A stretch of 28,687 nucleotides of DNA from a virus. The number at the start of each line of letters is the position of its first letter. Position 1 is the first letter of the stretch. The stretch covers positions 1 to 28,687 of the IMG/VR virus record IMGVR_UViG_3300049846_000217. One strand, 5' to 3'. The position numbers and the translations under genes are program-made. Shown piece by piece: positions 1-28,687 of the stretch. Under the pieces are notes generated by a model. The model saw only the letters and a list, made by a program, of their open reading frames with translations. It had not been told where the DNA came from and ran no database searches.

Positions 1-7
1 AGAAACG

Positions 8-16
8 TGGTATAAT
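8..16 (+). promoter_or_regulatory. Extended -10 promoter for the early operon
   Basis: The sequence TGGTATAAT is a consensus extended -10 element (TGnTATAAT). A -35 would lie at or before the left edge and cannot be seen. The predicted start, near base 23, lies about 48 bases before the first gene. The 21 bases from 8 to 28 match the late promoter (28235 down to 28215 on the minus strand) at 18 positions, which supports a real phage promoter used by host RNA polymerase. Confidence 0.7.
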
Positions 17-20
17 ACCT

Positions 21-43
21 GTATAAAGTAAAATGCTTTATAC
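21..43. repeat. Perfect 8-bp inverted repeat over the predicted start site
   Basis: GTATAAAG (21-28) and CTTTATAC (36-43) are perfect inverted repeats separated by 7 bases. They overlap the predicted transcription start and the first ~20 transcribed bases. This position suits a repressor operator or a 5' hairpin on the mRNA. An alternative pairing of AAAGTA (25-30) with TACTTT (41-46) is also possible. Function is inferred from position only. Confidence 0.45.
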
Positions 44-70
44 TTTCTAGAAATCTTTTGGAGAAAATTT

Positions 71-661
71 TTGAAGAATACTATTAATATGACGATTCGT
101 GGGAAGCTTAGTTACGCTAGGATTCTCGGTGATCCGGTTCTGAACTATAGCAAGGACGGGAAGGAGTGGAAACTCGATTTAGAAATCCCTGAATCTGCCG
201 TGAAGGAGTTTAAGACCGCTGGCCTAACGGATCGAGTAAAGACAAAGGACGGTTACTTAGACGGTAAGCCTCACGTCACTTTCAAGATCTCGGAGTTTAG
301 AAAAGACCCCGATCCTGAGACGGGGTTGCCGAAAAGAAACAGACCCCCAAAGATTGTGGACATCCTCGGCGAAGCTTGGGATCAGGATAAGCTCCTTGGC
401 AACGGAACTGACGCCGATGTTTCATTCGTCGTTCAGGATCACGGTCCGGGTAAGAAGAAGGGAATGTATCTTCGCAGTGTCCGCGTACTCAAGCTTGTCC
501 CTTACGAGGGTAAGGATGACGCTCCGCCGATTGATGAGTCCGATCCATTCTACGCCGAAGCCGCAGCGGCCAGAGCGCGGAAGGAAATGGAAGCCGAGCA
601 GTTCAAGAAGGACTTCGGCTTAGACGACAGCGTCGAAGACCTCGACGATCCTGTAGAATAA
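71..661 (+). CDS. Single-stranded DNA-binding protein (T7 gp2.5-like)
   Basis: A 196-residue protein that probably coats single-stranded DNA during replication and recombination. It has the usual layout of phage SSBs of the T7 gp2.5 kind. The body is basic and mixed beta-strand, with a segment around residues 117-143 (VSFVVQDHG to LKLVPYEG) that suits an OB-fold strand pair. An acidic tail (about 155-196, ending DDSVEDLDDPVE) follows, as used by gp2.5 to contact polymerase and helicase. The start is a TTG: GGAG at 60-63 sits 7 bases before it, while the in-frame ATG at 89 has no ribosome-binding site. It is the first gene after the left promoter and precedes nuclease genes, which fits replication and recombination. 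The family call rests on overall pattern, not on a diagnostic motif. Confidence 0.75.
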   Translation: MKNTINMTIRGKLSYARILGDPVLNYSKDGKEWKLDLEIPESAVKEFKTAGLTDRVKTKDGYLDGKPHVTFKISEFRKDPDPETGLPKRNRPPKIVDILGEAWDQDKLLGNGTDADVSFVVQDHGPGKKKGMYLRSVRVLKLVPYEGKDDAPPIDESDPFYAEAAAARARKEMEAEQFKKDFGLDDSVEDLDDPVE

Positions 662-924
662 TCGATCTCTCGACCGTGGGCGCACCAGCGCGGAAGAGTA
701 TCACCGAATCGCAGCAGTATGGGTCCATCCCGCCAGCGTAGCAAATGGGAGCATTCGGTACTGGTGATCCAGTTTCAAAGCCTAATGGAAGAACCCGGAT
801 AAAACCGCCGTAGGAATTAGGTCACGAGTATGTTTGTCCGAGTACTTCGTGTTAGAGGAAGTTTCTATACAAAGTGTGTAATCGTACGTAAGGCACATAT
901 CGGACCTCCTTTAGAAAGAGAGTA
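662..924 (+). other. Non-coding, possibly structured intergenic region
   Basis: A 263-base gap in an otherwise overlapping operon, with no convincing gene. Complementary segments visible by eye: ACCGAAT (703-709) with ATTCGGT (753-759); ACTGG-TGAT-CCAGT (760-773), directly adjacent; CCTAAT (781-786) with ATTAGG (816-821), enclosing a CGG/CCG hairpin; CACGAGTA (823-830) with TAC-T-TCGTG (843-851). The loop of the last hairpin contains GTCCGA (836-841), which can pair with TCGGAC (900-905) just before the next gene, a possible pseudoknot. ATCACC (700-705) can alternatively pair with GGTGAT (763-768). Pairings of 5-7 bases arise by chance at this length, so the structure is a hypothesis. It does not resemble a tRNA or a cobalamin riboswitch. 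Confidence 0.4.
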
Positions 925-1149
925 ATGGCACGAGCCTATTTAAAATTTAAGCGCACAGGAACCTTCGAATACACAGGAGGCTGTGCAGTAGACGTAGACG
1001 ATCCCGCTTCACTGAAAGACATCTGGGCCGCAGCGAATGACTTCTTATTCAAGGGGTTCATCGTGAAGGACAGAGAGTACGACAACGAGGGGTGGGCGTT
1101 CGAATTAATAGAAGTAGAAGAGAGGGACGTAGTTGCCCAAAACGATTGA
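925..1149 (+). CDS. Small protein of unknown function
   Basis: A 74-residue acidic protein that I do not recognise. It begins with a basic strand-like segment (ARAYLKFKRTGTF), then has a central DDPASLKDIWAAANDFLF helix and an acidic end. No cysteine cluster, signal peptide or membrane segment is visible. The ATG follows a purine-rich AGAAAGAGAG about 3 bases upstream, a weak ribosome-binding site. Its start lies directly behind the possible pseudoknot of the preceding gap, so it is the gene most likely to be affected if that structure is real. The last 17 bases overlap the exonuclease gene that follows, which suggests coupled translation. Confidence 0.7.
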   Translation: MARAYLKFKRTGTFEYTGGCAVDVDDPASLKDIWAAANDFLFKGFIVKDREYDNEGWAFELIEVEERDVVAQND

Positions 1150-1969
1150 CACAGTGATTGAGGATGTCTACGACCTTTTCGATCCTAACAAAGGTCACGA
1201 GCCGAATGAAGACAACCTTAACGCCTTTGCAGAGAATATCAAAGAAGTCCTCCGGACACGGCTCGCAAAGCGAGAGCCGCTCAACAACCCCCTTCGGTTT
1301 TCCTCTTTGGGTAAGCAGGACAGACAGCTATGGTACATGGCGAAGGACTACCCTCAAGAAGACATCTCGTCGAAGACGTACTTCAAGTTCCTGTACGGAG
1401 ACGTCATAGAGCAACTTCTTATCTTCCTCGTGAAGGAAGCCGGCCATACGGTCGAGGATGAGCAGAAGGAGGTTGAAGTTGATGGTGTGAAGGGACATAT
1501 CGACTGTAAGATTGATGGTGTCCTAGTAGATGTGAAGTCTGCGTCACCTTACGGCTTCGGGAAGTTCGTCAGGAATGTCGTACATGAGGATGATCCGTTC
1601 GGGTACACTCAGCAGCTTTCAGGCTATGCTCAAGTAGAAACACCGAAGCAGCCCGCCGCGTGGCTCGCCATGGAGAAGGTGAACGGCTCTCTCGCACTGT
1701 CTACGTTGAGTACATCTATCATCAACGACTATCCGGTCGACGACAGGATCGCCCATCTTAAGAAGGTTATCGCCTCCGATGAGCCGCCTGCCCGCTGCTA
1801 TCCTGACGAGGAAGATGGGAAGTCAGGCAACAGAAAGCTTGGAACGGGTTGTTCGTACTGCGCGTTTAAGCACTCTTGTTGGCCGGGATTACGCACTTTC
1901 CTCTACAGCAACGGACCGAGGTATTTAACTAACGTAGCTAAGGTTCCTGATGTCCCAGAAGCGACATGA
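1133..1969 (+). CDS. PD-(D/E)XK exonuclease with Cas4-like cysteine cluster
   Basis: A 278-residue nuclease of the PD-(D/E)XK superfamily, likely an exonuclease used in recombination or host DNA breakdown. The core is visible: E94 within GDVIEQLL, D124 within GHIDCKIDG, D133-V-K135, and a QLSGYA motif at 161-166, matching the E...D...(D/E)xK...Q pattern. The C-terminal part has C222, C240, C243 and C249 (CSYCAFKHSC). This resembles the cysteines that bind an iron-sulfur cluster in Cas4 and AddB nucleases, though the cluster itself is inferred. The start is a TTG at 1133 after a GAGAGGG tract; the frame overlaps the preceding gene by 17 bases. The next gene, endonuclease VII, begins inside its last 20 bases. 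Cas4 itself is unlikely, as no CRISPR array or cas gene is present. Confidence 0.8.
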   Translation: MPKTIDTVIEDVYDLFDPNKGHEPNEDNLNAFAENIKEVLRTRLAKREPLNNPLRFSSLGKQDRQLWYMAKDYPQEDISSKTYFKFLYGDVIEQLLIFLVKEAGHTVEDEQKEVEVDGVKGHIDCKIDGVLVDVKSASPYGFGKFVRNVVHEDDPFGYTQQLSGYAQVETPKQPAAWLAMEKVNGSLALSTLSTSIINDYPVDDRIAHLKKVIASDEPPARCYPDEEDGKSGNRKLGTGCSYCAFKHSCWPGLRTFLYSNGPRYLTNVAKVPDVPEAT

Positions 1970-2330
1970 CCCGGAAAAAACCAGAAGTAACCATCTCCGT
2001 AGAAAATACGGAATTACCGTCGCGCAATATAACGAACTGTACGAACGTCAAGAGGGCCGTTGCGCAGTATGTTTACGACACTCTGAAGAATTCCCCAGAA
2101 GGTTTGCAGTCGACCATAACCATAAAACCGGAGAGATTAGAGGATTGCTCTGTAATTACTGTAATCATAGAGTCGTCGGACGGCATACAGACTCGGAACT
2201 TCTACGACGGATGGCTAACTATCTTGAAAGAGGAACAGGGTGGTTCGTCCCAGAAAAGAAAAAGAGTGGCCGAAGGCGCAAGAAAAATAGCCCTAGAGAA
2301 AACGGCTCTATTAAGAAAGAAAATACGTGA
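1950..2330 (+). CDS. Recombination endonuclease VII
   Basis: A 126-residue protein of the T4 endonuclease VII family, which cuts Holliday junctions and other branched DNA before packaging. Zinc ligands are C38, C41, C68 and C71. The His-Me finger active site is visible as D55-H56-N57-H58, with N72 directly after the second CxxC, as in the T4 enzyme. The LRRKYGITVAQYNELYERQ segment ahead of the first zinc knuckle is typical of small phage members. The C-terminal 25 residues are highly basic (KKKSGRRRKK) and may help bind DNA. The ATG at 1950 overlaps the exonuclease end. A similarly long frame at 1966-2334 is an out-of-frame shadow. The T4 dimerization and DNA-binding C-terminal domain is missing, as is common in short homologues. 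Confidence 0.9.
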   Translation: MSQKRHDPEKTRSNHLRRKYGITVAQYNELYERQEGRCAVCLRHSEEFPRRFAVDHNHKTGEIRGLLCNYCNHRVVGRHTDSELLRRMANYLERGTGWFVPEKKKSGRRRKKNSPRENGSIKKENT

Positions 2331-3034
2331 GTAAGATTCTATTATTAGATATTGAATGGAAGCCGACTAAGGCTTACGTCTGGCAACCTTGGCAGGAGAA
2401 TATCACTCCTGAGAAGATCATCGAACATGGAGGCTTACTCTGCGTAGGCTTGAAGTGGTATGGAAGTAGGGAGACTCTCCTTTTTTCCGAATGGGAACAC
2501 GGACATGAAGAAATGGTTCGTAGGACCCACGAGATGTTATCAGCGGCCGACATCGTCGTCACATATAACGGGGACAAGTACGACCTCCGGAAATTGGAGG
2601 GGGAGTTCCTTCTTGCAAAACTACCGCCCCCGCCTCCTATCACGTCTATCGACGTCTTGAAACAAGTGAGGAAGTTCGGCTTCTTCATGAACAGATTGGG
2701 TTTCGTCGCTCCGTTCCTTAACTTAGGAGGTAAGCTTGAACACGAAGGCATGGCTCTCTGGACTAAGGTCGATAATGGCGATGAGAAAGCTCAGAAGAAG
2801 ATGGGGAAGTACTGTAAGCAGGACGTCGTCCTTCTTGAGAAGTTGTACAACAGGATCAAACCGTATATCCGGAATCACCCACACTCTGGTAAAACTAAAG
2901 GCATCGCTTGCGGCGCTTGCGGTAGTGAGAAACTTCAGTCGAGAGGTGTTCGCAGGACGAAGTACTTCGAAATACAGAGGATTCATTGCCAAAGCTGCGG
3001 ATCGTGGCAAGACGGTAAGAGAAAGAAAGTCTGA
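2327..3034 (+). CDS. DEDDy-type 3'-5' exonuclease with zinc ribbon
   Basis: A 235-residue RNase H-like exonuclease. The catalytic pattern is D8-x-E10 (LLLDIEW), D86 in VVTYNGDKYD, and Y162-x3-D166 (YCKQDVVLL), the DEDDy arrangement of DnaQ-like and polymerase-proofreading enzymes. A zinc ribbon follows (C195, C198, C221, C224), which may bind DNA or a partner. It probably trims or degrades DNA or RNA 3' ends alongside the two preceding nucleases. The start is GTG at 2327, overlapping the stop of the endonuclease VII gene by 4 bases. It is too short to be the exonuclease domain of a full polymerase, and no polymerase is fused to it. A standalone RNase T- or DnaQ-like role is the main alternative to nuclease action on host DNA. 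Confidence 0.8.
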   Translation: MSKILLLDIEWKPTKAYVWQPWQENITPEKIIEHGGLLCVGLKWYGSRETLLFSEWEHGHEEMVRRTHEMLSAADIVVTYNGDKYDLRKLEGEFLLAKLPPPPPITSIDVLKQVRKFGFFMNRLGFVAPFLNLGGKLEHEGMALWTKVDNGDEKAQKKMGKYCKQDVVLLEKLYNRIKPYIRNHPHSGKTKGIACGACGSEKLQSRGVRRTKYFEIQRIHCQSCGSWQDGKRKKV

Positions 3035-3051
3035 GAGGATTAAGAAGAGAC

Positions 3052-3171
3052 ATGGACGCCAGAGACAAGACATACTTAGCGAATAAACTAGAAGAAGTAT
3101 ACGATCTTTTAGAAGAGATTATTGATTTTGTAGACAATCTAGAAACGGATGAAGATGACGACGAAGACTAA
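3052..3171 (+). CDS. Very acidic 39-residue protein
   Basis: An unrecognised short gene. The translated product has 17 Asp or Glu residues out of 39 and ends in a run of acidic residues after residue 31. The middle (KLEEVYDLLEEIIDFVDNL) has a hydrophobic repeat of about 3-4 residues that suits one amphipathic helix, possibly a coiled coil. The ATG follows an AGAAGAGA purine tract. It sits 17 bases after the exonuclease gene, and its end overlaps the next small gene, which matches the packing of the operon. Such acidic phage peptides sometimes mimic DNA or bind RNA polymerase, but nothing in the sequence proves this here. Confidence 0.6.
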   Translation: MDARDKTYLANKLEEVYDLLEEIIDFVDNLETDEDDDED

Positions 3172-3307
3172 GGGGGAAAGAGAGCAATTCAGTGAGACAG
3201 ATTTCTATTTCTGGTTGGGATGGGAAGCCGATACACTACGCTTGTCTTCCTTATCCCCGGAAGAATTCCAACGAAGAGTTGAGGAAGATGTCGAGCCCTC
3301 TAGCTGA
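3149..3307 (+). CDS. Small unknown protein, overlapping gene
   Basis: A 52-residue frame that bridges the acidic gene (overlap 23 bases) and the DUF3310 gene (overlap 20 bases). The product has a basic start (MKMTTKTKGER), an aromatic centre (FYFWLGWEADTLRL) and an acidic end (SPEEFQRRVEEDVEPSS). No family is recognised. It accounts for the interval before DUF3310 better than an N-terminal extension of that gene would. Starts at 3149 or at 3155 are both possible; GGATGAAG lies just before the second. The competing GTG frame starting at 3192 is judged to be a shadow. Confidence is moderate because the ribosome-binding signal is weak. Confidence 0.5.
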   Translation: MKMTTKTKGEREQFSETDFYFWLGWEADTLRLSSLSPEEFQRRVEEDVEPSS

Positions 3308-3509
3308 ACAAGTCGGCGGATCCCATTACAAGGGGTATAAAATCCAGCCTATCGAATACGCCATGGCGAATAATCTGAACTATTGTCAGGCTAACGCCGT
3401 GAAGTACATCACGAGATATCGCGATAAAGCCGGGATCGAAGATCTTCGTAAGGCAATTCATAATATTGAAATCTTGATTGAGTTAGAAGAAAATGGTCGG
3501 CTTGAATAA
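3288..3509 (+). CDS. DUF3310 protein
   Basis: A 73-residue protein of the DUF3310 family, common in phages and of unknown function. The signature is visible: EQVGGSHYKGYKIQPIEYA (7-25), NAVKYITRYRDK (36-47) and GIEDLRKAIHNIEILIEL (49-66), which should form helices. I chose the ATG at 3288 because family members normally begin only a few residues before QVGGSHY. A GAGG lies 3 bases upstream, closer than ideal. The GTG at 3192 would add 32 residues unlike the family and overlap a better frame. The last 17 bases overlap the following small basic gene. Its place beside nucleotide-metabolism genes is typical but not informative about mechanism. Confidence 0.85.
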   Translation: MSSPLAEQVGGSHYKGYKIQPIEYAMANNLNYCQANAVKYITRYRDKAGIEDLRKAIHNIEILIELEENGRLE

Positions 3510-3669
3510 GTTCAGCGACAAGAGAAGAAGAGAGATGCGTCGAAGGAACCATATCACTAGGGACTTACGAACGCCGAAGTATCGTCAGAGACGACAAGAC
3601 ACCAAGATTACGAAAGAAGAAAAATTTGACAAGAGAAAGTTCGACCTCGACGAAGACGACCCCATTTAA
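3493..3669 (+). CDS. Small basic protein with ArfA-like motif
   Basis: A 58-residue basic protein overlapping DUF3310 upstream (17 bases) and the reductase downstream (44 bases). It begins MVGLNKFSDKRRREMRRR, continues with RDLRTPKYRQRRQD (24-37) and a Lys-rich stretch, and ends in an acidic tail (DLDEDDPI). The segment D-L-x-x-P-(F/Y)-R-Q-R followed by lysines recalls the conserved part of the ribosome-rescue factor ArfA (HDPLFRQRVEKNKKGKG in E. coli). ArfA enters the empty mRNA channel of stalled ribosomes and recruits RF2. Homology is not shown: the match is short, the GKGS part is missing and basic phage peptides are common. An RNA- or DNA-binding peptide is the simplest alternative. Confidence 0.6.
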   Translation: MVGLNKFSDKRRREMRRRNHITRDLRTPKYRQRRQDTKITKEEKFDKRKFDLDEDDPI

Positions 3670-5578
3670 CTCCCTTTTACAGGAGTTTATCCATAAGTCC
3701 CGTTATGCCCGATGGATCGAGAATAAAAACCGTAGGGAGACTTGGGAAGAAACCGTTGATCGGTTAGTGACGTACTATTACGATCATACTAATAGGTCGG
3801 GCTATGGAATGAATCATGGCGATCAGATGGATTTATATAACGCCATCTACAATCTTGAAGTAATGCCGAGTATGCGGGCCATGATGACCGCCGGCCCTGC
3901 CCTAGATCGCTGCAACGTCGCAGCTTACAATTGCGCCTATCTCCCCGTAGACAGCTTACGTTCCTTCGACGAAGGAATGTATATCCTGATGTGCGGAACC
4001 GGAGTAGGCTTCTCAGTGGAGAATAAATATGTCAACCAACTCCCCAGAATTGCAGAAGAGTTTAACGACTCCGATACTGTCATTGTCGTTGGAGATAGTA
4101 AAGAAGGATGGTCAAGAAGCTTCAGAGAGCTTATATCCTTACTCGTTGGTGGTCAGCGGCCCAAGTGGGACGTTAGTAAAGTCCGGCCTGAAGGAAGCAG
4201 ACTTAAGACTTTCGGTGGACGTGCTTCAGGCCCCGGACCTCTGGTCGACCTTTTCAGCTTCGCTACTAAGCTGTTTGAAAACGCCGCAGGTAGAAGGCTA
4301 ACTTCCCTAGAATGCCATGACCTCATGTGTAAGGTCGGAGACGTTGTAGTCGTGGGAGGTGTCCGCCGCTCAGCGATGATTTCTCTCTTCGATTGTACGG
4401 ACGACAGAATGTCCACCAGTAAGACAGGTGCGTGGTGGGAGAAGGACGGTATCCGGAGACTGGCTAATAACTCCGCCGTGTATGAAAACAGGAAGCCTGA
4501 CGTAGGCTTCTTCATGAAGAAATGGAACGAGCTGTATGCCTCACACGCCGGAGAACCCGGGATCTTCTCAAGAGACGCCGCCCAACGAGTTGCTGCAAGA
4601 AATGGGAGACGAGATTCTGACCATGATTTCGGAACTAATCCATGCTCTGAGATCATTCTCAGACCCTTCCAGTTTTGTAACCTTACGGAAGTCGTCGTTC
4701 GCGCTGATGACAGCTTGGAGTCGCTTAGTAGAAAGACACGCCTCGCAACAATTCTTGGAACAATTCAGAGTACTCTTACCGATTTCAAGTACCTCAGAGC
4801 AATCTGGAAACGAAACTGTGACGAAGAAAGACTTTTAGGAGTCTCTCTTACAGGAATACTTGACAATCCTGGAATCCTGAATGAGGAGACGTTGAATGCG
4901 TTACGCGGAGTTGCTATCGAAACTAATAAGGAGTGGGCCGAGCGACTCGGTATCCCTCAATCTGCTGCGATTACTTGTGTCAAACCCTCTGGGACTGTTT
5001 CTCAGTTGGTTGATTCTGCTAGTGGCCTTCATCCTCGGCATAGTAATTTTTATCTTAGAACAGTCCGAGCTGATAATAAAGATCCTCTCACAGCTTTTCT
5101 TAAAGACGCGGGAGTTTATCATGAGCCTGATGTCATGGCTCCAGAAGCTACTTCGGTTTTTTATTTCCCGGTAAGAGCCCCGGAAAATGCTGTGACCAGA
5201 GACAAGCTCACAGCCATTGACCTTCTCGAAGTCTGGAAGAAGTTACAGGAGAATTATTGTGAACACAAGCCTTCAGCGACGATCTACGTCAAGGAAGACG
5301 AGTGGATGGAAGTCGGTGCGTGGGTTTATGAGAACTTCGATATTCTTTCCGGCGTTGCTTTTCTTCCATACGACGGCGGGAATTACAAGCAAGCTCCTTA
5401 CCAAGAGATTACTAAGGATGAGTTCACCACATTCGTACGAGATCATCCGGAGCCGGTAATCGACTGGTCTGATCTCTCTTTTTACGAGACAGAGGATATG
5501 ACTACAGGCTCACAAGAATTCGCTTGCCAAGGCGGAGTATGCGATATCATAGCAATAGGAGACGTCAAAGATGGGTGA
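3626..5578 (+). CDS. nrdJ: Class II (adenosylcobalamin-dependent) ribonucleotide reductase
   Basis: A 650-residue monomeric reductase related to Lactobacillus leichmannii ribonucleoside-triphosphate reductase (739 residues). It makes deoxynucleotides for phage DNA synthesis, using coenzyme B12 to form the thiyl radical. The key residues are present: C103 and C351 as the substrate-reducing pair (YNCAY, FQFCNL), C340 and E342 in NPCSEIIL as radical cysteine and acid, and C634-x4-C639 (CQGGVC) as the mobile C-terminal thiol pair. CVKPSGTVSQL and SRYARWIENKNRRETWEETV also match the family. The TTG at 3626 is the only start that leaves the RYARW region intact; AAGAAG lies about 7 bases upstream. 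It overlaps the preceding gene by 44 bases and is shorter than the Lactobacillus enzyme, so allosteric insertions may be reduced. No cobalamin genes are present, so B12 must come from the host. Confidence 0.93.
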   Translation: MTRESSTSTKTTPFNSLLQEFIHKSRYARWIENKNRRETWEETVDRLVTYYYDHTNRSGYGMNHGDQMDLYNAIYNLEVMPSMRAMMTAGPALDRCNVAAYNCAYLPVDSLRSFDEGMYILMCGTGVGFSVENKYVNQLPRIAEEFNDSDTVIVVGDSKEGWSRSFRELISLLVGGQRPKWDVSKVRPEGSRLKTFGGRASGPGPLVDLFSFATKLFENAAGRRLTSLECHDLMCKVGDVVVVGGVRRSAMISLFDCTDDRMSTSKTGAWWEKDGIRRLANNSAVYENRKPDVGFFMKKWNELYASHAGEPGIFSRDAAQRVAARNGRRDSDHDFGTNPCSEIILRPFQFCNLTEVVVRADDSLESLSRKTRLATILGTIQSTLTDFKYLRAIWKRNCDEERLLGVSLTGILDNPGILNEETLNALRGVAIETNKEWAERLGIPQSAAITCVKPSGTVSQLVDSASGLHPRHSNFYLRTVRADNKDPLTAFLKDAGVYHEPDVMAPEATSVFYFPVRAPENAVTRDKLTAIDLLEVWKKLQENYCEHKPSATIYVKEDEWMEVGAWVYENFDILSGVAFLPYDGGNYKQAPYQEITKDEFTTFVRDHPEPVIDWSDLSFYETEDMTTGSQEFACQGGVCDIIAIGDVKDG

Positions 5579-5759
5579 TTTTACCAAGATAGAGGAGCTG
5601 TACATTTCCGTTGATTTAGACGAGTACATGAAGCTCCTAGATATTCGAGATTATTTAGAGTTGCTTTTCGATTATGGTTTGGAAGATTGGGATAAATTCA
5701 AAGAGGCTACCGAAGAGTTCTTAGAGGAAGATGGTCGAAACGATCCCCGAGAGCTTTAA
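5571..5759 (+). CDS. Small acidic protein of unknown function
   Basis: A 62-residue protein, the last gene of the plus-strand operon, ending 11 bases before the terminator stem. Its ATG overlaps the reductase stop by 8 bases, with GGAG (5560-5563) about 7 bases upstream. The sequence is rich in Asp, Glu, Leu and Tyr (EELYISVDLDEYMKLLDIRDYLELLFDYGL) and is predicted by eye to be helical and soluble. No cysteine pair is present, so a glutaredoxin-type partner for the reductase is excluded. No family is recognised. Confidence 0.7.
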   Translation: MGDFTKIEELYISVDLDEYMKLLDIRDYLELLFDYGLEDWDKFKEATEEFLEEDGRNDPREL

Positions 5760-5770
5760 GTTATAAGAAA

Positions 5771-5796
5771 ACCCCCTAGGAAATCTCCTAGGGGGT
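5771..5796. terminator. Bidirectional rho-independent terminator
   Basis: ACCCCCTAGG and CCTAGGGGGT form a perfect 10-bp stem with the loop AAATCT. Seven Ts follow within 5798-5804 on the plus strand and A-rich sequence precedes it, giving a T-rich tail on the minus strand as well. It lies between the end of the plus-strand operon (5759) and the end of the minus-strand lysis genes (5803), where it would stop transcription from both sides. Confidence 0.93.
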
Positions 5797-5802
5797 CTTT
5801 TT

Positions 5803-6006
5803 TTACTTATCGCAATTAGCTTTCCACACCCTGTTATGGGCGGTTACTTCCTCTTGCGTAGCCCTAGTATCACTTTGCGACCAAGAAATCGGTCGAAAGA
5901 TTTGACACATAGCCTTTGCATCAGTCCCTACGGAACCCATCGTCTGGCAGGCTGACATCAGAAGGAATAGCGGAAGCGTCACGGCGAGCTTCTTCACGAA
6001 TCTCAT
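5803..6006 (-). CDS. Outer-membrane spanin lipoprotein (Rz1-like)
   Basis: A 67-residue precursor with a lipoprotein signal peptide: MRFVKK, a hydrophobic stretch and the lipobox LMSAC with C20 as the lipidated residue. The mature 48-residue protein would sit on the inner face of the outer membrane and join the inner-membrane spanin to fuse the two membranes in the last step of lysis. It starts inside the Rz-like gene in another frame and runs past its end, a partly nested layout typical of spanins. The FRPISWSQSDT and EEVTAHNRVWKA segments resemble o-spanin-type proteins of alphaproteobacterial phages. Unlike lambda Rz1 it is not proline-rich. Two further cysteines (C34 and C65) could form disulfides. 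Confidence 0.85.
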   Translation of the reverse strand: MRFVKKLAVTLPLFLLMSACQTMGSVGTDAKAMCQIFRPISWSQSDTRATQEEVTAHNRVWKANCDK

Positions 6007-6148
6007 CGGCTTTTACCACCCTTTCAAGGTCTTCGGTTTTACTCTTCGCGACCGCCTTATCGACTCCTGCTTGGATGAGATCCTTCTGCCGAAGGTACTC
6101 CACAATCCCTGAGAAGAACGAGAAGACGGCTTTGAAGAAATTAAGCAC
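5921..6148 (-). CDS. Inner-membrane spanin (Rz-like)
   Basis: A 75-residue protein with a short hydrophobic N-terminus (FFKAVFSFFSGIVEYL, about residues 4-19) followed by a charged, helical periplasmic part (KSKTEDLERVVKADEIREEARRDAS). It overlaps the lipoprotein gene, which is nested partly within it, so the pair is interpreted as an i-spanin/o-spanin system. The start is a GTG at 6148, overlapping the stop of the holin-like gene; AAGG lies about 12 bases upstream, rather far. The protein is shorter than lambda Rz (153 residues), so it would make only a short periplasmic rod. The assignment rests mainly on context and the nested lipoprotein. Confidence 0.75.
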   Translation of the reverse strand: MLNFFKAVFSFFSGIVEYLRQKDLIQAGVDKAVAKSKTEDLERVVKADEIREEARRDASAIPSDVSLPDDGFRRD

Positions 6149-6323
6149 TTGGGGTCTGTGCCTTAGCTAGGGCAGAACGATTGGCGTAGATACCGAAGGC
6201 CGCTAAACCTGCGTATACATACTCGGGAATGCTAATTCCATAAGCTTCTAAGCCGGCACAAACACCTATCGCGATAGCGGTGATGTACTGCTTCTTGCCT
6301 TCGAAAAATTCAACAAACTTCAT
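6141..6323 (-). CDS. Holin-like two-helix membrane protein
   Basis: A 60-residue protein with two hydrophobic segments, about residues 13-29 (YITAIAIGVCAGLEAYG) and 35-48 (YVYAGLAAFGIYAN), joined by a short turn (ISIPE), with a charged start (MKFVEFFEGKK). This is the shape of a class II holin, which opens the inner membrane so endolysin can reach the cell wall. The ATG at 6323 overlaps the endolysin stop as ATGA and is preceded by GGAGG, so upstream in-frame starts (to 6458) are rejected. It lies between endolysin and spanins, as in many lysis cassettes. The other membrane protein of the cassette could instead be the holin, with this one as antiholin or partner. Confidence 0.75.
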   Translation of the reverse strand: MKFVEFFEGKKQYITAIAIGVCAGLEAYGISIPEYVYAGLAAFGIYANRSALAKAQTPSA

Positions 6324-6736
6324 AGTTTTCCTCCATTTTGGAAATAAGACAACGGCTTTCCACCGGTCATCTGGAAGTGAGGCATCTCCTTGAATGTCTT
6401 CCATTCGTATGCCCATTCGAAACCCCTCTTTTTGAATGCTTCCGCAATCTTCCGCCAAGTAGAGAGTTGACTTCCGGCGAAATCGATTTTACCGTTTACA
6501 ATCGGGTAGATATCTAAGGCTACTCCGTATTCGTGGAAAGACTGTCCGGCTTTGGCATTAGTTACCTTAGGTCCCGGCTTAGTCCTTCCTTGGGCGTATA
6601 GCGCGGCCTGTTCAGCGCGGGTTCTAGTCGTACAAGTGACGACATATTTTACGCCTTGTGCTTTCAGTTCGGCTAGTGCCGATTTAGCGGCCGCGGCAAC
6701 CTTAGGCTGTAGCGCGTCTAAGTTCCTATTAGCCAT
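6320..6736 (-). CDS. M15-family peptidoglycan endopeptidase (endolysin)
   Basis: A 138-residue single-domain enzyme of the peptidase M15 (VanY/T5 endolysin) type that cuts peptide cross-bridges of the cell wall. The zinc site is visible: SFHEYGVALDIYP gives H68 and D75, and EMPHFQMTG gives H120 with E117 as the probable catalytic acid. TRTRAEQAALYAQGRT (37-52) is the usual substrate-side motif. There is no signal peptide, so release depends on a holin. The ATG at 6736 overlaps the end of the preceding membrane-protein gene by 8 bases; GGGGA lies about 11 bases upstream. Length matches T5 endolysin (137 residues). Confidence 0.92.
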   Translation of the reverse strand: MANRNLDALQPKVAAAAKSALAELKAQGVKYVVTCTTRTRAEQAALYAQGRTKPGPKVTNAKAGQSFHEYGVALDIYPIVNGKIDFAGSQLSTWRKIAEAFKKRGFEWAYEWKTFKEMPHFQMTGGKPLSYFQNGGKL

Positions 6737-6959
6737 GAGTGAAGTATCCCCATACTGTTGAGACGAGACCGATAATACTGGTTCCGAATAGGGCGGAGGC
6801 GAGCCAGAAGGCCCCTTGACCCTTATGACGCAGAGCCAGAAGATTATCTAACTTCTCATTCATTTCCTTAGTTATTGCTTTGTGGTCAGACTGGAATTCG
6901 AACACTTGTTCCATCTGAGTCTCCAACCTTGTCAACCTTTCCGCATCAGTTTCACTCAT
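6729..6959 (-). CDS. Coiled-coil protein with C-terminal membrane segment (holin candidate)
   Basis: A 76-residue protein with a heptad-like helical N-terminus (about 5-44: LTRLETQMEQVFEFQSD, then MNEKLDNLLAL) and one hydrophobic segment near the C-terminus (about 50-72: AFWLASALFGTSIIGLVSTVWGYF). This layout is common in phage proteins placed directly before endolysins and is often annotated as holin or holin-associated. GAAGGAG lies 6 bases before the ATG, which overlaps the stop of the polyvalent gene. It could be a class III-type holin, an antiholin or a membrane anchor. With the other two-helix membrane protein downstream, the cassette has two candidates for the timing role. Confidence 0.7.
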   Translation of the reverse strand: MSETDAERLTRLETQMEQVFEFQSDHKAITKEMNEKLDNLLALRHKGQGAFWLASALFGTSIIGLVSTVWGYFTHG

Positions 6960-9900
6960 CGTTATCTCCTTCTTTCTCTGAATCTAAACCGTCGAAAAGG
7001 TCTTCTCGGGCAAATTTACGTTGGGCGGTAGTGATCTTCTTCACTAGTTTTATCCTCTCCTCGTCGGTCATTTCTTTCCATTCCGGGGAGTTGATATTCT
7101 CTTTCAGGGATTCATAGATGTACGTCCCTGCTAACTTCTGGTACTCCTGAATTATAGAAGCATCGAGCTTCTTAACCTTCAAGGAGGCTTCTAAGCTTTT
7201 CCGCCCAGAAGGGGTGACGAGGGGTTTGTCGTCGTTGACCTTACTTAGTCGCTTAATCTCGTTGACGATCGGGTCCTTACTCTCCGTCTTGCTCATGAAG
7301 ACTGCGAAGATATTCCTATTCGAGTCGATCTCCCTGCCGTAGACGTCGTGTCTAATCGGGAGTTCATCCCTAAGCCCCGGGGTCGAGGTCTTCAGACCGC
7401 CCTTAAGCTTACCACCGATAGTGCCGTCACCGGTGGCGTCTCTGACTTTCCCGTCGGCAATCTCGGCCGACTGACGAACGCCGGCAGGAATGAACGACTT
7501 CTCCATATTCGTGAGGTAGTTCTCTCTAGCGTTCTCAGCAAGGCCCCCCTTACCAACCATGGCGAAGACGGAAGCAATCTGTTCCGCGAAAGTGTTATCC
7601 ACGAAGGCGTTAGCGCCGGCAGCCATGAGCTCGAAGACCTTAGTCACCTCGTCAGCGTCCTTGAAGTCCTTATCCTGCATCGTCTCACCGAAGTGGGTGG
7701 AGTACCAAGTATCCCCGAACTTAATAGAGTTCGGTTGCCAACCTTCGGCTTCCATTTGAGCCTTCTTGTCGTAATTAGTAGGGCCGTTGCCGGAGAGTTC
7801 TCCGTCTTGGAACTTCATTGTCATGAACCCGATTACGGCAGCGCCGAGAGCCATTCTAGCGAGGACGAGGTCACGTCTGGCACCACCAGCAGCCCAGTCT
7901 TCACGGTTCACTCTATCTAGGAAGCCGACAATTGGAGTCCTTCTCATCGCCATCCAGAATAACCTATCTGTAACACGAGAGAACGGAGTAATCATATGGA
8001 AGGCGAAACGTAAAGCCCTAGCCCCGTAGTTCTTCCGATTCTTCGGGCGGCTCTTGATGTTCTCAAGAACCTTGCCCATAATCGAAGGCTCGTCCACTAG
8101 CTGAGTCAACGCAGCGTGGGCGTCAGCCATCGCCTTCATACCGTCGGTAGGATTCTTCTGCAAGTCGGCAACCCGATCGAGGTAGTCCTGACCCTTCAGG
8201 TTCTCGGAGATGGCGATACGATGTGCCAGCCCGTTATACGACGACTGTTCGAGGAGCGAACGGAAGAAGGAGTCGGACATCGACAGCAGTCTGGTAGGCA
8301 CTTCGAGGGCCTGTCCGGGAGCCCCGAACTTCTTAGTGAAGAGATTTTGGCCGACTTCCACCTTACTGACGGAGTGGGTAGGCTTACCCTCCTTGTACGA
8401 CTTCATTGCCTCCGTGTACGTCCCCCACTCAGTCAAAGCTTGAAAGATGCCCATTTGTCTGGAAAGGACTTCTCTGGCAGAGACACGATCAGGGGTAGAG
8501 GCGAATCTCTTTCTCTGACCGATAACCGAGGCCAACCCGTGTTCAATCAAGTCAGTGTACGTCAATCCGGCGTTACCTAGGGCGTTCTTAACATGGGTCC
8601 CGAGCCCGTACAGCATCATGTTGTACCGGAAGGAGAGGATGTAGTCCTCTGGGAGAGGATTAAACGCGTCGTCTACGATCTTGTTAACCGCGGCAGGGTT
8701 GTCGGCGTGTAGTGCGATAGTTTTAGCTAGCGCCTCCAGTCCGCCCTTACTCTCTAGGATTTCAACCCCAGTCTTCTTAGCGACGTAACGGAGGGCGTCG
8801 AGATCGCCTCTGTTACTTTCCGCCGTAATCTTCAAAGCATTAAGAACCCTACCTGCTTCAGAGATAGCTCTCGACACCGAGTCTTGGATAAGTCGGTGAG
8901 TCGCCATCCTCTGAGCGAAGACGCGGAGATTGATATCGCTGTTATCACCTTCATCAATCGCGCGGACGATCTTCATCACCCGCTCACCTGACTGGACAAG
9001 GACACGACGCATCGCGAGGAGACGGGCCCCTCCGTTATCAGATGCCCAGTCCCGGACGTCCTTGAACGACATCCCGTTAGCGTCAGCGAAGGCCTTCACC
9101 TCGTCGTGAGACACTCTAGTCTTCGGAATTTCCTTCTCTACGGCTTTCATCACCGCGGCAATGTCTTCCGACGACTTCAGGTTGTCGAGGTTGATGTTGT
9201 TGACGAACTTGTTTACAGACTTCTCTTTCCCCTTCTCAGAAGTCGGGGAAGGCTTCTTTCTGACATACTTGTTGACAATCTTAGGATGGTTGTCGTCGAA
9301 TACGACATAGTTATGAGATCCCTCCCCATAATCGCGAGAGAAACCGTCTAAGAATTTAATCCCATCAAAACCCGCGTCCTTCAACGCCTTGCTGGCCTGA
9401 GCATCCCCGCCGAGTTTTGCAGACAGCTTCTTATAAAGGATGTCTCCGCTAGGCGAGGCGTTGTCAATCTCGTGTTGGAGGAACATCACCGCCGTCTCGG
9501 CGTCACGGAGTTTAGCTAATTCCTTAGCGTACTCAGGGGTAAGTCCTGCCCCGAAAGACTTCTGCCCCTCTGTTGCATCTTCTGAGAATTGTAGGCCTTT
9601 CTCTTTCAACTCTTGGAGAGCATCCTCGGCGTCGAGCATCTTCTGTTGAGCGGTGTAATACTCCCCGTACAGCTGTCGGAGCTCTGCTTGAGTACCGTAT
9701 TCGATACCAAGGTCTTTCAGTTTCGCTTTCTGGGCGTCAGTAGGCTGGAAATCCCAAGCAAGCCAATGCATATCATCAGGGAGGTCTACTTCATAAAGCC
9801 TTCCTTGATTGTTGCCGGCCCCTAAGTCCTTGAGAAAAGTTTTTGCTTCTTCTATAAGTTCAGAGTATTCTGGTTTATTGCCGGCAAGATTTTTTCTGCC

Positions 9901-12318
9901 TTCCGCGGCTTCCTCTAATCGAAAGCCATTCTTCATATCAAGATAAAGACTGTGGATTGCTCCTTGTAATTTCGAGTCTAATCCTTCTACTCTTCTAATT
10001 AATCCGTCTGTAGAAAGATTTACCCTATTACCGGGGTAATCGCTGTCTGGAATAGTAACCGTATAGGCATCCGAAAGCTTGCGGCGGTATTGGTCCGCAA
10101 TATCTCGGGTCTCAGTGAAGTACAGCCCATGACCAAAAACTTGAGCCCCTTCTCCCGTCCCTAAGTACTTAAGATCAAACTTATCGAAATCAGCCGCCGA
10201 ACCGTGGTAGACTCGAATGTACTTATTGCCAGAAGCGCCCGGATTAGTAATCCCACCGCCGTTAGTCACACGGGAATGCGCCATCGCAAGGATGGTTCGG
10301 ATTTCTCTATCACTGTAAGACAGCTTGATCCCTACTCGACGGGCGTAGTCCTTCAGGATGTTCTTCACCTTGTCGAACAAGGAAGCATCAATCTTTCCGA
10401 GCTCGGAGGCTTCAGCAAGGACTTCCTCAGTCGCTCTAGCAGTCGGGGAGTCGGCGCTATCAGGTACCCTACCACCCTCAGCAAACCAAGCATCAACCTT
10501 CTCACGGAGGCCGTCGTTAGTTCTGTACGCATCCTCAAGCACACGATCGAGGCGAGCCCCGAACTGGCGGGAGAGGCCGACGTGGCCTAACGCCTCGTGG
10601 AAGGCGATGGCAGGAATATCCTCAGGGCCGTCGAGGTGGTCGGCAATGATGTGGACCTTGCCGTCTTTGTCAGTCCAAGCTTTTACGTCTTCAGGTCTAC
10701 CCTCGGTATCCTGAACGATCTGAATCTTTTCCTTGTCCGGAAGATCAGCGAACTTACCATAAGTCGTAAACTCAGGAGCAGCCTTCCATTCCCCAGTCAC
10801 CGTTGCGACCGCGGCGTCGACATTCTCCTTAGCCTTCCACGAAGTATTCCTAGGAACCTCGACGGGGTTAGGAACGGCAGAGACAGGCGCGGTAGCAGCA
10901 GCGGCCGTAGTTGATTTCAACTGAGCCTTCCGCGAGATCGGCTTACTCGGATCGTAGACACGAACTAAGCCTTCAGGAGACGGGACATCCACGTAAGGAG
11001 TTCCATCCGCCTCGACTTCAACTTTCTTACCGAGGCTGCTAGCCAGCTTACCGAGACCTTCGAAGACGCCTTGGAAGGCGGCACCAGCAGCAAAGTTAAC
11101 TGCCGTCTGGGTAGGGTTGTACTCCTTCTGAAGCCCTTGATCCATCTCCATCAACTGAGTCGGAACATCCGTGGCGGCGTTCACGAGGCCCTGTCCAAGG
11201 ATTCTACCAGCAGCGGACTGGCCGGGAGCGATCAGGTACGTCGGATTGATGTCCCCGACAATCTCGCCCACGAAGCCGGCAGCGGCATCTAGAATCGGGT
11301 TCTCAGTTCTTTCTCCCTGATCGCCCCAGAAACGCTCTTCGGCCCCACGACGATTCTCTACGTCACGCATGTACGCGGCGAAGTCATCCTCGGTCATCAA
11401 GCCCTTAGCAAGTTGCCTCCCGAGAGCGGCGTTGACACCCCTCCCGGTATCCCCATACATCTCTTCGGCCTTCTTGACACCTACCTCAACCGGCGACAGG
11501 GGTGGAGGGGCCTTCACTACAGTGTCCCCCGGCTTAGCCGTCGACTCCGACATGTTCGTACCGGAAGAGAAAAAGTCAACAGGAGCCTTTCCACCGTTCT
11601 GGTAATATTGAACGGCATAACGGAGGTCGTCATCCGTCATATTCGGGAAGAGACGGCCGTAGTCCCTCTTAATCCCGTCGATGATTTTCTGACCAGACTT
11701 CTTTCCTCTGGCAGCGAACAATCTATTCTGGATGTCTCTGACAGCGAATTCTTGATCGTCATTCAGGACGTAATCCGTCTCGTAGTTAACATTCCCGATC
11801 TCCGCCTCAGACAACTGGGCCTTAGGCGCGACTTCCTGATTAAACGTTGTAGGTTTCCACGGCTCCTTCTTCTCGGCTTGAGGAGCAGCTTGAGGAGTCT
11901 GTTGTAAGGCTGCTTGAGCCTCTTCCAACGTATCGAACTCTTGGAAGTTCTTCTCCCTTTTATCCCCTATTACTACATGCCAGTGAGGGCCGGTGGAGTC
12001 AGGCGAAGGATTGATATACTCGTTGCGATATTCTAGGATGTCGTAACCAGCCTTGTTGATTCCGTCAAGATAGTCGTTGAACGTCATTCCCGGGATAGCC
12101 CGGACGTCCACGGCTTTATCCCCTCGCGCGTGGAAAGAATTAGGATTCTTTTTCGATAAAGGATGGTTAGGACCTCTATAGCTAGAAGTCACAGAAACCC
12201 CCGGGTAGATGGTCTCAACGACACTTCTCCCGTAAGGCTTCTTACTTGCCGGCTGACTTGCTGCCAGAGCGGCCCGCGCCTCCTCTAGAGAATCAAACTC
12301 TAAGAAATCGTTCGGCAT
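6952..12318 (-). CDS. Giant polyvalent (ejected) protein: M15-like, zincin-like, ADP-ribosyltransferase-like and LPD38-like segments
   Basis: A 1788-residue protein, probably packaged in the virion and injected with the DNA. It has the layout of phage polyvalent proteins. Residues 40-118 look like an M15-type peptidase (H63, D71, and HWHV at 112-115). Residues 571-585 contain HEALGH (574-579), an H-E-x-x-G-H zincin-like site one residue longer than HExxH. About 700-1010 resemble the ART-PolyVal ADP-ribosyltransferase: VYHGSAADFDKFD, GTGEGAQVFGHGLYF, then KDAGFDGIKFLD and NYVVFDD. About 1225-1690 resemble the LPD38 domain, including DGELSGNGP and a hydrophobic stretch at 1484-1500. Two copies of FxEFDxLEEAxAAL occur at 5-18 and 125-138. 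The ATG overlaps the preceding stop as TAATG. Domain names are from memory of the families and need profile searches. Confidence 0.8.
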   Translation of the reverse strand: MPNDFLEFDSLEEARAALAASQPASKKPYGRSVVETIYPGVSVTSSYRGPNHPLSKKNPNSFHARGDKAVDVRAIPGMTFNDYLDGINKAGYDILEYRNEYINPSPDSTGPHWHVVIGDKREKNFQEFDTLEEAQAALQQTPQAAPQAEKKEPWKPTTFNQEVAPKAQLSEAEIGNVNYETDYVLNDDQEFAVRDIQNRLFAARGKKSGQKIIDGIKRDYGRLFPNMTDDDLRYAVQYYQNGGKAPVDFFSSGTNMSESTAKPGDTVVKAPPPLSPVEVGVKKAEEMYGDTGRGVNAALGRQLAKGLMTEDDFAAYMRDVENRRGAEERFWGDQGERTENPILDAAAGFVGEIVGDINPTYLIAPGQSAAGRILGQGLVNAATDVPTQLMEMDQGLQKEYNPTQTAVNFAAGAAFQGVFEGLGKLASSLGKKVEVEADGTPYVDVPSPEGLVRVYDPSKPISRKAQLKSTTAAAATAPVSAVPNPVEVPRNTSWKAKENVDAAVATVTGEWKAAPEFTTYGKFADLPDKEKIQIVQDTEGRPEDVKAWTDKDGKVHIIADHLDGPEDIPAIAFHEALGHVGLSRQFGARLDRVLEDAYRTNDGLREKVDAWFAEGGRVPDSADSPTARATEEVLAEASELGKIDASLFDKVKNILKDYARRVGIKLSYSDREIRTILAMAHSRVTNGGGITNPGASGNKYIRVYHGSAADFDKFDLKYLGTGEGAQVFGHGLYFTETRDIADQYRRKLSDAYTVTIPDSDYPGNRVNLSTDGLIRRVEGLDSKLQGAIHSLYLDMKNGFRLEEAAEGRKNLAGNKPEYSELIEEAKTFLKDLGAGNNQGRLYEVDLPDDMHWLAWDFQPTDAQKAKLKDLGIEYGTQAELRQLYGEYYTAQQKMLDAEDALQELKEKGLQFSEDATEGQKSFGAGLTPEYAKELAKLRDAETAVMFLQHEIDNASPSGDILYKKLSAKLGGDAQASKALKDAGFDGIKFLDGFSRDYGEGSHNYVVFDDNHPKIVNKYVRKKPSPTSEKGKEKSVNKFVNNINLDNLKSSEDIAAVMKAVEKEIPKTRVSHDEVKAFADANGMSFKDVRDWASDNGGARLLAMRRVLVQSGERVMKIVRAIDEGDNSDINLRVFAQRMATHRLIQDSVSRAISEAGRVLNALKITAESNRGDLDALRYVAKKTGVEILESKGGLEALAKTIALHADNPAAVNKIVDDAFNPLPEDYILSFRYNMMLYGLGTHVKNALGNAGLTYTDLIEHGLASVIGQRKRFASTPDRVSAREVLSRQMGIFQALTEWGTYTEAMKSYKEGKPTHSVSKVEVGQNLFTKKFGAPGQALEVPTRLLSMSDSFFRSLLEQSSYNGLAHRIAISENLKGQDYLDRVADLQKNPTDGMKAMADAHAALTQLVDEPSIMGKVLENIKSRPKNRKNYGARALRFAFHMITPFSRVTDRLFWMAMRRTPIVGFLDRVNREDWAAGGARRDLVLARMALGAAVIGFMTMKFQDGELSGNGPTNYDKKAQMEAEGWQPNSIKFGDTWYSTHFGETMQDKDFKDADEVTKVFELMAAGANAFVDNTFAEQIASVFAMVGKGGLAENARENYLTNMEKSFIPAGVRQSAEIADGKVRDATGDGTIGGKLKGGLKTSTPGLRDELPIRHDVYGREIDSNRNIFAVFMSKTESKDPIVNEIKRLSKVNDDKPLVTPSGRKSLEASLKVKKLDASIIQEYQKLAGTYIYESLKENINSPEWKEMTDEERIKLVKKITTAQRKFAREDLFDGLDSEKEGDNDE

Positions 12319-13262
12319 TATTTATAGCTTCCGTCAGCCTGTCTAACCTGAATTTTAGCTCCGGGAATAGGCTTCCCGTCTGGTCCGAGAGGAACCCTAA
12401 AGGGCTTAGTAGTAGTGCCGACAGTAGCGGGCCTAGCGATGCCTTTCTTATTGCGAGAGGTTTCTGCGTAGACGCGGGCTCGATCCCTACTAATTTCAGT
12501 ATTCTTACGTTGGATGTCTTCAGTTTCTCGGTTATGGCGAGCAATCTCACCAGAGCGGCCTTCCTGAATATCCAGTCCTCTGTCGAATTGCGAAAGACGA
12601 TCATTCCTGTAATTGATATTTTCCTGATCCTTCACAGGCATTGAGCTAATTGCCCAATCACGAACACTTCTTTCATCCCAATTTTCAGGCAGAGTATCGG
12701 CGATTGTGCTATTGTATGCTTTCGCTAAGGCTTTTGCTCTGTCGCGTATCAACGTATAGTTATCGGCGTTGGCTCTGTTAAGGAGCCCTCCAATAGTTTC
12801 ATTCAACTTCATATCCCTGTCAAAGACGTTATCTCTTTCAGTGATATCGTGGCCTCTCTTAGCTTCTGCGGCAGTTGCCGACTTTGCTTGAGAGTCGAGG
12901 TAATCGTTGTAATACTTTTGAGCAAGTTCCGGCTGCTTCTGAGCAAGCCTCTCAATAGCAGCAAGAGGATCCTCAGTAAAACCCTGCATCGCTTCTGCGA
13001 CAGCTCGCCTATCCATTTCCTGTTTGTGGTACATGGGAAGGCCGTTGGCTAGGAGTAACGCGTCGCCAATCTTCCCAAGAATTTCGCTTACAGACCCTCC
13101 TTCCCCGAAGAGCTTCCTCTTTCCTTCGGAAGGGAACCCTCTCCCGAGCATCGACCCTATGCCGTCCTGTACGGGTAAACTAGCCGGAGGAATTTGAAAA
13201 GGAAATCTACTCATATACGGAGGAAGACCCCCGATACCGCCACCCATTGGCATAATCGTCAT
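12318..13262 (-). CDS. Putative internal virion / DNA-ejection protein
   Basis: A 314-residue protein of unknown family. The start is hydrophobic and Gly/Pro-rich (MTIMPMGGGIGGLPPYMSRF), a possible membrane-active part. The rest is hydrophilic and helical, rich in Arg, Asp and Asn (about 95-275), and ends in a small basic domain (RPATVGTTTKPFRVPLGPDG). The ATG at 13262 is chosen because AAGGAG precedes it by 8 bases; upstream in-frame starts would run into the previous gene. It stands between the 178-residue protein and the giant ejected protein, the place of P22 gp20/gp16 ejection proteins, and that position is the main reason for the call. A scaffold for the giant protein is equally possible. 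Confidence 0.6.
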   Translation of the reverse strand: MTIMPMGGGIGGLPPYMSRFPFQIPPASLPVQDGIGSMLGRGFPSEGKRKLFGEGGSVSEILGKIGDALLLANGLPMYHKQEMDRRAVAEAMQGFTEDPLAAIERLAQKQPELAQKYYNDYLDSQAKSATAAEAKRGHDITERDNVFDRDMKLNETIGGLLNRANADNYTLIRDRAKALAKAYNSTIADTLPENWDERSVRDWAISSMPVKDQENINYRNDRLSQFDRGLDIQEGRSGEIARHNRETEDIQRKNTEISRDRARVYAETSRNKKGIARPATVGTTTKPFRVPLGPDGKPIPGAKIQVRQADGSYK

Positions 13263-13311
13263 TACAAGATCTCCTTCAATTTGCCGTAGTCGACAGACAT
13301 CAGCCCGTTCT

Positions 13312-13848
13312 TCATGATGAAGCGATTGCAAGGGCAGAGCCGATAAGGCTTCCAAGACCATTTTTCTGACTGGACGTTCCAGTGGAGTAGCTGTTAGCCG
13401 TCCCAGTAGACTGTCCTCCAGACATGTTGCCGGCGCCCGCAAGAAGCTGCCCGGCATTCAGGCCAAGACCGGAGTACTGCATCAACTGCTGGATGTAATC
13501 ATTGAAAAACTTATGTGAATAGTCTTCCCCGAAAGCCATCATAGCCTTTCTGGTAGCGCCGCTGTCAAGCAGGCGTCTCGCGGCGGCATTAGCGAAAAGG
13601 CCGGCACCCCCCCTCTCGGCGCCCCAATCAAACCCGGCGTTCTGTTTCCAAGCGTTATATCCGCCGTTACCATTCAATCCTAAGAGCCTCCCGAAAACAG
13701 AACTGCCCTCGGCCGCGTTCCCCATCAACGGAGAGACGCCATTAGCAATGTCGTTGTACGCCCTATTGAAAGACCAGTTTGTCGACTGATTCTGTGCAGA
13801 CGAAGTACTGGTTTGTTTGCTCTTAGAGCCGCCGGTTAAGAAACTCAT
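13312..13848 (-). CDS. Gly/Ser-rich putative ejection or tail-associated protein
   Basis: A 178-residue protein of low complexity. It starts with MSFLTGGSKSKQTSTSSAQNQ, has a Gly/Asn-rich middle (LLGLNGNGGYNAWKQ) and a helical segment (RRLLDSGATRKAMMAFGEDYSHKFFNDYIQQLMQYSGLGL, read as two adjacent parts), then ends with Ser/Gly repeats and a hydrophobic GLGSLIGSALAIASS. Similar small proteins often precede the large ejection proteins of podoviruses. A P22 gp7-like role is inferred from position. The ATG at 13848 overlaps the preceding stop as ATGA, with AAGGA upstream. No catalytic motif is visible. Confidence 0.6.
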   Translation of the reverse strand: MSFLTGGSKSKQTSTSSAQNQSTNWSFNRAYNDIANGVSPLMGNAAEGSSVFGRLLGLNGNGGYNAWKQNAGFDWGAERGGAGLFANAAARRLLDSGATRKAMMAFGEDYSHKFFNDYIQQLMQYSGLGLNAGQLLAGAGNMSGGQSTGTANSYSTGTSSQKNGLGSLIGSALAIASS

Positions 13849-14252
13849 TCTTTATTTTCCTTCAATGAGACGAAGAATTCACATCTTCCGTTATTTGTAT
13901 CTATGGGCCCGAGAGAAGTAAAACCCATCCTCCTCGCCATCCACTTTGCTTCCGGTTTGACGTCCGGGGTCAGTCCGATAAGTACTTTCGGGGACACCAC
14001 GATATCAAACGTATCAAGCCCTTCTCTACAGAAGTTCACGGCTTCTTTACCCCTCGACGTAAGAAACTGATGGACTTCGTAAACTCCTTCCGAGAGGAAG
14101 TGAAACATCCCGTAATTCCCTTCCCCATCAGTAAGTAGGATGTTATCGGGGTTAGAGACCCATTCTTCTGCATCGAACCGAGGAAGCACGAGATCAGGGT
14201 AGTTGCGGAGTACCTCGGAAAACTTCTCGACGTTAAAACTTCTATAGATCAA
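13845..14252 (-). CDS. GNAT-fold-like phage protein
   Basis: A 135-residue protein resembling small acetyltransferase-fold proteins found in phage structural modules. The best sign is the C-terminal half: LIGLTPDVKPEAKWMARRMGFTSLG, the helix-strand pattern in which GNAT proteins read N-x-x-A-x-x-x-x-x-x-x-G-F, followed by a final strand (GRCEFFVSL). A clear acetyl-CoA binding Q/RxxGxG/A loop is not visible, so catalytic activity is doubtful. T7 internal virion protein A and P22 gp14 are functional analogues by position only. The start is TTG at 14252, overlapping the preceding TGA, with GGAG 7 bases upstream. Confidence 0.6.
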   Translation of the reverse strand: MIYRSFNVEKFSEVLRNYPDLVLPRFDAEEWVSNPDNILLTDGEGNYGMFHFLSEGVYEVHQFLTSRGKEAVNFCREGLDTFDIVVSPKVLIGLTPDVKPEAKWMARRMGFTSLGPIDTNNGRCEFFVSLKENKE

Positions 14253-14830
14253 AGAATGTCTCCGACGCCCGGAGGATGAACGTAAAGACCGGAGGTGTTG
14301 CCAGCAGCAGCAGCAGGAGTCGTAACGGACCCTACAAGGTGCCTGTCACCTAACTGAGCGGCTGTCGCTATACTCGTAGTGGCGACATAAGTCACGGTTC
14401 CCCCGGCTCTTGATGCTTGGTCGTAGTAGATGTAGTACAGCGTGGAATAGCTCAAGCCGGTGACATCCGCCCCGGTAACAGAGACAGATGTTCCGTCTGC
14501 GTAGTTCCTAGTGTGGGTGGATACGGTTACTTTGGCGTTACTTCCCGTATCGACACCAGTTAAAGTAACGCCGGTGACATAGCTATTAATCAAGGCTTGA
14601 TCCGAAGTAACGGCGTCTGCTGCGTTCTGGGCGTTAGCCGCAGCGGTGTTAGCAGCGTCGGCAGCAGCTTGAGCAGCAGCAGCGGCATCAATCGCGTCCT
14701 GTAGGCTGTTTAACGCCTGCTCAATGCCCTTAGCGAAATCCTGCCACCATCGGTGATAAGTATACGTAGGGGTTTGGTCATTTTGAACCATTTTAATCAA
14801 TCGGTCGAGTTTAGGAAGAATAAACGCCAT
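14249..14830 (-). CDS. Virion fibre-like protein with Ala-rich coiled coil
   Basis: A 193-residue protein with an N-terminal positively charged part (PKLDRLIKMVQ), an Ala-rich helix from about 44 to 74 (DAIDAAAAAQAAADAAN and following) that probably trimerizes, and a Thr/Ser/Gly-rich beta domain (90-180) with VSVTGADVTGLSYSTLYYIYYDQ. This N-coil-beta layout is common to short tail fibres and head-tail accessory proteins. The ATG overlaps the gp10-like gene stop as TAATG. The repeated GCAGC-type codons in the coil (14635-14690) make a low-complexity DNA tract that can slip in sequencing or replication. Exact place in the virion is unknown. Confidence 0.65.
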   Translation of the reverse strand: MAFILPKLDRLIKMVQNDQTPTYTYHRWWQDFAKGIEQALNSLQDAIDAAAAAQAAADAANTAAANAQNAADAVTSDQALINSYVTGVTLTGVDTGSNAKVTVSTHTRNYADGTSVSVTGADVTGLSYSTLYYIYYDQASRAGGTVTYVATTSIATAAQLGDRHLVGSVTTPAAAAGNTSGLYVHPPGVGDIL

Positions 14831-16179
14831 TACTTTCCTCCTACCTGTTCGTTAACGCTGACGCCCGAAACCCTGAACGGGACTTCGTCCGTAACTCGAA
14901 ATTCGAGGAGAATCCCCGGATAGGCGAAACTCCCTAACGAGTTCCACTTCGGGTGGGCTCGATATTTCCCCTGAGGGCCTAAAGATCTCTCTCTCCATTC
15001 AGACCAATTCTGGCCACCATCGTAAGAAAATCTCATTTCTATCGTTGGATTGGCGAATTCTGTCGAAAGGTAGGTGGTCCGTCCGGCATTAACTCTTGCT
15101 AAGACATTAAATACTTGGACCAGTCCGGCTTCGATAGGCAGCCATGCCCGGAAACGCCTTTCAAGGGTTCCTCCGAAATCGGCATCCTCATCTACCCAGT
15201 TGTAACAAGCCCCGTCAACGGACGAACCGAAGACACCTCCGGCGAAACAACCGGCCTTCCAGTTAGTCTCTCCGAATGATTCCATCAGAGTCCAAGATCC
15301 GTTACTACGCGGATGAAGAACCCATGTCTCTGTATCTAAGGTCAGAGCTAAGAATTCCGTTCCTTCAAAAATAAACGTCCATAAACGAACGTCTGTCGAA
15401 TCTTCTATTTTAGCTTCTAGTCCTGGATAGGAAACGATGTTCTCAGGGGTATTGATACAAATCGTATTCTGATTAGTTACCCAAGCGAAAGAGCTTCCAA
15501 ATTTAGTAGCGGCTCCAGTGGCCTTGACACCCACGTTAAAAACTCTGCCTGACATTGGGGCAAACGGGATATCTACGTCGCCAGAGACAGGCCAGAACTC
15601 AGTAGTCTCAGATCCGAAGATAACGAGAGCGTCACCGATGAAAAGGATGTCTTTGATGTTGTCTGGAATGTATTCGGCAGACGCAAAATCCAGAGCAGCG
15701 AAGGTAGCTCCTAAGGGGTCTGTCCAATAAATCCTCTGAGAGTCCTTCCTCACCGCCACGATTCTAGACGAACCAGAAACAACCTTCAGGACATTCGCAC
15801 TGTCCGGAAAGGTTACCGTAGACAATGTCGTTCCGTTGTACTTATATAACGTACTGCCGTTAGCAATGAATATCTGGTTGTCATACCCCGCCATCGAAGC
15901 GGGCCCGGGCCCGGCTATTGCCCCCTCGTCTGAAGAGGCGTCGTAGAACCTGCCCCCCGAGACTCCAAATAGGCCCCCAGAAAGAACGCCATCTCCTTGA
16001 AAAAGAGCGGCCACAGGGCCGGTTCCCATTGAAACCGCATTAGCTCCTAGGCCAGCCCTAGAAATTAATACGAGCTTGTTATCCGTCGGAGACTGTTCAG
16101 CAAACATATTCACAACCGGGAGTTCGGGGAAGTTGCCCCTGTCACGTACGAACGAAGACGTCCCGATGAACATATCCAT
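14830..16179 (-). CDS. P22 gp10-like packaged-DNA stabilization protein
   Basis: A 449-residue tail protein. In P22, gp10 closes the head-tail channel after packaging and links the gp4 ring to the needle. The sequence begins with MDMFIGTSSFVRDRGNFPELPVVNMFAEQ, the usual start of this family, then shows repeated blades or strands (YDNQIFIANGSTLYKYNGTTL, SSRIVAVRKDSQRIYWTDP, FIGDALVIFGSETTEFW). The C-terminal half has SYDGGQNWSEWRERSLG, typical of the stabilisation-protein fold. Length (449) is close to P22 gp10 (472). The ATG overlaps the preceding stop as TAATG, with AAAGG 9 bases upstream. It follows the adaptor gene as in P22. Confidence 0.85.
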   Translation of the reverse strand: MDMFIGTSSFVRDRGNFPELPVVNMFAEQSPTDNKLVLISRAGLGANAVSMGTGPVAALFQGDGVLSGGLFGVSGGRFYDASSDEGAIAGPGPASMAGYDNQIFIANGSTLYKYNGTTLSTVTFPDSANVLKVVSGSSRIVAVRKDSQRIYWTDPLGATFAALDFASAEYIPDNIKDILFIGDALVIFGSETTEFWPVSGDVDIPFAPMSGRVFNVGVKATGAATKFGSSFAWVTNQNTICINTPENIVSYPGLEAKIEDSTDVRLWTFIFEGTEFLALTLDTETWVLHPRSNGSWTLMESFGETNWKAGCFAGGVFGSSVDGACYNWVDEDADFGGTLERRFRAWLPIEAGLVQVFNVLARVNAGRTTYLSTEFANPTIEMRFSYDGGQNWSEWRERSLGPQGKYRAHPKWNSLGSFAYPGILLEFRVTDEVPFRVSGVSVNEQVGGK

Positions 16180-16931
16180 TAAATAAGGCCTTTATTAAAC
16201 CAGTTCACGTTGGACCCATAAGCCCAAATTCTCATAGACGGCAAGCGGAGAAGAGCGAGTTCCGAAGACTCTTGCCTCTGCTGCTGATACCTAGCTTTAA
16301 ACGCTCTTCTGGCCCGCATCAGAGCATCTCCAGTCTCAGCAGCAGTGTTAACTCCATGACGAGGGTGAAGACGAAGAGCTAACGAAATGGAAAGGTAGTC
16401 GTCGAATTCCGAAGGGAACGGACTGTCATCATCCCCCGTAAGATCAGTAACTCTTACCCATGTTCCAAGGTCCGCTCTATAAAACCAGTCACGGAACACC
16501 CCATCAGTAGTTAACGAAATCGTATCAACCTCTTCAATTCTTCTTCCGTTACCGTCTAAAGTCAATGAATTAGTGGAAAAATTGTTTGAAGAGTCGACAA
16601 CGGAAATCCTAGCTCCGTCGTGTGGCTCTGGATCTAAATACAGCGTAGTATCGGCCGAAAGGTTGCAAACAATACGTGTGTTAGTAGGGAGGTATCCAGA
16701 TGAAATCAGGCTTGAAATATCTCTAGAAATCGCGTCTGCCTGATTTAAGCCCTCCAGCCCGTAAGACACTTCTACATAGTTCTCACCAAGTTCAGTTGCG
16801 ATTAGAGTTTTAATGATATTCTGCAACTTACGAAGAGCTTCGTCATACTCCTCTCCCTCAGGAACTTCTCCCACAGGAATGAGGTTACTTTCTCTATAGG
16901 CATCGGTAATGATTTGACGTAAAGTAGTCAT
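16179..16931 (-). CDS. Head-tail adaptor (P22 gp4-like)
   Basis: A 250-residue protein expected to form the ring below the portal. The N-terminus is MTTLRQIITDAYRESNLIPVGEVPEGEEYDEALRKLQNIIKT, read in two parts, a helical pattern found in many podovirus adaptors. A beta-rich insert (about 75-165) includes RIVCNLSADTTLYLDPEPHDG and WFYRADLGTWVRV, and a final helix pair holds RRAFKARYQQQRQESSELALL. The insert makes it longer than P22 gp4 (166 residues). I chose the ATG at 16931, which overlaps the tailspike TGA and has GGAG 6 bases upstream; the frame open to 16958 lies inside the tailspike end. No peptidoglycan hydrolase motif, as claimed for gp4, is visible. Confidence 0.75.
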   Translation of the reverse strand: MTTLRQIITDAYRESNLIPVGEVPEGEEYDEALRKLQNIIKTLIATELGENYVEVSYGLEGLNQADAISRDISSLISSGYLPTNTRIVCNLSADTTLYLDPEPHDGARISVVDSSNNFSTNSLTLDGNGRRIEEVDTISLTTDGVFRDWFYRADLGTWVRVTDLTGDDDSPFPSEFDDYLSISLALRLHPRHGVNTAAETGDALMRARRAFKARYQQQRQESSELALLRLPSMRIWAYGSNVNWFNKGLI

Positions 16932-19120
16932 CCAATTCTCCAATTCGTGCCGTCGCATGTGACCGGCACGACATGCGCCCCGCCCGCCGCGACAATAGCG
17001 CCGATACCCGCTGTAAAGGCTGTGTTGCTATCTGTAACCATCAAGCGAATGTTCTGCCATATGGCGCCCGCAGCAGGGAGATTGCCGACCGTGGTAACGG
17101 CGGTGTAATCCCCGCCCGAAACGTGCGTCCAAAAGCTGCCGTCGAAACGGAAGCGCACCAACGTTTCTGTTATCGGCAACCATACCGGCCCCTGCTTGTC
17201 CCTGAGGCCCGAACCTGAACCGCCCGCCCCGTTGCCGTCGATGTAAATCTGCCCCGGCCCGTCATTGCGGATGGTCAATTCTGAACCTTCGATAAATCCG
17301 GTCGTCGGCAAATACATCGCATAGACATTGGCGCCCGTAGTCGTCACGCCCACAAACGGGCCACGCCAGCTATTCGCCACGCTTTGCAGAAGGTTGGTGG
17401 TTTGGACGTTCTGTGTCGCCACCCCGTAGCCGGTTATGCTTTGGATATTGGTCGAAAGGAAGTTCACCGCATAGCCGGATGATGCCGCCGCATAGCGCGG
17501 CGGGGTGGACATTTCCCCGGTCAATTCTCCAATCACGATGCCGGGTCCAAGCGAAGCATACCATGTCACAGGGTTTCCGGGCAGGCGGGCTGCATCTCTG
17601 GCGACCTTGGTTCGCTGGAATGAAACCCGGTCGATCTTGATGTCCTGAATCGACTGGTTGGCCGAGTTGACCCCATCTCCGCCTGCAAAAGTAATTCCGT
17701 GCGCACTTTCCTGATCGGTGACGAAAACGACTTCGGAAATCCGTGTGTCGATGATTCCGTCCGCAAACGTCCCGTTGGTGAAATTCATCGCGCTGTCGAT
17801 CATCGTAATCTTGCCGATATCGAGCCACGATCCGGGGCTGAAATCGGCATTCTTGAAAACGATGTTGTCCATGTGGCAATAGGGCGTCACGGTCGATGTA
17901 ACCCGCGTCGGTGCGTAATAACTTGAGAATGTCCCCACACCGAACTTGCCACCTTGTAGCGGAGACGAGGCAACACCGTTCTCGAATGTGGCGTTCACAA
18001 CCCGCCCGGATTTGCCGCCCCATCCCTCGAAAGCAAAGTTGAAATTGTAGCAATAAAGTCCATCGACATCGAGGTTGCAGCTATTGGGATTTAAGCAAGA
18101 GGCGTTAGTTTCGCCCAAGATTCCGTCGCGAATGAACATGGTGCAATCGGTGTTGTTCGGCCCGTAAAGCAATTCACCCCTGAACCCGATTACCCCGCCA
18201 CCATTGATGATACGAATATCGCCGGTAGAGAAAATTCCACCCGGCCCCGTTGTGGCATTGTCACTCCAGATTCCCTTGTCGGTTAAATCCCAACCATCGC
18301 CCGTGCCGTTGTTCATCACTCCGTAGGACGACCCTCGCGAGATACCCCCGTCAAGAATAACCCCGTCAAGCGTGACCCCTGCGCGAGATGAATAGTCAGT
18401 CGGTTGCGATGCTTGCCCCTTGAGGAAAATCGCACCGCCGCGCCAAAACTTGAGAGATGCGGTGCCAGTGGAAAGCAACGGCCAGTTCGACCAATTAGCC
18501 GGATCGGCCATGCCAGCAGCGCGACGATAAATCTTGGTTCCTCCACAAGTCGATTCGAACGTGATATGCGCCCCGTCGATAATCAGAGGGATGCCGTCAA
18601 GGCCGGTGGTGATATCATTCGTGGCGAGCGCGCGAGGGTCAGCGGCGAAGGCGTAGTGGGGTTTTCCGTAATAAATCGTTCCGCCCCCAAGATCGACAAG
18701 GTAGTCGATAGCCGCTTGAATCGCCGAACGATTATCGGTACCGGCTTTGGCAGCAGCAGCAGTTGTGTACCCTACGCCACCAAACTCTTCAATAGATACT
18801 GCCGTAACAGAGGGGATAGTCGGCTCTTCTCCGACAAAGCCGGGAATATAGCGCGGCTCTTCATCAAGAATGGCGTCGTTCGAGTCCTTCAAGACTACTC
18901 TATACGTCAACGAGTCATTTAAATAAATAGCCGGCCATCTACCGGCGGCGTTAGCCGTCACGGGATTAGCCAGCGGAGTAATCAATCCGGTATCAGCATA
19001 AACCGATTGGAGGTCGCTGGTACCGACTAAATAGAAATATAGCTTAGCGTTAGGAACCACTCTCAGAGCGTTCGCATCAATCGCAGGTCGAAAAGGAAGA
19101 TAGAATCTGGAAGCGGCCAT
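16928..19120 (-). CDS. Tailspike with beta-helix (receptor-binding)
   Basis: A 730-residue tailspike. Residues 1-110 are a virion-anchoring domain (FYLPFRPAIDANALRVVPNAKLYF in two parts, GRWPAIYLNDSLTYRVVLKD) found on many podovirus spikes. From about 115 a right-handed beta-helix begins: EFGGVGYTTAAAAKAGTDNR, IQAAIDYLVDLGGGTIYYG, then Gly/Asn-rich rungs to about 600. This pectate-lyase-like fold usually degrades or binds surface polysaccharide. The end (about 640-730) has LVRFRFDGSFWTHVSGG and a terminal beta module NIRLMVTDSNTAFTAGIGAIV. The codon style changes near residue 115-125, suggesting a swapped receptor module. The ATG is at 19120; a GAG tract and GGAG lie upstream. Catalytic residues are not identifiable by eye, and chaperone domains are not seen. 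Confidence 0.85.
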   Translation of the reverse strand: MAASRFYLPFRPAIDANALRVVPNAKLYFYLVGTSDLQSVYADTGLITPLANPVTANAAGRWPAIYLNDSLTYRVVLKDSNDAILDEEPRYIPGFVGEEPTIPSVTAVSIEEFGGVGYTTAAAAKAGTDNRSAIQAAIDYLVDLGGGTIYYGKPHYAFAADPRALATNDITTGLDGIPLIIDGAHITFESTCGGTKIYRRAAGMADPANWSNWPLLSTGTASLKFWRGGAIFLKGQASQPTDYSSRAGVTLDGVILDGGISRGSSYGVMNNGTGDGWDLTDKGIWSDNATTGPGGIFSTGDIRIINGGGVIGFRGELLYGPNNTDCTMFIRDGILGETNASCLNPNSCNLDVDGLYCYNFNFAFEGWGGKSGRVVNATFENGVASSPLQGGKFGVGTFSSYYAPTRVTSTVTPYCHMDNIVFKNADFSPGSWLDIGKITMIDSAMNFTNGTFADGIIDTRISEVVFVTDQESAHGITFAGGDGVNSANQSIQDIKIDRVSFQRTKVARDAARLPGNPVTWYASLGPGIVIGELTGEMSTPPRYAAASSGYAVNFLSTNIQSITGYGVATQNVQTTNLLQSVANSWRGPFVGVTTTGANVYAMYLPTTGFIEGSELTIRNDGPGQIYIDGNGAGGSGSGLRDKQGPVWLPITETLVRFRFDGSFWTHVSGGDYTAVTTVGNLPAAGAIWQNIRLMVTDSNTAFTAGIGAIVAAGGAHVVPVTCDGTNWRIG

Positions 19121-19143
19121 GATTACTCCGAGAGGTAGAGGGA

Positions 19144-19167
19144 GGGGAGCCCCCGAAGAGGCTCCCC
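19144..19167 (-). terminator. Strong UUCG-loop hairpin after the coat gene
   Basis: On the minus strand GGGGAGCC pairs with GGCTCCCC, extended by a U-G and a C-G pair around a UUCG tetraloop, giving about 10 bp. No T-run follows (TCCCTCTACC), so full rho-independent termination is unlikely. It lies 8 bases after the coat stop and before the tailspike start, a usual place for a partial terminator or an mRNA-stabilizing hairpin that raises coat expression over downstream genes. Confidence 0.65.
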
Positions 19168-19174
19168 AAGGTGG

Positions 19175-20488
19175 TTAGGCTACGCCATTCATTCGAATGA
19201 CCTTACGGCGTTCGCGAACGTTCGCAGTAAGTGCGACGTCGAACCTCACCGAGTGGGCCCCAGTGTTGAAGTCCGAGTGCTTCCACATTCTAACCGAAAG
19301 CGGAACCTTCGTCAGCGTCTTACGCATACCTTCTCCGGTCGCCGGCATAATCAACGGAGCGGTGTTAACGATGACAGCGTCCTTCTGGATCAAAGCCCTC
19401 GGGGTATACGCCGTCGAAGCAGTACCCACATAGGTAATCGCAGCGTTATCTGCCGGAGCCGCCGATACGGTGGCATGAGCAGTATTAACGAGGATGTCGC
19501 CTCCCGAACCCGAACCAGCAACGATCATCGCCGGGAAGATACGGAGAGCCGCAATAGCACCAGCCGTTGCCGTATGATCGCCCACAACGCGGAACTGTTG
19601 GAGATGCGGAAGCACCTTCTGAGCCCTGTTGTCATAGGCGTAAACACCGGCAATAGTGAGAACTTCGCCGTCCTTAACCGTCTGAGAGCCGGTAAGACCG
19701 TCAATCGAGATAGTCTGGGTGAGGTACTGACCAGGGGCCGAAGACACCGCAACATTCTTGTAATCGACGTTCTGGGAAGCACCGTTAATCAGCGAAGCCC
19801 CGGAAGCAGCGCGCGAGCCCACGGTAAGGGCCGAAAGCTGCTGAGTGAACACTGTCGGGATGCCGTTGATCTCGCCAGCGAAACCGTTACGGAACGCGCC
19901 AGTCGAAAGACTGTCAGTCGCCGGATAGGCAACCAGCGTCTCCGAAAGAGCCTGACGGTCGTCATAGTCGAGTACCAGTCGGAGGTTGTTATCCGAGATA
20001 CCTTCCTTCTTCAGCCGAGTATAGGCCGAAGCGACGTCAGTAAGATCCGCGACGGTGACGCCACCAGCAGTGCCGGTCCAGTTATTCGAAGCGAGTACAG
20101 CAGTCTGAAGGATGTACGCATCAATCACTTCAGCAAGCTGAGTAGCGGCGTTAGTTAACGCTTCCGACTCACGGGCATCGCCGATATCACGAATCTTCAC
20201 GAAATCGCCCCAACCCATGCTGGTGCCGAAGGTCTTGTTCAGCTTGAACTGTTCCGACCCGAACACGGAATCCTGAACACCCGAGGTAAGATCCTTCACG
20301 CCATCAGTCGTGGTAGTCACCGAGAATCGGGGACCAACCTGTTCGGCGACCTGAAGGCCGTTACGATCATTCATTTCGGTGTCAAACATCTTCCAAGTGA
20401 CGAGATCCGAAGCGATCAGGTTGTTTTGAAAGACTGCCGCAAAGGCATTCATGACCAGTTTTGACTGGTCTACAGTAATAGTAGGCAT
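19175..20488 (-). CDS. Major coat protein (P22 gp5-like)
   Basis: A 437-residue coat protein, close in length to P22 gp5 (430). It is placed after a portal and an acidic scaffold gene, as in P22. Visible features are a helical N-arm (TVDQSKLVMNAFAAVFQNNL), EQFKLNKTFGTSMGWGDFVKIRDI, a long helix with ATQLAEVIDAYILQTAV, ISDNNLRLVLDYDDRQAL, and a central beta-rich insert from about 225 to 345 (TISIDGLTGSQTVKDGEVLTI) that may be the I-domain. The HK97 fold is inferred from family and context. The ATG has AAGGAT 9 bases upstream. Its gene is likely the most expressed of the operon, and is followed by a strong hairpin. Confidence 0.85.
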   Translation of the reverse strand: MPTITVDQSKLVMNAFAAVFQNNLIASDLVTWKMFDTEMNDRNGLQVAEQVGPRFSVTTTTDGVKDLTSGVQDSVFGSEQFKLNKTFGTSMGWGDFVKIRDIGDARESEALTNAATQLAEVIDAYILQTAVLASNNWTGTAGGVTVADLTDVASAYTRLKKEGISDNNLRLVLDYDDRQALSETLVAYPATDSLSTGAFRNGFAGEINGIPTVFTQQLSALTVGSRAASGASLINGASQNVDYKNVAVSSAPGQYLTQTISIDGLTGSQTVKDGEVLTIAGVYAYDNRAQKVLPHLQQFRVVGDHTATAGAIAALRIFPAMIVAGSGSGGDILVNTAHATVSAAPADNAAITYVGTASTAYTPRALIQKDAVIVNTAPLIMPATGEGMRKTLTKVPLSVRMWKHSDFNTGAHSVRFDVALTANVRERRKVIRMNGVA

Positions 20489-20534
20489 AGTTAAAAATCC
20501 TTAATCCTAGCTACAGCCTTCGCGAGAGCAGGAA

Positions 20535-21536
20535 TTACTTCTTCCTGAAAAACTCTCTCTCGAAAGCCGAGAGGTCGTCGGTATCCGCCGGAATCGAAGT
20601 CCTAGCGCCAGTGCCTCTAGCACGGATCGCCGGGGGCTCCGGAGCAGACGTAACCTTAACCTCGGTTTTCTTATTCCCGGAGAACTGGGCTTCCAATATA
20701 CCGAGAGCGATAGTTGCTTTGACAGGGCCGGCTTGAGCAATACTCTTGGCCTCGTCAGGGTTTTCAGCGAGATAATAAAGGATTTCAGGACCATGGTCGA
20801 GCGACATCAGAGTAGTCGCGAGGTATTCTCCGTAGGCCGGTTCAAGGCTGTTGAATACCGGGTCTAGCGTAGACCCCTTCTCTCTGATATCGGGGAAGGC
20901 CTCTTCAGCCTTCTCTAGCTTCTCGTTCCAAGACGACTGTAGTTCTTCAAGAGCCTGCCTAGACTTAGTCTCAGCAGCTTCTTGTTCTGCCTTAACCTTC
21001 TCGGCTTCGGCTTCCTGCCGGATTGCTTCCCGCTCCTTCGAGATCATGAATTGAACTCTTGCGTCGATAAAGGCAGGATCGAATTCCCCGAGAGGGTATT
21101 TCGGCTCGCCGTTCTCGTCGAGGTCGTCAGGAGTAGGGGCGCCGGTCGGCTTCTCTTCTACAGCGGCCGGCTCTTCCTTCTTCGGAGCGAGGAGTTCCTC
21201 AATCTTCTTAAGTAGGGCGGCTTCGCGCTCTTCAGCTTCTCTACGAATCTCGTGCTTCTCACGAGTAAGTTCGTCGATACGCTCTTGAGCTTTCTTCTTA
21301 GGTTTAAGCTTTAGTCGATCTTTGTCGTCTTCCGACGGCTTCTCTTCTTCAGCGTCTTCCTTAGGCTCTTCTTGGATGTCCTCTTTATTATCCTCTGTGT
21401 CGTCGTTTTCCTGAATGTCTTCAGGGGCGGGAGTTTCGTTCCCGAGATCGCTTACCTCTTCTTCCTTATTGAAAAACAACTTCTCGAAGTCTTCCATATT
21501 GTCAGTGTCGGGTGCGATTGTAGCGTTAGGGTCCAT
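20535..21536 (-). CDS. Scaffolding protein
   Basis: A 333-residue, strongly acidic, low-complexity helical protein placed between portal and coat genes, the P22 gp8 position. It guides coat assembly and leaves before maturation. The first third is Glu/Asp-rich (EEEVSDLGNETPAPEDIQEN, and further acidic stretches), followed by coiled-coil-like segments rich in Lys/Glu/Ala (KKKAQERIDELTREKHEIRRE; KVKAEQEAAETKSRQALEEL) and a basic C-terminal end (LSAFEREFFRKK) that could bind coat, as P22 scaffold does. The ATG at 21536 is preferred, with AAAGGA 12 bases upstream; a GTG at 21566 would add ten residues but has no ribosome-binding site. The start is uncertain. Confidence 0.8.
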   Translation of the reverse strand: MDPNATIAPDTDNMEDFEKLFFNKEEEVSDLGNETPAPEDIQENDDTEDNKEDIQEEPKEDAEEEKPSEDDKDRLKLKPKKKAQERIDELTREKHEIRREAEEREAALLKKIEELLAPKKEEPAAVEEKPTGAPTPDDLDENGEPKYPLGEFDPAFIDARVQFMISKEREAIRQEAEAEKVKAEQEAAETKSRQALEELQSSWNEKLEKAEEAFPDIREKGSTLDPVFNSLEPAYGEYLATTLMSLDHGPEILYYLAENPDEAKSIAQAGPVKATIALGILEAQFSGNKKTEVKVTSAPEPPAIRARGTGARTSIPADTDDLSAFEREFFRKK

Positions 21537-21597
21537 AGATGGATGCGGTCCTTTAACCGAGCCCACTTTTATTGCGGAGACTCAACGGCAGAGTGGA

Positions 21598-23646
21598 TTA
21601 ACTGCCGCTGTCCGACGATCTAGAAGCTTGCTTCATAGCGGCCTCTCTATCTTTTTCGGCTCTTTCATGAGCCAGAATTTCTGAAATAGCGTTCAATTCG
21701 ATATCGTTGCCATCAACCATGTTATCGGAGAGGGCACGAATTCTCTGAGTTTCCGCGTTATACCATTCGATTTCTCTATCAGCCTTCAACTGGGCTAACT
21801 CTTCCTTCGTCTTCTGGTAATCTTCAAATAAGCTTTGCATCTGCTCAGGGTCGATCTGAGGAGCCTGTCCGCCCTCCTGCTGATCTTCTGGATCAAGGAA
21901 CTGCGGAGGAATAGTCTTCTTCAATCTGTCGGCAAGCTTGTCAGCCCCCGGCCAATCCTGAGCCTTAGCGATAATATCGCCAGCCACCTGAATCAACTGC
22001 GGCCAAACTTGGACGGCATTCATCATGGCTTCAGCGGCTTCAGCACGCCTCGTAGTGAACGACGCCCCAGTCGTAATAGCGACGTCATATCCGCCTACGG
22101 CAAGATTAGGAGACGACGGGTCGTTTGGATCGTTAATGCGAACCAGTCTGGCGGCTTCGTCCTCACCTACGATACGAATTATTCTCGTGCTGTCGTAAAT
22201 CTGCGAGATTAGCTGATTGAGGACGTCACCAGCTTCGAGAATAGAAGCGTTGCCGTTGTCGTAGTAAGTCAAGGACGCGACATCGCCTTCTCTCTGGCGC
22301 GCCATAATAGCCTTGCCTGAGGTTTCGTTCGACTTAATTCCGAGGGAGGCGTCGTGAATCCCTGTGACGTCCTTCATGTCTTGGCTGTTGATCTGGGCTT
22401 CGTTGAGAAGAGCCATTTCGGGAGTCGGAGGAGGGATTCTTTCCGGAGGGGCTTCGGCCCCGTCGTTGTAAACAAGAAGAGGATCTCTAGAGAGGTGGGC
22501 CCTCCGAAAAGCCTCTTCGCGTCCTTCAACAGCGGACTCGGGAGCGATCCATTGCGCCTTCGGGGCATAGCCTAATTGTTCGGCAGCGACGGAGCGCCAG
22601 AAATTACGAAGTCGAGCAGAATCCTTCATGTTACGAACTAATCCGTAACGAATTCTCTTACCCTCAACATTATACGTCCTGCCCATCATTCTGATGATAG
22701 GAAGGCGATTCAATTTGTATTCGTACGGCCCATCAAGAATGGCGAAGCCGGTTACGAGGTGCATCTGTGCATACAGGCAAGGGGCTCTACGGAGTTTGAC
22801 CGGAGCGCCGTGCTTCGTTGTTATTTCTTCTAAATTATCTGCTTCTATGTGCCGGATAGCACCGTCCGGGAACAGGCCGATTAACCTATCCCTCTCAATC
22901 ATTCGCCAGTGTTCGACGACCTTCACGGAGTCGTTATCGACCCATCCAGTAGTAGAGAGTTCTTTACCGAACCTATCTCCAAGAGTCGAGGGATCTGCGT
23001 CCTTCCACTTCTTCTTCAATTCCTTGCGGGAAAGACGGTCTTCAACGAAGCATCTCGTGGCGTCCTTACCTGTGGGATCGATAGAGAACCTATCCCAGAT
23101 AACTGAAAGAGGATCGTCGATAGCGTTAAGACCTAGTTCCTGATCGAAGACGTCATCTTTAGCGTAATCAACTGAAACGCGGAACGCACCATCCCCACAA
23201 GTCACCTGACTTTCAAAGGCGTTGGCGTAAACCCGATCGGCCCTCGACTTATATTCGATTGAGCGGATCAGGTCGGCACGGATGTTAGCTACGTCCTGAT
23301 CGCCGTCTTCGGCGGGGAGAACCTTAATCGAGGCCTTATTCTGCCTCCAGTCGCCAACAAGCTGAGCCGTAAACTGCGGAATCGTATTAATAGTGAGGCA
23401 TGGAAGGCCTTCTCTAGCCTGTAAAACCCGAGGGTCCCACTGCTGACCAGCGGCGAATTCCAAATCAGTAATGGCCTCTCTACGATTCATTTCATCGGCT
23501 TGAAGGTCTGCTTCATACTCCTCGCGAAGATTCTTCAGGTAGTCTTCGATACTTTCATACCCCTCGGGGACATACTTCTTTTCGACTTCGCCGTCGAAGG
23601 GAAGATTGTCGACTTCTCTGAATTCTGGGTTTTTGTTCTTAGCCAT
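21598..23646 (-). CDS. Portal protein (P22 gp1-like)
   Basis: A 682-residue portal that forms the DNA entry ring of the capsid. It fits the P22 portal family (725 residues). Visible matches include the N-terminal YEADLQADEMNRREAITDLEFAAGQQW (read in two parts), PCLTINTIPQFTAQLVGDWRQNK, the wing-stem part with DDPLSVIWDRFSIDPTGKDATRC and NRLPIIRMMGRTYNVEGKRI, and DVTGIHDASLGIKSNETSGKAI. A helical C-terminus (about 600-680) rich in Glu/Lys/Gln may form a barrel. The ATG at 23646 has AAGGAT upstream. The terminase and several head proteins precede it. Confidence 0.9.
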   Translation of the reverse strand: MAKNKNPEFREVDNLPFDGEVEKKYVPEGYESIEDYLKNLREEYEADLQADEMNRREAITDLEFAAGQQWDPRVLQAREGLPCLTINTIPQFTAQLVGDWRQNKASIKVLPAEDGDQDVANIRADLIRSIEYKSRADRVYANAFESQVTCGDGAFRVSVDYAKDDVFDQELGLNAIDDPLSVIWDRFSIDPTGKDATRCFVEDRLSRKELKKKWKDADPSTLGDRFGKELSTTGWVDNDSVKVVEHWRMIERDRLIGLFPDGAIRHIEADNLEEITTKHGAPVKLRRAPCLYAQMHLVTGFAILDGPYEYKLNRLPIIRMMGRTYNVEGKRIRYGLVRNMKDSARLRNFWRSVAAEQLGYAPKAQWIAPESAVEGREEAFRRAHLSRDPLLVYNDGAEAPPERIPPPTPEMALLNEAQINSQDMKDVTGIHDASLGIKSNETSGKAIMARQREGDVASLTYYDNGNASILEAGDVLNQLISQIYDSTRIIRIVGEDEAARLVRINDPNDPSSPNLAVGGYDVAITTGASFTTRRAEAAEAMMNAVQVWPQLIQVAGDIIAKAQDWPGADKLADRLKKTIPPQFLDPEDQQEGGQAPQIDPEQMQSLFEDYQKTKEELAQLKADREIEWYNAETQRIRALSDNMVDGNDIELNAISEILAHERAEKDREAAMKQASRSSDSGS

Positions 23647-23662
23647 TTTTATCCTTGAAGAA

Positions 23663-24088
23663 TTAAGCAGTCGAGTACTTCAACGAGTACGAAAGTTTAT
23701 GATAAGGTTTGACGCCTCTGTCCGAGACCGAAATACTAGCAGGAGCGTAATTCTCTTGGGCGTTGATAACGATCACAGATGTCTTAGCATTAACGTCTAC
23801 CGGTAAAGCAGAGTAGGTAATTAATACTGGGGCTATTCCTTTAAACGTTTTTGCGTTGGTTGTAAGAGTTGCGCCGGAATAAGTAATTGTTCCTGATGTC
23901 ACGTTTAGAAACGTCTTAGCATTTATCGTAATAGTTTGAGGAGTATACGTTTCTGAGGGGGTTAAAACAGTGATAAAGCGTTTCGCGTTGTTAACTATGT
24001 TTTGAGGAGAATACACAATCGAAGAAGACGTGATTACAATTATACTATTTTTAAAAAAGCTGTTTTGCTGAAAAAGAAGAGTAAGCAT
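23663..24088 (-). CDS. Head-region protein with exact 22-residue repeats
   Basis: A 141-residue protein that I do not recognise. After a hydrophobic start (MLTLLFQQNSFFKNSIIVIT) it has five tandem units of exactly 22 residues. A tyrosine occurs at 26, 48, 70, 92 and 114, and the motif NAK occurs at 34, 56, 78 and 100, usually followed by a TF or RF pair. The pattern Y(S/T)(P/G)xxxxxxNAK(T/R)F(x)nTY suggests a beta-solenoid or repeated strand pair. The repeats have diverged in sequence but not in spacing, so selection on the period is likely. It may be a decoration, stacking or fibre protein of the head, inferred from its place between terminase and portal. It begins at an ATG overlapping the preceding stop as TAATG. 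Confidence 0.75.
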   Translation of the reverse strand: MLTLLFQQNSFFKNSIIVITSSSIVYSPQNIVNNAKRFITVLTPSETYTPQTITINAKTFLNVTSGTITYSGATLTTNAKTFKGIAPVLITYSALPVDVNAKTSVIVINAQENYAPASISVSDRGVKPYHKLSYSLKYSTA

Positions 24089-24777
24089 TATTGTAATTCA
24101 AAAAGAACATCAAATCCGATATTGCCTACAGAGGCAACAGAACCTTGAACAACGCGAATGCCTTCGTTTTCTCTAACAATAAGCGGCTGGACATCTAAGC
24201 CCTGAGGCATTAAAAATTCGGGGTGTTCATAGCCGGCCGAACTTGTCTCTTCTGTGAAAACGTGTCTTTCTGCAATCACTCGGCCGGCCGTGGCCCCTCC
24301 GGAGGGAGCAGCCCTAGACGTAACCCCGGAGGGGAGTGCGGCGTTATTACTGTCGTGTTCGCTGATCGCTGGAGAGGTTAATGTCGTACCGTTTTCTGTG
24401 GCGGCTGTTCCACCCGTGCCCACTGTAGTGGTAAAGGTCAGATACAGTTTGACAGAGAGGGACCCGGTAACGGCCACTGAGCCGTCTTTAATCGCACGGA
24501 CAGACTTTACTTTCATGATTTTTCCAGAGCCCGTAGCGTTAAAGAGGTCAAACATGACTTTGTTGGCGCCTGCCGCCTGGGCTGGAATAAATAATCGATA
24601 AACAGGATTTTTGGAATAGGTGACAATTGGCAGCGGATTCGTCGTAGAAACGTCGCCGTCATTGGTCCCATCGGCTCCGTGAATCAACTTAATTCGTTGA
24701 TACTTCACCCCCGAGATATCGTCAGAAGCACAGACGTCACCGCCAGAGCCAGCATTCAATGTAGTGTTGTCAGCCAT
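24088..24777 (-). CDS. Putative head or fibre structural protein
   Basis: A 229-residue protein with the start MADNTTLNAGSGGDVCASDD followed by GVKYQRIKLIHGADGTNDGDVSTTNPLP, a sequence type I know from many phage structural modules. The role is unknown but it is probably a virion part. The body (50-229) is beta-rich with few charges; TSSAGYEHPEFLMPQGLDVQPLIV and GIRVVQGSVASVGNIGFDVLFEL are the most regular parts. No enzyme motif is visible. The ATG is at 24777, 8 bases after the stop of the preceding gene, and its end overlaps the repeat-protein start. Confidence 0.7.
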   Translation of the reverse strand: MADNTTLNAGSGGDVCASDDISGVKYQRIKLIHGADGTNDGDVSTTNPLPIVTYSKNPVYRLFIPAQAAGANKVMFDLFNATGSGKIMKVKSVRAIKDGSVAVTGSLSVKLYLTFTTTVGTGGTAATENGTTLTSPAISEHDSNNAALPSGVTSRAAPSGGATAGRVIAERHVFTEETSSAGYEHPEFLMPQGLDVQPLIVRENEGIRVVQGSVASVGNIGFDVLFELQ

Positions 24778-24785
24778 TCGTTACC

Positions 24786-25217
24786 TTACGTGATATTAAG
24801 GACGCCGGTAGCGGCTGACCCATCTAAGAGAAGGTCGCCAGCAACATTGCCGAAGTCTGATGCTTCCTGCATATACATAATGAGCTTGGAAGTGCCGGCT
24901 GCGCCTGTGTCTTCATACCAGATGAAGGTTCTTCCGTTTGAGAAGCCGGTTCCGCTTTGCGACCAAGTAATATCGTTGTGAATCCATTCCACCGTATTTC
25001 CATCTAAAGCAAGCGTTACACCCGAGATGGCGGTGCCGCCAGCGCCGTAATTCGTGCCGGTGACTTCATTCGTGATGTCGCTCTTGAACGCGTGTGCCAG
25101 AGATGGTGTATACGCGGAAGTCACGATCATAACCTTAATCGTCGCCGAAGCAAGGTTAATATCGTTCCCGTTGTGCTGCTTAAGCTTGAACTGGTTATAA
25201 ACTACTGGAGTAGACAT
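24786..25217 (-). CDS. Putative virion structural protein
   Basis: A 143-residue protein with a pattern frequent in phages: a short start, YNQFKLKQHNGNDINLASATIKVMIVTSAYTPS (read in two parts), then ITNEVTGTNYGAGGTAISGVTLALDGNT, WSQSGTGFSNGRTFIWYEDTG and SKLIMYMQEASDFGNVAGDL. It would form a compact beta-sandwich and is probably a head-decoration or head-completion protein. No catalytic or binding residues are recognisable. The ATG overlaps the preceding stop as TAATG, so translation is coupled along this row of head genes. Confidence 0.65.
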   Translation of the reverse strand: MSTPVVYNQFKLKQHNGNDINLASATIKVMIVTSAYTPSLAHAFKSDITNEVTGTNYGAGGTAISGVTLALDGNTVEWIHNDITWSQSGTGFSNGRTFIWYEDTGAAGTSKLIMYMQEASDFGNVAGDLLLDGSAATGVLNIT

Positions 25218-25627
25218 TACCCTTGTCCGATCTCAATAGCGGCCTTAACAGCCTTCCAATACCGAAGATTCCTAGAGAGCTCTTCAGTCAAAGTCTCGTC
25301 TTGATTTTGCTCCAGCGCCATAGTGAAGCGCCGTATATGGAAATTAACCCTATCGACAGTAGGGACGCTGCCCCAATCGATTAGAACTTCTTCGGCAGAT
25401 TCGGGCTCAGATTCTACTTCTGCCTCAGTTTCCGGCTCCGGCTCAGAAATCTCTTCGACGACCGACTCAGGAAAGGGCTCCTCGGCGGGGGTCTCAAGAC
25501 TCACATCCAAGAGAAGGGCAGGAACCTCTTTAGAAAGGCCGCTTACGGCGGCATTATAGGCGTACGCGACGTAACCGCCTACTGAAAGGGCGGCACCCCC
25601 GGCTAAGTAGAGAAGCAGGTCGCTCAT
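25217..25627 (-). CDS. Membrane-anchored Glu/Pro-rich protein
   Basis: A 136-residue protein of unknown function. The N-terminus (LLLYLAGGAALSVGGYVAYAY, about 4-24) is a likely membrane segment with GG and AxxxG small-residue motifs, not a cleavable signal by eye. Next comes an acidic, proline-rich stretch (about 48-82: EEPFPESVVEEISEPEPETE and following). The C-terminal part (88-136) is helical (VDRVNFHIRRFTMALEQNQDETLTEELSRNLRYW, in parts). A predicted membrane protein between spike-base and head genes is unusual. It may be an injected or membrane-recruiting factor, or play a role in host interaction unrelated to the particle. The ATG overlaps the spike-base stop as TAATG. Confidence 0.65.
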   Translation of the reverse strand: MSDLLLYLAGGAALSVGGYVAYAYNAAVSGLSKEVPALLLDVSLETPAEEPFPESVVEEISEPEPETEAEVESEPESAEEVLIDWGSVPTVDRVNFHIRRFTMALEQNQDETLTEELSRNLRYWKAVKAAIEIGQG

Positions 25628-25881
25628 TAGCCCCCGAAACCTATTAAGTTAGTTGCAGTAGTGCCCGTAGAGAGGACTTGGGTGACGAGAATCGGAAGAA
25701 TGGTACCCGTCGGGACGGCCGTAAATGTCACGGTATTCCCCGTTTCAGCCGCTTTCACGGCGATATTGCCTGTACCGCCTACGTAAATCGCGTAAATCGG
25801 GGCCGTAAAGACGGCAGTGTCTGAAGGAGTGATCGCTGCAAGGCGGCCAGACGGAGCGGTTCTATTTAATCTGTTAAGCAT
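25627..25881 (-). CDS. Spike-base protein (Rcc01079-like)
   Basis: An 84-residue beta-rich protein close in pattern to the RCAP_rcc01079 spike-base family, first known from a Rhodobacter capsulatus gene transfer agent. Visible are AITPSDTAVFTAPIYAIYVGGTG, then AVKAAETGNTVTFTAVPTGTILPILVTQVLSTGTTATNLIGFGG (read in parts). In that agent the protein supports head spikes. The family link is from memory and moderately sure. AAAGGA lies 8 bases before the ATG. The gene follows the large terminase after 12 bases. This match is one reason to propose an alphaproteobacterial host. Confidence 0.75.
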   Translation of the reverse strand: MLNRLNRTAPSGRLAAITPSDTAVFTAPIYAIYVGGTGNIAVKAAETGNTVTFTAVPTGTILPILVTQVLSTGTTATNLIGFGG

Positions 25882-25893
25882 GGTTTAATTCCT

Positions 25894-27318
25894 TTAGCCG
25901 GCCATCCAACCGCCGGGAACATTAGCAAGATGGTGAATCGGACGGTAAACTGAACCCTCCGGGGCTGATTTTTCCTCACGAGGGACTCTCGGTCTGGAAG
26001 TGATTTTGTCGAAAATCTCCGTTAATCCCCAAACTAGGGCGTCGACTCTGTCCGGAGATCCGGTATTTTCGTTACGAAGGTTATCAATAGAGAAAAGACA
26101 CATCTGATCTTCTAAATGATCGAAACGACCGACGTGGTGGATTCTTCCTTGTTCATAAAGGGCCGAAATCGGCTCTGCTCGGACGTATTTCCCTCGGGAA
26201 GCGTGGACTAATTTGATCGGAACAGACCTATCAACAGTCTTAAGGACCGATCCTACCATCTCCCCGCCGTTATTCTTCTCCGCTACGATGCGGTCAGCGG
26301 ACCATTTTCGGTAAAGAGAGACGGCTTTCTTCGCCCATTCTTCCGGAGAACCCTTCAAGCTGCCGTCTTCGAGTACGTATCCTCTCGCGTAACCGTCTTT
26401 ATCTCTTGCGAGGCCGACTACGACGATTCCGGTTTCGTCGCTTCCCTCGTTCGAGGATGCGGCAGGGTCCACAGATACAACGATTTTCTCAAAGTCCGGG
26501 ACATTGTCTTTAATACGGTAGTTGTCAATAGATTCGCGCGTCCAGAGAGCGCCGGGGATGTCATCTAAAATCTCTCCTTCTAGCTCTTGTCGACCCAATC
26601 GGGTCCCGGAGTACTTGTCTTCGATCTCCTTGATGAAGGAGTCGGGCATATTCTGTGCGTTATCCCATGTCGCCCCCCGAGTGACAACGACTCGTGGATC
26701 CGCAACGAGCTTCCTAATGAGAGGTAGAGGCCGTGGAGTAGTGGTGACGATGGTGCGAGGGTAGTCGCCTAGTCTGAGTCCGAACTGGAGCTGGTCCCAA
26801 GTGTCTTGGCAGTATCGCCATTTCGCGAGTTCGTCGCACCACGCGGCGTCGTGCTGTGGACCTCGAAGCTGATCGGGTTCAGTGGCATTATATAAGGTTG
26901 CAATTGCACCATTAGGCCATATAACTCGTCTGTTCGTGGGTTGGAAGACAGGGCGGAAATCGGGTGGATGAACGGCAAGAAGACCGGATTCACCTGCGAC
27001 CATGACATCTCGCCCGTCCGCAGCCGTTTCAGCAACGAGAGCAATTCTAGAGCAGGAACCTCTTGATAGGGGCGTATCTCCGCAAACCCAATCTCGGATT
27101 GTTTCTGCCCCGGTTCTTGTCTTTCCGAAACCTCTTCCGGCGAGGATAAGCCAAGTATTCCACTCACCTTCCGGCGCAACTTGGTTCGGTCTTGCCCAGA
27201 AAGACCACTCATATTTAAGTCTCGCTTTCGCTTCCGCTGACAAGTTTGAGAGGATTTTTTCCCTCTCGTCCTCTGGTAGCGATGCGAGATATTGAGCGGG
27301 TGAAATCTGCTGCTTCAT
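25894..27318 (-). CDS. terL: Terminase large subunit
   Basis: A 474-residue packaging motor and nuclease. The ATPase is shown by the Walker A AGRGFGKT (60-67) and Walker B AAWCDELAKW (158-167, D162 and E163), with TTTPRP (192-197) as coupling motif. The nuclease domain has D284 in SVDPAASS, a middle AEKNNGGEM acidic motif, and a final SPDRVDALVWGLTE aspartate. The type resembles Terminase_6 enzymes of alphaproteobacterial phages and gene transfer agents. I start at the ATG at 27318, with GAGG 9 bases upstream; the frame extends to 27417 but those residues overlap the small subunit. The overlap with the small subunit is still 104 bases, which is unusually large. Confidence 0.95.
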   Translation of the reverse strand: MKQQISPAQYLASLPEDEREKILSNLSAEAKARLKYEWSFWARPNQVAPEGEWNTWLILAGRGFGKTRTGAETIRDWVCGDTPLSRGSCSRIALVAETAADGRDVMVAGESGLLAVHPPDFRPVFQPTNRRVIWPNGAIATLYNATEPDQLRGPQHDAAWCDELAKWRYCQDTWDQLQFGLRLGDYPRTIVTTTPRPLPLIRKLVADPRVVVTRGATWDNAQNMPDSFIKEIEDKYSGTRLGRQELEGEILDDIPGALWTRESIDNYRIKDNVPDFEKIVVSVDPAASSNEGSDETGIVVVGLARDKDGYARGYVLEDGSLKGSPEEWAKKAVSLYRKWSADRIVAEKNNGGEMVGSVLKTVDRSVPIKLVHASRGKYVRAEPISALYEQGRIHHVGRFDHLEDQMCLFSIDNLRNENTGSPDRVDALVWGLTEIFDKITSRPRVPREEKSAPEGSVYRPIHHLANVPGGWMAG

Positions 27319-27730
27319 TCTGGATGTCCTCGTATTTAATGGCTTCACCGTCCTTACCGGTATGCTCGACCTTATCACGGAGCATCCCGAGGTTCTTAGC
27401 AGCGAGTTCGATACCACGAAGTACGGCGGTTAGGTTGTTGTCCTGCTCAGCCTTTTCAATAGTACGGACGAGTTTCCGGATGACGTACTCTTCCGTCAAC
27501 GAGATCTCTTTCAATCTTTCCTCTGCACGCTTTTGGATGGCGGCACGGATATGGGGCTTCGAGAGAAGCTCGTGCCCGACTTTATTAAGATTCTCTCCGG
27601 AGTAACCGGCGATACGGGCGGCTTCAGTGGCGTTGTAGTCGGAAGTGAAGTAAGCCTCGACAAACATCTGCTGCCGAGGGTTCAATTCCTTATCTGCGGG
27701 GATATGGGCGAATTTCTCCCTGTTGTTCAC
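27215..27730 (-). CDS. terS: Terminase small subunit
   Basis: A 171-residue DNA-recognition subunit of the terminase. The N-terminal domain has LNPRQQMFVEAYFTSDYNATEAARIAGYS (read in two parts), SKPHIRAAIQKRAEERL, the Terminase_2 helix-turn-helix pattern. The middle helix (VIRKLVRTIEKAEQDNNLTAVLRGIELAAKNLGML, in parts) is the oligomerization region and ends near EHTGKDGEAI. The start is GTG at 27730, with GGAGG 5 bases upstream. It overlaps the large subunit by 104 bases. It probably binds a packaging site not identified here; the non-coding right end is one candidate. Confidence 0.92.
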   Translation of the reverse strand: MNNREKFAHIPADKELNPRQQMFVEAYFTSDYNATEAARIAGYSGENLNKVGHELLSKPHIRAAIQKRAEERLKEISLTEEYVIRKLVRTIEKAEQDNNLTAVLRGIELAAKNLGMLRDKVEHTGKDGEAIKYEDIQNEAADFTRSISRIATRGREGKNPLKLVSGSESET

Positions 27731-27916
27731 TTAATCCTCCACTACTGCGAAGTCGTAACGATTTCCCCAACGGCGAATCGTAGCGCCGTTGTATTGGAAG
27801 GAAGTCATCTCGGGAGTTTCTATTAATCGTGCGAAGGTGGCGTTCCTCTTAACAAAGGAGTCGACTAATTTCATAGCGTCTTCCTTAGATGAAGAGCCGT
27901 AGACTCTGGCCTTCAT
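27731..27916 (-). CDS. Small protein of unknown function
   Basis: A 61-residue protein with a short alpha/beta pattern: KARVYGSSSKEDAMKLVDSF, a helix, then RLIETPEMTSFQYNGATIRRWGNRYDFAVVED, read in parts. No family is recognised. It starts with ATG overlapping the HNH gene stop as ATGA, and its stop is directly followed by the start of the small terminase, so it belongs to the packaging module. It may be a DNA-binding or terminase-assisting protein, but that rests on position alone. Confidence 0.7.
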   Translation of the reverse strand: MKARVYGSSSKEDAMKLVDSFVKRNATFARLIETPEMTSFQYNGATIRRWGNRYDFAVVED

Positions 27917-28173
27917 TTTCTGCCCGCCTTTCTATTACGAGGGAAGGAACGGTTCTTAGCCTTGCTCTGTACGGCGAGATTCGAGAAGGAGTTATTCCTA
28001 GGGTTGTTGTTCTTATGAGCGACGTCCTTGCCGTCACCCTTCCGAACCTTTCCGGCTGCAATCATCTTCCTGCGAGCGGCGTTACGCATCGCCCGGCGCT
28101 TCTTCTGCTCGGGTTTGGCGTTATACTTCTTCTGGGCACGCTGACGGGCCGCCGTGTTCTTCTGCGACGCCAT
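27913..28173 (-). CDS. HNH-type nuclease-like protein
   Basis: An 86-residue, strongly basic protein. A GDGKDVAHKNNNPRNNSFSNLAV segment (47-69 in parts) gives a probable HNH pattern with H53 and the conserved N of SNL near residue 65, followed by KAKNRSFPRNRKAG. Similar short phage proteins sit directly upstream of terminase genes, where HNH proteins help terminase cut packaging ends in some cos phages. The usual first His or Asp before HK is not obvious (D50-V-A-H53), so the fold may be degenerate. It is the first full-size gene of the minus operon; its ATG overlaps the stop of the leader ORF as TAATG and has only a weak GGA upstream. Confidence 0.7.
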   Translation of the reverse strand: MASQKNTAARQRAQKKYNAKPEQKKRRAMRNAARRKMIAAGKVRKGDGKDVAHKNNNPRNNSFSNLAVQSKAKNRSFPRNRKAGRK

Positions 28174-28220
28174 TAGATTCCAGACCCCCCGTCGGGGAAA
28201 AAGAGAATTCTGTTCTTCAT
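28173..28220 (-). CDS. Leaderless 15-codon leader ORF
   Basis: An ATG at 28220, exactly where transcription from the leftward promoter is expected to start (7 bases after the -10). It opens a frame of 15 codons (MKNRILFFPDGGSGI) ending in TAATG that overlaps the HNH start. It would be translated without a ribosome-binding site and could deliver ribosomes to the next gene. A CCCC-GAC-GGGG hairpin lies inside it. Whether it is really translated is unknown. Confidence 0.4.
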   Translation of the reverse strand: MKNRILFFPDGGSGI

Positions 28221-28226
28221 ACCTGT

Positions 28227-28255
28227 ATTATACCATATATTGGATGTTTTGTCAA
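28227..28255 (-). promoter_or_regulatory. Consensus sigma70 promoter of the late operon
   Basis: On the minus strand TTGACA (28255-28250) is followed after exactly 17 bases by TATAAT (28232-28227), with the TGG of an extended -10. Upstream, toward higher coordinates, lie A-tracts that could act as an UP element. The start would be near 28220. It is the only promoter seen for the roughly 22-kb minus operon. Confidence 0.9.
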
Positions 28256-28314
28256 GTCTTTTTTTAAGAAATGGAAATATTTTTTTCAGAATGTATCTTT
28301 TTTTAATTTTTTTC

Positions 28315-28343
28315 TTGACAAAATGTAATTTTCATGATATAAT
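28315..28343 (+). promoter_or_regulatory. Consensus sigma70 promoter, rightward
   Basis: TTGACA (28315-28320), exactly 17 bases, then TATAAT (28338-28343), with TGA before it giving an extended -10. T-tracts at 28261-28314 suit an UP element. Transcription would begin about 28350 and run rightward into non-coding sequence. The two -35 elements of the divergent pair are about 60 bases apart. Confidence 0.9.
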
Positions 28344-28349
28344 ATCCGT

Positions 28350-28550
28350 ACGGGGTGAGGGTTACTAAGTAATATTGGGGATAGAAACGTAGAAAAATTT
28401 ATCTTCCAGTATATAGGGGCAGGGAATGTAGGCCGACCGTAGGGAGGCAATACCCCCTAGAATGCCCTAGGAAGCTCGTACAGCGCGATTAGGCCGATAA
28501 CCGGTACATGACAGCCTTTCTTGGAGAGACCCTCTGAGAAGGGCTTATTT
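28350..28550 (+). ncRNA. Candidate ~200-nt phage RNA
   Basis: A promoter-driven interval with no usable reading frame that ends in a strong hairpin (28513-28545) followed by TATTT. Internal pairings seen are CCTAG-AATGCC-CTAGG (28456-28471), TAGGG with CCCTA around 28440-28459, TTAC-TAA-GTAA near 28362-28372, and a possible closing helix of GTACGG (28348-28353) with CC-G-GTAC (28501-28507) that would join the two ends. It could instead be a long leader of a gene beyond the window. No known RNA family is recognised. Its neighbourhood is the packaging genes. Confidence 0.4.
28513..28545 (+). terminator. Hairpin, possible terminator of the rightward RNA
   Basis: AGCCTTTCTT (28513-28522) pairs over 10 positions with GAGAAGGGCT (28536-28545), including two U-G pairs. 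A GG bulge is followed by AGAG-ACC-CTCT (28525-28535), adding 4 bp. The following TTATTTCG is only moderately T-rich, so termination may be partial. Confidence 0.55.
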
Positions 28551-28687
28551 CGTATCTACTGTTTGGAGATGATTTGGAAATTTTTTACTAGCGTCTTACC
28601 TCACTCTACGTACGCTACAGCACTCCGCGAGTCCATGCCCCCCCCCTCCCCCCTATCCCCTTGGAAACATTCACGAAATCCCCACCC
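28551..28687. other. Non-coding right end with C-rich tract
   Basis: No convincing gene. The tract from 28638 has nine Cs, a T, six Cs, TAT, then four Cs. An ATG at 28569 opens a frame to the window edge, but GGAG lies directly against it (1 base) and the coding choice is poor, including a proline run from the C-tract. It may be part of a packaging or end-associated region next to terminase genes. This is inference. Confidence 0.3.

Follow-up and report, generated by a model that had tools for sequence, protein, structure and literature searches.

The question raised by this locus is what kind of feature occupies some 200 bases of viral DNA that stand behind a perfect promoter, hold no gene and adjoin the packaging genes. 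The locus lies close to the right end of the window, by which is meant the entire 28,687-base linear virus record IMGVR_UViG_3300049846_000217. An earlier note on this DNA proposed a phage-encoded RNA here, with the packaging RNA of phi29 as a parallel by position and with a leader or an antisense regulator as alternatives.

Gene setting, promoters and relatives

The late operon is found on the - strand and encodes an HNH_3 protein, the small and large terminase subunits (TerS and TerL), a P22-type portal, a scaffold, the major head protein and an internal virion protein of 1788 aa. The HNH_3 protein of 86 aa is encoded by the first late gene (27913..28173, -; PF13392, 2.3e-06), TerS by 27215..27730 (-; phrog_51, 1.3e-23), and TerL by 25894..27417 (-), with matches to both the ATPase and the nuclease parts. 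Replication genes occupy the left end on the + strand, namely those for a gp2.5-like SSB, a Cas4-type exonuclease, a polymerase exonuclease and a B12-type ribonucleotide reductase. The closest named phages are ~53-55% identical in TerL, and the matches obtained by blastn against phage records were limited to the HNH gene and the AT-rich promoter stretch. A search of the window for tRNA and tmRNA genes found none. The HNH_3 gene is also the first late gene in the relatives L207, L208 and L005, while it is apparently missing from this place in L012 and L013, which have short late leaders. One in-frame TAG is present in ribonucleotide reductase frames at G005:C1:9390-11312 (the L013 record) and G014:C92:23536-25467; stop reassignment, an intein or intron edge, and a sequencing error are all possible causes.

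Two sigma-70 promoters, both matching the consensus at 12/12 positions, are placed back to back and diverge. The RNA promoter (28315..28343, +) reads TTGACA-17-TATAAT with an extended -10 (TG), and its earlier description as a perfect extended promoter is confirmed. The late promoter (28227..28255, -), which had been overlooked, is likewise TTGACA-17-TATAAT and points towards the HNH, TerS, TerL, portal and capsid genes. A promoter scan of the whole 28,687 nt gave at most 10/12 for every other sigma-70 match. Perfect promoters arose at a rate of 0.005 per stretch in dinucleotide shuffles, and in none of 3000 local shuffles.

Relatives were gathered by TerL, portal and TerL-alignment searches, the portal search adding few members. 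The clade sample consists of 37 loci with sufficient upstream sequence and a TerL at least 60% identical, and 42 loci below 60% were used for comparison. Among the 37, the late promoter is found in 37, the RNA promoter in 28 (with variants like TTGACA-17-TACCCT counted), a tandem-GA hairpin termed HP-A in 22, and an element made up of a T6 tract and a C-run in 25 by a strict regular expression, all counts being inflated by the near-identical loci L002/L003, L009/L013, L012/L014 and L016/L018. The corresponding numbers for the 42 comparison loci are 0, 1, 4 (scattered) and 0. The 60% split in TerL is a clean clade boundary, the phages within it being uncultured and short-tailed, and it is well supported that the locus is a real conserved feature. 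One member, L289, is a complete circular relative of 46,021 bp; it and one other contig can be closed into circles through end overlaps of k-mer length. L289 is JAGWWT010000008.1 (119-nt end overlap), a contig in a Patescibacteria MAG, where it has probably been mis-binned, so that this placement is not host evidence.

The predicted RNA and its tandem-GA hairpin

Transcription from the RNA promoter is likely. It would yield a noncoding RNA at 28350..28552 (+), with the 5' end set 7 nt past the -10 and the 3' end after a terminator-like hairpin. Neither the list of open frames nor a peptide comparison gave any frame of note within 28350-28550, and no peptide recurs among the relatives in this region, which bears out the earlier claim of about 200 bases without a gene. 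On the opposite strand there is no frame of at least 60 aa beneath 28350-28550, and the late transcript diverges without overlapping the RNA; a cis-antisense RNA is thus unlikely.

When folded, the 208-nt RNA differs from shuffles by z = -2.58 on the + strand and +0.92 on the - strand. Across members the folding energy is only modestly below that of shuffles and hardly differs between the strands (mean z -1.86 vs -1.54). The AT-rich 5' part is hardly conserved, and the members do not align there. In L004 (reverse strand ~320-50) this part consists of about six tandem AAGAGATTAAGTTCTATAGAGATAAGATAT copies. Rfam gave no match at the gathering score in the window or in 12 relatives, and nothing convincing in the window at a permissive E<10.

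Towards the 3' end, an intrinsic-terminator-like hairpin followed by TATTTCGT is found at 28513..28553 (+). The hairpin proper (28513-28545, -20.4 kcal/mol) has the 14 pairs described earlier, but not the bulge, the pairs being continuous with G-U included; six of 200 shuffles folded a 45-nt window equally well. A counterpart followed by T7 is found in L003, the nearest relative (TerL 77-78% identical). Two further helices had been proposed. The letters of a closing helix between GTACGG and CC-G-GTAC are present (at 28348 and 28501-28507), as are those of a CCTAG/CTAGG hairpin, but neither pairing occurs in L003, and neither is conserved. Compensatory changes across relatives, which had been suggested as a check, are absent for the helices named in the earlier note and present for one that it missed.

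That structure is HP-A, located at 28432..28448 (+), which in the window reads GCC-GA-CC-GUA-GG-GA-GGC. The general plan is a GGGC/GCCC or GGCC/GGCC stem, GA opposite GA, one or two more pairs and a loop of 2-4. RNAalifold found next to no consensus in a loose MAFFT alignment, and the hairpin was therefore tested in a hand register of 21 copies and in a gap-free subset of 11. In all 21 copies the outer pairs -1 and -2 remain paired while exchanging C-G/U-A and G-C/C-G; at the inner pairs C-G alternates with G-C or U-A, and both GA steps are constant. Pairing is kept at five pair positions that vary. Arms from the same copy pair at 3.86 of 4 positions, as compared with 3.29 for exchanged arms (maximum 3.71), and none of 20,000 shuffles reaches the observed value. 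The gap-free alignment of 11 sequences has seven cells changed on both sides, which is not equalled in 500 shuffles, and slid controls all fail.

HP-A nearly always lies on the RNA strand and in the same place, against about a dozen stray matches in 392 kb. Diverged second copies that largely keep the pattern are found in L015 and L289. A pattern scan of viral contigs added at least L111, L136, L144, L190 and L184, the matches listed being mostly due to chance. Exact hairpins of this type also occur outside the recognised clade context, in L126 (reverse 9815-9867, two tandem copies), L099 and L114.

There is good evidence from the covariation that HP-A folds as a single strand, a result that does not separate RNA from folded DNA. 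An RNA is the likelier of the two because the promoter points into the hairpin. In L005, L144 and L190 HP-A is retained although no promoter can be recognised, so it may instead be a plain terminator or single-stranded DNA. It might also be argued that there is no functional RNA at all, and that a chance promoter and terminator, or a transcription sink, explains the locus. Most of the RNA does diverge fast and the unit has been lost in several members, but with the RNA promoter kept by 28 of the 37 clade loci and a hairpin that covaries, this explanation is very improbable.

A second conserved part of the RNA region behaves differently from HP-A in that no overall covariation was found. The primary-sequence motif GAATGCCCTAGGAAGCTCGTACAGCGCG (28460..28487, +) is the 5' half of an inverted-repeat motif, the other half of which is CTGTACGGGCTTTAAAATCG in relatives and reduced to GAAGGGCTT in the window. 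At the level of sequence the long inverted repeat (CGATTTTAAG..CCGTACAG / CTGTACGGGCTTTAAAATCG) is conserved, and its halves pair strongly in L008, L046, L104 and L222. The corresponding long stem B5/B3 was considered as a covarying RNA core and rejected, its own partners pairing no better than exchanged ones (p = 0.61). The repeat may be a protein-binding DNA site.

Termination and the T6/C-run element

Most members have a T/C-rich tail after HP-A, such as TTTTTATTT in L220 and TTTTCTTTT in L224 and L289; in L104 and L212 the tails are weak. The window, L003 and L018 lack this tail and have a later terminator-like hairpin instead, at 28513-28545 in the window and with seven T in L003 and five T in L018. 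The sequences of the window and its relatives accordingly contain what looks like a short unit with an intrinsic terminator, and this unit appears to stop short of the T6/C-run element, with the hairpin responsible differing between members.

Downstream genes bear on whether the transcript is a leader. L003, L012, L013, L018 and L289 have early genes further along the strand of the RNA, and a cis-acting early-operon leader would control them through the nascent RNA, by put-like or nut/boxA-like antitermination or by attenuation, with the transcript running into the early genes. The fixed distance between HP-A and a CTCTTNTTGTCAA stretch in many members recalls a hairpin-boxA order. The put RNAs of HK022, ~70 nt with two stem-loops and located downstream of early promoters (PMC9378689), are likewise stem-loop RNAs downstream of a sigma-70 phage promoter. 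However, put lets the polymerase pass terminators, while here terminator-like hairpins come next, with T tracts in L003, L220, L224 and L289, and the early genes are distant. The first early gene with a ribosome site in L003 is ~0.7 kb from the RNA promoter, past the T7 terminator; the distance to the first early gene is ~0.65-0.8 kb in L012 and L013, and in L289 ~1.4 kb pass before the next gene on the + strand. Moreover, L013 and L208 have another TTGACA-type promoter past the C-run, and members without the RNA still keep genes on that side. Such a control leader must be regarded as unlikely, and the plain leader allowed for in the earlier note is also unlikely, given a next gene 0.65-1.4 kb on in relatives and terminator-like hairpins between. 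A further conserved noncoding element, GACGAACCGTGCATAAWAGCGATGAGTC, lies past the C-run and ahead of the first early gene in L013 (reverse ~6968-6940), L012 (reverse ~6990-6955), L208 and L025.

The T6/C-run element is a separate conserved DNA element at 28578..28646 (+), where the C-run follows 58 nt on from the T6 tract (GGAAATTTTTTACTAG ... CCATGCCCCCCCCC). It is present in 30 of 30 aligned members with the layout TTTTTTATNTAG..TGAGG..GCC and then a C-run ~60 nt from the T6, at near-constant spacing. The whole RNA unit is missing in several members, including L025, L215, L216, L218 and L232; these five and L225 keep the element without RNA promoter or RNA, and L005 keeps it without a recognised RNA promoter. 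The universal feature near the terminase is the T6/C-run element and not the RNA, and the element would be the better candidate for a cos/pac site or an origin.

One may then ask whether the locus is mainly a DNA region, where HP-A, the inverted repeat, T6 and C-run together form an origin or cos/pac site, the transcript activates or primes, and HP-A is folded single-stranded DNA or an insulating terminator. The constancy of the element, an inverted repeat conserved as sequence without covariation, the occurrence of HP-A without a promoter and the position upstream of TerS are consistent with this. So is the HNH_3 protein that adjoins the terminase, since the HNH protein of HK97 stimulates cos cleavage (PMC9410871). 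The comparison with HK97-type cos/pac regions, which extends to the noncoding region upstream of TerS, is weakened in that some clade members do not have the HNH gene at this place, and a cos/pac site here is a candidate from conservation. On the other hand, the promoter points into the unit and is kept as strongly as any part, terminator-like hairpins precede the T6 tract, HP-A is absent from some members that have the T6/C-run, and the GC skew of L289, uninformative on the origin, gives no mark at this point. A mainly DNA-based function is possible, but on balance rather doubtful.

Fur-box-like repeat arrays (TTGAGAATCATTCTCATTATC and variants) are located directly past the C-run in L289 (L370:4368-4510), and sites like GATAATCATTATTATC / GATAATTGATAATCAT lie beside promoters in L024 (reverse ~6850-6750) and L207 (reverse ~4340-4300); no such repeats were seen in the window. 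Clade contigs often end in the ~500 bp that separate the RNA promoter from the C-run, as at the right end of the window and in L004, L006, L014, L015, L136, L154, L204, L214 and L217. These clustered ends are either assembly breaks (microdiversity, homopolymers) or physical DNA ends.

A proposed small-RNA gene beside a conserved DNA element

The reading that we prefer, to which we give about an even chance, is a self-contained, host-transcribed and terminated small-RNA gene with an OOP-like organisation, situated beside the T6/C-run element. Immediately on genome entry, host sigma-70 RNA polymerase would initiate at the consensus promoter that faces away from the late one and make a noncoding RNA of ~100-480 nt across the clade and ~200 nt here, with the tandem-GA hairpin as its single conserved structure. 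The polymerase would stop at HP-A where the pyrimidine-rich tail is present, and at the later hairpin in the window, L003 and L018, in all cases before the T6/C-run. We infer the RNA ends and the use of host polymerase from the sequence. Next to a cis element that serves replication or packaging, the RNA might regulate, or its transcription might act, or both, and the terminator might keep RNA polymerase off this element; both such a regulatory role and the identity of the T6/C-run element are guesses.

The OOP promoter of phage lambda, pO, is linked to replication control (PMC12197685). Like OOP, the predicted RNA would be a short phage transcript that has a promoter to itself and neighbours other control elements. 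Whereas OOP is complementary to cII as an antisense RNA, the RNA predicted here overlaps no known gene, and the tandem-GA hairpin is a feature not shared with OOP; a sequence relation between the two was checked through Rfam alone.

The earlier suggestion of an RNA by the packaging genes stands as far as a conserved, apparently noncoding and terminated unit is concerned; the phi29 parallel does not. A packaging RNA joining the portal/terminase motor would resemble that of phi29 in being noncoding, of similar size and near the packaging genes, and position beside the terminase is all that speaks for it. The pRNA has been described as unique to phi29-like phages, where the terminase C-terminal domain is vestigial (PMC11476376). 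Against this reduced terminase, TerS and a full TerL with its nuclease part are present here, the five members named above have a terminase and manage without the RNA, and there is neither an Rfam match nor a shared structure; this function is extremely improbable. It is also a long shot that the HP-A RNA serves as a component of genome replication or packaging at the T6/C-run, for instance as a TerS-bound RNA or as a primer or R-loop RNA, otherwise replaced in the members that have lost it. If so, phage RNAs involved in DNA processing would comprise two kinds, the phi29 pRNA and this one.

The analysis adds an unlisted phage RNA locus supported by covariation, in a clade with complete genomes, and defines its anatomy as divergent consensus promoters, a tandem-GA hairpin, a terminator and a universal downstream DNA element. 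Should the neighbouring element be under the control of the RNA or of its promoter, the locus would offer a handle on early versus late transcription in these unclassified P22-portal phages, and on how their DNA is marked for replication or packaging.
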